Origin: a virus
Virus record (IMG/VR): IMGVR_UViG_3300024346_008124
Coordinates: 1 to 64,000 of that record
Direction: 5' to 3' (one strand)
DNA: 64,000 nucleotides
In this document: in pieces, positions 1 to 64,000 of the stretch
How the letters are laid out: each line of letters opens with the position of its first letter
How positions within the stretch are numbered: position 1 is the first letter of the stretch
Notes under the pieces: generated by a model
The model's input: the letters and a program-made list of their open reading frames with translations, nothing else
Database searches by the model: none
Told to the model about the DNA's origin: nothing
Program-made: the position numbers and the translations under genes

Positions 1-2
1 TT

Positions 3-182
3 AAATACCATATAATGGATCTAGGCGCAAAAAATTATTTAACCAGCATAGCAACAACCGGAGGTGAAGCAGGGGGAGGCGGAAATGTAGAGACAACCAT
101 TTCGTATCAAAACGATTTCAGTGATATAGTTTTAGTTAAGGATACTCAGGTTAGGAATTTAATAAACGAAGAATTGTTCTAG
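3..182 (+). CDS. C-terminal end of an unknown protein (possibly cut by window edge)
   Basis: An open frame is readable from base 3 to a TAG at 180-182 and ends in the residues INEELF. The first ATG in frame is at 15, which would give a 55-residue protein, but the frame is also open to the window edge, so this may be the tail of a longer gene. It contains a Gly-rich stretch (GGEAGGGG) followed by a polar segment. I recognise no family. It lies 15 bases upstream of the phoH-like gene on the same strand. Confidence 0.5.
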   Translation, partial: KYHIMDLGAKNYLTSIATTGGEAGGGGNVETTISYQNDFSDIVLVKDTQVRNLINEELF

Positions 183-197
183 CTAGTAAGGTTTTAA

Positions 198-857
198 ATG
201 AAAAGAAGAACTAAAAAACAGAGTAGCTCACCCCAAAAAGTAAAAACAATAGAAGCAAAAACGGAGAATCAAAAAGAGTATATAAGGTCCATAATAGAAA
301 ATGACGTTGTTTTTTGTAGCGGCCCTTCTGGATCGGGTAAGTCTTATATAGCCGCAGGAATAGCTTCTGAACATCTCCACAAGGGGGAAATAGATCAGGT
401 ATTGATAACGAGACCCCTTGTGTGTACCGGAAAAGAACTAGGAAGTCTTCCGGGAGACTTGTTAGACAAAATAGCCCCCTATCTTTTACCTATGCAAGAA
501 AACTTCAGGAACTTCTTGGGTCGGGCGTATTACGGGATGTACTATAATGAAGGAAGAATAAAATATCAACCATTAGAAGTTATGAGGGGGTCTACTTTTC
601 ATAATACATATATGATATTAGACGAAGCTCAAAACTGTACATTTGAACAAATAAAAATGTTTATAACCCGAATGGGTCAAGGGAGTAAAGTGCTGATAAA
701 CGGAGATACTAGGCAGTGCGATCTTTCTAAAAGCGGTCTTTGGGACTGCATAGAAAAGCTTGATGGTGTTGATGGCGTCGGAATCTCTACGCTAACAAGA
801 GAAGACATTCAAAGGAATGGTATTCTTGGAAGAATATTAACAGCTATGGAAAATTAG
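198..857 (+). CDS. phoH: PhoH-like ATPase
   Basis: This 219-residue protein is a P-loop ATPase of the PhoH family. The Walker A motif GPSGSGKS is at residues 42-49 and the Walker B motif ILDEAQN at 140-146; DEAQ is typical of PhoH. The segments ITRP and GSLPGD between the Walker motifs are also PhoH hallmarks. The length fits the short phage form, which lacks the N-terminal PIN domain of the PhoH2 type. PhoH is common in marine and other large phages. Its role is unsettled, with helicase or RNA-related functions proposed for cellular relatives. The ATG follows a weak TAAGG. It heads the replication block, with a 60-base gap before the next gene. Confidence 0.93.
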   Translation: MKRRTKKQSSSPQKVKTIEAKTENQKEYIRSIIENDVVFCSGPSGSGKSYIAAGIASEHLHKGEIDQVLITRPLVCTGKELGSLPGDLLDKIAPYLLPMQENFRNFLGRAYYGMYYNEGRIKYQPLEVMRGSTFHNTYMILDEAQNCTFEQIKMFITRMGQGSKVLINGDTRQCDLSKSGLWDCIEKLDGVDGVGISTLTREDIQRNGILGRILTAMEN

Positions 858-917
858 CGTGTAATATTAGCTTCTACCCTCTAGAATATAGAGTCAACTT
901 ACTATACGGAGGAACGA

Positions 918-1259
918 ATGCCACTTTATGATTTTGAATGCAAGCAGTGTAAATACTACGATGAGATTAGACAAGCTCATGACGCTCCATCTATATTGGA
1001 GTGTCCTTGTTGTAGTAAAAAGACTTTAAAAAAAGTTTTTATAAATCCGCCATCAATATCCATCAGGGGTGAGCCAAATACAATTGCTCAGTTAGCAGAT
1101 AAAAACACTAGAAATATGGGACACTACGAAAAGCAGGAGAAGTCTGCAAAAGATAATAAGAAGAACAACAGCGAAGCGCAGAAGAGAAGGAATATCAACA
1201 GAAAAATTAATGGTATGACGGATAAAGAAAAAGTCAAATGGATAAAAGAAGGTGATTGA
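918..1259 (+). CDS. FmdB-type zinc ribbon protein
   Basis: The N-terminus MPLYDFECKQC is the signature of the FmdB/CxxC regulatory zinc ribbon family. The first CxxC is at residues 8-11 and a second CPCC cluster is near residues 29-32. The C-terminal half is a highly charged, lysine-rich tail that may bind nucleic acid. The ATG is preceded by a strong GGAGG at 907-911. Family members are small regulators of uncertain target, and phage copies often sit near replication genes. The stop codon overlaps the next start in the form TGATG. A zinc site is inferred from the cysteine spacing; the function is not known. Confidence 0.82.
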   Translation: MPLYDFECKQCKYYDEIRQAHDAPSILECPCCSKKTLKKVFINPPSISIRGEPNTIAQLADKNTRNMGHYEKQEKSAKDNKKNNSEAQKRRNINRKINGMTDKEKVKWIKEGD

Positions 1260-1504
1260 TGAATGAATTTGAAATATCGGACAATATAACAAATCGAAGA
1301 AGCTTCCCCCATCATGCTACCATAACGATGAAAATTGACATTAGAAAAATGTATGAAGATGGTAGTCTTGACGATCAAGTTATGGGTAATCGTTTATTGT
1401 CAAAATATGAAATTTCTAACAAGGCGCAGATTTGTATTTCTGGAACATCAGAAGCAGAATGCATAAGAAAATTAAAAAACAAATTGGAGAAATTAAATGA
1501 CTAG
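1259..1504 (+). CDS. small unknown protein
   Basis: This 81-residue protein has no family I recognise. I place the start at the ATG at 1259, which overlaps the TGA of the zinc-ribbon gene by one base; an in-frame TTG at 1256 is less likely. The sequence is mixed charged and polar, ends in a lysine-rich helix-like segment (IRKLKNKLEKLND), and shows no membrane segment. Tight coupling to both neighbours suggests it is real and co-translated. Confidence 0.7.
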   Translation: MNEFEISDNITNRRSFPHHATITMKIDIRKMYEDGSLDDQVMGNRLLSKYEISNKAQICISGTSEAECIRKLKNKLEKLND

Positions 1505-1832
1505 AGGTGAAAAAGAAGATGTTTCTGATCTTAATTTACCGGAACCTCAAGAGGCCCAGAAATCATACTTTGGAAAACACGCAGATGTATCTTTGGATAC
1601 AAAAGAAGCTTTTGCATACGTCAGTACAGTTGACAATTCAAGTTCTCACTATATACTTTATGACAGGGCTGAAATAATTGATCCCTATAACGATAGATTT
1701 ACAAGATCGTCTTCTAAAACTAGGAGGTTTAAAAAGGTCTCAGAAACGTGTTTTAATTTTTATATGAAGTATTTAAAAACTAGAAATACTTTACATTTCA
1801 CAAGAGCTAGAAGATTAGTAATGGAGAAGTAA
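1497..1832 (+). CDS. unknown protein
   Basis: This 111-residue protein starts at an ATG that overlaps the previous gene by 8 bases. It is soluble, with an acidic N-terminus and an arginine/lysine-rich C-terminus (KTRRFKK, RARRLVMEK) that could contact nucleic acid. There are no cysteines arranged as a metal site and no P-loop. I recognise no family. Its place among small genes before the recombinase suggests an accessory role in replication or takeover, which is inference from position only. Confidence 0.72.
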   Translation: MTRGEKEDVSDLNLPEPQEAQKSYFGKHADVSLDTKEAFAYVSTVDNSSSHYILYDRAEIIDPYNDRFTRSSSKTRRFKKVSETCFNFYMKYLKTRNTLHFTRARRLVMEK

Positions 1833-1833
1833 A

Positions 1834-2187
1834 ATGAAGAAGGGTAGACTTTCAAAAAAAGAAAAAGAATATATTTCTAAAAACCACGACAGCATGAACA
1901 CTGCAAATATGGCAGATAAAATGGATAGGTCTGTTCACATGGTGGATAAATATGTTGAAAAACTAAGCCTTGAACCAGTAGTAAAAGACAAAATAGACAA
2001 GTCTGAAAAACCGGTAACAGAAATTATTTCCCCCGCGATAGATTCATCATCTCTTTACGTGAGAGATAGTAATAAGACCGCAACAATAATGACAGAAGCC
2101 GCTTCAGCCGCAGGAGACGAGAGTAGAAAAAAACCCTCTACTCCACAAAGGTATAAGTCGGTTATTCATAAAATAAAGGAAGGATAA
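1834..2187 (+). CDS. small helix-turn-helix-like protein
   Basis: Residues 6-45 of this 117-residue protein read like a helix-turn-helix: LSKKEKEYISKNHDSM, then NTANMADKMDRSVHMVDKYV, with spacing similar to small sigma-like or resolvase-type HTHs. A linker rich in Lys, Pro and Ser follows, then a small conserved-looking segment (ATIMTEAASAAGDE) and a basic tail. The ATG is preceded by GGAGAAGTAA. A DNA-binding role is plausible, for example as a middle or late transcription factor, but no target can be named. One base separates it from the next gene's ATG. Confidence 0.6.
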   Translation: MKKGRLSKKEKEYISKNHDSMNTANMADKMDRSVHMVDKYVEKLSLEPVVKDKIDKSEKPVTEIISPAIDSSSLYVRDSNKTATIMTEAASAAGDESRKKPSTPQRYKSVIHKIKEG

Positions 2188-2188
2188 A

Positions 2189-2704
2189 ATGATTTGTACA
2201 CATAGGGACGGATATATGAGATCATTAACAATGGAACAGTTGATGATTAGTTGGATTACTACGCTATCTAGTGGCGATAGAGTTTATGGAGATTACGAAA
2301 GACCAGAAATGCAAAATCCGTGGAGCAGGCTAACTGATCACTGCGCAGATAACAATGTGTTTCCTGTAAAAATAGAGCTTCATATGTTTGGCGCTCCTGC
2401 AAAGGTTTTCTTTGAAAATGAACAAGGGTTAGATGGTGTGTCTGTAATGCGAGGAATAGCAAAGGATCAAGCTATGGATGGTAGTCATTCTACGTCATTT
2501 CAGACATTAACTGTTTGTCTGTTAAAAGACGACTGCTCAGGTGTGGATGTCGCGAAATATAGCTGGCCCTACAATGAATTTGAAAAGTATAGATCTGTTA
2601 GGTCTGTAACAGAAGATAATATTAAGTATATGATATTTAAAAATGAATCAGAAAAAATCAAACATCCAGAAGTACAGAAGCATATCAACAAGGCAGCCCT
2701 GTAA
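2189..2704 (+). CDS. unknown protein
   Basis: This 171-residue soluble protein with several tryptophans and cysteines matches no family I know. The ATG at 2189 follows AAGGAAGG (2177-2184), a good ribosome binding site. The C-terminal 20 codons overlap the next gene by 62 bases in another frame, which is long for this region. The overlapping segment is lysine-rich in both frames. It sits in the run of small genes between phoH and the recombinase. Confidence 0.7.
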   Translation: MICTHRDGYMRSLTMEQLMISWITTLSSGDRVYGDYERPEMQNPWSRLTDHCADNNVFPVKIELHMFGAPAKVFFENEQGLDGVSVMRGIAKDQAMDGSHSTSFQTLTVCLLKDDCSGVDVAKYSWPYNEFEKYRSVRSVTEDNIKYMIFKNESEKIKHPEVQKHINKAAL

Positions 2705-3128
2705 CGCAGCGCAATACTGTGCTGAATTAGTCTGCATCAGAAAAAGAGAGCGAGACAACAAGGGGAGTCTTGAGTTTAAGTTTTGGAATAAGTCACAAAA
2801 AGAAGAATATGAAACCCAAATCAGGTTAGCGTCTAAACTAATTAAAAAATACGGAGACAAATCTCTAGTATCTTATTTAAATGGCCCAAGTGGTAGAAAC
2901 GTTTACTCCTTGGGCTTTTTGCACAGTTCTAAAAAGTTTGTTTTAATCACTAAGTTTGTAGAAGCGGGCGTTGCAAAACGATCCGAAGAGGTTAAAATAG
3001 AAGCAGAGAAACCAAAAAAAGTTATAGAAATATCAGAAGATGTAGAGTACAAGCCAAGAACAAAGAAGAAAAAGAAAACATTAATGTCAAAACTTAGGGA
3101 TACCGATGGCAAAAAAGAAAACTCCTGA
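2643..3128 (+). CDS. unknown conserved-looking phage protein
   Basis: This 161-residue protein has a compact N-terminal two thirds around AAQYCAELVCIRKRE, KFWNKSQ and SLGFLHSSKKFVL. A lysine-rich disordered tail (KPRTKKKKK) follows. Proteins with a similar arrangement (YCAEL, then KFWN, then a GLxF-type core) occur in my memory of environmental phages next to RecA/UvsX genes, without known function. The ATG is the first in frame and overlaps the upstream gene by 62 bases; the end overlaps the recombinase start by 23 bases. A DNA-binding partner of the recombinase is possible but is inference from position and charge. Confidence 0.72.
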   Translation: MNQKKSNIQKYRSISTRQPCNAAQYCAELVCIRKRERDNKGSLEFKFWNKSQKEEYETQIRLASKLIKKYGDKSLVSYLNGPSGRNVYSLGFLHSSKKFVLITKFVEAGVAKRSEEVKIEAEKPKKVIEISEDVEYKPRTKKKKKTLMSKLRDTDGKKENS

Positions 3129-4188
3129 ATATTTGAAAAGTCAAATAAAAGAATACGGAAACATAATCAAAACAGGCACAGAGGTGCTTAAAGAAAAGAG
3201 CGACTACAAAGTAATTTCTATCAGTCCCGCTATTGATATAGCGCTAGGCGGTGGGGTTAGAGAGGGCTGTTGGGTTACTCTTACAGGCGATCCTAAAAGT
3301 GGTAAAACAACAACCGCTATGCAGATCGCTACCAACTGTCAAAAGGAGGGTAGACCAGTCATCTATCTAGATGCGGAAGGTCGTCTTAAAGATATGAATT
3401 TTCAGGTAAACGATTTCGACCCTGAGAAAATAGAGGTTATTGCACCAGAAGATAAACCTTTACCGGCAGAAGAGTTCTTAGAAATGGCCTACAAAATGAT
3501 GAGCCATCCAGACTATCAGGGAGCGATTCTGATAATTGATTCTATATCTTCTTTGATTCCCGCTAAAGAATTAGATGGAGACTTTAGTCCGGGGCGGGCG
3601 GGGCTACCAAAGATTTTGTCCATCTTTACAAAAAAGATTGGACAACTTCTACCAAGGCAACGAGGACTTGTTATTGCCATAACTCACTATATCGCAAACA
3701 CAGGGGGGTTTGGTAAGGCAAAACTTTCTGATGGCGGTAACAAAATTCAATATCAAGCAGATACTAGAATGGAAATTGCGGGTGGTGGTGAAAAAATCTC
3801 CGCAGTAAAACCTTGGGAAGATGCTAGCAAGAATAGAATTGGTCAAGTAGTAAACTGGAAAATTATTTGTTCTTCGATGGGACCGCCGGGAGGACAGGTG
3901 CAAAGCTATATTAGATATGGTCATGGTATCGACTCAACCCAAGAGGTTCTTCAGTTGTCGCTAGACTTGGGTTTTATTGACAGGTCTGGAGCTTGGTTCT
4001 CTTGCCCATTCTTAGAAACAAATAAAGAACTTGCTAAAGAGGTTGATCCAGATGTTGATGTAGAAGATGCTGAAAAACTTACTAAAGCTTTTAAGTTTCA
4101 GGGTCAAGACAAGGTTTATAGCTTTTTAAACAGAAACCCTAAACTAGTAAAGTCTCTAGAGTCGATGATAAAAGAGGTCTTGGCTTGA
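3106..4188 (+). CDS. uvsX: RecA/UvsX-like recombinase
   Basis: This 360-residue RecA-fold strand-exchange ATPase has Walker A GDPKSGKTT at residues 61-69 and Walker B GAILIIDS at about 139-146. A DAEG segment at about 89-92 matches the YLDAE motif of RecA. ITHYIANTGGFGK corresponds to the L2-type DNA-binding loop. The length is close to bacterial RecA and phage T4 UvsX. It would drive recombination-dependent replication and repair. Its ATG lies inside the preceding gene, 23 bases before that gene's end, and it shares TTGA with the downstream nuclease gene. The symbol reflects the phage type and not a proven orthology. Confidence 0.92.
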   Translation: MAKKKTPEYLKSQIKEYGNIIKTGTEVLKEKSDYKVISISPAIDIALGGGVREGCWVTLTGDPKSGKTTTAMQIATNCQKEGRPVIYLDAEGRLKDMNFQVNDFDPEKIEVIAPEDKPLPAEEFLEMAYKMMSHPDYQGAILIIDSISSLIPAKELDGDFSPGRAGLPKILSIFTKKIGQLLPRQRGLVIAITHYIANTGGFGKAKLSDGGNKIQYQADTRMEIAGGGEKISAVKPWEDASKNRIGQVVNWKIICSSMGPPGGQVQSYIRYGHGIDSTQEVLQLSLDLGFIDRSGAWFSCPFLETNKELAKEVDPDVDVEDAEKLTKAFKFQGQDKVYSFLNRNPKLVKSLESMIKEVLA

Positions 4189-4580
4189 AAGTAATAGGCT
4201 TAGACAGCCGAGAGTACAAATGGAACCCTAAGTCTGGAGGTGGAAAGAGATCTAAACTCCACCAAAAGGCGAAGGGTCTGCTTGACTCTTGCTATCCGTA
4301 TGATAGAATACTAGAAGAGGTTAGTCTTCCGGGGACAAAAACCATAAGAAATAAAAACCTACGTGCTGACTTCTATATACCTAATAGAAATTTGGTTGTA
4401 GAAGTTCACGGCGAGCAGCACTTTCGTTTTAATGCTTTTCATTTTAAAGACAAGTTGTCATTTTTTAAATCGCAGGCAAGGGACAGAAATAAAGCAGACT
4501 GGTGTAAATTAAATGAAATACGGTTAGTTCAGTTAAACTACAACGAGGACATAGATGAGTGGCGAAACAAGATTGAATGA
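4185..4580 (+). CDS. Vsr/DUF559-like PD-(D/E)XK nuclease
   Basis: This 131-residue small nuclease has the restriction-endonuclease-like core LRADFYIP (Asp), then VVEVHGEQHF (Glu, with the E-x-H-G-x-Q-H pattern of Vsr and DUF559 proteins) and a later VQLNYNED strand. The start is a TTG at 4185 that overlaps the recombinase stop as TTGA; AGAGG lies about 8 bases upstream and supports it. No ATG is available near the conserved N-terminus. Coupling to the recombinase suggests a recombination or repair nuclease, such as a junction or mismatch nuclease, but the target is unknown. Confidence 0.75.
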   Translation: MKVIGLDSREYKWNPKSGGGKRSKLHQKAKGLLDSCYPYDRILEEVSLPGTKTIRNKNLRADFYIPNRNLVVEVHGEQHFRFNAFHFKDKLSFFKSQARDRNKADWCKLNEIRLVQLNYNEDIDEWRNKIE

Positions 4581-5016
4581 GTTTCTACAAGCGATTGAAG
4601 ATTGGAAAAGCTCTAAGTATTTAGCTACAGTAGACCCTCCAGAAGAAGCTTCTATCGCCCTAAACGCTAGTTCTGAGACGATGAAATCTTGGAGCGCAGA
4701 AGTATGTAACATATATTCTTTTAAGCTTTATGCTTACGCAGAGTATGTTGAAACAGAAAAGACTAGAGAAAAAAACACTTTAGAGTGGGCAGAGTCTTCT
4801 ATTTGGTTTATAATAGGTAGCGTAATGAATCAATACGGGGGTCAATATTCAAAATGGCAAGAAAAGTATTACTCTGCAATAAAAGAAAACCCTCTTGCAT
4901 CCGAGATACTAAAGATTAAAAACCATGCAGAGGCTAGAGTTAGAACACTAGAGGGTAAAAACAGTAGAGTTATTAAGATGGCAGAAATATTAGCAAATAT
5001 GGCTAGGAGAAAATAA
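4555..5016 (+). CDS. unknown helical protein
   Basis: This 153-residue protein is predicted by eye to be mostly helical, with repeated charged stretches (ETEKTREKNTLEW, EILKIKNHAEARV) and a basic C-terminus (ANMARRK). No enzyme motif is visible. It overlaps the upstream nuclease gene by 26 bases and the next ATG by one base. In position it lies between recombinase/nuclease and helicase, so it could be a helicase loader or replication accessory factor. That is inference and no loader signature (P-loop) is present. Confidence 0.72.
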   Translation: MSGETRLNEFLQAIEDWKSSKYLATVDPPEEASIALNASSETMKSWSAEVCNIYSFKLYAYAEYVETEKTREKNTLEWAESSIWFIIGSVMNQYGGQYSKWQEKYYSAIKENPLASEILKIKNHAEARVRTLEGKNSRVIKMAEILANMARRK

Positions 5017-5465
5017 TGAGCGAAGATATTATAAAAACGCTGGTAAGTATAATGACCCCAGAGCAAAAGGCTGAATTAATTAGCAAGCTCCAAGATCCAG
5101 ATTTACCTCTCGATAACACGGCGTATCAGCAAAAGGGAAAGCAGGTTATTTTAAAAGAACAGTCCAAGCCACCTAAAAGTACGGCAGTGGATGTGGATGA
5201 TTTTACAATGACAAACGATAAGGAAGGTCCAAACTCTACACAGGTGGAAGTTAAGAAAAGGGTTAACTTATTTAGCGATGATGGAACGGAGCATAAAGAC
5301 TCTTTAAACAAAACCCCAGAAGTAACCCCCACAGAAAGAAAAAGACAACCAGTAAAAAAAATACCACAAACATGTTCAGGATGCTCTTCCGTGGTGCAGG
5401 TTCACCCTACTCATAAAAGAGAAAACTTCATCTGTGACAAATGCTTGGGGTCAAGGTCTAGATGA
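5016..5465 (+). CDS. unknown protein with C-terminal zinc ribbon
   Basis: The 149-residue protein begins with a short helical segment (IIKTLVSIMTPEQKAELISKL), continues with a low-complexity hydrophilic linker and ends with a zinc ribbon: CSGC at about residues 122-125 and CDKC near 142-145. The linker is rich in Lys, Asp, Thr and Pro and looks disordered. The ATG overlaps the previous TAA by one base, and the stop overlaps the helicase ATG as ATGA. A role as an adaptor that recruits the helicase or binds ssDNA is possible from the layout only. Confidence 0.72.
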   Translation: MSEDIIKTLVSIMTPEQKAELISKLQDPDLPLDNTAYQQKGKQVILKEQSKPPKSTAVDVDDFTMTNDKEGPNSTQVEVKKRVNLFSDDGTEHKDSLNKTPEVTPTERKRQPVKKIPQTCSGCSSVVQVHPTHKRENFICDKCLGSRSR

Positions 5466-6925
5466 CAAAGAAAAAGTTAGAAGATCTAGCGTCGGAAAGA
5501 GCCGTACTTGCGGCTCTTTGTCAATATGGATTAGATTGCTATCTAGAAATAGACTTTGTAGACGCTGATCATTTTACAAGTGACATGAATCAGCTTTTAT
5601 ATCACTGTATATATAAGTCTGTTTCAGAAAACTCTAAGGTAGAATTGGCATCTATACTTTCTGCCGCAAACAGTCTTGGGGTAAGTGAATCTATAAACAA
5701 CAAAGAAGAGATGTCGTTTATAAGGTCTTTGTTTAATTTTCCTATACATAAAGAAAATGCAAAGTCTCACGCTGTAAAGATAGCAAAACTTAAATTAGCA
5801 AGAGATTTAAAGAAAACACTCAAGGCTTGCGAAAAAGAGCTAGACGCTACTAATGGCGATGAAGATATAATGGATCTTATATCCAAAGTAGAAGCGCCTA
5901 TATTAGACGCTACTGCCGATATATATCAATCATCTAATAAGAAGACTGAAATTATTGGTGAAGATATTGATGATTATATTGAATACCTTTCTGAAAACGT
6001 ATCTGAAAACGTAGGAATACCAACAGGGTTTCCTAGGTATGATGCAGCGATTGGCGGTGGATTAAGAAGAAAGTGTGTTGATCTCGTCGCCGCACGTCCC
6101 AAGGTGGGTAAGTCCATGTTTGGAGACGCTGTAGCGATGAATGTTTCTAGGCTGGGCATTCCTGTGTTGATGCTAGATACAGAGATGAGCAAGGAAGACC
6201 ATCTTAACAGAATGCTTGCAAATCTTAGTGGTGTAGATATTAATAAGATTTCTACTGGTAAGTTTACAGAAAACCCGCTAGAAAAAGAAAAGGTTGAAAA
6301 AGCCGCGCAAGAACTCAAAGAAATACCGTATCACTATATAAGTATAGCTGGTCAGTCTTTTGAAAACATATTAGCGTTGATGAGGAAGTGGATTTATCAG
6401 CACGTTGGCTTTGACGAGTCGGGTGTTACTAATGACTGTCTTGTAGTTTATGATTATCTAAAGCTGATGGGGTCTGAAGGTATCAGTAGCTCAATGCAGG
6501 AATACCAAGTGCTTGGTTTTCAAATAACCCAGCTACATAACTTTATGGTTAAGTATGATGTACCCTGTTTGAGTTTTGTGCAGTTAAATAGAGATGGTAT
6601 AACCAAGGAGTCTACCGATGTGGTATCAGGCTCAGACAGGCTTATATGGCTTTGTACGAGTTTTTCTATATTTAAGATGAAGTCAGAAGAAGAGGTCGCG
6701 GAAGACAAGATAGAAAACGGAAACAGGAAACTGGTTCCGGTTGTGGCTAGACATGGCTGCGGTCTTGACGACGGTGACTATATTAGTATGAATATGTTTG
6801 GAAGTATTGGTAAATTAGCAGAAGGTCAAACCAGAAATGAGCTTCATAATAATGCAAGAGCAAGAGAAGAAGGTTTTGAAATAAATGAAGAAATTGACAC
6901 AGAATCAGATATTGACAGTGTGTGA
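5462..6925 (+). CDS. dnaB: DnaB-type replicative helicase
   Basis: This 487-residue hexameric 5'-3' helicase has an N-terminal DnaB-like domain (ERAVLAALCQYG at about 12-23, then HFTSDMNQLLY) and a RecA-like C-terminal domain. Its Walker A is ARPKVGKSM at about 211-219, and Walker B is CLVVYDYLKLM near residue 325. The segment FVQLNRDG with later GSDR matches the H3/H4 helicase region. The length is normal for DnaB. It would unwind the fork with the downstream primase, with which it overlaps by 41 bases. The acidic C-terminal tail could bind partners. The start is the ATG in an ATGA overlap. Confidence 0.93.
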   Translation: MTKKKLEDLASERAVLAALCQYGLDCYLEIDFVDADHFTSDMNQLLYHCIYKSVSENSKVELASILSAANSLGVSESINNKEEMSFIRSLFNFPIHKENAKSHAVKIAKLKLARDLKKTLKACEKELDATNGDEDIMDLISKVEAPILDATADIYQSSNKKTEIIGEDIDDYIEYLSENVSENVGIPTGFPRYDAAIGGGLRRKCVDLVAARPKVGKSMFGDAVAMNVSRLGIPVLMLDTEMSKEDHLNRMLANLSGVDINKISTGKFTENPLEKEKVEKAAQELKEIPYHYISIAGQSFENILALMRKWIYQHVGFDESGVTNDCLVVYDYLKLMGSEGISSSMQEYQVLGFQITQLHNFMVKYDVPCLSFVQLNRDGITKESTDVVSGSDRLIWLCTSFSIFKMKSEEEVAEDKIENGNRKLVPVVARHGCGLDDGDYISMNMFGSIGKLAEGQTRNELHNNARAREEGFEINEEIDTESDIDSV

Positions 6926-7928
6926 TAAGCTGGCAGAGCATATTCCTGAGATTCTAGAACATTTTGATATTGAAGGATTAGAGTACCCAAATAGGTATTC
7001 GTTTCCATGTCCTATTCACGGCGGGGATAGTCCAGAGGGCTGTAGCGTATTTACAGACGGAGACTCTGCCGTTGGTAACTGGCGATGTTGGACAAATCAA
7101 TGCGAACAAGACTACCAAAGTAATATATTTGGATTTATAAGAGGAGTACTATCAAATAAAGATGGTAAAGACGTTTCCTTAAATGCAACGTATAACTTTT
7201 GTCTAGAGTTTCTTAAACTTGATGATTCGCAACTAGAAACCAAAGACCGTCAACCAAACAAAGAAGTTAAATTACTAGAAATATTTGAAAGAAAGATTGA
7301 AAGAAAACCCACTACAATATCTAGGGAACAGATACAGTCTACTATAAATATACCGGCAGAATACTATGTCAATAGAGGGTATAGAGAAGAAACCTTAAAA
7401 ACTTTTGATATAGGCACATGTTTTGCAGAAAATAAGCCAATGTCTGGAAGAGTTGTTGTTCCTATTTACGATGAAGACTATAACTATGTAGGGTGTGTTG
7501 GGAGGTCTATTAACGACGAACTAAAGCCTAAGTGGTTACACAGTAAAGGGTTTAAGAAAAACGTTCTTTATGGATTCAACATTGCTCAGAAATTCATGGG
7601 AAGCAAAGGCGTTCTTTTTATACTAGAAGGACAGGGCGATGTTTTAAGAATGTATGAAGCAGGATTTAAAAATTCAGTTGGTATTTTTGGTTCTAGTATA
7701 AGTGATGACCAGCTATTAACATTAGAAAAAAGCGGCGCTTTAAACTTGGTGATACTCACAGACTATGACGAAGCTGGAAAAAAAGCCGCGAGCCAAATTG
7801 TCAAAAAATGCGGAAGAAGATTTAATTACTACAGACCGCAAATTTCTAAAAAGGACATTGGTGAAATGACCACAGAACAAATTCATGAAGAACTTAACCC
7901 TCAATTGGAGAAGGATAACTTAATATGA
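6885..7928 (+). CDS. dnaG: DnaG-type primase
   Basis: The 347-residue protein has an N-terminal zinc-binding site (C42, H45, C68, C73, with PCPIHGG preceding) and a TOPRIM domain. The TOPRIM glutamate is in FILEGQGDVL near residue 247 and the Asp-x-Asp motif is in LTDYDEAG near 290-295. Cellular DnaG is about 600 residues; this form lacks the long C-terminal helicase-binding domain, as many phage primases do. It lays RNA primers for the polymerase. The ATG lies 41 bases inside the helicase gene, which implies translational coupling. Confidence 0.9.
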   Translation: MKKLTQNQILTVCDKLAEHIPEILEHFDIEGLEYPNRYSFPCPIHGGDSPEGCSVFTDGDSAVGNWRCWTNQCEQDYQSNIFGFIRGVLSNKDGKDVSLNATYNFCLEFLKLDDSQLETKDRQPNKEVKLLEIFERKIERKPTTISREQIQSTINIPAEYYVNRGYREETLKTFDIGTCFAENKPMSGRVVVPIYDEDYNYVGCVGRSINDELKPKWLHSKGFKKNVLYGFNIAQKFMGSKGVLFILEGQGDVLRMYEAGFKNSVGIFGSSISDDQLLTLEKSGALNLVILTDYDEAGKKAASQIVKKCGRRFNYYRPQISKKDIGEMTTEQIHEELNPQLEKDNLI

Positions 7929-8815
7929 CCACTAGAATTTTAGCGTTTGCTGGCAATAAGCAGTCTGGTAAAACGACATGCAGTAATTTTATACACGGTT
8001 ATCAACTTAGATCTAATAATATAGTTAACGCATTTAATGTAACAGATAAAGGTGATCTTGTTGTTGATACAGAATTTATCGACTCTAAAGGAGAAAAGGA
8101 ACAGGGACACGCTTTACTAGACGTAAAAAGAATAGATCTGGAGTTTGCTGAATGGGCAGTGTATAATATGTGGCCCTATGTAAAAAGCTATTCTTTTGCA
8201 GACCCCCTTAAAAATATCGCAACAGAGTTATTCGATATTAAGGAAGAGAATATTAAGGGTACTGACATACAGAAGAATGCTAAAATACCTATCCTTTGGG
8301 AGTCCATGCCCGGAATCATAAGCTGTCCTAAGTTGGCTAAAAATCCTCAGATAAAAAAACTTATTGATGATGGAACCTTTATGTATCACAAAAAGGGGAA
8401 AATGACAGGCCGGGAATTCTTGCAGTTTTTTGGATCAGAAGTATGTAGAAAGATTTACGAAGAAATTTGGGTTTCTAGGCTGGTCAAAGATGTAGAGTCG
8501 GAGGGTTCGCTACTGGCGGTAGTTGATGATTGCCGGTATCCAAATGAAGCGGAGGCCATTCAGAATGCTGGCGGTAAAGTTATTAAATTAACAAGATCAA
8601 ACCATGAAGATTCTCATAAAAGCGAAAACGCATTTGATAAAGATTATGAATTCGATGCTGTTATTGATAATCAAAACATGTCTATACAAGAAGCTCACGT
8701 AGAACTTGTAAAGACTATTGAAGATTGGGGATGGTTAGGATCTCCGATACCAGAGATTCCAGAATCAGAACCCGTTCTTGTGGGCGGCATCCACCAATTT
8801 AGAGAGTCAGAATGA
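7925..8815 (+). CDS. deoxynucleoside monophosphate kinase
   Basis: This 296-residue P-loop kinase resembles the phage T4 gp1 family. Walker A GNKQSGKTT is at residues 10-18. SFADPLK and the segment GREFLQFFGSEVCR are typical of phage dNMP kinases, and DDCRYPNEAEAI with KLTR forms the later nucleotide-binding part. It would phosphorylate dNMPs to dNDPs for phage DNA synthesis, recycling host DNA breakdown products. It overlaps the primase gene by 4 bases and the next gene by 4 bases. Confidence 0.9.
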   Translation: MTTRILAFAGNKQSGKTTCSNFIHGYQLRSNNIVNAFNVTDKGDLVVDTEFIDSKGEKEQGHALLDVKRIDLEFAEWAVYNMWPYVKSYSFADPLKNIATELFDIKEENIKGTDIQKNAKIPILWESMPGIISCPKLAKNPQIKKLIDDGTFMYHKKGKMTGREFLQFFGSEVCRKIYEEIWVSRLVKDVESEGSLLAVVDDCRYPNEAEAIQNAGGKVIKLTRSNHEDSHKSENAFDKDYEFDAVIDNQNMSIQEAHVELVKTIEDWGWLGSPIPEIPESEPVLVGGIHQFRESE

Positions 8816-9834
8816 TAGTAACATATATAAGATCTTCCAGCTATGGAAATTACGATTTCTGTCAAATGCAGTATTTTATGACTTATGTATTAGGATACAG
8901 GTCGGAGTCGGGGAAAAAAGCGCAACTTGGTACGGCATGTCATAAGGTGATGGAATGTTTAGCGTCATGCACAAAAGAGCTACAGGACAACGCAGACAAA
9001 AAAGAGTTGTTAATTATAGACGATGCTATTGGTGAAGTTGAATTCACACCAAGAAAACTAAAGACTAAGAAGTTTGTCGCAGATCTTTTGAGTCGCAGTT
9101 ATGACCACTACGGGTCTACAGATAGCCATAAGTATTACCCTGCTGATTTTAAGTTTTGCGAAAAGCAAATTGATACAGCACTAACCTTTAACGATGGTCA
9201 ATTTGATCCAAGGAAAAGAGATATAGTTGACACAGAGCCAACTTTTGATATTGCTATAGAAGAAGACTGGGCTAAATATAAATATGAAATGCCGGACGGA
9301 ACAACCGTAGAAGGTAATCTAGCGATCAAAGGAACGATTGACTTAGTTACAAAAATAGACGATAATATAATTGAAGTCGTAGATTGGAAAACGGGACAAA
9401 GAAAGAATTGGGCAACAGGAGAAGTTAAAACTTATGAAAAACTTCTTGACGATGCACAGTTGTTGCTGTATAATTATGCTATATCAAAACTTTACCCGGA
9501 TTATGATCAAGCCATCATGTCTATCTTCTTCACTAGAGACGGTGGTCCTTTTAGTATGTGTTTTGATAAGAGGGATCAAGATAGATTTTTAGAAATGTTA
9601 AGAAAAAGATTTGAAGAGATTAAAGAGAACGTCAAACCAAGGCCGATTAGTTACAGTAGGAGGGATTTTAGATGTCAAAAACTTTGTCACTTCTACAAGA
9701 ACGATTGGCCGGGAACTAATACCACCATGTGCGAGCATGTGGAACAAAGGCTGCATACTATAGGCCACAAAGAAACAGTAAAAGAGTGTACTAATGAAGG
9801 TTTTAACATAGGATATTACGAGGCTCCGGGATAA
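8812..9834 (+). CDS. Cas4/RecB-like PD-(D/E)XK exonuclease
   Basis: The 340-residue protein follows the PDDEXK_1/RecB-nuclease layout: an N-terminal SSYGNYDFCQMQYF box, HK in GTACHKVME, Asp in IKGTIDLV (about 176), then EVVDWKTG (about 190-197) as the D/E-x-K motif, and QLLLYNYAI as the Q-box. One cysteine at residue 17 and a C-terminal cluster (FRCQKLC near 288-292 and MC near 307) match the four-cysteine iron-sulphur pattern of Cas4/AddB nucleases. It would resect DNA ends for the RecA-like protein. The ATG overlaps the kinase stop as ATGA. Confidence 0.85.
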   Translation: MIVTYIRSSSYGNYDFCQMQYFMTYVLGYRSESGKKAQLGTACHKVMECLASCTKELQDNADKKELLIIDDAIGEVEFTPRKLKTKKFVADLLSRSYDHYGSTDSHKYYPADFKFCEKQIDTALTFNDGQFDPRKRDIVDTEPTFDIAIEEDWAKYKYEMPDGTTVEGNLAIKGTIDLVTKIDDNIIEVVDWKTGQRKNWATGEVKTYEKLLDDAQLLLYNYAISKLYPDYDQAIMSIFFTRDGGPFSMCFDKRDQDRFLEMLRKRFEEIKENVKPRPISYSRRDFRCQKLCHFYKNDWPGTNTTMCEHVEQRLHTIGHKETVKECTNEGFNIGYYEAPG

Positions 9835-10760
9835 TGGCAGAATTAATTGATTTAAATAACGAGTTTGATTTAGGTAACATGTTTACTCTAAAGGTTGCTA
9901 GAAAACTTAGCGATATTCTAGATAGTAGATATAGGATTATAGTAAAGTATGACGCGCAAGAACTTCCAGAATATGATGATGATAAGTTAAATATCTTAAT
10001 AGCAACCTCTAGAGAAAACCACCAAATTCCAGAAGGTTTTTTTAGAGAAGATGTATTCTTGATATTTCAAAACTATCATGCCCTTGACAGGTGGGATAAC
10101 TGCTTAGATACGCCGGTAACTTTTCCTATGCCACTAGGTCCATTTAACGATTGCTACCATGACATTGAGATAAAGCCTATATCGCAAAGAAAGTACGACT
10201 TTACTTTTGTGGGACAAATACCTCACACCGGCACTAGGGATTGTTTCAAGAGAGGCTTAGACAAGCTGGTGGAAGAGTCTGGAGATAAGTTTAAATACAA
10301 AATTGAATTTACAGATGGGTTTAGTAAGGGCTTAAAACCCAAAGAGTACATGGAGCTTTTAGCTGATTCTAAATTGTCGCTGTGTCCGGGGGGAGCATAC
10401 AGCATGGAGACATTTAGATTTTTTGAATCCACGCTAATGGGGGCCATTCCAATTGTTGATCGGCTACCTAAGTTTTGGTATTATGAGCAATCATCATTCT
10501 TTAAGGGCGCTTGGCACGATCTTGACAACACTCTATCAAAGTCTTTAAACTTTCTACAAAATTCTGGCTGTAGGGGTTTACTTGAAGGTTTAGCAGTGTA
10601 TAATAACGAAGTGATGGATGTAGACAATTTGGCCTTTAAAATGAAGTCTACAGTAAATCAAAGACATAAAAATCTAGAGCCTTCTAAAGAATACCTTAAT
10701 CAATTAAGAGAGTTTTTGAAAAATGAGTTGGATTCCGATCAACTGCAAAACGCACTTTAG
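9834..10760 (+). CDS. exostosin-like glycosyltransferase
   Basis: This 308-residue protein carries the exostosin/GT47-like motif in its second half: LCPGGAYSMETFRFFESTL followed by GAIPIV. An earlier strand, DFTFVGQI, is also typical. A clear paralogue is at 28412-29230 (PRGSGSLESFRFFEA) and a more distant one at 25584-26339. It is unusual for sitting between a nuclease and the polymerase gene, away from the sugar cluster. Its stop lies 38 bases inside the polymerase gene. The sugar and acceptor are unknown; modification of DNA or virion proteins is possible. Confidence 0.78.
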   Translation: MAELIDLNNEFDLGNMFTLKVARKLSDILDSRYRIIVKYDAQELPEYDDDKLNILIATSRENHQIPEGFFREDVFLIFQNYHALDRWDNCLDTPVTFPMPLGPFNDCYHDIEIKPISQRKYDFTFVGQIPHTGTRDCFKRGLDKLVEESGDKFKYKIEFTDGFSKGLKPKEYMELLADSKLSLCPGGAYSMETFRFFESTLMGAIPIVDRLPKFWYYEQSSFFKGAWHDLDNTLSKSLNFLQNSGCRGLLEGLAVYNNEVMDVDNLAFKMKSTVNQRHKNLEPSKEYLNQLREFLKNELDSDQLQNAL

Positions 10761-12294
10761 TTTACAGCAGGGTTTTTGTAAAACAGATAAGCTGGCAAAA
10801 AGATGCGCTGAGTACGGCTACACCGCCTGCGGTATAGCCGATCTTGGCACTGTCTCTGGTGCTGTAGAGTTTCACCAAGAGTGTAAAAAGCAAGGCGTAA
10901 AACCCATCATTGGATGCGAGTTCGACGGGTTCATACTCTATGCAAAAAACAAAGATGGCTGGTTTGACTTGGTTAAATATGTATCAAATCAAAACGTAGA
11001 AGTTTTAAAAGAGATAGCAGAGAATGGCAACGTTCTATGTGTGACTCCAAAGAAAAATGGATTTGCTAAGATATTTAAGTCCAATCATATCAAAATAGAT
11101 TACGCTCAGGAGGCTATCTATTATGTAGATAAAGACGATGCAGATTGTCATAGAATTATGTTGTGTAGCAAGCTTAAAAAGACTCTTGCCAAACTAGAAG
11201 GCGTGGAGCATGAGTTCTCAGAATTTTTCGACGGAGACGATAGATGGTATCTACCAGATATGACAGACTTATCAGTAGGTCACGAAATTGAAAAAAGATG
11301 CGAAGAATATGAACTAACAGGACCGCCAATGCTGCCAGACTTTGATTGTCCAAAGGGGTTTGATCAAAACGAATACCTAAAAGAACTATGTCGTCATGGC
11401 TGGAAGAAGAAGTTAATTCCATCTAAGAAAGTCTATTTAGATGTAGACAAAGAAGAATATCTTGATAGAGTTAAAACAGAATTAGAAGTCATTTTTAAAG
11501 CTGGACTGTCTGGATATTTTTTGATTGTACAAGACATTGTAAACCATGTCAAAGATAAAGGATGGATCGCTGGACCCGGAAGAGGCTCTGCTGCTGGATG
11601 TTTAGTTTCTTATCTACTGGGAATTACAGAGGTAGACCCGATAGAGTACGGACTAATCTTTGAGAGGTTCTATAACGAAGGAAGAAATACAGATGATTAT
11701 ATTTCTTTGCCGGATATTGATGTAGACGTTCCTGCGGAGCATAGAGACGAAGTTATTGACTATATCAAGGAAAAGTATGGCGAGGAAAACGTTTCTCAAA
11801 TGATTACATTTGGCAGGCTGCAAGGAAGGTCTGCGTTAAAAGAAGTTTTAAGAATTAATGATGCTGTATCATTTTCCGAAATGAACGAGATAACGGATTG
11901 TATTCCAGACGAAGCGCTCATATCCGACCAATTAGAGTTGATGGATAAGGAAGATAGGTCTATCATAAGGTGGGCTTTAGAAAATGAATCAGAAGATCTA
12001 AAGGGTTGGTGTAAGATAGGCGAGGAAGGAAAGCTGGAAGGAGATCTAGCTAAGTTTTTTGAACAGGCTATTAATATTGAAGGTACAAATAAATCTCAGG
12101 GCAAACACCCCGCTGGTGTAATCATATCAAAGTTTAAACTTAAAGACGTATGTCCTATGGTGAAAGATGCTACTGGTAAAAACATAGTTGGATTTGAAAT
12201 GAACGATCTAGAGTCGCAAGGACATGTTAAATTTGACATTTTAGCCATTGATCTATTAAGTAAAATCATGGAAATAACAAACAAGGGAGAATAA
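10723..12294 (+). CDS. dnaE: DNA polymerase III alpha subunit, N-terminal part (PHP and palm)
   Basis: This 523-residue protein is the first half of a C-family polymerase. A PHP-like domain occupies the N-terminus, but the metal-binding His-x-His is replaced (NCKTHFSL instead of HLHTEYSL) and the later Asp-His is Asp-Leu. The palm follows: GPGRGSAAG near 285-293, catalytic PDIDVD with D331 and D333, and VKFDIL with the third catalytic Asp at D505. The gene stops 18 residues after D505. Fingers, HhH and OB parts are supplied by the gene at 13196. The ATG at 10723 lies 38 bases inside the upstream gene. There is no intein sequence at the end. Confidence 0.92.
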   Translation: MSWIPINCKTHFSLQQGFCKTDKLAKRCAEYGYTACGIADLGTVSGAVEFHQECKKQGVKPIIGCEFDGFILYAKNKDGWFDLVKYVSNQNVEVLKEIAENGNVLCVTPKKNGFAKIFKSNHIKIDYAQEAIYYVDKDDADCHRIMLCSKLKKTLAKLEGVEHEFSEFFDGDDRWYLPDMTDLSVGHEIEKRCEEYELTGPPMLPDFDCPKGFDQNEYLKELCRHGWKKKLIPSKKVYLDVDKEEYLDRVKTELEVIFKAGLSGYFLIVQDIVNHVKDKGWIAGPGRGSAAGCLVSYLLGITEVDPIEYGLIFERFYNEGRNTDDYISLPDIDVDVPAEHRDEVIDYIKEKYGEENVSQMITFGRLQGRSALKEVLRINDAVSFSEMNEITDCIPDEALISDQLELMDKEDRSIIRWALENESEDLKGWCKIGEEGKLEGDLAKFFEQAINIEGTNKSQGKHPAGVIISKFKLKDVCPMVKDATGKNIVGFEMNDLESQGHVKFDILAIDLLSKIMEITNKGE

Positions 12295-12295
12295 A

Positions 12296-12514
12296 ATGAA
12301 CGCTACAGCAGAAGATTATAAGTCCGTAATATTTTCTGGTTGCTCTATTGAATCAAACAAGGTTCATATTTGCAACCTAAGAAACTACAATAAAAGACTT
12401 GTTGCAGATAATGAATATCAAGTTTGGTCTGATAAACATAAAGAATACAAGCTATACAAAAACATAGATGACGCTGTTAATAAATTTATAGAACTAAAAG
12501 GAAAACGAGCATGA
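12296..12514 (+). CDS. tiny unknown protein between polymerase halves
   Basis: This 72-residue protein starts one base after the polymerase stop, behind a good AAGGGAG site, and its end overlaps the exonuclease ATG by 4 bases. It is rich in Asn, Tyr and Lys with a single compact core (HICNLRNYNKRLVADNEYQVW). I recognise no family. It does not resemble an intein half, an intron-encoded endonuclease or the missing polymerase residues. A role as a small subunit joining the polymerase halves or the exonuclease is possible only from position. Confidence 0.7.
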   Translation: MNATAEDYKSVIFSGCSIESNKVHICNLRNYNKRLVADNEYQVWSDKHKEYKLYKNIDDAVNKFIELKGKRA

Positions 12515-13203
12515 ATTATAGAGACATAATAGTATTTGACTTTGAGACCGGTGGCAGGAATCCTTACACTTGTCAACCAACTCAGATTGCCGCTGTAGCG
12601 ATTCATGCTAGAAAGTTAGAACTCCAGCCGGGAGGAACCTTTAACAGCGAGATTAGGCCAATCATAGACGATGACAAGGCTATTAAGGCGGGCGTTGATC
12701 CGCTTGAAGAGGAAGCTCTAAAGATAACGAGAAAAACAAGAGATGAATTAGCCAAAGCACCACTGCCCAAAACTGTTTGGCGTAAATTCTCGCAGTTTTG
12801 TGACAAGTACAACTTTAAGAAAACAAGTTACTATGCCCCAATAGCTGCGGGTTATAATATCAATGGCTACGATATGCCTATCGTTGAACGCATGTGTCAA
12901 CAATACGGACCTACCCATGCAAAGAATGGAAGACAGGGAATCTTTAACCCTATCTATACAATTGATGTCATGCAACATATCTACTGCTGGTTTGAAAACA
13001 ATCAAGAAGTTAAAAAGTATAACATGGATTACATGCGCGACTACTTTGGTATGAGTCAAGCTAGCAAGGACAACGCTCACGATGCCTTGCAAGATGTAAA
13101 AGATACCGCTAATCTGATGATTAAATTTATGAAGTTACAAAGGACGTTGTTAAAGAAGGTAAAGTTTGAAAAGACATTTGCCAACGGGGAAATTTATGTT
13201 TGA
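12511..13203 (+). CDS. dnaQ: DnaQ-like 3'-5' exonuclease (proofreading)
   Basis: This 230-residue DEDDh exonuclease has Exo I VFDFETGG at residues 8-15 (Asp and Glu), Exo II AGYNINGYDMPIV, and Exo III NAHDALQDVKDTA with His and Asp four residues apart plus one. It is the size of epsilon's catalytic domain. It lies between the two halves of the polymerase gene and overlaps the downstream half by 8 bases, so it would be made in step with it and most likely proofreads for it. The PHP domain of the polymerase has lost its metal ligands, which fits a separate proofreader. The C-terminus is lysine-rich and may bind the polymerase. Confidence 0.9.
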   Translation: MNYRDIIVFDFETGGRNPYTCQPTQIAAVAIHARKLELQPGGTFNSEIRPIIDDDKAIKAGVDPLEEEALKITRKTRDELAKAPLPKTVWRKFSQFCDKYNFKKTSYYAPIAAGYNINGYDMPIVERMCQQYGPTHAKNGRQGIFNPIYTIDVMQHIYCWFENNQEVKKYNMDYMRDYFGMSQASKDNAHDALQDVKDTANLMIKFMKLQRTLLKKVKFEKTFANGEIYV

Positions 13204-14734
13204 TATCAACGATTTTAACGATGATAATGTTTGGGATTTGATTTGCGAAGGACGTACCAAGGGTGTTTTTCAACTTGAGTCTAACCTCGGAAGGCACTGG
13301 GCTAAGAAGGTTAGTCCAAGGAGTATAAACGAATTAGCCGCTTTACTTAGTCTAATTAGGCCGGGGTGCTTGAAGGCGTATAAAGACGGTAAAAGCATGA
13401 CTCAGCATTATGCTGATAGAAAAGCTAATCTAGATCCCGTTGTTTACGAGCATGAATCTATTGAGCCTATCCTTAAAGAGACCTATGGAGTTCTTGTTTA
13501 CCAAGAGCAGTCTATGATGATGGCTCAAAAACTAGCTGGCTTTGATCTGAAAGAGGCTGATGGACTAAGGAAGGCTATCGGTAAAAAGAAGGCTGACTTG
13601 ATGGAGCAGGTTAAGAAGTCTTTTTTAGAGGGTGCGGAGAAACAGGGGATTGTAAACAAAGAAATTGCGGAAGAGATTTTCTCTTGGATCGAGAAGTCTA
13701 ACCGCTATGCCTTTAATAAGTCTCACGCCGTCTCTTATGCGATCAACGCATATTGGAGCGCTTACTGCAAAAACTATCGTATGCTTGACTTTTATACGTC
13801 CTACCTTAACAGGTCGGATAGGAAACCTAAGCCACAGATTGAAATCAAGCAACTTGTAATGGATGCGAAGTTTGAGGGTATAGATGTGTATCCACCAAGA
13901 CTCCAGCATATGCATACAAACTTTACAGATATTGATAATAAAATATACTTCGGTATGCGACATATCAAAAACGTAGGAACCAGAGAGTGCGAAAAGATAG
14001 AAGAACTTCTTTCACAAAAAGATATATCAAAATATACTTGGATGGATGTTCTTGTTAAGATTATTAATGGTTGCAAGCTTAACAAAAGGGCTGTGGTGTC
14101 TTTGATTTCCGTAGGAGCTTTCAACGGTGTCAATAATTCTAGGTATCGGCAAGAGATGCTGTATGAGTTTGACAGTTGGAAAAACCTTTCGGCCAGAGAG
14201 CAAAAGTATATAGAAGAAAATTACAATAGCAAAAACTCTCTTAGTGATAATATAGAGGGTTTGATTAATAATCTTAAAATAAGCTCAAGAAGAGTAGATA
14301 CCGTAAAAGATATTAAAAAGTCTTTAGATAACCCATTTTATGATCTCGCAGATAGCGCAGCAACTATTGCGGATCAAGAGTTTAAATTCCTTGGCTGTTC
14401 CATTACCTGCTCCAAAACAGACTATGCGATAAGTAGTCAAAATTTTATGTGCAAAGATGTGTCTAAAGGTGCTATAAAAGGGAAAGTAATGCTTGCTGTT
14501 CACATAAACTCTCTAAGAGAATACAAAACAAAGAAGGGGAAAACCCCCGGACAGCTAATGGCTTTTCTAGCAGTTGAAGATTCTAGTGGCGAGCTTGATT
14601 CTGTCACTGTTTTTCCAGAGGTTTACAAGGAACACAAAGACGTTCTTATCGAAGGTAATACCGTTTTAATAAACGGAGAGATATCAAAAAAAGACAACAC
14701 CTCTGTAATCATAAATAAAGCAAGTCAAATATAA
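13196..14734 (+). CDS. dnaE: DNA polymerase III alpha subunit, C-terminal part (fingers, HhH, OB)
   Basis: I choose the ATG at 13196 (512 residues) because GGGGA lies just upstream and the product then begins MFDINDFND; an earlier ATG at 13166 has no clear site. The sequence resumes DnaE with TKGVFQLES, SLIRPGCL, YGVLVYQEQ, RKAIGKKK and FNKSHAVSYA. A helix-hairpin-helix-like segment (GMRHIKNVGTRECEKIEE) follows, and a C-terminal OB fold (GKVMLAV to GNTVLINGEI). Together with 10723-12294 the domain order is complete, with no repeated or missing block at the joint. This half lacks the catalytic aspartates and cannot act alone. Confidence 0.92.
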   Translation: MFDINDFNDDNVWDLICEGRTKGVFQLESNLGRHWAKKVSPRSINELAALLSLIRPGCLKAYKDGKSMTQHYADRKANLDPVVYEHESIEPILKETYGVLVYQEQSMMMAQKLAGFDLKEADGLRKAIGKKKADLMEQVKKSFLEGAEKQGIVNKEIAEEIFSWIEKSNRYAFNKSHAVSYAINAYWSAYCKNYRMLDFYTSYLNRSDRKPKPQIEIKQLVMDAKFEGIDVYPPRLQHMHTNFTDIDNKIYFGMRHIKNVGTRECEKIEELLSQKDISKYTWMDVLVKIINGCKLNKRAVVSLISVGAFNGVNNSRYRQEMLYEFDSWKNLSAREQKYIEENYNSKNSLSDNIEGLINNLKISSRRVDTVKDIKKSLDNPFYDLADSAATIADQEFKFLGCSITCSKTDYAISSQNFMCKDVSKGAIKGKVMLAVHINSLREYKTKKGKTPGQLMAFLAVEDSSGELDSVTVFPEVYKEHKDVLIEGNTVLINGEISKKDNTSVIINKASQI

Positions 14735-14756
14735 TAACAATAAACGAGTTATCTTA

Positions 14757-16403
14757 ATGAAGAAAAAAATACTTTTTTGCTCAGAAGCCTCTTGGTACGC
14801 AACAGGATATTCTGTGTACACCAAAGAAGTTTTATCTAGACTGTGTCAGATAGAGGATTTCGAGGTGGCCGAGCTAGGATGTTATGCAGAAAGTTCAGAC
14901 GCGCAGGATAAAAACATTCCTTGGAAATTTTATGGAAACAAACCTTCTCCAAACAGCCCTGAATTTGAGTCATATAAGAGCAACCCAAGCGCCCAGTTTG
15001 GAGAGCAGTCTTTTAATTCTGTGTTATTAGACTTTAAACCAGATATCGTAATGGATATTAGAGATTGGTGGATGATAGAATATCAGCAAAGATCTCCTTT
15101 CAGAGACTTTTTTCATTGGTCGATTATGCCTACTGTGGACGCAGAGCCGCAGGCTGACCAGTGGATTAATACGTATTCTTCTGCGGATTCCGTGTTTGCA
15201 TATTCTGAATTTGGTAGAGACACTATGCTTAAACAATGCGATAGTATAAAGTTTGTTGACATAGCATCGCCAGCGGCTAGCAATAGCTTTACACCAGCAC
15301 CGAATAAGCGCGACCATAAAATTAATATGGGCATTTCTCCAGACTCTTTCATTGTAGGAACGGTCATGAGAAACCAAAGAAGAAAGCTGTATCCAGATTT
15401 AATGGAGTCGTTTAGAAGATTTCTAGACCAAACCCAAGATCCAAACGCTTTCCTTTATTGTCACACATACTACCCAGATGTTGGTTGGGATCTACCTAAT
15501 CTAATTTATGAAAATGGGTTGTCTGGTAGAGTCTTGATGACATACAAGTGTAAATCCTGTAAAAATATATCTGTTGATTTCTTCAAGGATGCCGTTAGCG
15601 CCTGTGATAAATGTAAATCATTCTCCAATGCCATAGTGGGAATATCTAATCCCATAGACGAAAAAGAGCTTTCTGATATATACAATTGTTTTGATATTTA
15701 CGTTCAGTATGCTAATAGCGAAGGGTTCGGTATGCCCCAGCTAGAGGCTGCCAACTGCGGGCTACCCGTTATTTCTACTCACTACTCAGCTATGGAGTCT
15801 GTTGTTAAAAATATTGGTGGATATGGGGTTATACCTAAGCAATACTATGTAGAATGTGAAACAGGGTGCAAGAGGGCTATACCAGATAACGATTCGTTCG
15901 TTGGTCTTTTGACTCAGCTTCATAGTGAAAAAGATAAGTTAAAACAGTTAGGGTCTCAAGTTAGAGACAGAGCGTTAGAAAACTATAGCTGGGACAAGAC
16001 CGCCGATGCTTGGGCTAAACATTTTAACGCAGTAGAAAAAAAAGACCCAGCGACTACGTGGTATTCTCCGCTAAATGCGCCAGAGCCAGAAATAAACATG
16101 TTACAAAATCCAGAATCTATGGCGCATTCTGTAAATCATATATTTACTAATGTGTTACATAAGCCAGAATGGATAGGTGGTTATTTATGGAAGAGGGTTT
16201 TGAGAGACGTAACCTTCGGCTATAGGTGCGAAAACATGGATAAACAGTTCTATTTTAACGAATCTCATAAAAAAACCAACACTTCAAATGCTCCGTTCTG
16301 CCTAGAGGACGCATATAAAGAAATGATAAACTTTAGAAAGCAATTAAATAACTGGGAACACTCCAGAGTGCAACGTAACCAACAGGAGATGGAAAATAAA
16401 TGA
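14757..16403 (+). CDS. GT4-type glycosyltransferase with inserted zinc ribbon
   Basis: This 548-residue GT-B protein begins KKILFCSEASWYATGYS (nucleotide-sugar side of the N-lobe). Its donor site is near residues 318-335, at YANSEGFGMPQLEAANCG, with the E-x7-E pattern of GT4. Between the lobes, at about residues 262-288, CKSCK and CDKC form a four-cysteine zinc ribbon not expected in ordinary GT4 enzymes. A C-terminal extension of about 120 residues follows the GT core. The gene starts 22 bases after the polymerase with no strong ribosome site. It opens the sugar cluster. Donor and acceptor are unknown. Confidence 0.85.
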   Translation: MKKKILFCSEASWYATGYSVYTKEVLSRLCQIEDFEVAELGCYAESSDAQDKNIPWKFYGNKPSPNSPEFESYKSNPSAQFGEQSFNSVLLDFKPDIVMDIRDWWMIEYQQRSPFRDFFHWSIMPTVDAEPQADQWINTYSSADSVFAYSEFGRDTMLKQCDSIKFVDIASPAASNSFTPAPNKRDHKINMGISPDSFIVGTVMRNQRRKLYPDLMESFRRFLDQTQDPNAFLYCHTYYPDVGWDLPNLIYENGLSGRVLMTYKCKSCKNISVDFFKDAVSACDKCKSFSNAIVGISNPIDEKELSDIYNCFDIYVQYANSEGFGMPQLEAANCGLPVISTHYSAMESVVKNIGGYGVIPKQYYVECETGCKRAIPDNDSFVGLLTQLHSEKDKLKQLGSQVRDRALENYSWDKTADAWAKHFNAVEKKDPATTWYSPLNAPEPEINMLQNPESMAHSVNHIFTNVLHKPEWIGGYLWKRVLRDVTFGYRCENMDKQFYFNESHKKTNTSNAPFCLEDAYKEMINFRKQLNNWEHSRVQRNQQEMENK

Positions 16404-17494
16404 AAGTCTTATATATAGGAAATTATAAAGACGGCACAGGTTGGGCGAACGCTTGTATAAATAATATATTGGCTTTAGACGCTGCGGGAATAGAGGTTGT
16501 TCCTAGAGCCATAACTTTTAACAAAGCAGACGGAGAGTGTCCAAAAAGAGTTTTAGAACTAGAGGGAAATTCTGAATCTGGTTGCGACACATGTATTCAA
16601 CATACGCTTCCCCATTTATACTCGTACAATTCTAAGTTTAAAAATATAGGATTTTTAGCTACAGAAACTAGTAACTTTATAGAAAGTTCTTGGCAGCATC
16701 ATGCGAATCTTATGGATGAGATATGGGTTCCTACCAAGTCTTGCAAGTCTGCCTGTGTTCATAGTGGTGTTAATAAACCTGTAAAAGTCGCGCCTCACTC
16801 CCTAGACCTCACGCCCTACCAGTCTGAAAAATATAGGCAAGACGGTCCAAAAGTTGATAATCTTGTAAACACATTCAATTTCGCCTTTGTCGGTGAATTT
16901 GTAGAAAGGAAAAACTTACAAGCAATAGCTAGAGCTTTTCATTCAGAATTTGATTACGACGAACCCGTAAATCTATATGTAAAAACTTCTGCGCAGTCGT
17001 TAGAATATGTTCAAAATTATTTCGAGCAAGTGAGAAATGGTTTAAAAATAAGAAAGAAATACAAAGAAGAAATTGTTATATGCGGAAGCTTACCAAAAGA
17101 AAACTACATATCAGTATTGTCTCAGTGCCACTCTTTTGTTATGCCTAGTCGCGGAGAGGGTTTTTGTATTCCAGCGCTAGAGGCGATGGCGATGGGCATT
17201 CCTGTAATCTACACAAAGGGAACAGGCATGGACGACTTCTGCTCAGGTTCTGCGGTAAAATCTTCAGAGGTTCCGTGCTTTGGCGCTATGTCAACACTAG
17301 ATTATTTATACACCTCTAATGAAAAATGGAGAGAGGTAGATATTGAAGACTTGATGGTATGTATGCGAAATGCATTTATGAGGTGGAAAACAAAGTGGGC
17401 TACAGAAGATAGTCACCAAGCCTTAAAGGGTGCTGAAAAATTTTCTCATAAAGAGGTAGGATTAAAATTAAAGGAGATACTAAATGACCGCTAG
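16400..17494 (+). CDS. GT4-type glycosyltransferase
   Basis: This 364-residue GT-B glycosyltransferase has an N-terminal YIGNYKDGTGWANA loop, a middle NFAFVGEFVERKN segment that begins the C-lobe, and the GT4 donor site PSRGEGFCIPALEAMAMGIP with two glutamates 8 residues apart. The length is normal for the family. It overlaps the upstream gene as ATGA, behind AGGAGATGG, and the next gene by 11 bases. It belongs to a run of three related GT-B genes (14757-18509). The sugar cannot be assigned. Confidence 0.87.
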   Translation: MKVLYIGNYKDGTGWANACINNILALDAAGIEVVPRAITFNKADGECPKRVLELEGNSESGCDTCIQHTLPHLYSYNSKFKNIGFLATETSNFIESSWQHHANLMDEIWVPTKSCKSACVHSGVNKPVKVAPHSLDLTPYQSEKYRQDGPKVDNLVNTFNFAFVGEFVERKNLQAIARAFHSEFDYDEPVNLYVKTSAQSLEYVQNYFEQVRNGLKIRKKYKEEIVICGSLPKENYISVLSQCHSFVMPSRGEGFCIPALEAMAMGIPVIYTKGTGMDDFCSGSAVKSSEVPCFGAMSTLDYLYTSNEKWREVDIEDLMVCMRNAFMRWKTKWATEDSHQALKGAEKFSHKEVGLKLKEILNDR

Positions 17495-18509
17495 TGCAAG
17501 CCAGAGAGCCATAAGATCAATAATGCGTAAATGTGATCCTGAAAGAAAGCTAAACATATTAACATTCGCCACGCACGAAAGATATGAAGAAAATCTTTGT
17601 AAAACTGGTCATAACTTTTATTCATTAGCGATTGGCAAGACTTGGGATACAGACTATGCTCCGGTTCCAGACAACTATCATATCATCAATACTATACCGG
17701 ACTACGTTGATTTTGATCTAATCTTGACACATACTTCATGTGACAGAATGTTTCAGGCACATCAACACTTAACCGGTTTAGATATTTCTAGCGGCAATAA
17801 AACAGGCATCCCCATTCTTAGGCATACCCATGTTCTTCCTGACGTTAGGTTTGACGTAGCTGCTCAGATTGCAGCGTTTCAACAGTATCCAAGAGACAAA
17901 GACTCATTTATATCTGAATACAACATGGGCGCTTGGGGTATGGTTAGCGGAACTTCTACTGGGGTTGTAGAACATGGCGTAAACACAGACTTTTGGAATG
18001 ATGGAAGGTTAAAAAGGGATGCCGTCTGCCTTTCTGTTGTGAATGATTGGCCCAATAGAGATTGGTGTTGCGGATTTAACCTTTGGAAGCAGACAGTTCA
18101 GGGTCTGCCTGTAAAAGTCTATGGTAAAAGTCCGGGGTTTTCTGAGCCTGCAAACTCTACAGAACACTTGAGAGAAATTTATCAATCTTCAAGAATATTC
18201 TATAATACCTCTTTACACTCCCCTGTTCCCAGTGTATTATTAGAAGCTATGGCTTGTGGTTGCGCTATTGTTTCTACCTCCAACTGCATGATACCAGAAA
18301 TAATCGAGAACGGCAAGAATGGACTAATTTCAAATGACCCCAAAGAACTGCGCAGCTTCTTAGAGCTTCTTCTTAAAGATGAAAACTTAGCAAAAGAACT
18401 AGGTGGCAACGCTAGAAAAACCATAGTTGAAAAATATAATCTCGAAAGATTTGTTGATAGCTGGAACAATCTACTACACTCTACAGTAAATGAATACAGG
18501 AACATATAA
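17484..18509 (+). CDS. GT4/GT1-like glycosyltransferase
   Basis: The 341-residue protein has a divergent N-lobe with many histidines (THERYEEN, RHTHVLPD) and a recognisable C-lobe: PSVLLEAMACGCAIVSTSNCM with IPEIIENGKNG and the terminal helix EKYNLERFVDSW, as in Glycos_transf_1. The ATG follows AAGGAGAT, a strong site. It overlaps the upstream gene by 11 bases and the next by 1. It would transfer a nucleotide-activated sugar, of unknown identity. Confidence 0.83.
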   Translation: MTASASQRAIRSIMRKCDPERKLNILTFATHERYEENLCKTGHNFYSLAIGKTWDTDYAPVPDNYHIINTIPDYVDFDLILTHTSCDRMFQAHQHLTGLDISSGNKTGIPILRHTHVLPDVRFDVAAQIAAFQQYPRDKDSFISEYNMGAWGMVSGTSTGVVEHGVNTDFWNDGRLKRDAVCLSVVNDWPNRDWCCGFNLWKQTVQGLPVKVYGKSPGFSEPANSTEHLREIYQSSRIFYNTSLHSPVPSVLLEAMACGCAIVSTSNCMIPEIIENGKNGLISNDPKELRSFLELLLKDENLAKELGGNARKTIVEKYNLERFVDSWNNLLHSTVNEYRNI

Positions 18510-18925
18510 TGAAAATTTATCTATCTACCAAACCGCCCTCAGACATGTCATTCAAACACTGCTCAAATCTAGCTGCGTTAGAGGGCATGGCTTTAGATGG
18601 CGAAGTAACGAGTCTAACAATAGATTGTTTTCTTTCTTCGTTTTCTTTTCAGGAAGTCAAAGAAGCGGTGCAAGAAATACTAAAAAAATGTAGAATGAAG
18701 TGTGAGGTTAATATTATAGAAATGGATTCTAATGTAATATTTAGGCTTTACACAAGGGGAGAGATACAGCTAGACTATTTAAACAACTTGTTTTTTAATA
18801 GTCCGAAAAAAAGCGTCCTTAATACAGACACTATACAGTCCTGCATTCCTGATAATTTTTCCATAGAAGAAAAGTCAATATCTAGCCAAGGATTTTCAAG
18901 CATTAAAATTAGGAGAGTAGTATGA
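18509..18925 (+). CDS. unknown protein resembling the C-terminal half of a methyltransferase
   Basis: This 138-residue protein shows the pattern SSFSFQEVKEAVQEILKKC, then EVNIIEMD and EIQLDYLNNLFF. That resembles the last strands and helices of small class I methyltransferase-like proteins seen in phage sugar clusters, without the glycine-rich SAM loop. On this reading it could be a non-catalytic partner or a shortened enzyme. The reading is weak. The ATG overlaps the upstream stop by one base, and the end overlaps the next gene by 4 bases, so it is likely a real, coupled gene. Confidence 0.6.
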   Translation: MKIYLSTKPPSDMSFKHCSNLAALEGMALDGEVTSLTIDCFLSSFSFQEVKEAVQEILKKCRMKCEVNIIEMDSNVIFRLYTRGEIQLDYLNNLFFNSPKKSVLNTDTIQSCIPDNFSIEEKSISSQGFSSIKIRRVV

Positions 18926-19722
18926 AACCGGAAACACACTGTGAAGGATGCGTATTTGCCGTAGAAAGAGACGGTAAGCAATCAGGATGTCAATTATACA
19001 GATCTGAAAAACTGGGGATAAAAGATAACGATGAAGACTTCTATACGCTAGAAAGGTACTGCAACACCTTTCGCCCAGAAGAGTGGCTAACAACGCTATC
19101 TTTAAAAGACCACAAGAATAGACATCAAGTAGTACTAAAAGAAATAGTCTCTAGGGTTGGATTTTTTGTTGTTTTAGATACATCTAAAGAAAACGCCATA
19201 CAAGACCTGCAAATAACCATAGAGGACATAAAAAACCAAACACTGCACAGGGCTAGGTACGTGGTGGTTGTAACAGATAAAACTGAATACAATGAAGAAA
19301 TTCAAAAGATGCTCGTAGAGAATTTTGACCACGACAAAACACTGCATCACCTAATAAAAGTTTCTCACATACCAGAAAAAAAGATGCTTTTAATTGATGA
19401 ATGCTTTAAACACGCTAAAAACGGATGGGTTTATACCACAACTTCCGGGCAGCGGGTTGATCAAGAGTTGATAGAGAAAATAAACCAAAGAGTAAATATA
19501 GATATGAAAAGACTATCTATAGTAAAGCCATACGAAGGTTTTAATGGACTATTGTTTTCAACTCCGCTTTTTAAATTTTTAAACGGAAATAATAAAACCG
19601 CTTATGAAACAGAAGATGGCGAACTTGGATTTGACGATAGACCCTTTTTAGAAAAGGTTGAAGACATGAAAGACGAAACTGGCGAAACTCTTATTACTTG
19701 GGAGGAATTTAATGCTTCCTAA
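18922..19722 (+). CDS. unknown GT-associated protein with N-terminal cysteine cluster
   Basis: The 266-residue protein opens with CEGCVFAVERDGKQSGC and RYCNTFRPEEW, giving four cysteines in the first 50 residues or so that could hold zinc or an iron-sulphur cluster. The next 150 residues alternate strands and helices (FFVVLDTSKENA, YVVVVTDK, WVYTTTSGQRV) like a degenerate GT-A core, but no clear DxD motif is present. It lies immediately before a GT2 gene whose ATG it overlaps by 11 bases. It may be a GT2 relative lacking the metal site. Function unknown. Confidence 0.6.
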   Translation: MKPETHCEGCVFAVERDGKQSGCQLYRSEKLGIKDNDEDFYTLERYCNTFRPEEWLTTLSLKDHKNRHQVVLKEIVSRVGFFVVLDTSKENAIQDLQITIEDIKNQTLHRARYVVVVTDKTEYNEEIQKMLVENFDHDKTLHHLIKVSHIPEKKMLLIDECFKHAKNGWVYTTTSGQRVDQELIEKINQRVNIDMKRLSIVKPYEGFNGLLFSTPLFKFLNGNNKTAYETEDGELGFDDRPFLEKVEDMKDETGETLITWEEFNAS

Positions 19723-20446
19723 AATTGCTATTATCTGTGCTAACTATAACTACGGACGGTTTATTATTGAAGGCATGGAAAGTATAAAAAAACAACACTA
19801 CAAAGGCGAGATAAGGCTTTACATTGTAGACGATGGGTCTTCTGACGATTCATGGGAAAAAATATCAGAATTTGCAGAGAAAGATCCTGACTTTGTTTTT
19901 GCTCAAAGAATACAAAACTCAGGCGCTAGTGTGGCCCGTAACACAGCGTTAGCTGCCGCTTGGGAATGGGCTGATATATTTGGCATCCTAGATGCTGATG
20001 ACTCCTATAAGCTGAACAAGGTTGAAAAACTAGTAGAAAAGCTAATGGAATACCCAGAAGTTGGCGTTGCTTATGGAGACTATGATATTCATAGAAACTA
20101 TAGCGATAAACACTATGTAAAATATGAAGCTAAAGACTCATATTGCAGACGAGGATTATCTCAAAGTTGCATGATCCATAGTAACGCGCTTATCAAAAAA
20201 GAGTATTTAGAAAAGGTTGTGCTTCCTAATGGAGAAATCTTTGATAGTAGATTACATGGTCCCGCTAGCCGGGGTTTTATAGGATGTACAGAAGACTACG
20301 ACCTATGGCTAAGGCTGTCTCATTACTGTGTGATCTGCCATGTGCCAGAGTCTCTTTCTATAGTAAACGAAAGTGGTCAAAATCAATCTATGAAAATGAC
20401 ACCGGAAATCTTTCAACAACAAGCTCAGATCTTAGGTAGTAGATAG
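19712..20446 (+). CDS. GT2-family glycosyltransferase
   Basis: This 244-residue GT-A enzyme of family 2 has the N-terminal IAIICANYNYGRFI, the nucleotide-binding VDDGSSDDSW at about residues 37-46, NSGASVARN and the metal site ILDADDS near 89-95. The catalytic-base region EDYDLWLRL near the C-terminus is also typical (ED motif). A strong GGGAGG lies upstream of the ATG. It would add a single sugar to a growing chain; the donor is unknown. It overlaps the downstream gene by one base. Confidence 0.92.
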   Translation: MLPKIAIICANYNYGRFIIEGMESIKKQHYKGEIRLYIVDDGSSDDSWEKISEFAEKDPDFVFAQRIQNSGASVARNTALAAAWEWADIFGILDADDSYKLNKVEKLVEKLMEYPEVGVAYGDYDIHRNYSDKHYVKYEAKDSYCRRGLSQSCMIHSNALIKKEYLEKVVLPNGEIFDSRLHGPASRGFIGCTEDYDLWLRLSHYCVICHVPESLSIVNESGQNQSMKMTPEIFQQQAQILGSR

Positions 20447-21174
20447 TGGCAAGATTTACAAGAGAAATAACAACCAGAGTAAAAAGTAAAAATAACAAAG
20501 ACGATATGGCTGTTATAATACTTTCTGCCGGTGTTGGAAGTAGGATAAAATCAAACGAGCCTAGAAGCTTAATAAAAATAGGCAGCAAAACCCTAATAGA
20601 GCATCAGATAGATTTAATAAACAACAATTTAGTAAACCATGAAATTATTGGAGCATTTGGTTATGCTATAGAAAAAATTATAAAGAAGATACATGGAAAA
20701 ATAAGGGTTGTAGAAAATCAAGTTTATGAAGATACAAATAACTCAGAAAGTCTTAGGCTTGCTGTAAACAATACTAATAAAAATAATATAATGTTTTTTC
20801 ATGGGGACTTATATTTTAACGATTCTATATTTAAAAACATAGATTTTAAAAAATCTTTTTTAGTTATAGATAGAAAAGATATGATGAAATCTAAAGAGAT
20901 AGGGGTCACTATACAAAACAATAAAGCCACAATATTGTCATATGGACTTCCTACAAAGTGGTGTCAAACAGCATTTATCACAGGTAGGGAGTTGAAGATA
21001 TTAAGGAGTATTTTATCAAAACTTCAAGGCAGTCAGAAAAAAATGCTGTCTTTTGAGATAATAAATAAAATGATTTCTATGGGAGCGAATTTTGAATGTT
21101 ATGAACCAAACGATATGTCTATAGTAGAAATAGACTGCATAAAGGACTTAAAGAATGAAAATTTTAATCTGTAG
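20446..21174 (+). CDS. nucleotidyltransferase-like protein
   Basis: The 242-residue protein has a nucleotidyltransferase signature, LSAGVGSRIKSNEPRSLIKIG at about residues 27-47, a variant of the GxGxRx(n)PK loop, with the usual Lys region written EPRSL. FFHGDLYF near residue 116 is the Asp-containing metal motif. It resembles LicC/sugar-phosphate nucleotidyltransferases, which activate sugars or choline phosphate with NTP. The start is a GTG at 20446 that overlaps the GT2 stop; an ATG at 20506 would also keep the loop. It is more AT-rich and lysine-rich than its neighbours, hinting at separate acquisition. Confidence 0.75.
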   Translation: MARFTREITTRVKSKNNKDDMAVIILSAGVGSRIKSNEPRSLIKIGSKTLIEHQIDLINNNLVNHEIIGAFGYAIEKIIKKIHGKIRVVENQVYEDTNNSESLRLAVNNTNKNNIMFFHGDLYFNDSIFKNIDFKKSFLVIDRKDMMKSKEIGVTIQNNKATILSYGLPTKWCQTAFITGRELKILRSILSKLQGSQKKMLSFEIINKMISMGANFECYEPNDMSIVEIDCIKDLKNENFNL

Positions 21175-22207
21175 CGATGGTCGTCACGCACACTACTTCC
21201 AAAGAATGGCTTGGGCAAACGCTTTCGCCGCCGTGGGGTATCAAGTTATGCTGTGGGACTGCAAGACCGTCCCGGCTTTTGACATATTTGATCAGTTTGA
21301 ACCCGATGTGTTTTTGGGGCAGGCTTATAACCTAGACGAAGCTTTAATAAAGTGTATATATGAAAGACCACACCTGAAGGTGGGTCTACGTGCTGGAGAC
21401 TGGGGAGACCAAGAAAAAGAAGTAGACAAGTCTAGGTACAACATTTTGTTCTGCTCCAAGAAAGAAAAAGAACTACTTAAAAAACTCAAAGACGAAACGG
21501 GAAAACCAGACTTTGTACATATTCATTATAATGATGCCGACATTAAAAGAACTCATAACTATTTTGAAACCATCGGAATCAAACCTGTGTCGTTGATGAT
21601 GTGTGCAGATACAGCGGTTTACGGAGACGCTCAGGTTGATCAAAGGCTAACATGTGATATAGGCTTTGTGGGTGGCTATTGGCCTTACAAGGGGCAAGTG
21701 ATTGACCGCTATCTTACTCCACTATTACATCCTCTTGACCGTTACAAGGTAAAAATATTTGGAAACCAGCCTTGGGGGGTAAATCAATACTGCGGACTCA
21801 TAGACGATGGCGATGTCAAAAACCTTTTTAAGTCTGCGAAGATATGTCCAAATCTTAGCGAGCCTCACGCACAGGTATACGGCATAGATGTAAATGAAAG
21901 AATATTTAAGATTCTATATGCGGGCGGCTTCTGTATTAGCGATAATGTAGAAGCATACAAGATGTTTGGTGATGGTATTGTAATTGCAGATTCTCCAGAT
22001 GACTTTAGAGATAAGATTGAATACTATGCAAGCACTGATAAAGGGACGATAGATAGATCTTTTATTATTAAAAATGGTCAGGATTTTGTTACCGAAAACC
22101 ATACTGGCTTTCATAGGATTTCAACAATCATGGAAGCTGTTGGATACAGCGATGTAGCTGGGGAGATTTTGAAAGCTTACAAGGATAAATTAAATGAGCA
22201 AAAGTAA
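21155..22207 (+). CDS. CgeB-like glycosyltransferase
   Basis: This 350-residue GT-B type protein resembles the CgeB/DUF3880 group. The N-lobe starts MKILICSDGRHAHYFQRMAWANAF and the C-lobe contains CDIGFVGGYWPYKG, then FKSAKICPNLS and VNERIFKILYAGGFCISDN, the last being the donor-site signature (NERIFEILACGG type). It overlaps the upstream gene by 20 bases, behind AAGGAC, and the next by 14. It would transfer a sugar to a virion or surface glycan; the acceptor is unknown. Confidence 0.8.
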   Translation: MKILICSDGRHAHYFQRMAWANAFAAVGYQVMLWDCKTVPAFDIFDQFEPDVFLGQAYNLDEALIKCIYERPHLKVGLRAGDWGDQEKEVDKSRYNILFCSKKEKELLKKLKDETGKPDFVHIHYNDADIKRTHNYFETIGIKPVSLMMCADTAVYGDAQVDQRLTCDIGFVGGYWPYKGQVIDRYLTPLLHPLDRYKVKIFGNQPWGVNQYCGLIDDGDVKNLFKSAKICPNLSEPHAQVYGIDVNERIFKILYAGGFCISDNVEAYKMFGDGIVIADSPDDFRDKIEYYASTDKGTIDRSFIIKNGQDFVTENHTGFHRISTIMEAVGYSDVAGEILKAYKDKLNEQK

Positions 22208-23159
22208 AGTTATTATTACGGGCGGCAGTGGTTTTCTTGGTAAGGCTGTAAACAAAACACTAAAAGACAATTTGTTCTATGACGTTGTGTCTCTTGGTGG
22301 TAAAAGAGATTACGATCTAACAAACCAAAAACAGGTTGACTATCTATATAAAGAACATGAACCAGATATAATTGTTCATTTAGCGGCTAAGGTTGGGGGA
22401 ATAGGTGCCAACAAAGGTAATCCGGGCCTTTTTCTTTATGAAAATCTGGTCATGGGTATGAATCTTATAGAAACCGCCAGAAAGTATGGAAAGCTTAAAA
22501 AGTTTGTAATGATTGGAACGGTTTGTGCGTATCCTAAATTTACACCTGTGCCTTTTAAAGAAGAAGATCTTTGGAACGGATATCCAGAAGAAACTAACGC
22601 GCCATACGGAATCGCTAAAAAAACCCTAACGGAAATGCTAATTGCCTATAATGACCAGTACGGTCTTAACTGCACAAACTTAATTCCTGTCAATATGTAC
22701 GGACCCAATGATCATTTTGACCCCGCGATCAGTCATGTTATTCCCGCTATTATCTTAAAAATAGATAAAGCTATTGATAAAAAAGAAGGCGCTGTTGAGC
22801 TATGGGGTACTGGAAAAGCCAGTAGAGAGTTTCTATACATAAACGACTGTGCGGAAGCTATTAAAAAAGCAGTAGAAATAGACACTACCCCACATCCAAT
22901 AAACATAGGAACAGGCTCTGAGTGTACAATTAAAGACTTAGCCAATAAAATCGGAAGGATGATGAACTACGAAGGATACGTAGGATTTAATACAAATAGC
23001 CTAGACGGACAACCTAGGAGGTGTTTAGATACGTCTAAAGCAAGTAAGGTATTGGGATTTGAAGCTAAAACAGATCTTGATAGAGGGTTGCATGATACAA
23101 TAAGTTGGTACTACAAAAATAAGGAAAAGTTTGTTGATTACTTCGATCATATTCAGTAA
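22194..23159 (+). CDS. fcl: GDP-L-fucose synthase / GDP-L-colitose synthase-like epimerase-reductase
   Basis: This 321-residue SDR enzyme binds NADPH through GGSGFLGK at about residues 9-16. AAKVGGIGANK is diagnostic of GDP-fucose synthase (Fcl/WcaG). The SDR YxxxK is in PYGIAKK (about 136-140). TVCAYP gives the epimerase Cys (about 112) and ISHVIPA the epimerase His (about 181), both present. Fcl converts GDP-4-keto-6-deoxymannose to GDP-L-fucose; ColC, a close relative, makes GDP-L-colitose from the 3-deoxy intermediate. The ColD-like gene at 27259 makes either role possible. No GDP-mannose 4,6-dehydratase is visible here, so that substrate would come from the host or another region. Confidence 0.88.
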   Translation: MSKSKVIITGGSGFLGKAVNKTLKDNLFYDVVSLGGKRDYDLTNQKQVDYLYKEHEPDIIVHLAAKVGGIGANKGNPGLFLYENLVMGMNLIETARKYGKLKKFVMIGTVCAYPKFTPVPFKEEDLWNGYPEETNAPYGIAKKTLTEMLIAYNDQYGLNCTNLIPVNMYGPNDHFDPAISHVIPAIILKIDKAIDKKEGAVELWGTGKASREFLYINDCAEAIKKAVEIDTTPHPINIGTGSECTIKDLANKIGRMMNYEGYVGFNTNSLDGQPRRCLDTSKASKVLGFEAKTDLDRGLHDTISWYYKNKEKFVDYFDHIQ

Positions 23160-23991
23160 AAATAGGCCACTTCAGCTTGACCTATGTTTAAAGAGCATAA
23201 AAAAGAACTTCAAGCAATCTACTAAGAATATTGTTATTTGCAATAACGACGAAGAGTTTGATGAAGCTCATCACACTTTAAAAAGCGAGCATTCAGATGT
23301 TATGTTTTGGAATCAGTCGGACTCTTTATTTCATGACATAAATAGAATGGTTAAACTCCCGCTCAATGATTATATTTGCTTTTTTGTGGACGACTGTATC
23401 TGTTTTAACAAAGTGGATTTACCACAAGACATATTTAATATTCCAGAAATTTGTTGCTTTTCTTTGCGGTTGGGTAAAAATATTTCACAAAGGATGCACG
23501 ACAACAAGGCTTATCCAGATGAACCATATAGCCACGGGCTTGACTCAACCGAAAAATATATGTTTTGGAATAAAACCTCTTACTGCTACGGTTCGTATTG
23601 GTCTTATTCTCACTCTGTTGACGGACATATATTTAAAAAGTCAGATATGCAAAAAATAACGTCTGAACTATGGGAGTTGTCTGAGTTTAAAAACTGGAAA
23701 CAAACACCAAATGAATTTGAATCTGCTATACAGAGATTTTGGCCTTTAAGCCCGCCCGTAATGGTGTGTCCGGTAGAAAGTTGTGTAGTAAATAGCCCAA
23801 ATAACAAAGTTCAAAAAAGTCACGACAATAGATCTGGAGATGTTTTTGACTACGATGAAAAAAAACTGCTTGAAAAATACAATAGTGGTCTTAGAATAGA
23901 CATAGAAGAAACCTGCGCTTATTTAAGACTACCATTTAATAAGATTAAATCCCCCCATACAGAAATTGATATTTTAAAAGGCTTAAAATGA
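23134..23991 (+). CDS. GT2-like glycosyltransferase
   Basis: This 285-residue protein starts LITSIIFSKNRPLQL, typical of GT-A enzymes that read CxxKNRP. The metal motif is YICFFVDDCI. The C-terminal region SAIQRFWPLSPP is as seen in phage GT-A proteins of this kind. No ATG is near the conserved N-terminus; two TTG codons lie at 23131 and 23134, with AAGGAAA at 23121-23127. I choose 23134 for its spacing. It overlaps the fcl-like gene by 26 bases. Donor and acceptor are unknown. Confidence 0.75.
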   Translation: MITSIIFSKNRPLQLDLCLKSIKKNFKQSTKNIVICNNDEEFDEAHHTLKSEHSDVMFWNQSDSLFHDINRMVKLPLNDYICFFVDDCICFNKVDLPQDIFNIPEICCFSLRLGKNISQRMHDNKAYPDEPYSHGLDSTEKYMFWNKTSYCYGSYWSYSHSVDGHIFKKSDMQKITSELWELSEFKNWKQTPNEFESAIQRFWPLSPPVMVCPVESCVVNSPNNKVQKSHDNRSGDVFDYDEKKLLEKYNSGLRIDIEETCAYLRLPFNKIKSPHTEIDILKGLK

Positions 23992-24734
23992 ATTACGACT
24001 TAATTATACCGTGTCATCCTAAAGACTATTTTAAGTTAAAATATTGCATTAGTTCCTGTGTAGAATTTTTAAATCCCAAACCTCAAAACATTTACATAGT
24101 TTCTCCAAATGAATTTTCTTTTACATCCCCGTCCATACCTATACACTCTATCCAAGACGAGTTTGCGATAAGAACTGATATAAATGATATTAATTTTCAA
24201 AGAAAAAACTGGATATATCAACAATTCATAAAACTAGGACAGGACTTTACTAAAAATGATATGTATCTATGTGTTGATAGCGATCTCTTCTTTAATAAGC
24301 CTATAGAATTATTCGATGAAGACAAGCCCAAGTTCTTTATAAGCGATAGAGAACAGCACCACCAGCCCTACTTTAACTTCATGAAAATATCTCATGATTT
24401 AGATAGACAGGTAGATCATACTTTTATTAATGACTTTATGATGTTTGACAGAAGTGTTTGCCACGAAATTATTGGTAACGATCTAAGTAACTTGTCGCCA
24501 CTCCTAGGATTCTGTAATAAAAATCTTTCAGACGACTGCCTCCTTTCTGAGTTTGAACTATATGGAAACTATGTTTCTAAGCACTATCCTGATTTGTATG
24601 CAAAACAAAATACAAAAACAAAAATGTTCGGAAGACATGTAAATCAACCTTGGAACGAAAGCGAGATTGATCAATACGTAAAATATATGAAAGATACTGA
24701 CTACGACTTATTCACCATGCATACTTGGACATAA
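23988..24734 (+). CDS. GT-A-like glycosyltransferase (DUF6492-like)
   Basis: The 248-residue protein begins YDLIIPCHPKDY and carries LCVDSDLFF near residues 91-99, a DxD metal site, followed by FNFMKIS and LLGFCNKNLSDDCLLSEFELYGNYV. This order, with SEFELYGNYV near the end, matches the DUF6492 group of GT-A-like proteins. It overlaps the upstream stop as ATGA and lies one base before the next ATG. The sugar is unknown. Confidence 0.75.
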   Translation: MNYDLIIPCHPKDYFKLKYCISSCVEFLNPKPQNIYIVSPNEFSFTSPSIPIHSIQDEFAIRTDINDINFQRKNWIYQQFIKLGQDFTKNDMYLCVDSDLFFNKPIELFDEDKPKFFISDREQHHQPYFNFMKISHDLDRQVDHTFINDFMMFDRSVCHEIIGNDLSNLSPLLGFCNKNLSDDCLLSEFELYGNYVSKHYPDLYAKQNTKTKMFGRHVNQPWNESEIDQYVKYMKDTDYDLFTMHTWT

Positions 24735-24735
24735 T

Positions 24736-25587
24736 ATGAGAATTGTAAATACATTTATTTCTGAAACAAACGAAATACCTAAATATACAGAACACTCTCT
24801 TAGGCAAGCTAGGAAATTCAACCCTTCCATTCCTATAGATTTTATATCTCCGTCTCCCGCTGAATATTTTGAAGAATTAAACATTAACTGGATTAACCAG
24901 TCAGGTATAAATAGCGAAGAGCTAAAAAGATTTAAAGAGGTTTCTTGGTTTGACAGACACGGAACACCCAATACAACACATCCTAGCCCGGAAGGGTTTT
25001 GGCAAAAAACAGCAGAAAGAATATTTTACCTTCAGGCTTATATAAAACAAAATAACCTAAATGAAATATTTCACTTTGAAAATGACGTTTTGTTGTACGA
25101 TAGTATAAATGAAATACAAACTACAGATAAATTAACCGTAACACCAATGTCTAGTAGTCATACCACTTTCGCTTTTACTTTTATACCTACGGCAGAAGAG
25201 ATAACTAAACTTTGCTGCTTTTTTAATAACGCCCTTTCTTTCGGAGAGAACAATTTATTATCTTTAGGGTATGACCACATAAGCGAAATGTCTCTTTTAA
25301 ATATGTCACTTAAAAATAACTTGGTTAGCGTGTTTCCCGTCGTACCCGCAGAAGATCAAAAATACGTATTTGATCCGGGGTCGTATGGTCAGCACTTAGG
25401 AGGCACAAACAATGGACATGCAGAGGGGTTTATAGATCCGTCTCACGTCATAGGGGCATATATAAAAACGGGTAAAATAGAAACTAAATTTGAAGAATGT
25501 CCGTATGTAAAATTTAAATACTCAAAAGATTGGTGTAAGGTTTTTAATCTACATGTCCACAGTAAAAACTTAGAGAGGTTTGTATGA
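24736..25587 (+). CDS. GT-A-like glycosyltransferase
   Basis: This 283-residue protein has the layout of a GT-A enzyme: an N-terminal IVNTFISETNEIP loop, ERIFYLQAYIKQNNLNEIF, then FHFENDVLLYD near residues 114-124. That last segment takes the place of the DxD motif (E-N-D). The C-terminal GSYGQHLGGTNNGH is a glycine-rich loop characteristic of these proteins in phage sugar clusters. It overlaps the next gene as ATGA. The acceptor and donor are unknown. Confidence 0.68.
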   Translation: MRIVNTFISETNEIPKYTEHSLRQARKFNPSIPIDFISPSPAEYFEELNINWINQSGINSEELKRFKEVSWFDRHGTPNTTHPSPEGFWQKTAERIFYLQAYIKQNNLNEIFHFENDVLLYDSINEIQTTDKLTVTPMSSSHTTFAFTFIPTAEEITKLCCFFNNALSFGENNLLSLGYDHISEMSLLNMSLKNNLVSVFPVVPAEDQKYVFDPGSYGQHLGGTNNGHAEGFIDPSHVIGAYIKTGKIETKFEECPYVKFKYSKDWCKVFNLHVHSKNLERFV

Positions 25588-26339
25588 TTGAAGACTTTAT
25601 AAGCGGAGATAAGTTTAAACAATTTTGTGATTTTGATTTTAGAAATCCTAAATTTAGATCAGACAAAAAATCTTATGTTATATACTCCGATCTAGACCGC
25701 TATGTAGACGCTATAAGCTTTGCCTCTCAGCATAGGGATAGGAATTTTGTTCTTGTTTCTCATAATGGAGACAAGACCGTAAATCATACGGGTCTACCGT
25801 TAAATATAAAGGCTTGGTATACTCAAAACCTAAACTTTGCTCACGATAGAGTTTTCGCTCTGCCTATAGGATTAGAAAATCCCCAGTGGCACCCCGGTAA
25901 AATTCCTCAGATGCTACGTATGACAGAGTCTTCAAAGCGAGTGAGCAAGGGGTTTTGCCAATTTAATCCAGACACATATCCCAAAGAGAGAAAAGACCTA
26001 GTACAAGACCTACAAAACAACCAGATAGAGGTAGATTCATACGAATGTATAAACGGTGAAAAATTCTTTCAATACTTATTTAATTTGAAGATTTATAAAT
26101 ACTGCTTTTGTCCGCGAGGAAACGGAATTGACACACATAGAATTTGGGAAGCTTTATATATGGGGTGTGTGCCAGTTGTAAAAAGACATATAACGCATGA
26201 GTTTTATGGAGATAAACTTCCTATAATGTTTGTAGATGAATGGCAAGATTTTAAAGATGTTGAATTTAAAATAAGTAGTTTTCAAAACCCCATTTTAACA
26301 ATGAAATACTGGAAAAATAAAATATGTCAAAGCCTTTAA
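25584..26339 (+). CDS. exostosin-like glycosyltransferase
   Basis: The 251-residue protein has the exostosin-like donor-site pattern YCFCPRGNGIDTHRIWEALYMGCVPVV in its last third (CPRGNGID at about 173-180), and the preceding VFALPIGLENPQW. It is related to the products at 9834 and 28412, more distantly than those two are to each other. It overlaps its upstream neighbour by 4 bases and the fucosyltransferase gene by 16. The sugar is unknown. Confidence 0.75.
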   Translation: MIEDFISGDKFKQFCDFDFRNPKFRSDKKSYVIYSDLDRYVDAISFASQHRDRNFVLVSHNGDKTVNHTGLPLNIKAWYTQNLNFAHDRVFALPIGLENPQWHPGKIPQMLRMTESSKRVSKGFCQFNPDTYPKERKDLVQDLQNNQIEVDSYECINGEKFFQYLFNLKIYKYCFCPRGNGIDTHRIWEALYMGCVPVVKRHITHEFYGDKLPIMFVDEWQDFKDVEFKISSFQNPILTMKYWKNKICQSL

Positions 26340-27262
26340 CAATCGACTTCCGCAATATGTGGGGAGGATTCTTTAAGCACGACAACCTGATAACAAATAC
26401 CCTGTCGCTAGAATATGAAGTCTCTGTAGACGAGCAAAATCCAGACATAGTGGTTTGTCAGGTGTGTCCCAAGAGCCACGGCGCTCCCGATCCCCAATCG
26501 CTTACCCAGTCGTTAAAAGGTAAGTCTAAAATAATCTATTGGCTAGTAGAGTCTATAGATAGAACGGGAGATCCCGACTATTCAAGCTGTGACTTTTCTT
26601 TTTCTTCCTGTCAACACCAAGATCAGAGAAACGTAAGGGTTCCGCTTTGGTCTATGTATGTTAACTGGTTTAAAGACAAGCAAGAAAGCTATATAGAGGA
26701 AAGAAATCAATCATTTCTAGTTTCGCCAACCAAGCTATTGCAGGCAAGAGATCATTCTCAGAAGAATAAGTTTTGTTGTATATTGACAAATAACGACATG
26801 GGCATGAGAAAAGAGGTTTATCCAGCATTTATAGGGCTTGGGATAGAGAACGGATTGCTAGTAGAAAGTAGGGGGCGATACTTAACAAATATGCCAGCTA
26901 TATTAGATGGCGAAAAAGATAAGCTAGAATATATAGATGCATTTAAGTTTAACCTTTGCTACGATAACGGAGAGGCCGCCGGTTGGGTTACTGAAAAACT
27001 AATTCACCCAATATATCAGGGATCTATACCTATCTACTGGGGATGTAGTAACGTTGCTTCAGAGTTTAATCAGGATAGATTTATCCACGCAAGAAACTTT
27101 GACAATCTACAGTCTATGTGGGACAAAGTTATGGAAATAAACTATAATAGAGACTTATTCTTAGATATTCAGTCACAGCCCTGTTTTCCAAACAACACAA
27201 TTCCTGATTGCGCCAATCCAGAATTTTTGATAGAAGAATTTAAGAAAGTGGTGGAAGCATGA
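26324..27262 (+). CDS. GT10 alpha-1,3-fucosyltransferase-like enzyme
   Basis: The 312-residue protein starts with an Asp/Asn-rich N-lobe (LTIDFRNMWGGFF) and contains the GT10 signature in its C-lobe: KFNLCYDNGEAAGWVTEKL then PIYQGSIPIYWG, about residues 208-240. This matches the bacterial alpha-1,3/4-fucosyltransferase motif (FxxxFENS…DYVTEKL…AGSxPVYWG). These enzymes transfer L-fucose from GDP-L-fucose, and a fucose-like donor such as GDP-colitose is conceivable. A donor-making enzyme (22194) is in the same cluster. It overlaps the upstream gene by 16 bases and the next as ATGA. Confidence 0.88.
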   Translation: MSKPLTIDFRNMWGGFFKHDNLITNTLSLEYEVSVDEQNPDIVVCQVCPKSHGAPDPQSLTQSLKGKSKIIYWLVESIDRTGDPDYSSCDFSFSSCQHQDQRNVRVPLWSMYVNWFKDKQESYIEERNQSFLVSPTKLLQARDHSQKNKFCCILTNNDMGMRKEVYPAFIGLGIENGLLVESRGRYLTNMPAILDGEKDKLEYIDAFKFNLCYDNGEAAGWVTEKLIHPIYQGSIPIYWGCSNVASEFNQDRFIHARNFDNLQSMWDKVMEINYNRDLFLDIQSQPCFPNNTIPDCANPEFLIEEFKKVVEA

Positions 27263-28419
27263 CAATAAAACTATGTTCTGACATAATAGACAAACAAGAT
27301 ATAAACAACTTGATATCTTGGCTAGAGACTATGCCGAGGCTGACAAAAGGCCAAAAAACGTTAGAGTTTGAACAGATGTTTTCTTCCTACGTTGGGTGTG
27401 AGCATTCTATTTTTTGCAACTCAGGGTCTTCTGCGAACCTACTCATCACTTCTGCTCTAATGCAAAGCGGCATGATGAAAAATGATAAAATTATAGTACC
27501 TCAAGTATCTTGGTCTACAACCGTGTTTCCGGCTATGCAGCTAGGTCTGAAGCCGATAATGTGTGATTGTAACCTTTCAAACCTAGGTATTGATCTAGAT
27601 CATTTTGAATGGCTGGTTAAAAACCATAAACCCGCCGCCGTTATATTGGTGCATGTCTTAGGGCTAGAATCAAATATAGAAAAGGTGACGCAAATATGTG
27701 AGGATCATAATGTTATACTAGTGGAGGATACTTGCGAAAGCTTGGGTTCTTCTGTAGCCGGAAAGAAACTTGGAAATTTTGGGCTAGCTAGTTCTTTTTC
27801 TTTTTACTTTGGGCATCATATATCAACAATTGAAGGAGGTATGGTTTGCACAAATGATAAAGAGTTTGCAGATATTATTAAAATGATAAGAAGTCATGGG
27901 TGGGATAGAGATTTAGATGAAGAGGCAAAACTTAAATACAAGAAACAGTACGGCGTTAAAGAGTTTGACTCTTTGTATAAGTTTTATTATCAGGGTTTTA
28001 ATCTTAGGTCTACTGATTTGCAGGCGGTCATTGGTATAAATCAAATGTCTAAAATAGACAACATATCAAACGTAAGACAAAGAAACTATAATCATTACCT
28101 AAAGTCTATAAAAAGTGAACTATGGAAACCTCACTCACGACAGGAGGTGGTTTCTAATATGGGATATCCATTAATTGTTGGAAATAGAGAGGATTTATCT
28201 AGCGCTTTAGACGATAATGGTGTAGAATGTAGACCACTAGTCTCTGGAAGCATGGGCGCTCAACCAGCTTGGAAAAAAGAGTACGGAGAACTGACTATGC
28301 AGAACGCATCTGTAGTAAATAACAATGGTATGTATGTCCCCAATCATCAAGACTTAACAATTCAAGATATTGACAAAGTTTGCAAAATAATTAACGACAC
28401 AGGAAATCCGCATGTCTGA
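27259..28419 (+). CDS. colD: ColD-like GDP-4-keto-6-deoxymannose 3-dehydratase (PLP)
   Basis: This 386-residue protein has the DegT/DnrJ/EryC1/StrS fold: NSGSSANL at about 54-61, VSWSTTVFP, and EDTCESLGS at about 156-164 (pyridine-binding Asp). At the usual Schiff-base lysine it has SFSFYFGHHISTIEGG, with H186 and H187. ColD from colitose pathways has the same FYxHHxxTxEGG segment, where His replaces Lys and makes the enzyme a dehydratase instead of an aminotransferase. GFNLRSTDLQAVIG and CRPLVSGS also resemble ColD. It would remove O-3 from GDP-4-keto-6-deoxymannose. The downstream reductase would be the fcl/colC-like gene at 22194. Confidence 0.82.
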   Translation: MTIKLCSDIIDKQDINNLISWLETMPRLTKGQKTLEFEQMFSSYVGCEHSIFCNSGSSANLLITSALMQSGMMKNDKIIVPQVSWSTTVFPAMQLGLKPIMCDCNLSNLGIDLDHFEWLVKNHKPAAVILVHVLGLESNIEKVTQICEDHNVILVEDTCESLGSSVAGKKLGNFGLASSFSFYFGHHISTIEGGMVCTNDKEFADIIKMIRSHGWDRDLDEEAKLKYKKQYGVKEFDSLYKFYYQGFNLRSTDLQAVIGINQMSKIDNISNVRQRNYNHYLKSIKSELWKPHSRQEVVSNMGYPLIVGNREDLSSALDDNGVECRPLVSGSMGAQPAWKKEYGELTMQNASVVNNNGMYVPNHQDLTIQDIDKVCKIINDTGNPHV

Positions 28420-29230
28420 AATAATCAATCTAATACCAAACAATCCAGATGTACACGTTTATTCTAGAGCCGTAGAGTTATTGTCTGAAAAGCTGGAAGA
28501 AGACTACTCTTTCATAATAAACGTCTGGGATCACGAAATGCCAAAAGATACTAAGTATCCTAAGATTCTTGTATCGACCTCTGATGAGGCTCATAAGATG
28601 CCTAGCCAAGCCTATGATGGCAGCTATGTGCATGTGTTTAAGCAATATCAACCCATGATAAACACAGACGACCCCCTTTCTATAATAACTTCTGACAAAG
28701 TTACCGCCATACCCTTGTGCGAGCTAGATGGTATAGAAGATAAACAAATACCAATCTTGGAAAGAGAATACGACTGGTCTTGGATGGGGCAATTTGACCC
28801 CTACAGAAGAGTAGAATTTAGGAATTCTATAACACAACTAGAAAAAAACGAAAAGTTAAAAAACAAAGTTTTGTGGTATGAGGGATGGAACAATGGAGAA
28901 TCTACAGAATCTTACTGTGACGTTTTAAATCAGACAAAGATTATGCCCGTTCCTCGCGGTTCAGGCAGTCTAGAGTCATTTAGATTTTTTGAAGCTGCTA
29001 GATGTGGCTGTATACCCGTTTGCACTCAGCAGCCTCATGTAGATTTTTATAACGTTGCTCCTTATTTTTCAATTTCTTCTTGGTCTCACTTTGGAGAATT
29101 TGTAGAAAACATGAAACAAAGACAAAGCGAGATGGAATACCTGTCTGAACAGGTTAAAAACTGGCACAAATACTTCTGCTCCCCTCAAGGGCTTGCCGAC
29201 TTTATGTACAAGAGGATTAAAAATGTATAA
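28412..29230 (+). CDS. exostosin-like glycosyltransferase
   Basis: The 272-residue protein is a paralogue of 9834-10760. Both have a short N-terminal lobe, DxxxxGQFD/DFTFVGQI in the middle and P[RG]GxxS[LM]E[ST]FRFFEA with GxIPV near the end (MPVPRGSGSLESFRFFEAARCGCIPV at about residues 174-199). This is the exostosin-type C-lobe. It overlaps the ColD-like gene by 8 bases and the next by 8. The donor is unknown, though its neighbours suggest the GDP-sugar pathway. Confidence 0.78.
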   Translation: MSEIINLIPNNPDVHVYSRAVELLSEKLEEDYSFIINVWDHEMPKDTKYPKILVSTSDEAHKMPSQAYDGSYVHVFKQYQPMINTDDPLSIITSDKVTAIPLCELDGIEDKQIPILEREYDWSWMGQFDPYRRVEFRNSITQLEKNEKLKNKVLWYEGWNNGESTESYCDVLNQTKIMPVPRGSGSLESFRFFEAARCGCIPVCTQQPHVDFYNVAPYFSISSWSHFGEFVENMKQRQSEMEYLSEQVKNWHKYFCSPQGLADFMYKRIKNV

Positions 29231-29903
29231 AACATATGTCATGCACTATAAGCCACTACGAGACAGAAAGGAATTTATACTAAAGCAACTGTCTTCAAAG
29301 GGTATAGAAAATTTTGAATTTATAACGGATTTTGATAAAGATGTTTTGACAGAAAAAATCATAGAAGATTACTACCTAGAAGATGAAGAAAAACACTTCA
29401 AAGAGTGCCAAGTCTCTATGAGACAAGGAGAAAAATACCAATTCCAAAAAATGAAGTACGCCAGCATATCCCTTTGTATAAAGCATGTTGAGGCTTTTGA
29501 AAAAACAAAACAGCAAGAAGAAGATTTCGCACTATTTCTAGAAGATGATTGTAGATTTCATCAAGATTCTACATCTTTAGAAGAAATAATATCAAAAGCG
29601 CCACAAGACTGGGATGCCATAGTAATAGGTGGCCCATTTAAACATGATATATGCCAATACAACTTCATAGTCGGAGATGACAATTCAGCCTACTTAAAAG
29701 CTAAACATCCCGCGACTAATACGACTAGTAGTATACTCTACAGAAAGTCTACAGCAGAAAAAATAATGCCGTATGTGAAACCCTTTTCACTACCTATTGA
29801 TTGGCAGCTTAACTTTGCTTTCTGGAAAGCTAAATTAAACGTGTATCACATTTATCCATATATATCCACACAGGGAGACTTTAAGAGTACCGCAAATGAT
29901 TAA
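29223..29903 (+). CDS. GT25-family glycosyltransferase
   Basis: I start at the ATG at 29223 (226 residues), which follows AAGAGG at 29211-29216; an upstream TTG at 29193 is unneeded. The protein begins YKTYVMHYKPLRDRKEFI, the family 25 N-terminal box (hydrophobic, then xLxRR). LCIKHVEAFEK matches the SHxxxW/Kxx segment, and ALFLEDDCRF is the EDD metal site. IGGPF and STQGDFKST complete the usual order. GT25 enzymes add galactose or related sugars to LPS or proteins. It overlaps the next gene by 8 bases. Confidence 0.85.
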   Translation: MYKTYVMHYKPLRDRKEFILKQLSSKGIENFEFITDFDKDVLTEKIIEDYYLEDEEKHFKECQVSMRQGEKYQFQKMKYASISLCIKHVEAFEKTKQQEEDFALFLEDDCRFHQDSTSLEEIISKAPQDWDAIVIGGPFKHDICQYNFIVGDDNSAYLKAKHPATNTTSSILYRKSTAEKIMPYVKPFSLPIDWQLNFAFWKAKLNVYHIYPYISTQGDFKSTAND

Positions 29904-30729
29904 TGTTAAATATGTAGGAAGGCTTGGAAACAACATGTTTCAGTATTCTCTAGGTAGGATACTAGCAGAGTCTATGGGTTTGAGACTTAATTCACCGCCC
30001 ATTCCAGAGTTCTCCAGAACTTTTGAACTAGTAAACCCAGAGCGAATAGAACCCTATGAGCCAATTGTTTTTAATGACCACGTTTTAAGAATAAATGATG
30101 AGCCTGTATCTGTAGAAGATATAGTTAATCTGAAAGATAAAGCCGTATACCTCGATGGATGGTTTCAAAGATACGAATATTACAAGCCCTATAAACAAAA
30201 AATTAGAGAATGGCTGGACATAGAAGATATAGACGTAGGACAGACGGATAACGATGCGATTGTTCACTTACGTATGGGCGATTGTATAACGGGAGACTTA
30301 GCAAAAGACCCATATGTGATGCCTCATGGGTACTTTAACAAAGCTCTAGAGATTATGGATTTTGATAATCTTTTCATATGCTCAGATCCAGAGACTTTAA
30401 ATCATCCACTATTTAAAAAATACATGGAGAATTTTAAAGAATACTGTCCCACACTACTATGTGGAGATAAAATAGAAGATTTTAGAGCCATAAAATCGTT
30501 TGATAAAATAGTCATGTCTCAAAGTACATTTTCTTGGTGGGGTGCATTCTTATCAAACGCTTCTCAAATATTTGTTCCGGTTCCAGAGCCGGGACCGCAC
30601 ACCAACGAATGGAGCCTAGAGAGCAGAAACGTTGCCGTTTTTGTAGATGACGAAGATAGATACAGCTACTTAAAGCAGTATGGGACAGAGTGGAAACTAG
30701 TAAACCTTAAAGATATACCGGAGACATAA
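29896..30729 (+). CDS. GT11 alpha-1,2-fucosyltransferase-like enzyme
   Basis: This 277-residue protein has the three GT11 hallmarks. GRLGNNMFQYSLGR is at residues 8-21 (GxGNQMFQYAxG). VHLRMGD is in the middle (HxRxGD, the GDP-sugar-binding arginine). SQSTFSWWGAFLS is near the C-terminus. The length is normal. GT11 enzymes transfer L-fucose from GDP-fucose in alpha-1,2 linkage; the colitosyltransferase WbgN of E. coli O55 is also GT11. A GDP-fucose/colitose-making gene is in the same cluster, so the donor is probably one of these. It overlaps the GT25 gene by 8 bases. Confidence 0.92.
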   Translation: MINVKYVGRLGNNMFQYSLGRILAESMGLRLNSPPIPEFSRTFELVNPERIEPYEPIVFNDHVLRINDEPVSVEDIVNLKDKAVYLDGWFQRYEYYKPYKQKIREWLDIEDIDVGQTDNDAIVHLRMGDCITGDLAKDPYVMPHGYFNKALEIMDFDNLFICSDPETLNHPLFKKYMENFKEYCPTLLCGDKIEDFRAIKSFDKIVMSQSTFSWWGAFLSNASQIFVPVPEPGPHTNEWSLESRNVAVFVDDEDRYSYLKQYGTEWKLVNLKDIPET

Positions 30730-30730
30730 A

Positions 30731-31306
30731 ATGGAAAACAATTTTTATAACAAAGAGTATTGGTACGATAATTCACAAGAGCATTCAGACGTAGATAACT
30801 ATGGAGAAAATTACTACGCTTACAAAATATATAAAAACTTAATACTAAAACTTAAAGACATACCAGATACAGGATATATTGTTCTACTAGGAACAAACAG
30901 ATGTGTATCGTTTAATTTACTATGTGACCACTTCGGAAAAGATAGGTGTATCGGTTTTGATATTCACAATCCCACAAATCACCCGCGCGTTAAAATTAAA
31001 GACTGCACAAAATTATCAGAACTAGACAATATACCCATAGCATTTTGCCACAACGACTTGGGAAGTTTTCCAAAAACTCCAAAATTAAAAATACATGGGC
31101 AAAATTGGGCTGCCGCAAATATAATTAATGGAGGATATTTTTTAGGAAGGAATAATTTAAATGCTGCTAAATTTAAATCAGAAGAGTTTATGAAAGACTT
31201 AGGATTTGAAAACAAGCAATTTAAGGATATTGTAAATGATTACGATATGACAGACTTTGAAGAATCTTGCATAGAGGGACACATGATCTCAAGGAGAACC
31301 GTATGA
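30731..31306 (+). CDS. methyltransferase-like Rossmann protein
   Basis: The 191-residue protein contains GYIVLLGTNRCVSFNLLC followed by DRCIGFDI near residue 76, which resembles SAM motif I and the acidic end of strand 2. IAFCHNDLGSF resembles motif IV. The glycine-rich loop is incomplete, so SAM binding is uncertain. It starts after GGAGACATAAA and shares ATGA with the next gene. It could methylate a sugar or be a relict. Confidence 0.55.
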   Translation: MENNFYNKEYWYDNSQEHSDVDNYGENYYAYKIYKNLILKLKDIPDTGYIVLLGTNRCVSFNLLCDHFGKDRCIGFDIHNPTNHPRVKIKDCTKLSELDNIPIAFCHNDLGSFPKTPKLKIHGQNWAAANIINGGYFLGRNNLNAAKFKSEEFMKDLGFENKQFKDIVNDYDMTDFEESCIEGHMISRRTV

Positions 31307-31965
31307 GCATAATAAAAGACTACAATCTAGATAAATACAACTTCTGTGAAGAGGTAAAGAATATTTTTTATGTTGATGAATTAAAAAATCTACACATAGA
31401 AAGAAGCGATTTATTACCTCAAGATAAATTAAACTTTGACAATGAGACAAAAACAGACTTTCATTCCACCTTTTACGGGGGTTTAAAGTCTAAAAAAGGA
31501 AAGGCTATAAAAGATATTTACAATAGCTTCATTTCCGAGATTGTTGCACCTATGTTTAATAGAAGTTTCGTGTATCAGGCTTTTCCAAGCTTTAGGGTCC
31601 ACATACCCAACGACCAAGCTGTGCATAAATGGCACTATGATTCTGACGAAAACCACAACCACCCCGATTGGGAGATAAACTTTCAGCTAGCGCTTACTAA
31701 TATGTACGAAAGTAACGCTATGTGGATAGAATCGGTTCCGGGGCTTAGAGACTTTAAACCTTTGGAAATGAATCTTGGGCAATTCGCAATTTTTTATGGC
31801 AATCAGTGCGCTCATGGGAATAAGGAGAATACAACTGGTAACACAAGGGTTAGTATGGATTTTAGGGTTATCCCATATGAAAAATATGATGAATCTAAAG
31901 CAAAGAATTCCGCTACCGCAAATACAAAATTTGTTATTGGAGAATATTATAGGCTGTATAAATAA
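31303..31965 (+). CDS. 2OG-Fe(II) oxygenase-like protein
   Basis: I choose the ATG at 31303 (220 residues), preceded by a strong AAGGAGA at 31291-31297. The protein has the jelly-roll iron ligands: HYDSD (His and Asp, the HxD motif) and CAHGN (distal His), with the 2-oxoglutarate-binding Arg expected in TRVSMDFR. The central part (WEINFQLALTNMY, SNAMWIES) resembles the StrG-like oxygenases of sugar antibiotic clusters. It may hydroxylate a sugar or amino acid in the glycan pathway. It overlaps the methyltransferase-like gene by 4 bases and the next by 1. Confidence 0.72.
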   Translation: MSIIKDYNLDKYNFCEEVKNIFYVDELKNLHIERSDLLPQDKLNFDNETKTDFHSTFYGGLKSKKGKAIKDIYNSFISEIVAPMFNRSFVYQAFPSFRVHIPNDQAVHKWHYDSDENHNHPDWEINFQLALTNMYESNAMWIESVPGLRDFKPLEMNLGQFAIFYGNQCAHGNKENTTGNTRVSMDFRVIPYEKYDESKAKNSATANTKFVIGEYYRLYK

Positions 31966-32615
31966 TGTACACTAAAACACAAGATGTAATAGAACTACTA
32001 GAGAAGCAAGGTTACAGTATAAGTGACCCTTGGGATATCGTGGAAGCTTTTGAAGACAAGGTCGCAAAATACGCAGGCAGTAAGTATGCGGTAGCTACAG
32101 ACAGTTGTACCAATAGTATATTTCTATGCTTAAAGTATCTGCAAGCAACCGGCAAAGTGGAAGTCCCGAAGAAGACATATTTATCTGTACCTCAAAGTGT
32201 TATCCACGCAGGATGTGAGGTTGAATTTACTGATCTTGAGTGGTCTGGAGCCTATAGACTAAACCCATATCCAATTGTAGACAGCGCCACGAAGTTTACT
32301 AAAGGTATGTATATTGAAGATTCGTATCAATGTCTGTCTTTTCACATTAGAAAAATACTACCCATTGCTAAAGGTGGTATGATATTGACAAACGACAAGA
32401 GTGCTGTAGAGTGGCTTAAACTAGCAGAGTACGAAGGAAGAGATAGGCGTGTCCCTCACGACGAAATGCCGCCCCCAGCCATGCTGGGATGGAATATGTA
32501 CATGCCCCCTGAGCAGGCCGCTAGGGGCATAGAACTGTTTGAACAAGCTAAAGACTTTAACGAAGACTCTGGCGGTTCTTGGAAATATAAAGACATATCA
32601 CACTATAAATACTAA
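31965..32615 (+). CDS. short DegT-family PLP protein
   Basis: At 216 residues this is far shorter than the 370-400 of DegT/DnrJ/EryC1 aminotransferases, but it keeps the main motifs: TDSCTNSIFLCL for the substrate loop, IVDSATKF for the pyridine-binding Asp, and LSFHIRKILPIAKGGMIL with a lysine at the Schiff-base position (unlike the His of the gene at 27259). The small C-terminal domain is largely absent. It may be a compact functional sugar aminotransferase or a truncated one. The neighbouring genes suggest sugar modification. Its ATG overlaps the previous stop by one base. Confidence 0.72.
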   Translation: MYTKTQDVIELLEKQGYSISDPWDIVEAFEDKVAKYAGSKYAVATDSCTNSIFLCLKYLQATGKVEVPKKTYLSVPQSVIHAGCEVEFTDLEWSGAYRLNPYPIVDSATKFTKGMYIEDSYQCLSFHIRKILPIAKGGMILTNDKSAVEWLKLAEYEGRDRRVPHDEMPPPAMLGWNMYMPPEQAARGIELFEQAKDFNEDSGGSWKYKDISHYKY

Positions 32616-32626
32616 TAGGAATTTTA

Positions 32627-33097
32627 ATGATAAATGTATCAGCTTTAATAGGAGACTTAGGACCATCACAAAAGTCTTTTTATCTAATAAAAGCCTTTAA
32701 CGAGCTTTCTAGAAATCCAAACCTATCCTGTACGGCTTTTGTTTTAAAGATATCGCCGCCATATACAAAACCTCTTTTTTCATGCTCCAGCGTTTCGTTT
32801 CTTTCTAACTATAACGGTGTATGTTTAGCCACTAACCTAGAAGAAGCTCAAATTCTTCTTAAATCAAACAACAATTCTAAAAAATATCTTTACCTGTGGG
32901 ATATGGAATGGATTAAAAGACCAATGAACTACTCTCAGGTCTGCGATATACTGCTAGATGATAGACTAAGTATTATATCAAGAAGCGACTCGCACTCCTG
33001 CATGATAGAAAACTACTGTAATAAACCTCCAATAGCCACCATACAAGATTGGAACCCGTCCCAAATTTTAGAAATACTGGAAAAAACCCATGCCTAA
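32627..33097 (+). CDS. unknown protein at the end of the sugar cluster
   Basis: This 156-residue protein starts VSALIGDLGPSQKSFYLIKAFNEL, which resembles the N-lobe of GT4-like enzymes, and then YLYLWDMEWIK and VCDILLDDRLSIISRSDSHSCMIENYC. The C-lobe of a GT-B enzyme is absent. It may be a half-size glycosyltransferase or unrelated. The ATG has AATAGGAAT before it. It overlaps the next gene by 8 bases. Confidence 0.6.
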   Translation: MINVSALIGDLGPSQKSFYLIKAFNELSRNPNLSCTAFVLKISPPYTKPLFSCSSVSFLSNYNGVCLATNLEEAQILLKSNNNSKKYLYLWDMEWIKRPMNYSQVCDILLDDRLSIISRSDSHSCMIENYCNKPPIATIQDWNPSQILEILEKTHA

Positions 33098-33869
33098 TAT
33101 AGATGAATCTTACGTATTAAAAAAGTATCAAGATAATAGTAGCACATACTCCATAGCAAAAGAACTGAACACATATCCAAAAAAGATAGAAAGGATATTG
33201 AAAAAGAATGGAGTAACAATGAGAACCCGATCCGAGGCTCAGGCTAATGCTATAAAAACAGGACGAAGCAAACACCCAACAAAAGGAGAAAAGCGATCAG
33301 AAGAAGACAAGAACAAGATTAGCAGGGGTAAGGAATTAAGCTGGAAAAATACTTCTGACGAAGATAGAGAGAAGTTTTCAAAGCAAGCAAAGGACAGATG
33401 GGAAAAGATTCCGGCAGATAAGAAAAGAGAAATGATGGAGAAGGCTGGTCGCGCCCTTAGAATTGCGGCTATAGAAGGCTCCAAGGCCGAGAAGTTCTTA
33501 GAAAGAAAGCTTAACGAGATGGGCTATGATGTAGTGCTTCACAAGAAAGATCTTATTGAGGGCAATTTTGAAATTGACTTGTTTTTGCCTCAGTTAAACA
33601 CTATAATAGAGATAGATGGGCCACAACACTTTCTCCCAGTGTTTGGAGAAAAGAAGCTACAGGAAGTTATTAAGTTTGATTCTATCAAGAATGGACTTCT
33701 GGTTTCTAAGGGGTTTTGTGTTGTGAGAGTTAAATATCTTTGTAAGAATATGTCTCGCGCCGTAGAGAGAAGATTGTGGGATTTGGTATCGGAACAGGTT
33801 GGAAAACTACAGGAAAAGTTTCCTCCTAAGAATAAACGTTTCATTGAATTGGAGATAGGACATGAGTGA
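33090..33869 (+). CDS. HTH/NUMOD3-like/Vsr-like homing endonuclease
   Basis: The 259-residue protein has three parts. An N-terminal helix-turn-helix (STYSIAKELNTYPKKIERILKKNG) comes first. A lysine-rich middle follows with repeats like RSEEDKNKISRGKE and SDEDREKFSKQAK, reminiscent of NUMOD3 DNA-binding modules. The C-terminal PD-(D/E)XK nuclease core has FEIDLFLPQLN, IIEIDGPQHF and VVRVKY. This is the layout of free-standing homing endonucleases of the Vsr/DUF559 type. It sits at the border of sugar and last replication genes, as expected for a mobile gene. It overlaps both neighbours by 8 bases. Confidence 0.75.
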   Translation: MPNIDESYVLKKYQDNSSTYSIAKELNTYPKKIERILKKNGVTMRTRSEAQANAIKTGRSKHPTKGEKRSEEDKNKISRGKELSWKNTSDEDREKFSKQAKDRWEKIPADKKREMMEKAGRALRIAAIEGSKAEKFLERKLNEMGYDVVLHKKDLIEGNFEIDLFLPQLNTIIEIDGPQHFLPVFGEKKLQEVIKFDSIKNGLLVSKGFCVVRVKYLCKNMSRAVERRLWDLVSEQVGKLQEKFPPKNKRFIELEIGHE

Positions 33870-34635
33870 TAATTTAAGTACAGATCTATTTGACAAAGAA
33901 GCACTTGAGAAAGAAAAGGACGCAGAAGCAACAGGCCCGGATATGACCATGCCCGCATATGGATGTGACGAGTGGCACGACTATGTCATGAGTAAGTTTC
34001 ACAAGTCGGAGATGTACAATGGAAACCCTCTCACCACCGGCCTGCGCAGAGTCGCAGAGGAACTACTGGGAGACATACTGGTGAGTAGACCAGTTCAAGT
34101 AATAGCGTCTGACGATCCCAACGGTCCCGGTAGGGCTACTGTTGTGTTTGAGGTCGTTATTGACTGGATGGGTTCAGGGCAGCTTAGAACTTATGGAGAT
34201 GCGGCTGACTGCTGGCATGGTAACTCAGATGACCTATTTTGCGCTCATCCCGCTGCCACGGCTAGCACCAAGGCAGAGGGAAGATGTTTGAGAAAGGCTC
34301 TTAAAGTACGCTGTGTGGCGGCAGAAGAGATCCCAAGAAACAAAGACGTTGTAGCTATCGTGCGGCAGTCTATCGCATCTAAGCCAACTACAGGAGAGTG
34401 GAACGAAGAAGATCCTATTAGCGTTCCTCAAGTTAATTTTATTGATGGGAAGTGTAAACAATTAGACATCGACGTTGTTGAATTTATCAACTCTGGAGAA
34501 GGAAGTTACAAGAACATAGGAGAAGTAAGTAAGAAAACAGCATCTAAGATGCTAGCGATATTGAACGACTATCAGAACAAAGCTAAACCTACCCCTGCTA
34601 AAATTGTAGGGTATAACTCAAACTGGAGAGAATGA
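33862..34635 (+). CDS. possible Rad52/ERF-type single-strand annealing protein
   Basis: The 257-residue protein has a beta strand FEVVIDW, GQLRTYGDAADCW, and a helix ATASTKAEGRCLRKALKVR. These recall the Rad52 and ERF pattern in which a strand-rich sheet precedes a basic helix (KxxAVGRALRxAL). The C-terminus (ISVPQVNFIDGKCKQLDID, then KKTASKMLAIL) resembles the small helical domain that ends many phage annealing proteins. The ATG has GGAGATAGG upstream. A role beside the RecA-like protein would be strand annealing. The call is tentative. Confidence 0.45.
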   Translation: MSDNLSTDLFDKEALEKEKDAEATGPDMTMPAYGCDEWHDYVMSKFHKSEMYNGNPLTTGLRRVAEELLGDILVSRPVQVIASDDPNGPGRATVVFEVVIDWMGSGQLRTYGDAADCWHGNSDDLFCAHPAATASTKAEGRCLRKALKVRCVAAEEIPRNKDVVAIVRQSIASKPTTGEWNEEDPISVPQVNFIDGKCKQLDIDVVEFINSGEGSYKNIGEVSKKTASKMLAILNDYQNKAKPTPAKIVGYNSNWRE

Positions 34636-34964
34636 TGAAGTTAAATTACAAGTTAGGAAACCTTAGCGTAGAATTTGAATGCGATACCCCTAAAGAGGTG
34701 TTTAATCAACTTTCTATTTTCCAAGAGGTTTTTGGAGAAACTAAATGCGGCAAATGCGGATCTGAAAATCTTAGATTTGTAGTTAGAGTCGTAGACGATA
34801 ACCCGTATTACGAAATTAGGTGCATGGACTGCGGCGCAAAACTAGCGTTTGGGGCCAATAAGAAAGGTGGCGGCCTGTTTCCAAGGAGAAAAGACGCTGA
34901 AGGAAACTGGCTTCCAGACAAAGGTTGGACTAAATGGAACGCTAAAACCAAGCAGGTAGAATAA
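34632..34964 (+). CDS. zinc ribbon protein
   Basis: The 110-residue protein has CGKCGSENLRFV at about residues 39-50 and IRCMDCGAKLAFG at about 67-79, giving two CxxC pairs that form a zinc ribbon, then a Gly/Lys-rich C-terminus (GGGLFPRRKD, GWTKWN). Proteins like this occur beside phage annealing or ssDNA-binding proteins and may bind nucleic acid. The ATG overlaps the previous stop as ATGA (34632-34635); a second ATG at 34635 is also possible. It is the last gene of the + strand block. Confidence 0.75.
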   Translation: MMKLNYKLGNLSVEFECDTPKEVFNQLSIFQEVFGETKCGKCGSENLRFVVRVVDDNPYYEIRCMDCGAKLAFGANKKGGGLFPRRKDAEGNWLPDKGWTKWNAKTKQVE

Positions 34965-34983
34965 TTTAGGATTCACTTTATCG

Positions 34984-35000
34984 TTATGACTAGATCATAA
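34984..35000. repeat. small inverted repeat in the intergenic region
   Basis: TTATGA (34984-34989) and TCATAA (34995-35000) form a perfect 6-base inverted repeat around CTAGA. It lies in the 111-base gap between convergent genes, 20 bases before the terminator. It may be a protein site or a weak hairpin; AT-rich palindromes of this size also occur by chance. Confidence 0.25.
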
Positions 35001-35018
35001 TTCACAGTATAGTCCTAT

Positions 35019-35051
35019 AAAAAAACCCCGCCGTGATTGGCGGGGTTTTTT
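35019..35051. terminator. bidirectional Rho-independent terminator
   Basis: A perfect stem CCCCGCC (35026-35032) pairs with GGCGGGG (35039-35045) around the loop GTGATT. Adenines run on the left side and six thymines on the right (35046-35051), so the structure has a U-tract for transcripts from either strand. The flanking A and T runs would also lengthen the stem. It separates the convergent + and - strand gene blocks and would end both. Confidence 0.93.
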
Positions 35052-35075
35052 GTCTCTAGGTACAAGTGACAAACC

Positions 35076-36068
35076 CTACAGATACTCTAAAGCTACATAA
35101 AGACCAAATTGCTCCTTGGAGCCAATCGCAAGAGGACTAGCCGAAAGCGCAACACACCAAGTGTGGTGAGTATGAACCCCCGTGCCGCCAAATGTATACT
35201 TTTTACCATTTGTAGAATCTCCGTCCATCGTTCCGATTCCGGGATGGTAGATTGAGTTTTGCTTAGTGGAGTCTATGTATTGGGACCACTTAGGCCAAAC
35301 CAAACCGTAGTTAGTTCCGTCTGGAGTTCCCGCAGGCGAACCCGCGATTTCTTGAAGACCCTTTTGACCACTTCCGGGAGAGTCTAGCAAAGGAACAATA
35401 ATTCCCGTTCCACCGGCAGTTTCGTCGTCACCAACAGCAACTCCATTTCCAACTCTACTGTCGCCATTTACGACAGCGGCGGTATCTAGACCGTTGTAGA
35501 ACTTCGTACCAAGACTATTCTCATAGAAATTTTGAGCAGAAACTAATTGAGCGGGCCAAGGCTCTCCCCACCAAAAAGCGTCCCCACTTCCACAGTGATT
35601 TGAAGCCACTCCGTCAGCCCCTTGAGAAACCGGATTTGCTCCATTCCAGTTCACAACTTCCGCCACCTTTGTGTTCACGCCGCTGGCCGGGCTATTGATA
35701 TTAGTTCTATCGTAAATTCTTAGCTGGCAATTTTGGGTTTTTACAGGGGTCGTGTGACCAAACCTAATACCAAGAGTTGTTTGATAGCTCACTACACCAC
35801 TCAGGCCAACGTTGAAAGTTGAAGCGCCAGCACTGCCTACAACACACTGACCACTAGGAAATACAGAACTTCTGTATTTAACGTTGTTTGTCTGCCCCTT
35901 GGTTTCGCTACCGTCACCATTTGAAACAAACGTACCGTCTTGATATGCACCAATCTGCACAGAAGATCCAGCCGTTGCTCCAAAAAATCCGAGTCCAGAA
36001 CCCGATAAGGTTTCTGTATCTGGAACCATTTGGTTGCTGTAATTTACCTGAAAGTCTATAATCGCCAT
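35076..36068 (-). CDS. probable virion protein (330 residues)
   Basis: This Gly-, Ser-, Thr- and Asn-rich protein of 330 residues starts MAIIDFQVNYSN behind GGAG at 36077-36080 (read on the - strand). It has the composition of beta-rich phage surface or tail proteins: many small strands (GVVSYQTTLGIRFG, NCQLRIYDRT) and no enzyme motif. It is the last gene of the structural block and has a possible promoter of its own, so an abundant decoration, fibre or tail protein is likely. No known family is recognised. Confidence 0.72.
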   Translation of the reverse strand: MAIIDFQVNYSNQMVPDTETLSGSGLGFFGATAGSSVQIGAYQDGTFVSNGDGSETKGQTNNVKYRSSVFPSGQCVVGSAGASTFNVGLSGVVSYQTTLGIRFGHTTPVKTQNCQLRIYDRTNINSPASGVNTKVAEVVNWNGANPVSQGADGVASNHCGSGDAFWWGEPWPAQLVSAQNFYENSLGTKFYNGLDTAAVVNGDSRVGNGVAVGDDETAGGTGIIVPLLDSPGSGQKGLQEIAGSPAGTPDGTNYGLVWPKWSQYIDSTKQNSIYHPGIGTMDGDSTNGKKYTFGGTGVHTHHTWCVALSASPLAIGSKEQFGLYVALEYL

Positions 36069-36094
36069 TTGAAATTCTCCTTGATTAAGGTTTG

Positions 36095-36123
36095 TCTATA
36101 TAAGATACACAATTATTAGTAAA
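36095..36123 (-). promoter_or_regulatory. candidate sigma70-like promoter for the 330-residue protein gene
   Basis: Read on the - strand, TTTACT (36123-36118, four of six matches to TTGACA) and TATAGA (36100-36095, four of six to TATAAT) are separated by 17 bases in the gap upstream of the gene starting at 36068. The region is AT-rich, so chance is a real alternative. Confidence 0.3.
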
Positions 36124-36124
36124 A

Positions 36125-36430
36125 TTAGGTTTTTTTCTTTCCGCAAGATTTGCATCCTCCAGATTGATTTTGGTTTAAAGCGCCCCATTTTCCGATAGGG
36201 CAAGACTCTGATGCCCAGCTAGTCTTTATACTAAGAAAACAGCCGCACTGACCACAAGAAGGATTATCTTGTGGAGGTAGTAAAAAATCACATCCAGCAC
36301 ACATTCTCATTCTATGCTGCTTGACATTTTCGGAAACATGCTCAAATCCTGAAGCGACGTGTTTAATAGATGCTCTTGTGAAATTTTCTGCTTTTTTAAT
36401 AAAGTTTGGAGGTTTGTTGTTTTCGTTCAT
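36125..36430 (-). CDS. cysteine-rich zinc-ribbon protein
   Basis: The 101-residue protein has MCAGCDFLLPPQDNPSCGQCGCFL at about residues 43-66 followed by a CPIGKW box and a C-terminal GGCKSCGKKKT. This order (CxxCxF, CxxCGCF, W, CPxGKW) is a small family common in phage genomes, with two or three metal sites. Phage copies often sit among virion genes, with unknown role. The ATG has GGAT on its - strand 5' side. An 11-base gap follows the upstream giant gene. Confidence 0.75.
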   Translation of the reverse strand: MNENNKPPNFIKKAENFTRASIKHVASGFEHVSENVKQHRMRMCAGCDFLLPPQDNPSCGQCGCFLSIKTSWASESCPIGKWGALNQNQSGGCKSCGKKKT

Positions 36431-36440
36431 TTTATATATC

Positions 36441-39400
36441 CTAGTATGTATCTGTTATGTCGCCTATTATAAAGAAGTATTCATTCAATGGAACGGTTTT
36501 AATTGTTTTTATATATCCAAGCTGGGGAAATCTTACAGGACCGAATAACGATGCATCTCCCAAAGATCCCGAAAAACCTCTAGGTTCAAAAGATAGAACT
36601 TCAGAATTTTCATTTATCTTTTTATAGTTATCGCTTGTGCCAAATCCGGGCATTTCACTGCCTTCCGTAATTACAAACGGGGATTTGTACCCAAAAGACT
36701 TGTCGTTTTGATTTTCAGTAAAATCAAAAGACCCGACTTTAGGAAGCGTAGGAACAGAAGGTTTACCGTAACGGCGTTGCAAGGTGTAAATATCCATCCC
36801 TAAGCTAGCCTGCAACACCGATACAACATCCTCAATAAGCACAGACCTTTCTGGAATAAAGTTGCCACCCGGAGGAATTGGTAGTCCCTGCGAATATAAT
36901 CCACAAGCGCTACCAGAAACCGCCCTCCTAAAATTCTCTTTAGTTACCGTAGTATATCCTGCGTTACCATTAATTCCATTTAGATGCTCATACAACATAT
37001 TTGAAATTGTATCAAACTGAAGCGAAAATCCAAACCGCTCTTCAAAGAATCTTACCACGGTTTTTATAGTTTCTCTAAGGTTTTCTAAAAATATACCGCC
37101 ATTTTTATCTGCATAAAAACTTGAAACATACCCATCTTTCTGAACCCCATCAGGAGGATTACCCATCAAAGTGGGCCTAGCCTTATCTAACCCGGCAGGC
37201 CAATTAAAATATACAAGCCCTTCAATCTTGCTAACCAAAGTTAAAATGGAGGTATAGGTATTATCTGATTCTGGTATGGTATCTAAAATACTACCTATAT
37301 CAGAAATATCCTTGTCAGATAAAAATATACTATTGTGCCTGTTTCTCCACCCATCAAAACTATTTCCCTTCAAAATATCTCTACTATCAAGGCCAAATCT
37401 GAAAGGCTTGTACTCAAGAGATGTCGTTATGTGCGCCACAGGAGAGGCTTCATTATTAGCCAATTCCCAACCGCTTAGTAAGTTACAATAATCAAAAAAC
37501 AGACGAGGAAGTTTTTTACATTTGTCTATTTTAGACTTTTCAACTATTTTCCTATAGTAAAGTCTTGGTGTTGCTTGGTTGGTTTCTGTGACAATACCGA
37601 AGTATGTAATAACAGATCCGCAAGAACCTCTAGCGATATCTTCTAAAAAATATTCTCCACTAAATCTATCAGAGTCATTGGTCGTATATGTAGCATGATA
37701 AGCAAACGGCCCTGCTGTGTCTCCTTCTGCGACTTCTATATCTTGAGGAGGATCACCACTTATTCTTCCGTGTCCAGTAACAGAAGAGCAAGCCGGTCTT
37801 GCAATTTCAAAACTCTGCTCACTACAGAGATCGCACGACGGCTGAACTATTAAGGGTCTGATGTCAAACTCGTTTACATCACGATCAAACCCACCTTTAT
37901 CTTCAACAGATTCAAAATCAACATCAAAAGTTCTTACAATATTTGTAAAGGGCTGAGTAAAATAGCTAGCGTCATTTAATAAAACCTCAGCATCCACCGT
38001 TACCAATGACGCATCCGCGAATGTGTCATCGACTATTAAGCTAACTATCTTCGTAAGCTCAGTAAATCTTGGAATAAGAGCATCAGAAAATAAGCTAGAT
38101 GCAGGAGTTGTTGTTTGGTTGCAAGTCGTAGCAATTCCAAAATCCCATGTATTAACAAGACCTAGCCATTCATCTTTATTTTGAGCAGAAACTGCACCCT
38201 CTACCGTGTATCCGTTTTCACCCCCGTTATACCAAAAAAATGGATCATTTGGACCCGCTCTTTCAATTCTGTCAGACGTATATGTAGAAGAATATAAGCC
38301 CCCATCCAAGAATAATTTAACACCATCTCTTATCTCATACTCTCCGGTAGATTTCTTAAAAGTGAACCCCTGAGCAGATTCAAGTGGGCCAATGTTTTCT
38401 CCTTTTTGATTGATATAGAAATAAGAACCTTCTTCATATGTGACCGTAGAGACAATGCCCGCTAAGACCTGCCCTTCTTCAGCCTCTTCTCCTTCGCTAA
38501 CATACAACTGTTCAATCTGCCCCTTTACAGGAGATACAATGTTTTCAATAATGTCAACAGTTGCCAGCTTCTGGTTTTTAGAAAGTTCTTCGCCTATCGT
38601 TATATTTAGAGTAATTCTTCCGCTCACTTCAGAAACAACCTCCCTTGTGGTGCTTCCAACTTCACCAATCATAACAACATCGCCAGCCTTAACGATGTCC
38701 CCATTGTTAACTTTTATTTCTGTTATACTTCCTGCAAAAAAGTCCCATTTAATTTCTTCTACATCGGTAATTATTTCAAAAAGGTTGTCACCAGCATCTA
38801 CTAACTGACCTACAAAATTATCTTTGTTGTATATTTTTGAAACTGTTGCATCTTTGGGGGCAACAACAGACGTAAAAGAATGCCCTTCTTCTTCAGGGTC
38901 CAAAGGAACAGTTACATCAACTCCAATCTTGTACCAATATTTATCAACATCTGTATCTTTTATCAATGAAACTATTTGTTCTACATAGGGATGGTTCAGC
39001 TTGGTTTTATTTAAGAGCATGTTAACAACTGGTATATACTGTTGATATAGCAAGGTCGCATATTTATTTTGAATAGCCCACGTAGCTTGCGACATATCAA
39101 ACTTAGTAAAACCAAGATTATTAGATCTATCAGGAGATGTGTTATCGTCGAAATATCGCCTATAGAAAAGCATATCGTTTTCAAACTTTCCAGAGCAGCC
39201 GTCTTCTCCATCGCTAGCGTTTGCTCTGAATCTAAGGCCAGCACCAGCACTATAAAAAGGCAGGAAAGACGAATCTTCTCCCTGAACGGTCATTGAATAC
39301 TCGCTTTCGCCAGATGTTATTTCAGTCAAGAAAGCATTTATGATTTGAGAAGCTTTTCTTCCGTATCCTAAATCTAGACCACCATATGCTGCTCCAACAA

Positions 39401-42400
39401 TAAAATCTTTATGATTTTCTATATTGAAAGAATACGGATATGAAGCTCCCGTGCTTTTATCAACTTCAGAAAAAACATCTCCAGCTTCAGACCAGCTAAC
39501 CTCAGAAAGTGATATTTGGTGATTTTCTCCATATTTATTCTCAACGGAGTTGGCAGAAGTACCTATGATATCAAGAACCCTATTTTGACTTTCGCTAAAA
39601 AGACCGCCCGCATCAACATGATAAGTATCGCTACCCATTGAAAATATTCTTCTAGTTTCCTCAAGGGGTTTTTCAACACTAAGCGGGTTTTCAGGAGTTT
39701 TTTTACGAGTGACAATCTGCCACGTACTGTTGTATCCATCCTGAACACCCACAGCTTCATAAACCTTGATACTGGGATTTTCATTAGTTGGCCCTATTGT
39801 AATCGAGTTTGAGCCAATCCGGGTTGTGTGACCAAGCGGATTATTACCAGCATAGTCAACAGCGATATGAGGAATCCCAATTCTACCAGCGTCACAAAGA
39901 ATGATACTGCGGTCAATAGATATAACACCATCTTCGGGCAAGTCAAAATACTTATTTTCAACAGCGGGATATCTTGGTAATGTCGAAAAACATGCCGCAT
40001 ATACAATCTGTTGTTCGGGAATATAGGTCGCTAGAACAATATCCACACAACTTTCAAACTGAAAAGACCCTCCCCACTCCGCCGCTTCTCTTTCGTGATT
40101 TAAAATAGTAACGCATCCATAATCAGCGCGAGATAGCTTAGAACGATCTCCAACGTCCCAGTCGCTTTCTAAAAGCTTCCATTCAAAATTATGTTCCATA
40201 GCAAGACACTCTTTAGGACAGCTATCGTTTATGTCTTCTCTTGCAAGCTTTAAAGGATAAAATTCGTGTTGTCTTAGCTTAAATCTAAACTTGGCAGCAC
40301 TAAATTTTCCATAATGAGGAACGGCGTCGTATGCATGTATTTCATTAGGAGAAAATAACTCTAGATCCGAATCTACATCTACTAGAGCGCTCCCGGACTC
40401 TATGGCGCAACCCCTAATATAAAGACTAGTTAAATAATTGTTTCTAGAAAAACCTCCTCCGGGAGAAATTGACCCAAATCGGTCCACGGGCAGGATGGGC
40501 GGTCTGTATTTTTTATCCACGTTCATAACTGATTTATTAAAAACATATCCCCCTACAGCGCTAGACACAAGCTTTTTAGGGTCACATGTAACACCTTGGA
40601 GCGTACCTTGCCGAAGTCCGCTACTGGTGTTAAAAACCGGAAAACTGGTTCTTATGCAATATTGATCGTCTATGTCAGTAATCCAACAGCTATGATCCCC
40701 AAAACAATCAGGAGATTTGTATTGACCGAATGATGTTTGATTGTGGGGAAGTCCCGCAAGGGGATAATCAAATCCAAAACTTGGACGATTAGAAGCTGCT
40801 AAAAACTCTCTTACAATATAGTCCTTACCCATAAACGTAGAAGAGCCTTCAAGCACTCTGTATTTCAATCTGTAAATATACTTTGCTTGGTCAGACGTAG
40901 GCTTAAAAGTATAACTCCAATGTGTTCTTTCGGAGTGGCCGTTTCCCTCATTTAAAACAAAGTCTCTGGGGCTGGTTAAGAGTTTACTTTTAGAGTTTGA
41001 AACTAAGCCTGTAGCGTAAGATCCCAACTTTTCATCTGGCAATATGTCAACACCTATTGGACCTATATCAACAAGAGGTAGCCCAACCACTTTAGGATCT
41101 ATAACATCAAGATTAACCACATCTCCAAAGTCGCCAGCGGTGGCCCTTCCTGTTGGGGGCGAGTTGTATTGTTGCATCAGGGCTATATGGTGGATGTTAG
41201 TAAAATTCTCGTAATTTGCAACAAGTTCTAGATCTCTATCGTAAGAAAGTTCATAAAGAACCTGCAAATAAGTTTCAGCAACTCCTGATTTTAAATTGCT
41301 TGTTTTGGGTTTAAATAATTCAAGCTCTATTTTTCCACCAGAAACAAAATAGTTTGGCCCAGATAAAAATGAATCAAAATCAAATCTAGTGTCCATAAAT
41401 GATTTTTTAGAAACATATTCCCCATCTTCTGTTCTGGTATAAAGAGTCCTCCATTCTTCAAAATTAGAGGAATTTAGTAAAAAATTAGGACGTAAAATCT
41501 CGTTACAGGCAGTGTCTTCAGAACGCGGAGTTGTTTCAAGATCAAAAGAAATGTATTCTGCTTCAAGCCTGCTGTCACCTCCCATAAAACGATTAAAAGT
41601 TTGAGTTTTTGGAGGCGGTTCTTTGGCAGCAGATCTCACTTTTGATTCGCACCCAGACAGTGTTATCTGTTCTTCTATTCTTTCTGTTTTATATTCTCCA
41701 CCGTTCATTGGATTTTCTGGATCGGTAGGAATAAATGTTGTTTTTGTTTCTTTAAAAAACTGAGGAGCATTATATAAATCCGCACCACTTATTCTTCTAA
41801 GCTCAATAAGAGCCTGATTGCAAATAAAATCGCCCGTCCCGACGTTTGGACAATCTATCAATAGAACATAAGAACCATTAGAATCAATTTTGCCGTAAGG
41901 TATTTGTACATCTTTTCCATAACCGTCATTATTAACATTGGCCGTGCTTCCCGAACTAATTGCTGAAACTTGCATTGAGTTATATGCTGTATATGGAAAT
42001 GTTTTTAAAGATCTAAAAGCACCACCTTCAAACTGATCCTCATGATCATCTCTTAAATTTACATCCTGTTCTCTATATTCTATTTTCGCAATTCCGTCTA
42101 TAGTAGAAAACCCCGTATATACACGATCAATATCTGGATCATCAATTTTTTCAGATATTTCTGCTCCATTAAACACTTTATCAATAACAGTTGTTTCATA
42201 TTCAAACATACCATTGCCAAACACTGCGTCAAACTCTTCTACACTGTTTGGCATTGACTCATCTTCTGCCAGCTTATAAATATCAACCCCTATTCCATCT
42301 GTTTCTAAATTTTCAGACCTTTCTTCAAAACTACTTGGAAGAAAAGAGGCGGGAACAATACGGCTAAAGTCTACTTCTGACAAATCTTCAATATCTTCAG

Positions 42401-42863
42401 AACAAGATTTTATAATCTCACCAAATTCAAAAATATCTCCGCTCGGATCATACGAGTAATCGAAAGCCTCTGGCCTAAAGTATATACTGTCTATAAAATT
42501 ATGACCAAAAGAATTTACCTTGCCCCAGTCGTAAACGTCATCTATTTCAAAACGAAGCGCAACTTTTCTTTTTGTAGTATACTCAATTCTATATATGTAC
42601 CGCCTACTACCCTTTTGGAAAAAGTATGAATCTTCACCTTTAAGGTTGTAAAATTTTCCAGTATCATCCTGAAAAGAAAAAGTTTCTTCTTTTATAAGTT
42701 TTTCTGGCTCTCTTTGGCTTGGTCTCCAGCTATTAACGGACCTATGCACCTTGGCCTCGACTTCTACAAAGCTTTTCATTTCTGAATTAATATAGCGATC
42801 CACATCAAAAAACACGGTTTCTTGATCACAGTTAAGCTTACCACAACAACAATTAGTTCCCAT
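36441..42863 (-). CDS. giant virion protein (2140 residues) with barrel-sandwich-hybrid repeats
   Basis: This very long protein is probably part of the tail tip or baseplate. Its N-terminal portion is rich in Asp, Glu, Phe and Tyr with many short strands and scattered cysteines (MGTNCCCGKLNC at the very N-terminus). Residues about 1327-1475 carry four half-motifs of the lipoyl/biotinyl (barrel-sandwich hybrid) type, described separately. No signal peptide or enzyme motif is seen. The start follows GGAG at 42873-42876 (- strand). It sits between the 1419-residue hub-like gene (3-base gap) and the zinc-ribbon gene. I recognise no full-length family. Confidence 0.75.
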   Translation of the reverse strand: MGTNCCCGKLNCDQETVFFDVDRYINSEMKSFVEVEAKVHRSVNSWRPSQREPEKLIKEETFSFQDDTGKFYNLKGEDSYFFQKGSRRYIYRIEYTTKRKVALRFEIDDVYDWGKVNSFGHNFIDSIYFRPEAFDYSYDPSGDIFEFGEIIKSCSEDIEDLSEVDFSRIVPASFLPSSFEERSENLETDGIGVDIYKLAEDESMPNSVEEFDAVFGNGMFEYETTVIDKVFNGAEISEKIDDPDIDRVYTGFSTIDGIAKIEYREQDVNLRDDHEDQFEGGAFRSLKTFPYTAYNSMQVSAISSGSTANVNNDGYGKDVQIPYGKIDSNGSYVLLIDCPNVGTGDFICNQALIELRRISGADLYNAPQFFKETKTTFIPTDPENPMNGGEYKTERIEEQITLSGCESKVRSAAKEPPPKTQTFNRFMGGDSRLEAEYISFDLETTPRSEDTACNEILRPNFLLNSSNFEEWRTLYTRTEDGEYVSKKSFMDTRFDFDSFLSGPNYFVSGGKIELELFKPKTSNLKSGVAETYLQVLYELSYDRDLELVANYENFTNIHHIALMQQYNSPPTGRATAGDFGDVVNLDVIDPKVVGLPLVDIGPIGVDILPDEKLGSYATGLVSNSKSKLLTSPRDFVLNEGNGHSERTHWSYTFKPTSDQAKYIYRLKYRVLEGSSTFMGKDYIVREFLAASNRPSFGFDYPLAGLPHNQTSFGQYKSPDCFGDHSCWITDIDDQYCIRTSFPVFNTSSGLRQGTLQGVTCDPKKLVSSAVGGYVFNKSVMNVDKKYRPPILPVDRFGSISPGGGFSRNNYLTSLYIRGCAIESGSALVDVDSDLELFSPNEIHAYDAVPHYGKFSAAKFRFKLRQHEFYPLKLAREDINDSCPKECLAMEHNFEWKLLESDWDVGDRSKLSRADYGCVTILNHEREAAEWGGSFQFESCVDIVLATYIPEQQIVYAACFSTLPRYPAVENKYFDLPEDGVISIDRSIILCDAGRIGIPHIAVDYAGNNPLGHTTRIGSNSITIGPTNENPSIKVYEAVGVQDGYNSTWQIVTRKKTPENPLSVEKPLEETRRIFSMGSDTYHVDAGGLFSESQNRVLDIIGTSANSVENKYGENHQISLSEVSWSEAGDVFSEVDKSTGASYPYSFNIENHKDFIVGAAYGGLDLGYGRKASQIINAFLTEITSGESEYSMTVQGEDSSFLPFYSAGAGLRFRANASDGEDGCSGKFENDMLFYRRYFDDNTSPDRSNNLGFTKFDMSQATWAIQNKYATLLYQQYIPVVNMLLNKTKLNHPYVEQIVSLIKDTDVDKYWYKIGVDVTVPLDPEEEGHSFTSVVAPKDATVSKIYNKDNFVGQLVDAGDNLFEIITDVEEIKWDFFAGSITEIKVNNGDIVKAGDVVMIGEVGSTTREVVSEVSGRITLNITIGEELSKNQKLATVDIIENIVSPVKGQIEQLYVSEGEEAEEGQVLAGIVSTVTYEEGSYFYINQKGENIGPLESAQGFTFKKSTGEYEIRDGVKLFLDGGLYSSTYTSDRIERAGPNDPFFWYNGGENGYTVEGAVSAQNKDEWLGLVNTWDFGIATTCNQTTTPASSLFSDALIPRFTELTKIVSLIVDDTFADASLVTVDAEVLLNDASYFTQPFTNIVRTFDVDFESVEDKGGFDRDVNEFDIRPLIVQPSCDLCSEQSFEIARPACSSVTGHGRISGDPPQDIEVAEGDTAGPFAYHATYTTNDSDRFSGEYFLEDIARGSCGSVITYFGIVTETNQATPRLYYRKIVEKSKIDKCKKLPRLFFDYCNLLSGWELANNEASPVAHITTSLEYKPFRFGLDSRDILKGNSFDGWRNRHNSIFLSDKDISDIGSILDTIPESDNTYTSILTLVSKIEGLVYFNWPAGLDKARPTLMGNPPDGVQKDGYVSSFYADKNGGIFLENLRETIKTVVRFFEERFGFSLQFDTISNMLYEHLNGINGNAGYTTVTKENFRRAVSGSACGLYSQGLPIPPGGNFIPERSVLIEDVVSVLQASLGMDIYTLQRRYGKPSVPTLPKVGSFDFTENQNDKSFGYKSPFVITEGSEMPGFGTSDNYKKINENSEVLSFEPRGFSGSLGDASLFGPVRFPQLGYIKTIKTVPLNEYFFIIGDITDTY
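38430..38885 (-). repeat. four barrel-sandwich-hybrid half-motifs in the 2140-residue protein
   Basis: Within residues about 1327-1475, four segments repeat the pattern G-x-[IV]-x5-GD/EE-x-[VL]-x-G-[DQ]-[VL]: VSKIYNKDNFVGQLVDAGDN, GSITEIKVNNGDIVKAGDVV, GRITLNITIGEELSKNQKLA and GQIEQLYVSEGEEAEEGQVL. Two consecutive half-motifs make one biotinyl/lipoyl-like barrel, so two full domains are expected. The modified lysine motifs (MKM or DKA) are absent, so a covalent cofactor is unlikely. Confidence 0.68.
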
Positions 42864-42866
42864 TTA

Positions 42867-45800
42867 TTACTCCGTACAGCTAACCCAAAGTGGTGTCCAT
42901 TCATAATTTAATCTAGCGACTACAATAAATACATTTGCCCCAGCCGTTGCGGTCAAGTTAACATCTCTATTGTAACAGGTTATAATTTCTCCTAAGTCTT
43001 CAAGCGCTCCTTCGCCCTTCTCTTCTCCTGTTTTTCTTAACACGTTGACAGTGAAATTACTTGGCGACAGCACAGAAGGCGCGGCAGTTATGTCTGTAGC
43101 AAGAGTTCCGCATAATATTTCTGGGCCGCCTGACCAAACCTTTCTTTCTTTATCCCACAAAAATCTTATAGGGCCACTTTTCATAAGCTTAGGATTTGTT
43201 TGAAAGTTTGGATCATGACTTCTAAGATCTCCATCAATATTAGGAACAGGATTATATGCTATATCCCATCCCCAACCTTGACCAGTCATAGGTAACTTAT
43301 AAGCCATATACCTTACTCTATTAACTGACTTTCTTTCTGACTCTTCCATCTTTTCAGGATTAAGATCCGACGTAGGATCGTCATCAATAGCAGAAACAAT
43401 AGCGCTGTCATGATTGTTATTCATCATTTCACTGCCGTCATCTCCATGCACCGCTGTTGAAAATACAGGATCTGCTTCTTCCCCAGAAGGCAAAACGCCA
43501 CCAACAGGCTCATCTGTAACTTCTACTTTTTCTAAAGATGACATTTCTTCATTTTCTGAATCTTTATTTTTTCTTGTTTCAACCGGAACCATTTTGGCGT
43601 CTTCTGAATTTCCCGCCATTCTGTTAAATTTCTCAGGATTATTCGCGGCCTGAGCAGCAGCGTCACTAATATTTATACTAGATACTTCTGACGTTCCAGC
43701 GAAATTTCCTCCGGGTGGAAATATTTGAGCGAGACTAAAACCCATGTTAGGACGATTTTGCCTTTTAGCCAACTGCTCCATTCTAGACTCCTGCTTTATA
43801 GGAAGGAATGGTCTTTTTGTTATCTTGTCTCGCTCTCTTTTTGCAAGCTCTAGGCTGGCTTTGTTGATTCTTGAAATTCTATCAACATTATATTTAGCTA
43901 GCTTACCAAACTGAGGGGTCCAAGTGTTAAATTTATAAGTAGTTTTAAAGCCGCTAGTGTCAATTGTAAACGACATATCTGTAACATAAGGGCCGCCTCC
44001 CGCAAATCTTTCTGCTATATTGTAAGCAGGAAACTCTGCTAATTCTACATATCCAGTTTCTGAAGCCGCCAATGCCGCAGTGCCAACTTGAGCAAGAGAT
44101 TCGCCAGCCTCGTTCATACCAGCTACAGAACCAAAGGTTTCTGGCACAAGACTTTCTTCAGATATCACCTCGGACTTACCAGCCAAGCTTCCGCCACGCC
44201 ACGGACCCCAAACATATCTATTACTTTGTTGAGAAACACCAAAAGAAAAAGGAGGAACCACCTTGGGGGGAATTGCTATTTGGGTATTAGGCTTTCCGGG
44301 TCCAATATAATTTTCTGGCGGAATATCAATGTCAAAAAATCGCTTGGCTAACACCGTCAAACCAAAATCTGGTGTAGTGATATCATCATATTCTTTTATT
44401 TGTTGCCCAGCGTTCATAACGACAAAAGGCTTATCTCCTGCCCCAAAATTAAAAAAGTAAGCGCTTTTTTCTATACTACATCCCGCACTAGCCACCCCTT
44501 GCCCAATGTTGTCAAGCCTGTCAAAATTCTGAGTAAACATATTTCCAGTATAGCCAGCATACTGACTACCCAAAACACTAAAGTCTCTGTTACCGCTATA
44601 ACTCCACTCTACATAAGTCTTAGTCCTTCCTGAGCTATCAAAGAAAGCAACATCACTAAACCTATTAGCGGGATCAAAAGAAGAATCCAGAGCCTCCCAA
44701 GAGGTTTCGTATTTTTGATCTTCTGTTATAAATCTAAGATTATTGTCAATACCCCCCGGTTCTTCCGGCATACGTAAAGCAAACATTTTTCCATAAAAGC
44801 TGCTTGCAACGTTCTGTACAGCCGCCCAAATTTTCTCAGTGTAATCTTTAGCCTCTCTTGCATAACTGTTAGCGAAGTCTGTATCGTACCCCTTTTTAGC
44901 GGTGGTCAAAGATGTAGACGCTAAACTCATAGCGCCCCTGTTACCAGCGGCCAAAGCCCGCAAAGTTCCTTCATCAATATCTATATCAACACACCAAGGG
45001 TCGTCTTCGTATTTCCCATTTGCAACAGACTCAAAAACTTTAAACGTTTGCCAAGAGTCTCTACCTCCGGTAGCCATCCTTAATTCAAAAACCGTAGCCT
45101 CGTAGCTAGAAAAATAACTAAAAGGATCTACCCATACAGGGATCTTGTTATCGTCTAAATAGCTCAATCCAGTAGGGTTCATTTGAAAATCAAACATATA
45201 TTTACTATCTTGCTTTTTTGCCCAGATAGGATAGCTGTTTGTATCAGTACGTCTTGTCACAAGCCTGCTTGCAGGGCCGCCCAAAACTATTTTTTGAGTA
45301 GTGTCGTCTGTCAATTCTTCACCAATAGAAGAACTCATAAGAACGCCCCCGGACTTAAAGCTCTCAACTAATGAACGAACGACTCCGCCCGTGGGAGGTT
45401 GCCCCTTATCTATGCTTTTAACCTTTATTATAGGGTCTATTAGTTCAAAACCTCCCTGAACAGGATTACCGTCTTCGTCTACTATAGTTTCAGGATCTTT
45501 TGCGACGACTGTGATAAAATAGTCATGCTGAACCAAGTCGCCAACGTCAGATATAAGGCTGTTTATACTTTGAGAAACGCCAGAAAACCTATAGTATTCT
45601 GGAGCTATTGCGGATATTTCACTTAAATCTATCTTATAATATTCTTGAGGACCAAAAGCGCATTTATGGGCAAAGCTAGCGCCTTCATTTTCGTCAGGAC
45701 ACGATAACTTTTCTAAAGTTCTCAATAGCTTGTTGGCCGGAAATCCTACGCTATTTGAGTCCGAGCCTCCAAAATTTCCACGAACACCGTCTTCTCTGGT

Positions 45801-47126
45801 AAAGCTATAATTTTCAAAATGCCCCAGAGCATTATAAACATTGTTAACTTCTGTTGTTATATTGGGGTTTACGCTAGAGGGTCTAAACCTATTGTATTTT
45901 TCTCCAAAGTCAAAATTATATTCTGTGCCTTCAAAACTATCCATTATAACATGAACGCCGTCTAACAATTTAGCGGGAGACTCTAGCAGCACCTTGTAGG
46001 TCTTCCCTCCCGTGGTGTTTGAATAAGTCCACCTAGTGAAGATTCCTCCGAAATAAAATCCGGCATACTGAAAAAAGCAAGCAGTCCCCACCGGAGGCGG
46101 TTTCCAAGTAAGATCATTATTAGGATCTTCCACTAAAACCAAATCGCAAGTACTACTATTTCCACCCCACCCCACAGAAGAACTAACGCTTTGAACAGAG
46201 CATCCAAACATTTCAGGAGCTTTAAGTGGACCGCTAATCCTTTCATGCACAGGATAAACAACGATTTTGACAAGTGTTTCTGGATTCCAGTTATTTATAT
46301 CGTCAGGAACGAAAGTAATGGTAACATTTTCTGATTTTTTAAGCTCTGTGCCTTCCGGGGGATTAAATTGAAAAGAACCCACTATCTCCTGACCTCCGTT
46401 CTTCGCTTTAACCCCAACTCCCCCCGTAGCCTCGTCAAAATCTAATTTTTGAGGAAACTCTTCAAAACGTCCTTTTGGAAGAAGTATTTTTTCGTAAAGA
46501 CCGTTTTTAAAAATAGGACATTCAATTACAGCATCGCCCTTTAAGACTTTAAATTCGACCTCTAGTAGAACTTCTTCTTGCGTTATATTTCCGTCTGCAT
46601 CTCTCACTTCGGAAAGGGGAAGACTTTTATAGTTATCTTCATCACTGGGAGTAAAAGTAGCCGTGACCTTTTGAGAAACGTCTGCCGCATTTAATTCCGT
46701 ATCTAAAGCGGGCGTATAAACAAAAGTTCCCTCAGTGCTGGCTATTGCGTTAAGCTGTTCAGTAGACAGTGTCGGACCATCCCCCTCGCTATCCAATCCA
46801 TAAGTTATATCGGGGGGATTGTTCCAAACTACTAGGGGCGTAGCTTTTTCTACAGTCAAAGAAGCTGTCCCGGCTATATCAGATCCCAAAGCGCTATCTT
46901 CTGGGTCAAACGTAGCAGTTAAAGTATAGCTTCCAGCGCCTAGCTTTAACCCAGTCGTCAGGCTGCCACTAGCCGTGCCAGAGTATGTATAAACATATGT
47001 TCCGTCAGGAGAATAATCGTCACCATCAGCATCTTGATATATAGCGCGAGCAGAAAATATTGACTCCTCAATAGTTTCTCCATAGACTATGATACCGACA
47101 TTTGATTCCCATTTTATTTCAGGCAC
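42867..47126 (-). CDS. giant tail hub-like protein (1419 residues) with MBG-type Ig repeats
   Basis: The N-terminal 290 residues contain MBG/Ig-like repeats (separate entry). After them comes GTACFFQYAGFYFGGIFTRW, then KTYKVLLESPAKLLDGVHV, a pattern of a beta-barrel hub protein as in phage baseplates (gp27/gpD-like, where a barrel and a GK-x-Y strand precede a helix). The rest alternates strands and Asn/Gly-rich loops. The C-terminus ends EWTPLWVSCTE. The ATG at 47126 overlaps the stop of the upstream gene by one base. A role at the tail tip is inferred from gene order after the tape measure and large tail genes. Confidence 0.72.
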   Translation of the reverse strand: MPEIKWESNVGIIVYGETIEESIFSARAIYQDADGDDYSPDGTYVYTYSGTASGSLTTGLKLGAGSYTLTATFDPEDSALGSDIAGTASLTVEKATPLVVWNNPPDITYGLDSEGDGPTLSTEQLNAIASTEGTFVYTPALDTELNAADVSQKVTATFTPSDEDNYKSLPLSEVRDADGNITQEEVLLEVEFKVLKGDAVIECPIFKNGLYEKILLPKGRFEEFPQKLDFDEATGGVGVKAKNGGQEIVGSFQFNPPEGTELKKSENVTITFVPDDINNWNPETLVKIVVYPVHERISGPLKAPEMFGCSVQSVSSSVGWGGNSSTCDLVLVEDPNNDLTWKPPPVGTACFFQYAGFYFGGIFTRWTYSNTTGGKTYKVLLESPAKLLDGVHVIMDSFEGTEYNFDFGEKYNRFRPSSVNPNITTEVNNVYNALGHFENYSFTREDGVRGNFGGSDSNSVGFPANKLLRTLEKLSCPDENEGASFAHKCAFGPQEYYKIDLSEISAIAPEYYRFSGVSQSINSLISDVGDLVQHDYFITVVAKDPETIVDEDGNPVQGGFELIDPIIKVKSIDKGQPPTGGVVRSLVESFKSGGVLMSSSIGEELTDDTTQKIVLGGPASRLVTRRTDTNSYPIWAKKQDSKYMFDFQMNPTGLSYLDDNKIPVWVDPFSYFSSYEATVFELRMATGGRDSWQTFKVFESVANGKYEDDPWCVDIDIDEGTLRALAAGNRGAMSLASTSLTTAKKGYDTDFANSYAREAKDYTEKIWAAVQNVASSFYGKMFALRMPEEPGGIDNNLRFITEDQKYETSWEALDSSFDPANRFSDVAFFDSSGRTKTYVEWSYSGNRDFSVLGSQYAGYTGNMFTQNFDRLDNIGQGVASAGCSIEKSAYFFNFGAGDKPFVVMNAGQQIKEYDDITTPDFGLTVLAKRFFDIDIPPENYIGPGKPNTQIAIPPKVVPPFSFGVSQQSNRYVWGPWRGGSLAGKSEVISEESLVPETFGSVAGMNEAGESLAQVGTAALAASETGYVELAEFPAYNIAERFAGGGPYVTDMSFTIDTSGFKTTYKFNTWTPQFGKLAKYNVDRISRINKASLELAKRERDKITKRPFLPIKQESRMEQLAKRQNRPNMGFSLAQIFPPGGNFAGTSEVSSINISDAAAQAANNPEKFNRMAGNSEDAKMVPVETRKNKDSENEEMSSLEKVEVTDEPVGGVLPSGEEADPVFSTAVHGDDGSEMMNNNHDSAIVSAIDDDPTSDLNPEKMEESERKSVNRVRYMAYKLPMTGQGWGWDIAYNPVPNIDGDLRSHDPNFQTNPKLMKSGPIRFLWDKERKVWSGGPEILCGTLATDITAAPSVLSPSNFTVNVLRKTGEEKGEGALEDLGEIITCYNRDVNLTATAGANVFIVVARLNYEWTPLWVSCTE
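46256..47126 (-). repeat. MBG/Ig-like repeats at the N-terminus of the 1419-residue protein
   Basis: Three consecutive units of about 90-100 residues follow the MBG-type pattern. Unit one reads IKWESNVGIIVYGETI. Unit two reads LVVWNNPPDITYG, LSTEQLNAIASTEGTFVYTP and TATFTPSDEDNY. Unit three is degenerate: GSFQFNPPEGTEL then ITFVPDDINNW. Such domains stick out from phage tails and can bind glycans or extend adhesins. Confidence 0.72.
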
Positions 47127-48739
47127 TATACATCTCCATTAAATTCCCAAGTTTCTGATTTATTGTACGATCTTGTCTGCGGGTTCCAAGACTCTGTAGA
47201 AGAAGTTAGGAAAGCATTTCCAATAGGTCTATAGGGGGCTATAGCCACTGAGCCATCCGGTTTACCCAACCCTCTTTCCATAACTGCATCAACAGTAATT
47301 GTTCTATTACTAACTTGCGTAGTTCCTATATCTTGAATTATTGGGCCAGCCGCTCTTCCTATGACCTGTAGAGAAGCTATTAATTTTTGCTCGCCCCTGT
47401 CGTTGCCGTAGTTTATCGAGACCCCTTCTGTGACGGCACCCGGAATTTTAGGCAGGTCGAAGTCATTAAAAGACACGCTATATGTTATAGTGCCTGAAAC
47501 CTTATTATGACCTATACTTTCGCTAAGTTTACGGCTTGTATTAAGATTAAATTTCCCTCCAGAATCTTTATAAACTTCATCAGCTAAATTCGGCAATAAC
47601 ATCCTAACTGCATTAAAGCCTGACGCAGCACCCGCATACTTATCTATTTTTGTGTTAGAAGATTCTAGAGTATTTAACCCTTGAAACGTAGCGCTTACCG
47701 AAACAGTCGCACCCTGTCCATCGGGAGTATTTTCAAAATTAAAATCTAAGCTGTGAGTAGACCTAAATTCATCTTGAGACAACACCCAAGTGTCTGTTAC
47801 GCTATAGCTCCCCACATTCTGATCAGAAGAAACGGACCTAACATGATTATACCCTCTGTATTTTATATCTCCGCTCTTCAAATTAAAACCAAGCTCATCC
47901 GGCTTTCCGGGCATATTCATTTCTATAGGAAGAAACTTACTACTAAAGAAAGTTTCATCACCCATTAAATCTTCTGCTATTTCCACTCTAGGATCTACGG
48001 CAAGATCAAGCCTACTCTTGACCCATAAAACAGCCTGCCTAAAAGCCTCGCCGTCTGTGGCGATAGATCCAGATTGATACTTCTTTAAACCCGTAGCAGA
48101 AACAGTGTGGCTAAGAGTGTATGTTTTATGAAGATTGTCATTTGTGGAATTGGGGCTATCCGCCTTATAAAAAAATCCGTCTGCCTCGGCAAGTTCCCAA
48201 CTTTCATCCACAGAAGATAATTTATAGCTAGGCTTAACTGGTCTACCTGTAGAGCCGGTATTAGTATTATTAGAATCATCTTCATAAGCCTCAAAAACAA
48301 ACGAATATTCTAGAGTTTGAACACCAGCACTTTCTTCACTTTGCTCCGGTAAGTCAACGCTCATAAGTTTAGCGTCATCAAAAACCATAACGTTAGAAAG
48401 ACCGCCATAAGGACTTATTTCAAGTTTACCAGTACCCTGATTAGGAAAACTCTCTCTTAATAGCTGCATAGAAGTTAAAGCTTCGCCCATCACACGGCTT
48501 TGCCTTTGACCTTTTACAGTTATATCCTGAGCGCTATCTGTAGACTGTATAATAGCCGTTCCCGTTACACTTATAGAGAATTTAGTACCCATATATGTGC
48601 CGTCACCAGTAGAAAGATTTTCCCTAGCGATAGAATACCTAGGCATTGGACCTATAAGGCCACCCGCACCTGCTGGCATCCCAGAAACGCCACCGATAAC
48701 AATCTCTCTTGAATCTTGATTAGATGTATAAAGTATCAT
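47126..48739 (-). CDS. probable tail or baseplate protein (537 residues)
   Basis: The protein starts MILYTSNQDSREIVIGG and is made of strands rich in Ser, Thr, Gly and Asn (KFSISVTGTAIIQS, TITYSVSFND) with alternating loops. It lacks enzyme motifs. EYSFVFEAYEDD and DTWVLS segments recur with a similar KSETWEFNGDV at the end, suggesting internal beta-sandwich units. The start overlaps the 3293-residue gene's stop as ATGA (- strand). A tail-tip or baseplate role is inferred from gene order. Confidence 0.65.
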   Translation of the reverse strand: MILYTSNQDSREIVIGGVSGMPAGAGGLIGPMPRYSIARENLSTGDGTYMGTKFSISVTGTAIIQSTDSAQDITVKGQRQSRVMGEALTSMQLLRESFPNQGTGKLEISPYGGLSNVMVFDDAKLMSVDLPEQSEESAGVQTLEYSFVFEAYEDDSNNTNTGSTGRPVKPSYKLSSVDESWELAEADGFFYKADSPNSTNDNLHKTYTLSHTVSATGLKKYQSGSIATDGEAFRQAVLWVKSRLDLAVDPRVEIAEDLMGDETFFSSKFLPIEMNMPGKPDELGFNLKSGDIKYRGYNHVRSVSSDQNVGSYSVTDTWVLSQDEFRSTHSLDFNFENTPDGQGATVSVSATFQGLNTLESSNTKIDKYAGAASGFNAVRMLLPNLADEVYKDSGGKFNLNTSRKLSESIGHNKVSGTITYSVSFNDFDLPKIPGAVTEGVSINYGNDRGEQKLIASLQVIGRAAGPIIQDIGTTQVSNRTITVDAVMERGLGKPDGSVAIAPYRPIGNAFLTSSTESWNPQTRSYNKSETWEFNGDV

Positions 48740-51700
48740 TCCGAAAATCCTCTTGTAAAGATATTTAAATTATTACTTTCTGGGGTCTTTGTTACAAGGT
48801 TCATCCCGCTATTATGAATATTAGCACCGTCAACATAAAGATCTTGAACCCCAGAAGATATTCTGCTATCTATGAATAAGCTAGCAGCGTTTGCAACCGG
48901 CCTCTGTATAAATATAGGAACTACACCACTTTGTATAGTATTACTAGAGATGGTTAGAGAAACTTCTTGATTAACCTTAGTAAACACATTCCCTGTATTA
49001 TTCCCATTCATCACCATAGTTATAGAGCCACTCTCTATAAACGACCCATTATCGCTAACGACAGGAACAAGGGTTTTAACTACCATAGAAACAGCGTTGA
49101 CTCCACTGGCGCTATCTGGAGCATTTAGATAAAAGCCTACATCGCTAGCAAAGGTGTTCTCAAACATGCCGGATATAGATAAAGACGCCTCGTTCTGATA
49201 CAATAAAGATCCGGGCGTATAGTTAGACCCTTCCGGTATTGTCTGTAGGAATAGGGGCGATAGGCTATCCGAGTTAATCTCTTTACCAACAAACAAAGTG
49301 GTATTATTTATATCTGAAACATTTATAGAACCTTGAACAAAAGTTGAAACATTTCCGATATTAGATGCGGCGCTAGGTATAGTTATCAGTGATGCATTAT
49401 TGTTAAGCTCTCGATTCCTAACAAACAGATTAGCCTGACCATCAAAATTACTAACGATACCGTCAATATTGAGAGTAAAATAAGGATTGTCAACCGTTTC
49501 TGTACTTAAACTCATGGTTTTAAAGAAAGATAAATTATTGACAAACAACGGAGACAGCCCGCTGTTAGGAACTCTTGGAGAAAGCATGGTAAGCGGAGCT
49601 AAACCGCTTGGCCCAAAGCCTAAATTATAAAGCGAAGTAGAGCCACTACTAGAAAACGGACCCTTTATAAACAAAGTCCCATTAGGAGATCTATCCAAGT
49701 TGACAACTGAAATCTTCTGCACCCTTATGGACTTATTAGCAACGTCAGAAGCAGATCCTGAATTTAGCTTTAAGGAAAACTCTCTAACAACCAAAAGCTT
49801 GTCTTGTGATCTAGCCTTGAATTTTTTTATAGAAACTATTCTAGACCAGCGATAAATATTATCTTCAGAAAAACCGCTTAATCCACCAGCATCGTAAGGG
49901 TTTATTTCAGACTTAATAGAGCTAGGGACAAAACTCAAAATACCATCAGAATTTTCATAACTAAGACCAAACACAGAATTATTTCTAAGATTATAAATAG
50001 TACTGTCGTTTTGATATTTACTAAATCCTAAGTCTATATCCTGAGATAGTGTAGCATCAGACCAAGACAAAACATCTTCTTTTCCTAGTATCACAACATT
50101 AGAACCAAAACTGTCGCCAGAAGATATATTAGACCCGTCAGGAAGCGATACATCGGAAGCAGAATAACTCTTAACCAAACTAGGAGTGGAAGATATATCA
50201 AACGAATACACTTTGCCCGCATTAACAATCTCCGCTCCGTCTCCTCCCGGCTCAGAAACAACCAGAACACCTTCACTGTAATCAAAATCATAACCGAAGA
50301 GAGCAGACTGCCCAGTGGAAAGTTGACCACCCCTGTATGAAGACAGATTGGAAAGAATGTTATCAGACGTAAAGCCCTTTGAGTATACAGCGCCATGATA
50401 AGCCCAAGACTGGCTTGCAGCAGACCTCTTGTATATATATACAGCGCCCATAGCATTAGGCGTATGAGAATCTTCTAAAGTATTAAACATGTATGGGTCA
50501 AATAACGTTGCGCCAACAAGCATAATCTTATTACTTGTATTATGCTCATCAAAGATCTTTACAGGATAACCAAATCCTGTTTTTCTCTGTTCTTGAACCA
50601 CATAAGCGGCATTAGTAGCATAATATGAGGAATCTGAAAGATCAGAAAACTTAACAACTCTCTCAGAAGTAGAGTAATCATCGCTAGCTAAAGATCTCCA
50701 TACCTCACCACCAGAACCTTGAGAAATGCCCCTTCTGTCAAAGTAAAGATCCTGATAATCAAAAGCCACATTATAACCAGAGTTTTGCTTGTCTGTATCT
50801 TCTCCCGTTTCCTGAAAAATTAAGAAGCTATAGTCTTTACTACTGCTAAACCCGGTTTCAAGGTCTTGATATCCGGTAATTCTAAAAATAGTTATTACAT
50901 TGAAAGTGGTAGAATAAACGGTTAGATCTTTTCTGTAGTCAACCCTAATCCTGAAAGATATGGCGCATTTATTGTTTAAAGACAATTTAAGATCGTTTAC
51001 AGAGATTTGACTATTTTCTAATACAATATCAGACTTAGCAAACTCTTTGTCGTGAATGCTTTTTACTTGCTCGTAAAGATCGTTCCTTAATTCATAAAAT
51101 GCATCTAATACACCACCGGTGGGTTCATTGGCTTGGGCAGCAGAGTCCGCAGGATAAAATCTTATAATTCCATTTTTATTTTTTTCTCCCTGTTGGCTAA
51201 CGCTTCCGTCTTCATTGACGGTATACATATCCAACTGAATACTTTTACCAATTATACAAGCCTTTGCCAAGTAATCATCATTTAAATCATAGGCTTCATT
51301 TTTAATAGTAGAGTTGCCCGCTCCTACCGCGTCCTGCCTGTTGTTATCTTCGTAAAATGGCTTGATTAAATTTTGCCCACCCAAGGTAGAGTTTACCAAA
51401 GCCGGATCTCTAGACTCTAACCCATCTACAATCACAGGAGATCTAAGGGCGGCAGACATAAACCAAAGACCGTCTTTAGAGGAACGATCATACCGCATTC
51501 TGTTTTTAGTATAAAGACCTTGATTGATAGGGTTGCACACTACGGAGTTTGATTCATATGTTCTACCAGATAAAGTTTTTGATATAACATCCTCTTTACC
51601 TTCTCCAAAAATACCACCCCTGTCAAACAACTCACTAGAAAGTGAAGCTGCAACCGTAGTATTCGTGTCTCTATTAGAATTAGCAGTATCTAATAACCCT

Positions 51701-54700
51701 TCATTGTAAAGAGTCGCTTGACCCGAAGCGAATTGCTGCGACTTTATGAAAAGATCAGAAAAATTTTCATGTACATCAAATTGATCGCCAGTAAACAAGT
51801 TAAACCCTTGAACTCCAGAAGCTTTAGAAGCTATGCTTAGGTTCATAACGCCAGTTGCTTCAGGATGTTTTACAATAAACAGCGGCATTGCACCACTATT
51901 TATAGGATTCATGGTCAAAGTTGTAAATTTATTCTCTGGAACAGAAGCTACCGTATAAAGATTGGAGAAACCATCATCAAAGAACATACCAGACGAACTT
52001 AGAGTAGCGCCCTTACTAATGTTTGCGTGAGACTGAATGTTTAATGGGATCGTTCCTGTATTTAAAATAGGACCAACCGTAAACAAGTTGCCAGAAGCCG
52101 TAACGGGAGGGGCGATGGTCAGAGTGATATCGCCAGTTACATCTGGAGCGTCAGTAAACAGAGTGGCAACCGCAGAGGGAGCGATTTCAAAAGTAAAAAG
52201 CGACATATCCTTGTTATCTAACAAAGCCCTCAAGAAAAGATCCTTGCCTCTTTTGAACCCATGCACACCCGTCCAAAGTGACGCAGCATTATTAAGCTCA
52301 GTAAAACCCGTCACCACAAGATCTACATCGCCATTATCAATCTCATGAACCTTTGGAATAGCAAGGTCAATATAGCCTTTTTCTGTAGGATTAGAATTTA
52401 TAAAAAGACTTAAATATTCTGGAGACTGAAAATCAAATCCACCAAACAAAGTATTTGAATCATAAAAACTTTCTCCTATCACATAACCAGTAGGAGGGCT
52501 TACGTATTCTAAGTTACCAGTGTCAGAATCTAAATATATATTTGAGCTTGTACCTCTGTAAGAATTAAACACACTCTCAGTATTCACAACCTGTAAAGAC
52601 TTAGAAAATGAACCATCTTTAACGCTAGAAGAATCTGAAGAAGCAAAAGATTCACCAATAGCAATTATAGGGTTAAACTTTTTAAGACTCGTACTTCCAA
52701 ATCTTTTGTCGTTAAACCCATAAGCAAGTTCTTTACCTTCAAATCTATCCCTGTTAGCTTCTGGCACAGGAACTAATTTATTAGCGCCAAACTGAGAATA
52801 AATTTTAACCTCGCCACCATCTACATATACTTCTCTAACACTGTCTCTTTCTTCTTCGTCGTATCTGAAAACGGCTATCTTGTGGAAAGCGTTTCTATAT
52901 CTTCTGCTAACAAGTCTTTTCTTAGAAATTGAAGCATCTAAATTTCTAACCTTAGCCCTAAGCTCATAATTGAGTTGATTTAACCCCAGATCTGTATACT
53001 CTACCTCTGCACCATTCGCCGTTTCTTTATAAAAGTTTACATCAAAAGCATATGGGTATCTGGCATCTGGAAAGTTTCTTCCATTTGCATCTGCCGCATG
53101 TATATATCTAATTGGCCCAACATCAAAATTTAAAGAAGGCTCTTCATGTTGAGTTTGACCCGTAGTAATATCAAAACTTTCAACGTTTGTCAATACAAAC
53201 CCTACTGCCAAAGTGTAAGTTATATTTTCAGCACCTTCGTAAATATTAGCCGTATCATTAAAGCTTCCAGCTACAGTAGTGGGCCTGTCATTTGCGGCAT
53301 CTTTTACCAAGCCACCCTTTATTACAAAATCCCTAATATCTTGAGCAGATAATGTAACAGAGTATCCAGTTGAGTTAGCTTCCGGTAAGAATATTTTAGC
53401 GTATGGCAAAACGTGTTTTCTTTCTTGCGCAGAAAGATGCTGATATACATCAGGAGCTATCCAAGCGGGATCACCAGCATCACCGCCGCCTCTTGATCCA
53501 GCGGTAAGATCATAATATTCTCCAAGGTTTATATTTCCACCGTAAAGATATCCAAGCGTTTGCCTTTCTGGAAACTCCATAGTTCCTGTTTTGATGAACG
53601 AACCCGGAAGTCTACCGTAGAAAAACAAATCCTGAGCGCCACCTCTGTAATAACCGGGATACATGTCTGAATAGTATTCGTTATCTGGACCAGCGTCCCA
53701 TCTCGGCCTACTCCAAAGTCCGTTTTCGTATCTAGGATAAGTTGTTGATCCGCTTCCATTTGTGGCTGGACCGTTTTCTATAACTGTAGACCTAGGGTCT
53801 TTACTATACAAAACCAATCTCGGAATTATATTGTTGGTGTCCTCACTATTTGAGTTGGTTTCAAAGGCGCTGAATATATCTTCTTCCAATATATCAAAAT
53901 TAATTGTTACATCTTCAACCATATCCAAACTATCCAGAGGCAGATTAAAGAAAAGCAATGGAGTTTTATTAGTTCTAAACTCAGATACGTCCCCACCAGA
54001 ATTTGCACAGTCATATTCTGTGGTGGATTGAGGAATATAGTTGTAGCTAAGTGAGGTAGTAGATTTTAACTTCTTAATAGACGTATCTTCACTAACTCCT
54101 AGATAAATAGGAACCCTAGCGCTGTATGGCTCTGAGATAGAAAGTGAATCATTTTGAGAATAATCTCTATCAAAAACCGAATACTCTAAAACATCTTTAA
54201 GTATTATCTTTTTGCCCGCTAAGTCGTACCTATTAGTAAGATCAATATCCCACGCAGAAGTTGACAACGAGTTGTTGTCGTGATTAAAACCATTCTTAAT
54301 AGGTATTAAGTAAGGTAATAAATATTGTGCGCTTTTGAAATACTCAGAATAATAATCTTCCCTAGAGTCATCTATAGCTGGAAGAATTTTTTGAGATTCC
54401 TCAAAAGTAGAAACATTTCTCAACATTTCATAAACAAAGAGTTGATCTATAAAATGTCCATCTAAACCAGAAACTCCAGCTATTAAATTACCACCTTCGT
54501 CTGTTTGACTTAACGCATTACTTACAAACAACTTATCTTGATATTTAAAATCTAAACCAAAACCTTCTCCTACGTAAGTGGCGCTAGATACAGTTTCATC
54601 TAATTTTTCTAAATCAAACGGTTTTGATATTGACTTTGAGGGCTTGAACTTTCCATCAAAAGTAAACAAATGAATGATAGAGTTACCTTCTGCAAGATTT

Positions 54701-57700
54701 TGCTCACTCCAAACTATATAGTCATCATTCCAAATAATTTTACTACAAGACAACTCAGAAGAAGTTATAACTTCTGCCATCCCCGTCCCGCCAGCGGTTC
54801 CGGGCATGAGCTTACTGTACTCTATTTCAAAGTCAGTTCCGGGCTTAGAGTTTTTAAATATCGCCTCGCCAGTAGCAAACCTTCCGCCCCTAGAACCGCC
54901 AGAGTTAAATGGCATGTAATCAACATTACGATAAACGTTAGAGCTATCTTTGTATAAAAAGTGAGCAGTAATTTGTCCTAGTTCGCTAGTAGTTTCTTCG
55001 ACTGTTAAATTAGCGTTTGACGCAAGCACTGGCTGTTCAGCCGCATTAGTCATATCTACTTGAGATTTACTTCTTGAGGCAGAAAGAATAACTGTCTTGG
55101 GGCTTGCTGCTGGGTAGGTAGTTGGATCTAAATCGCCCAAGTCTAGAGAGATATCATTTTTTATTGCTACAGACTTACCAAAACTATCAACCCAAGGAAA
55201 TACTGCCCAGTATTGAATTACAGATGGATCTCCAAACAAGTCATCGTTTGGATCTCCAAATCGGTCAATCATTTTTAAACCAGAACCTTCTCCAAATCTT
55301 GTTAAAACACTTTCTCCAAAAAAAGAAGTAGAAGGAATGGTTTTTCTATCAGTCACTAGGTTTCTGTCTAAGACATTATTAAAATTAGAACCGCCCGCAC
55401 TTTCTTGTCTAGAATATCTATTGGCTATATTTTGACCATCCCAATGAACAAGCAGGCTTCTCAACCAGTATCTAGAAGAAAGCCTCTTAGTGCCACCGGA
55501 ATTTCTTGCTAAAGTTCCTAAAGTTTCATTAAAATCAGAAATATTAGCGAAGCTCACAGCTACAGAATTTCCCTCGTCACTTATACCCATAGCCGGATCT
55601 TGATAAAATCTGTAATTACGCACTCTATACAAAGATTCAAAAGTACTCCAAGGATTATATTCTATGCCAACAGTATCATTCTTTCCGTAGTTGGATATAG
55701 AGTTACCGCCACCAAACACAGTATCTTCATGTGCTATATCACTAATCTTACCATATTGATCTATTGTGATTGATATTAAGTGAGTTCTGCCGTATGGTAG
55801 ATAGTAAGGTAGTACCTTTGGCTTAAACGTTTGTTGTAACTCTGAGCCATTCCATCGCATAGAAGGTTTTTCAAAAAGCTGCTCTTGAGGTATTTGCCCA
55901 AACAAATCCACAGAAACATCAGAGCCTCTTTCTCCTACTGCCAAGGTATAAACCTTACTAGTGCCAGAATTATGAGAAAATTTTAAATCCATACTAGAAC
56001 CAAATCTCATTCCGGGGTATGGAGATCGTATGTCTTCACCCTCTTTGGAAGCGTCTGGTAAAACAAAATGAGACAAATCATCTTGACAATTGTATGGAAA
56101 AAAGTCCTGCATACCCCTTTTGGGATCGTCTATAGGTGTTGTATAGCTTTCAGAAAAAACAACAGGGATATTATCTTCTAAGTCTTTACCTAAATTAGTA
56201 TTGACCCAACTTCCAAGCGGGCCGATTCCCGCGCGGGCAAATTGAGAATCACCAAGACCATCCGAGCCGTAATTGGAAAATTTTCCCATTTCTAAATTTA
56301 TAGTTTTAGAAGTCTCTTTGCCAGTATAATTATTTTTCCTAGATAGTGTACCTTCACTAGAAGCCGGGCTAGAGCTTTCAAAAAACGATTTTATTCTTTT
56401 GCTAGTAAAGAACGAGTCTTTTGGAGCTAAGAAGTTAGTAGAAAGTCTGTCGGTATGAGAATAGCCATTTCTTCCCGTAGGAGAAAACATCGTGCCATAA
56501 TAATCCCAAGACTGTCCCAGCGAACCAAAATTGTTGGATATACAGGTCCAAACAACACCATCTGTTGTTTTTAAGTTGAGTGTAGAAGTAGGCTCTCGAA
56601 AAAACTGATCATCATAAATTTCAAAGGTGTTGTCATCCACTCTTTTAATAAACTTATTACCATTTAAAGGATGTATGTCAGCAACGCCGTTTTGACCACC
56701 ATCAAATACAGCAGAGGAAATTTTAATAACATCGTTTGTGTTTAGATTATGACCCGTAGAGCTTGCAGAGTTATCAACTAAGGAAGATATTATACCCCTT
56801 TTCCTAGCGTAGATATCAACCTTTCCACACTTGCGGACTGGCTGAAACTTCATAATTTTTACTTCATGTACTTCAAGACTTTTTGATCTAACACCATTTT
56901 CCGCTCCGTCTGTAGTGTTTTTAAAAGTCTCAAAATCATCAAAAATTCCGTCAAAGGTTTCGTTCTGCCCCCAGTTGTCTTGTATAGAAAACTGAATACC
57001 AACTTTTACAGATTCTTTTATTAGTCTTTTACCGTTTATAGTCCTGATATTCTCAGGTTGACCAATCACTAAATAATAGTAACCAACAATTCTATCGTTT
57101 AGAAATTTTAAATCTTGATCGCCTTCAAATTGCTCATTTATAGCACGATTGAAGCCGGTAACTTCAGGATAGCCAGCCTGCTTCCAATCTCTAAAGTTTT
57201 TTAATTTACAATTAGTGATTCTGGGACTAGGATTAGTTTGACCGATCTTTCTTACTGGATCATAAAATTCAATATCTTTAGAATTTAAATAATCCCTTTT
57301 TATTGTTTCTGTTTGCCCGCTTGAGTTTTTAGCAGTAAATTCAGCACCACCTTCTACAGCACCACCAAACATAAAGTACATATTTTTAGGTAGCTTACTT
57401 TCTCCAGTGCCGTTTTTCGCAAGTGTTACCTTTACTATTGCGCTTGAGTATGAATCGAAATCGGAAGTAAAGTTATGTGCATCCGGCTCATCGGTAAAAG
57501 ATTCCGAATCCGTACTGTAAACTTTATCAAAATCAAAATGCAGGGCTTGGGTTTCAAAACCTAAAGTTCCAACCCTTCTAATTGAGGTTATAACGGCATC
57601 ATCACCGGCCTCAGTACCACTGCCCCCGCCGCCGCTCGGTACATAACCGTTGTAAGTCTCACTACTCACATTTAGGAAACCTATAGAGCAGCCGCCGCTA

Positions 57701-58617
57701 GCCATGTAGGAATCTGAAGCGTAAGACAACAATATAGCATCTGTACAATCTTTTCCAGCAGAGCTAGAAGGGGTAAGATCAAAAACGAAAAAACCGCTGT
57801 AAGTTTCACTACCTCCCCCGGAAAAACAATAATGAGTTCCCGTTACAGGAATACTGACCTGCGTGTTTGCACAACCTCCACCAGTACAAGAACAAGCGTT
57901 CTGAACCTTGGTTCCAGTTATAGTACCTCCCCAGCCGCCATCGTTTGGTACAACTGCGTTTAGCGTCCAAGTCGAGGTTGAGGGGGTGTATGTTACTGTG
58001 ATGTCTCCAGTAGGACTAGATCCTTCAAAGTTTGAGGCCCACGATCCGCTTGATGTCCAACTAGCAGTCCCCGTTCCGTCATCAGTACCAGTCCCCGGAT
58101 CTTTTCCGCCCGCTCCGGGGGCAAACTGCTCTACGTTAAAAAATTGCCTCAAAGCCTGTGGGCGATCTCTTCGTCCGTCTGTAGATGGTCCAGCAAGCAC
58201 TATATCTTTTCTGTGGATGTCTGTATATTCATCCTGAGCAACAAACGCTATATCATCTAGAATTTTAATATCGTTAGGAGTCCAAGTATCAGTAAACTCT
58301 ACTTTTCTTCTACCGCCCGCTATGTCTGTAGCAAACCCTAGCGAATCATCTGCATTAACTCTCGATCTTGAGGGAATCTGCTCCATAGTGCTAAATTTTA
58401 AAGATGTAGGCTGGGAGTCATCAAACCTAGCAAAGTTTTTAGCTTCTATAGAATTGGCAATACTTTCCCAATTGGTAAAGTGTTCTATGCCTTGGGCGGT
58501 AGTTTTAATCCCTAAAGGCATAGCTTTATTCTGACCATCTTTAACTCCATCCGAATCGGACTTCATAAATAAAGATGTTCCTTGCTGATTTTTATTTGAT
58601 TTAAAATAATCTTGCAT
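48736..58617 (-). CDS. giant virion protein (3293 residues), repeat-rich, adhesin-like
   Basis: This is the largest gene here. In order: a short N-terminal region; a Cys-rich insert with Gly/Thr-rich linkers at about residues 179-339; a large beta-rich middle with possible FG-GAP-type beta-propeller segments near 1290 and about 2690-2830; a block of short repeats of about 14 residues at about 2089-2310; and a second block from about 2981 to the end. No enzyme or signal sequence is seen. Such size and repeats fit a tail fibre, tip or giant adhesin that contacts the host surface. It follows the tape measure gene by 11 bases and shares ATGA with the next gene. I recognise no full-length family. 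Confidence 0.8.
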   Translation of the reverse strand: MQDYFKSNKNQQGTSLFMKSDSDGVKDGQNKAMPLGIKTTAQGIEHFTNWESIANSIEAKNFARFDDSQPTSLKFSTMEQIPSRSRVNADDSLGFATDIAGGRRKVEFTDTWTPNDIKILDDIAFVAQDEYTDIHRKDIVLAGPSTDGRRDRPQALRQFFNVEQFAPGAGGKDPGTGTDDGTGTASWTSSGSWASNFEGSSPTGDITVTYTPSTSTWTLNAVVPNDGGWGGTITGTKVQNACSCTGGGCANTQVSIPVTGTHYCFSGGGSETYSGFFVFDLTPSSSAGKDCTDAILLSYASDSYMASGGCSIGFLNVSSETYNGYVPSGGGGSGTEAGDDAVITSIRRVGTLGFETQALHFDFDKVYSTDSESFTDEPDAHNFTSDFDSYSSAIVKVTLAKNGTGESKLPKNMYFMFGGAVEGGAEFTAKNSSGQTETIKRDYLNSKDIEFYDPVRKIGQTNPSPRITNCKLKNFRDWKQAGYPEVTGFNRAINEQFEGDQDLKFLNDRIVGYYYLVIGQPENIRTINGKRLIKESVKVGIQFSIQDNWGQNETFDGIFDDFETFKNTTDGAENGVRSKSLEVHEVKIMKFQPVRKCGKVDIYARKRGIISSLVDNSASSTGHNLNTNDVIKISSAVFDGGQNGVADIHPLNGNKFIKRVDDNTFEIYDDQFFREPTSTLNLKTTDGVVWTCISNNFGSLGQSWDYYGTMFSPTGRNGYSHTDRLSTNFLAPKDSFFTSKRIKSFFESSSPASSEGTLSRKNNYTGKETSKTINLEMGKFSNYGSDGLGDSQFARAGIGPLGSWVNTNLGKDLEDNIPVVFSESYTTPIDDPKRGMQDFFPYNCQDDLSHFVLPDASKEGEDIRSPYPGMRFGSSMDLKFSHNSGTSKVYTLAVGERGSDVSVDLFGQIPQEQLFEKPSMRWNGSELQQTFKPKVLPYYLPYGRTHLISITIDQYGKISDIAHEDTVFGGGNSISNYGKNDTVGIEYNPWSTFESLYRVRNYRFYQDPAMGISDEGNSVAVSFANISDFNETLGTLARNSGGTKRLSSRYWLRSLLVHWDGQNIANRYSRQESAGGSNFNNVLDRNLVTDRKTIPSTSFFGESVLTRFGEGSGLKMIDRFGDPNDDLFGDPSVIQYWAVFPWVDSFGKSVAIKNDISLDLGDLDPTTYPAASPKTVILSASRSKSQVDMTNAAEQPVLASNANLTVEETTSELGQITAHFLYKDSSNVYRNVDYMPFNSGGSRGGRFATGEAIFKNSKPGTDFEIEYSKLMPGTAGGTGMAEVITSSELSCSKIIWNDDYIVWSEQNLAEGNSIIHLFTFDGKFKPSKSISKPFDLEKLDETVSSATYVGEGFGLDFKYQDKLFVSNALSQTDEGGNLIAGVSGLDGHFIDQLFVYEMLRNVSTFEESQKILPAIDDSREDYYSEYFKSAQYLLPYLIPIKNGFNHDNNSLSTSAWDIDLTNRYDLAGKKIILKDVLEYSVFDRDYSQNDSLSISEPYSARVPIYLGVSEDTSIKKLKSTTSLSYNYIPQSTTEYDCANSGGDVSEFRTNKTPLLFFNLPLDSLDMVEDVTINFDILEEDIFSAFETNSNSEDTNNIIPRLVLYSKDPRSTVIENGPATNGSGSTTYPRYENGLWSRPRWDAGPDNEYYSDMYPGYYRGGAQDLFFYGRLPGSFIKTGTMEFPERQTLGYLYGGNINLGEYYDLTAGSRGGGDAGDPAWIAPDVYQHLSAQERKHVLPYAKIFLPEANSTGYSVTLSAQDIRDFVIKGGLVKDAANDRPTTVAGSFNDTANIYEGAENITYTLAVGFVLTNVESFDITTGQTQHEEPSLNFDVGPIRYIHAADANGRNFPDARYPYAFDVNFYKETANGAEVEYTDLGLNQLNYELRAKVRNLDASISKKRLVSRRYRNAFHKIAVFRYDEEERDSVREVYVDGGEVKIYSQFGANKLVPVPEANRDRFEGKELAYGFNDKRFGSTSLKKFNPIIAIGESFASSDSSSVKDGSFSKSLQVVNTESVFNSYRGTSSNIYLDSDTGNLEYVSPPTGYVIGESFYDSNTLFGGFDFQSPEYLSLFINSNPTEKGYIDLAIPKVHEIDNGDVDLVVTGFTELNNAASLWTGVHGFKRGKDLFLRALLDNKDMSLFTFEIAPSAVATLFTDAPDVTGDITLTIAPPVTASGNLFTVGPILNTGTIPLNIQSHANISKGATLSSSGMFFDDGFSNLYTVASVPENKFTTLTMNPINSGAMPLFIVKHPEATGVMNLSIASKASGVQGFNLFTGDQFDVHENFSDLFIKSQQFASGQATLYNEGLLDTANSNRDTNTTVAASLSSELFDRGGIFGEGKEDVISKTLSGRTYESNSVVCNPINQGLYTKNRMRYDRSSKDGLWFMSAALRSPVIVDGLESRDPALVNSTLGGQNLIKPFYEDNNRQDAVGAGNSTIKNEAYDLNDDYLAKACIIGKSIQLDMYTVNEDGSVSQQGEKNKNGIIRFYPADSAAQANEPTGGVLDAFYELRNDLYEQVKSIHDKEFAKSDIVLENSQISVNDLKLSLNNKCAISFRIRVDYRKDLTVYSTTFNVITIFRITGYQDLETGFSSSKDYSFLIFQETGEDTDKQNSGYNVAFDYQDLYFDRRGISQGSGGEVWRSLASDDYSTSERVVKFSDLSDSSYYATNAAYVVQEQRKTGFGYPVKIFDEHNTSNKIMLVGATLFDPYMFNTLEDSHTPNAMGAVYIYKRSAASQSWAYHGAVYSKGFTSDNILSNLSSYRGGQLSTGQSALFGYDFDYSEGVLVVSEPGGDGAEIVNAGKVYSFDISSTPSLVKSYSASDVSLPDGSNISSGDSFGSNVVILGKEDVLSWSDATLSQDIDLGFSKYQNDSTIYNLRNNSVFGLSYENSDGILSFVPSSIKSEINPYDAGGLSGFSEDNIYRWSRIVSIKKFKARSQDKLLVVREFSLKLNSGSASDVANKSIRVQKISVVNLDRSPNGTLFIKGPFSSSGSTSLYNLGFGPSGLAPLTMLSPRVPNSGLSPLFVNNLSFFKTMSLSTETVDNPYFTLNIDGIVSNFDGQANLFVRNRELNNNASLITIPSAASNIGNVSTFVQGSINVSDINNTTLFVGKEINSDSLSPLFLQTIPEGSNYTPGSLLYQNEASLSISGMFENTFASDVGFYLNAPDSASGVNAVSMVVKTLVPVVSDNGSFIESGSITMVMNGNNTGNVFTKVNQEVSLTISSNTIQSGVVPIFIQRPVANAASLFIDSRISSGVQDLYVDGANIHNSGMNLVTKTPESNNLNIFTRGFSE
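48739..49680 (-). repeat. C-terminal block of about 22 short repeats (about 14 residues each)
   Basis: Residues about 2981-3292 split into units of 12 to 16 residues whose core is L-[FYT]-[IVT] after a polar or glycine turn, for example GTLFIKGPFSSSG, LAPLTMLSPRVPNSG, LSPLFVNNLSFFK, ASLFIDSRISSGV, QDLYVDGANIHNSG and LNIFTRGFSE. The regular spacing suggests a beta-solenoid or stacked beta-hairpins. Confidence 0.75.
51690..52352 (-). repeat. internal block of about 16 short repeats of the same type
   Basis: Residues about 2089-2310 show the same unit: DLFLRALLDNKD, MSLFTFEIAPSAV, ATLFTDAPDVTG, GNLFTVGPILNTG, TIPLNIQSHANIS, AMPLFIVKHPEATG, GFNLFTGDQFDV and SDLFIKSQQFAS. It has the same length and core as the C-terminal block, separated from it by about 670 residues. 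Confidence 0.72.
57600..58080 (-). other. Cys-rich inserted domain with Gly/Thr-rich linkers in the 3293-residue protein
   Basis: Residues about 179-339 are bounded by GKDPGTGTDDGTG on one side and SGGGGSGTEAG on the other. In between are six cysteines (CSC, GGGC, HYC, KDC, GGC), two near-repeats (SETYSGFFV and SETYNGYVP), and many Ser, Thr and Gly residues. The rest of the protein has few cysteines, so this looks like an exchangeable module. Confidence 0.5.
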
Positions 58618-58628
58618 TTTATATCCTA

Positions 58629-61600
58629 TTAAGGTCTAGCCTCTGGGTTATCTAAAGCTTTCTTTACTTCATCTGCTACTAGTCCACCAATACTATCGGT
58701 TATTTGTTGAGCTATTGCACCACCATCTACGCCGGGAAGATTAATTTGACCATCAACTGTGACAGTATGCTGCATTTCAAAAAATCCAAATCTTTCATTT
58801 AAACTTTCTAAGTTGGTAGAAAGCTTTGTTATGGATGCTGTAATTTTGTCAAAGGTTTGAGAAATTTGTGTTAAATCTATTCCCCCTGTGGCACTTCCTC
58901 CATCTTGAAGATACTGAGTACCTCCAACCATACCCCCTTTATTAAATCCTTTAACCTGACCGCGATTTAACGCCTTCATAGTGCCTACGCCGTGCTGTCT
59001 TACGGCTCCCGCACTCATTACAAACTCGCCCGGAGTTAACATAGCAGGAACTGTATCGCCGCCAGAAATACCTCCACCAGCAGCCCTAAACCTTGCCCCA
59101 CCTCTGAATTGTTGCTGTTGTTGGTACTTCATGAATTTTTGATACTGCTGGAACTGCTGGAACTGCTGCATGGCTTGTGGAGAACCCATCATATTGGGGT
59201 TGTTTTTAAATGCCTGCGTTATACCTCTTCCCGTTCCAGCGCCCGCGCCGCCCGATGGCGTAAAGTTTTGAGACTTTGCGAATCTTTGCGCTGCTGCTGG
59301 GCCATTTGTTCTTAAAATTCTTTCGTATCTTGCTTGATTAGCTTGTTGGTCTGTTGTGCCGGATAATCCAGATTTTACTCCAGAAAGCCTTGCTGTTTTT
59401 CTACTGGCCGCCGTACTTGTATTTCTTTTTGCATCTTTTCTGGCTTTAAAAGCGTCTCTGTTTGTTTTTAATCTAGCGTTTTTAGCTGCCGCAACAGCAT
59501 CGTCTAATGCGGAAGCGCCGCCTAAAGCGTCCGTATATGGATTAATATCGTCAGAACCATAAATAGTGGTAGCAGCCGTGGCAGCCGTGCTTTGAAAAGG
59601 GTCTTTAGGTTTTGGAGCGGCTTGCGCGTAAGTCGTTCCATATTTTGTCATCCGCTCGCGTTCTCTATACTGCTCGTAAGTTTCGTTTTTATTGATAAGA
59701 CCAGCGTTTTTAGCAGCCCTAAAGTGCTTAGGAGAAAGAGCGCCAGTTCCTTCGTCCTTGGGCAAGGCTCCTAAAGCGTCTGTGCTTTGTCTAGTAGCCA
59801 TTGGAGAAACTCTAAACTGATTAGAAACATTAGGCATATTAGCTGCCGCTGAAAATCTATCAAAAACCGGATCGCTTGGTTGGTTTAGTATTTTCTTACG
59901 GTTTGGATCTATGGCGCCGGAACCCAATTTGCTATAGGTTTCAAATTCGCTACTAGAATCCGGCCTAGATACACCACCACGAAATTCGTCTCCAGCCTTT
60001 GCAGCTTTCACGAAAGACCCTCCATCTTTCAGAATTTGTTGGTTGTAAGCATCTGCCGCTTCCCGTCCTTCATTACCTAGAATTTCAAAGTATTTAATTT
60101 GCTCTTTAGTCAAACCCTCACGATCTGCTTCTGATACCTTACGCCTACTTCCATCACTAAGATAACTAACCCCACTATTTATAGCAGCTAAAGTATCAGT
60201 ACCTATCGCATCAACAGCCGACTTTCTAATAACAAACTCGCCCGGAGTCAACATGGCCGGAACTGTATCTGTTCCTTTTGGTTGGAATATGCTGCCGCCA
60301 TTAGCTCTGTAAATCAAACCGCCTCTAGCTCTACCTTGAGGCTCAACAAGGGCTGGAGCAACATTTGCAGGATCAAGCCCCTGTTGGGCAGCCTGCATCA
60401 CTCCGCTGAGTTTATTAATTTCAAACGCTAAAAGCTCATTAGAATCAATAAGTTGTTGTTCTTTTGTCGTGGCAGTGGCGAGTTGTTCTGCTATTCTAGG
60501 ATCAAGACCCATTTGAATAGCATCTCTAAACACCAATTCTTGTTTTATTTCTTTACCAGTAAATCCGCCCAAAAGCTCAACATCTCCAAGCTTGTCAAGG
60601 AAGCCTACAGTAGCAGACCTTTGCTCTTCTGTTTGGTTTTGTAGTGTACCGCTAGCAAAAGCTTTTCTTACACCAGTAGCCGCTTCCACAAGCGCTTTTC
60701 TTGTATCTTGACCACCAACAACAAACTCTTCTACAACAGCAGTAACAGCTTCTCTTTTTGCTCTTTCTTTTTCTATAGCCTCTGCGTTGCGCTCCATTTC
60801 GGCAAACATATCATCTACTCTGCCGCTTTGGTCTGCAAGTCTTTCTAGTTCTTTATTTACAGCAGCAAGTTGTTTCAAAGTTTCAGACTGTTCTTTGGCG
60901 AGACCGGTTCTTAGTTTATCGTCTGTAGTTCCTCGTATTTTTGTTCCTTGCTGTTGAGATAAAGCGGATAGCCTTTGTCTTTCTCCTGTCAAGCCACCAA
61001 TATCACCAGCAGCCACCCCTACGCCAGCAGCAGTCAAATTGCCCTGAGCTTGTTGAACTCTTCTTGCTTCTTTAGCACTTCTATCTTGAACAGCAGCGTC
61101 ACGACCAAGAGATTGATTAATAATATTTCTAGCTCTTATCTCTCTGTCAATAGCCTGTTCTTGTTGTTGGAATACAGCGTTTCTAAATTTAATTTCTTCT
61201 CCATACTGTCTTTTTACTTCATTTAAGTAAGACGTATATGCATTAAGATATTCTTGGTTACCTTTTGTTATTTCATCCGTTATTTTTTTGTTGGCTTCTG
61301 CTGATGCTTGTATTGGTTTTAATATATTATCTAATTCTTGTTGAGTTATTCCGCCCGCAGAAGCTTTTGCTATACCCCTTATTATATCCTCTTGCACCTT
61401 TTCTGGTAGGAAGCTTAGATCGGGCAGCGCGCTTCCAAACTGATCTTCCATAATATCCATAAGGCTATCAATATCTGTGCCAGCGGCGCGAGACACATCT
61501 ACACTAGACCTGTTTAAAAGCCCAGTATCGGGAGCTTCAAAAACCTTTAAAGCTTCCGCAACTTGAATTTGTGTATCTATAGCCTTTTGCGCCTGATCGC

Positions 61601-64000
61601 GCTCACCGGGATCTGAAATTCCAGAAATTGCCCCCTGAGCATCAGCGCTAAACTGGTTAAGATCAGTGGTCGCAGTAACAGCCTGCAATTTAGTAGCAGT
61701 CAATTTACTACCCTTTCCTTGAGCTATACCTGCTTGATCTTCAATACCTAGCCTGTCATCTATGAAGCCTTTCGTTCTGTCTGAAAAAGCCTGTAAAGCT
61801 TCGGCAGCTTCAAATAATCGCGTTCTTAAAGCTTCGGCAGCTTGAGCGGCAGCAATGTCTGCATCTCTTCTTTTTATAGCACTATTAACAGCCTCTTTTT
61901 CGCCATTTTCAATATTTCCTATTAATTTATTTCTTCCCTCTATTTCTCTATCTATAGCTTCTTGTAATTGATCCCGATCTTTCTGATCAGTAGATTCGTT
62001 CAGCTGCGATTTTAACTTAGCTTCTCTTAATATAGACTCATTTCGTATAGCAGATGTAGAAGCCTCTATCGCCTTTAAATAATCTTGATTAACCTTGAGG
62101 CCAGAACTACTAAGATCATCAAAGCTAGTTACACTAGTGTCACTAACATCTATGTTTTGCCGAGCTTCACCGAGCGTTTTAATAGACTCTGCTGTATTTT
62201 TTGCCGCTGATTCCAGTGCTAAATTTAAATTTTTTAGCGAGGTTTGCAAAGCTAGTCTAAGCGTAGGCGGAATCAGTTCTAAATCTGAATCGTTTAGATT
62301 CATAAGACGTTCTATATCTAGAATGGGATTTCCTTTACTATCCGTACTCCTATCTCCGGAAGCCTTGAGAAAAGATGGATCTATGTCCCTATTGAGAAGA
62401 TTACCCTGAGCTTCCTTTGACGCCTTTAAGATATTGCTAAATAAATCATCAAACTGTTCTTGACCGCCGGGACTTCTGTTTGTAAAATCTTTTTGAGCTT
62501 GCAGTCTTTGAGAAACCCTTTCTTCTGGAGTTAAAGATTCCGCTAAGTCAATATCATTAAGACTACTTTCAAAACTCTTTAAAGACATAACCAAACTTTG
62601 TTGCGCTAAAAGTTGATAATTTAAAGCTTCGGTATTTTTTACTACCTGTGCTTCAAACGCCGCTGCAACTTCTGGATCATTTTGATAATCTGCAACAGCC
62701 TGTGCTACAAAATATGCATCTAAAGCAGGAGCAAAGGTTTTAAGCATGAAACTGCTACCGTCTTTGGCCGCCTGCTTTTCTCCCCGTGTTGCACCAGTCA
62801 TATCCATAGCGGACGAAGCAAAACTACCGGGAAGCATACTAGCAAACGGAAGCGCCATTCCTGACATAAATTGTCTAGATTCTTCTTCTTTTCGTTCCTG
62901 ATTAGCAATATTTTTAAGTATAGCAGATAAGCCTTCTCCAGTTTCTTGAAATGTTTCTATAAATTTTTGAGCAGCTTTTCCAAAATTATCTGCTTCTGCC
63001 TTCGCTCTAGCTGAAAAATAATACATAGCAATAGCAAAAGTGGCAGCTATGGCAACCACAGCCAAAAGACCAGCCGCAAGAGCGGCAGCCGCAATAGCAA
63101 GCGGACCCATCGCGGCAGTGACGAGAGAACTAGCACCAGCCTCTGCTGTATCTGCACCAGCGCTTAAAATAGAAGCCCCCGATTCAGTAATCGCGCTACC
63201 TATTTGACTTACAAGAGCCGCCCCCATAAACACAAAACTAGCACCCACATCAACTAAAGTTCCAGTAATACCACCCACAACAGCGACCATAGTGGTGGTT
63301 TGAGTGATAGCCGTTTTTGTAGCCTCGTTCAGCCCAGACATTTGAGAAGTAACGCTGCCTACCATAGCGCCTAGAAAGAGCAAGCTTTGCGCTGATCCGG
63401 CAGCACTCTGAACAGCAGAAGCTCCTCTACTCACCCTTTGAGCGCCCCCTTGTAATGCTCCACCCACCCTTTGGCCGCGAGTCATAGCTGAACGATTTAT
63501 CGCTGCTTGTTCTTTATCTCTAGCGGCATTGGATTCTCTTATTTCTTGAGCTTCTTTATCTAGCTGAATAGCGACATCTTTTATGTCCACATCCATTTTT
63601 TTCAGATCGCCATCTGTTCTTTTGACTGTTGTATCGGCTTTTTTAAACGTAGCTTCAAGCTGTTTAGCAATCTGATTTAATTTGGCTAATATTTTTTCAA
63701 AAACGCCCATTTGCTTTGTGGCAGCCTGTAGGCTTTTTGAGTCGATCATACCAGATCCGGCCAAGGCTTGTGTTGGAGAATATCTAGCCCCACCCGCGAG
63801 AGGTCCGTTGCCATAAAAATCTCTACCGGTAGTAACAACACCACCGGCGGCATAACCTTTTACGCCTTGCTCATTCATTCTTTTTAGATTGCCGTAGCCA
63901 ATACTTTTTGATGCGCTTTTATTAAATACAAACTCGCCGGGAGTTAACATGGCAGGAACAGTATCAGAACCAGAGATACCGCCACCTTTATTCAAACCTG
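58629..64000 (-). CDS. tail tape measure protein (partial, N-terminus beyond window edge)
   Basis: At least 1788 residues, with the frame open to the right edge. It has features of tape measure proteins: very long, alternating helical and Ala/Gly-rich segments, a hydrophobic stretch near residues 210-340 (LVTAAMGPLAIAAAALAAGL, then AIAMYYFSARAKAEADNFGK), and coiled coils near 650-780 and 1040-1100. Three DTVPAMLTPGEF motifs at about residues 10, 1245 and 1643 are described separately. The C-terminal part is Gln-rich and then ends KKALDNPEARP. The methionine at 63995 need not be the true start. The length implies a tail of at least about 260 nm if 0.15 nm per residue holds. Confidence 0.88.
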   Translation of the reverse strand, partial: GLNKGGGISGSDTVPAMLTPGEFVFNKSASKSIGYGNLKRMNEQGVKGYAAGGVVTTGRDFYGNGPLAGGARYSPTQALAGSGMIDSKSLQAATKQMGVFEKILAKLNQIAKQLEATFKKADTTVKRTDGDLKKMDVDIKDVAIQLDKEAQEIRESNAARDKEQAAINRSAMTRGQRVGGALQGGAQRVSRGASAVQSAAGSAQSLLFLGAMVGSVTSQMSGLNEATKTAITQTTTMVAVVGGITGTLVDVGASFVFMGAALVSQIGSAITESGASILSAGADTAEAGASSLVTAAMGPLAIAAAALAAGLLAVVAIAATFAIAMYYFSARAKAEADNFGKAAQKFIETFQETGEGLSAILKNIANQERKEEESRQFMSGMALPFASMLPGSFASSAMDMTGATRGEKQAAKDGSSFMLKTFAPALDAYFVAQAVADYQNDPEVAAAFEAQVVKNTEALNYQLLAQQSLVMSLKSFESSLNDIDLAESLTPEERVSQRLQAQKDFTNRSPGGQEQFDDLFSNILKASKEAQGNLLNRDIDPSFLKASGDRSTDSKGNPILDIERLMNLNDSDLELIPPTLRLALQTSLKNLNLALESAAKNTAESIKTLGEARQNIDVSDTSVTSFDDLSSSGLKVNQDYLKAIEASTSAIRNESILREAKLKSQLNESTDQKDRDQLQEAIDREIEGRNKLIGNIENGEKEAVNSAIKRRDADIAAAQAAEALRTRLFEAAEALQAFSDRTKGFIDDRLGIEDQAGIAQGKGSKLTATKLQAVTATTDLNQFSADAQGAISGISDPGERDQAQKAIDTQIQVAEALKVFEAPDTGLLNRSSVDVSRAAGTDIDSLMDIMEDQFGSALPDLSFLPEKVQEDIIRGIAKASAGGITQQELDNILKPIQASAEANKKITDEITKGNQEYLNAYTSYLNEVKRQYGEEIKFRNAVFQQQEQAIDREIRARNIINQSLGRDAAVQDRSAKEARRVQQAQGNLTAAGVGVAAGDIGGLTGERQRLSALSQQQGTKIRGTTDDKLRTGLAKEQSETLKQLAAVNKELERLADQSGRVDDMFAEMERNAEAIEKERAKREAVTAVVEEFVVGGQDTRKALVEAATGVRKAFASGTLQNQTEEQRSATVGFLDKLGDVELLGGFTGKEIKQELVFRDAIQMGLDPRIAEQLATATTKEQQLIDSNELLAFEINKLSGVMQAAQQGLDPANVAPALVEPQGRARGGLIYRANGGSIFQPKGTDTVPAMLTPGEFVIRKSAVDAIGTDTLAAINSGVSYLSDGSRRKVSEADREGLTKEQIKYFEILGNEGREAADAYNQQILKDGGSFVKAAKAGDEFRGGVSRPDSSSEFETYSKLGSGAIDPNRKKILNQPSDPVFDRFSAAANMPNVSNQFRVSPMATRQSTDALGALPKDEGTGALSPKHFRAAKNAGLINKNETYEQYRERERMTKYGTTYAQAAPKPKDPFQSTAATAATTIYGSDDINPYTDALGGASALDDAVAAAKNARLKTNRDAFKARKDAKRNTSTAASRKTARLSGVKSGLSGTTDQQANQARYERILRTNGPAAAQRFAKSQNFTPSGGAGAGTGRGITQAFKNNPNMMGSPQAMQQFQQFQQYQKFMKYQQQQQFRGGARFRAAGGGISGGDTVPAMLTPGEFVMSAGAVRQHGVGTMKALNRGQVKGFNKGGMVGGTQYLQDGGSATGGIDLTQISQTFDKITASITKLSTNLESLNERFGFFEMQHTVTVDGQINLPGVDGGAIAQQITDSIGGLVADEVKKALDNPEARP
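58920..59080 (-). repeat. DTVPAMLTPGEF motif, copy 3
   Basis: GGGISGGDTVPAMLTPGEFV is followed by SAGAVRQHGVGTMKALN and RGQVKGFNKGG. It lies after a Gln-rich stretch (QQFQQFQQYQKF). It is the copy most like copy 1, with GGGISG shared. Confidence 0.72.
60150..60290 (-). repeat. DTVPAMLTPGEF motif, copy 2
   Basis: TDTVPAMLTPGEFVIRKSAV is followed by DAIGTDTLAAINSGVSYLS. It is preceded by GRARGGLIYRANGG. The core is identical to the other two copies. Confidence 0.72.
63840..63970 (-). repeat. DTVPAMLTPGEF motif, copy 1 (tape measure N-terminal side)
   Basis: GGGISGSDTVPAMLTPGEFV is followed by NKSASKSIGYGNLKRMN and EQGVKGYAAGG. The same motif with its downstream helix recurs at about 60150-60290 and 58920-59080. 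Such a loop is known in tape measure proteins of large phages, and its role is not established. Confidence 0.72.

What the first reader, a model, noticed from the sequence alone, without database searches (positions are those of the whole stretch)
10723..14734. DNA polymerase III alpha split between palm and fingers with its proofreading exonuclease gene inside
The sequence shows two genes that together give a complete C-family polymerase. The first ends 18 residues after the third catalytic Asp (D505), and the second resumes at the conserved segment before GVFQLES, so no part is missing or duplicated. A 72-residue unknown gene and a DEDDh exonuclease gene fill the break and overlap their neighbours. 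Split DnaE proteins are known in cyanobacteria via inteins, but no intein is visible here. The polymerase probably assembles from two polypeptides, perhaps with help from the genes in between. Known: domain order of DnaE. Inference: assembly in trans.
Basis: partly seen in the sequence, partly recalled or inferred. Interest (0 to 1): 0.8.

Follow-up and report, generated by a model that had tools for sequence, protein, structure and literature searches.

The report
Phage replication polymerase made as two proteins
A large, so far uncultured group of phages makes its bacterial-type (C-family) DNA polymerase as two separate proteins cut between palm and fingers, with its proofreading enzyme's gene always inside the cut; the cut is ancient, shared and under selection, so the two pieces almost certainly work together.

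Summary
In the window, polN (10723-12294) carries PHP, palm and thumb and ends at the position of E. coli alpha residue 573. polC (13196-14734) carries fingers, HhH and OB. A 72-aa gene and a DEDDh exonuclease gene lie between them. I found the same cut and the order polN-exonuclease-polC in 165 of 165 viral loci (131 with different exonuclease sequences). They form one clade, with polC identity to one reference down to about 42%. In two control sets (search-matched phages; bacterial contigs) cut genes are rare and look like in-frame stops. All four genes are under strong purifying selection. No intein or known intron is detectable at the cut. The best explanation is a permanently two-chain polymerase assembled non-covalently. 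The exonuclease is a constant partner of the locus; the 72-aa gene is lineage-specific and cannot be a general assembly factor. Outer lineages carry a conserved CGC...C N-terminal extension on polC, possibly a zinc site at the cut. Split phage polymerases are known (PolB gp43A/B; a minimal jumbo-phage Pol III alpha), so this is a new variant of a known kind. Assembly and activity are untested.

The parts
10723..12294 (+). polN, N-terminal half of a DnaE-type DNA polymerase III alpha: reduced PHP + palm + thumb, 523 aa, catalytic Asp331/Asp333/Asp505
   Evidence: Pfam PF02811 and PF07733; AF2 model aligns 1-523 to E. coli alpha 4-573, Z 24.3; catalytic Asp invariant in the window clade
12296..12514 (+). 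72-aa protein, lineage-specific; predicted helix-four strands-helix fold
   Evidence: 59 different homologous sequences in the window clade, AF2 mean pLDDT 84.5, no PDB fold match, absent or replaced in outer clades
12511..13203 (+). DEDDh 3'-5' exonuclease (epsilon-like), 230 aa, with a conserved C-terminal peptide [KQ]F[EK]xxF
   Evidence: PF00929 and phrog_192; D10, E12, D121, H190, D195 invariant; C-terminal peptide, allowing K or Q first, in about 128 of 131 different exonucleases
13196..14734 (+). polC, C-terminal half: fingers + HhH + OB, 512 aa, no tau-binding C-terminal domain
   Evidence: PF17657, PF14579, and PF01336 below its cut-off; aligned to E. coli alpha 592-892 and Taq alpha 649-948
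12292..13198 (+). the break: palm/fingers junction, equivalent to E. coli alpha about 573-585, holding the 72-aa and exonuclease genes; no intein or Rfam intron detected
3106..9834 (+). replication context upstream: RecA-like (3106-4188), DnaB-like helicase (5462-6925), Toprim primase (6885-7928), dNMP kinase (7925-8815), PD-(D/E)XK nuclease (8812-9834)

Best explanation
This is a permanently two-chain C-family replicative DNA polymerase. polN supplies the palm with all three catalytic aspartates; polC supplies the fingers, HhH and OB that grip template and product. They are made from one tight operon and dock non-covalently along the palm-fingers interface that in other DnaE proteins is intramolecular. 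The exonuclease made from the gene in the break joins as the proofreading subunit, probably through its conserved C-terminal peptide. Shown: anatomy, conservation, selection, single clade. Inferred: docking, activity, exonuclease binding, replicative role.
For: Cut and gene order identical in 165 of 165 loci (131 different exonucleases), one clade with SH-aLRT 100. Controls: 79 of 80 search-matched phage loci uncut, and among the bacterial contigs tested the only cut one outside this family has a single in-frame stop. Catalytic and fingers motifs invariant in the window clade. dN/dS about 0.02-0.06 for both halves in most pairs. polN model fits E. coli alpha 4-573, Z 24.3, and polC continues from 592. 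No second polC match, PolA or PolB in the 79-kb record. Helicase, primase and RecA-like genes lie alongside. polN-polC has the highest partial distance correlation among five neighbouring genes, 0.46. Precedent: phage 25 gp43A and gp43B co-purify and have polymerase activity (PMC2988022).
Against: No complex was predicted or measured. The record is linear and may be incomplete, so an intact polymerase elsewhere is not excluded. A replicative role is inferred from neighbours. The distance-correlation signal is weak evidence and could reflect linkage. AF2 confidence for polN is moderate (mean pLDDT 79.9).
Confidence: 0.82

Rival explanations
1. The halves are rejoined at the RNA or protein level by an unrecognised intron or trans-splicing element, giving one chain.
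For: Other cuts in this family do look like mobile elements: a split intein with a Vsr-like endonuclease in polC of L085 and L032, and a LAGLIDADG-like ORF inside polN of L235.
Against: No Rfam intron at the break even at E<=1; no room for intein halves at the polN end or polC start; the break holds a conserved exonuclease gene and polC has its own start; inserts between the halves vary in length and content. Rfam also found nothing in L235, so its sensitivity for such introns is limited.
Confidence: 0.06
2. The C-family halves no longer polymerise; the locus serves another role (scaffold, repair, exonuclease platform) and the host or a missing gene replicates the genome.
For: The record is probably incomplete; no clamp was found; the PHP metal motifs are lost in the window clade.
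Against: All three catalytic Asp and the core fingers motifs are invariant and both halves are under strong purifying selection.
Confidence: 0.08
3. The 72-aa protein is the dedicated assembly factor that joins the halves.
For: Conserved in every complete locus of the window clade, dN/dS mostly 0.02-0.07.
Against: Absent (gap 9-32 nt) or replaced by unrelated small genes or a uracil-DNA glycosylase-like gene in clades with the same cut.
Confidence: 0.04

Closest known systems
Split T4-type PolB gp43A/gp43B of Aeromonas phages 25 and 44RR (PMC2988022)
   Same: Replicative phage polymerase encoded as two polypeptides, linked to homing-endonuclease insertion; the two parts of phage 25 co-purify and are active
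   Different: PolB not C-family; reported for a few phages; the intervening DNA is an endonuclease gene or untranslated sequence, not the proofreading gene
Minimal split DNA polymerase III alpha of group 2.2 jumbo phages (2021, PMC7824862)
   Same: Phage C-family polymerase in two proteins, proposed to reconstitute the enzyme
   Different: Genes are far apart, a minimal catalytic core without the other domains, divided into an NTP-binding and a Mg/template-binding part, and accompanied by a PolB
Cyanobacterial split DnaE joined by the Npu/Ssp-type split intein (from general knowledge)
   Same: DnaE in two genes
   Different: Cut lies inside the fingers and is healed by protein trans-splicing; here the cut is at the palm/fingers border with no intein
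Tenacibaculum phage Larrie and Bacillus phage KLEB27-3 dnaE (each annotated as two genes)
   Same: Phage dnaE in two neighbouring ORFs
   Different: Larrie is cut just before the PDIDVD motif, KLEB27-3 further downstream with an HNH gene inside; both fall outside this clade
E. coli Pol III core alpha-epsilon
   Same: DnaE alpha with a separate DEDDh exonuclease and an inactive PHP
   Different: alpha is one chain; epsilon is encoded elsewhere

Membership tests
C-family (DnaE-type) DNA polymerase III alpha | PHP, palm with three catalytic Asp, fingers, HhH, OB in order | tested here: met
   Pfam hits in order across the two halves, the OB one weak; Asp331, 333, 505 invariant; structure match Z 24.3, rmsd 5.5, 484 aligned for polN
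C-family (DnaE-type) DNA polymerase III alpha | Single polypeptide | tested here: not met
   Two ORFs with the exonuclease gene between, in 165 of 165 loci
C-family (DnaE-type) DNA polymerase III alpha | C-terminal tau-binding domain (full-length E. coli type) | tested here: not met
   polC aligns only to about 1054 of 1146 of NF004226
Intein-split DnaE (cyanobacterial type) | Intein N and C parts at the cut | tested here: not met
   polN ends and polC begins with polymerase sequence; TIGR01445 listed for L085/L032 but not for the window halves
DnaQ/epsilon DEDDh exonuclease | DEDDh motif set in an RNase T domain | tested here: met
   PF00929 E 5.6e-14; D10, E12, D121, H190, D195 invariant
Minimal split Pol III alpha of jumbo phages | Catalytic core only, halves distant, PolB present | tested here: not met
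   PHP, HhH and OB present, halves about 0.9 kb apart, no PolB in the record

The most novel reading that the evidence does not exclude
The exonuclease is a structural bridge without which the two polymerase halves do not assemble, so that synthesis and proofreading are obligatorily coupled; or the two-chain state is older than the fused DnaE rather than a broken version of it.
Probability: 0.12. Interest if true: 0.88.

Novelty: new variant of a known kind. Interest (0 to 1): 0.68.

Why it matters
It is a natural, stable and widespread two-part replicative polymerase, cut at the border between its catalytic and DNA-gripping parts. It makes testable how a C-family polymerase closes on DNA, whether proofreading is built into assembly, and how essential genes survive fragmentation. 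It gives a ready-made split point for engineering. No isolate of the clade was found among 50,697 phage records, so annotation pipelines probably report two partial polymerases.

Tried and rejected
Sequencing or assembly error: rejected by replication and the matched control. Rfam introns at the break: none; the expected positive control in L235 also gave none, so introns are only weakly excluded. L171 looked like a bacterial split but has a single in-frame stop in a contig of coverage about 1; L322 is likewise an in-frame interruption. Bacteroides phage DAC19 has a distant exonuclease relative but no polymerase halves beside it. 72-aa protein: no PDB fold match and only weak viral look-alikes of unknown function, best E 0.0075. 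Literature for this particular split: nothing found in the held library. The Dassa 2009 fractured-genes paper is not held.

Full report
Observation. polN has PHP and Pol III alpha palm domains, polC has fingers, HhH and a weak OB, the gene before polC is an RNase T-type exonuclease, and the 72-aa protein matches nothing in Pfam or PHROGs. The three catalytic aspartates all lie in polN; polN stops 18 residues after the third. By sequence polN reaches E. coli alpha residue 564 and polC begins to align at 592. The AF2 model of polN (mean pLDDT 79.9) superposes 1-523 on E. coli alpha 4-573 with Z 24.3. So the cut falls in the loop between palm and fingers and only about eleven loop residues have no counterpart. 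The C-terminal tau-binding region is missing.

Generality. Searching viral contigs with the exonuclease and polC gave about 80 contigs with near relatives; wherever both halves are held, they have the same cut and the same gene order. A profile search with a distant member found 80 more with polC identity from 96% down to about 42% to that reference, again all cut. In total 165 of 165 loci with all three parts (some contigs were fetched twice; 131 different exonuclease sequences) have the order polN-exonuclease-polC. As a control I ran the same kind of search from an uncut human-gut phage DnaE: 79 of 80 viral loci are uncut and the other is an in-frame interruption. Of 80 bacterial or archaeal contigs, two are small contigs that carry the cut family (L094, L095; most likely phage contigs binned with a host), and of those tested in the same way only L171 was otherwise cut, by one in-frame stop in a contig of coverage about 1. 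On a tree of 66 polymerases the cut family is one clade (SH-aLRT 100) on a long stem (quick method, so the placement of the stem is not claimed).

Function is maintained. Catalytic and core fingers motifs are invariant in the window clade. dN/dS for close pairs is about 0.02-0.06 for the halves and 0.01-0.04 for the exonuclease in most pairs (pairs with very low divergence are noisy). The record has no second match to polC, no PolA, PolB or beta clamp, though it is a 79-kb record that may be incomplete. RecA-like, DnaB-like helicase and primase genes lie just upstream. These facts make a working two-chain polymerase much likelier than decay.

What lies in the break. The exonuclease is constant. 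Its C-terminal peptide [KQ]F[EK]xxF is kept in nearly all members, down to about 35% overall identity; I infer a docking peptide. The 72-aa gene is confined to the window clade and three neighbouring loci with weak similarity. Other lineages have nothing there, a different 60-aa protein with an SCC motif, another 70-aa protein, an HNH gene, or a uracil-DNA glycosylase-like gene (names from sequence inspection). So it is not a general assembly factor. Its predicted fold has no solved match. The gap between exonuclease and polC is an insertion hot spot: Endonuclease VII-like and HNH endonucleases and FkbM-type methyltransferases sit there in different members.

Possible cap at the cut. In the outer clades polC starts with a conserved extension, CGCxF...LxC..TW, followed by a further Cys at one of two nearby positions in 49 of 56 different N-termini. 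The uncut DnaE linkers that I could extract lack it. I suggest, as inference only, a small zinc site stabilising the new N-terminus. The window clade has lost it, and has also lost the PHP metal motifs that many outer members keep.

Origin. Mobile elements cut this same polymerase repeatedly. In L085 and L032 polC is cut again at AFNK/SHAV by intein N and C parts (TIGR01445 for the N part) with a Vsr-like endonuclease gene (TIGR00632, weak) between them; the DnaE models NF007079 and NF005616 align into the intein parts. In L235 a LAGLIDADG-like ORF interrupts polN. By analogy with phage 25 gene 43 and phage Aeh1 nrdA (PMC2988022) and the split PolB of MIJ3 (PMC6892783), the palm/fingers cut most likely began as an endonuclease insertion at a tolerated loop, later replaced by the exonuclease gene. 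This is inference; no intermediate was found.

Known or new. Split phage polymerases are known for PolB, and a minimal split Pol III alpha is described in jumbo phages (PMC7824862). The present arrangement differs in site, domain content, embedded proofreading gene and breadth. No isolate of the clade was seen in 50,697 phage records. I class it as a new variant of a known kind. Assembly and activity remain to be tested.

Noticed in passing
L085:3530-6443 and L032:7315-10147: polC is cut a second time by a split intein (intein-N TIGR01445; intein-C ends GIATSN/S) with a Vsr-like homing endonuclease gene between, a few residues from where the cyanobacterial DnaE split intein sits (position from memory). 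The polymerase is then in three genes, one junction healed by predicted trans-splicing and one not.
   Followed up: partly
L235:2108-5101: polN interrupted just before PDIDID by a LAGLIDADG-like ORF; Rfam finds no intron. The PD-(D/E)XK gene upstream (123-2111) appears to carry an intein.
   Followed up: partly
polC N-terminus in outer clades, e.g. L094:3700-3855, L205:5992-6150: Conserved CGCxF...LxC extension with a further Cys at one of two positions; candidate zinc site seen only in the split family.
   Followed up: partly
OM634661 (L265:3414-7784): Bacillus phage KLEB27-3 dnaE is annotated as two genes with an HNH endonuclease gene between them; independent of this family.
   Followed up: partly
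L190:4439-4987, L199:4748-5332: A uracil-DNA glycosylase-like gene lies between polN and the exonuclease in several members (named from sequence inspection only).
   Followed up: no
window 9834-10760 and 14757-16403: Glycosyltransferase-like genes flank the polymerase operon directly on both sides.
   Followed up: no
window 36441-63995, minus strand: Very long ORFs (2140, 1419, 3293, 1788 aa) on the opposite strand to the replication genes; not examined.
   Followed up: no
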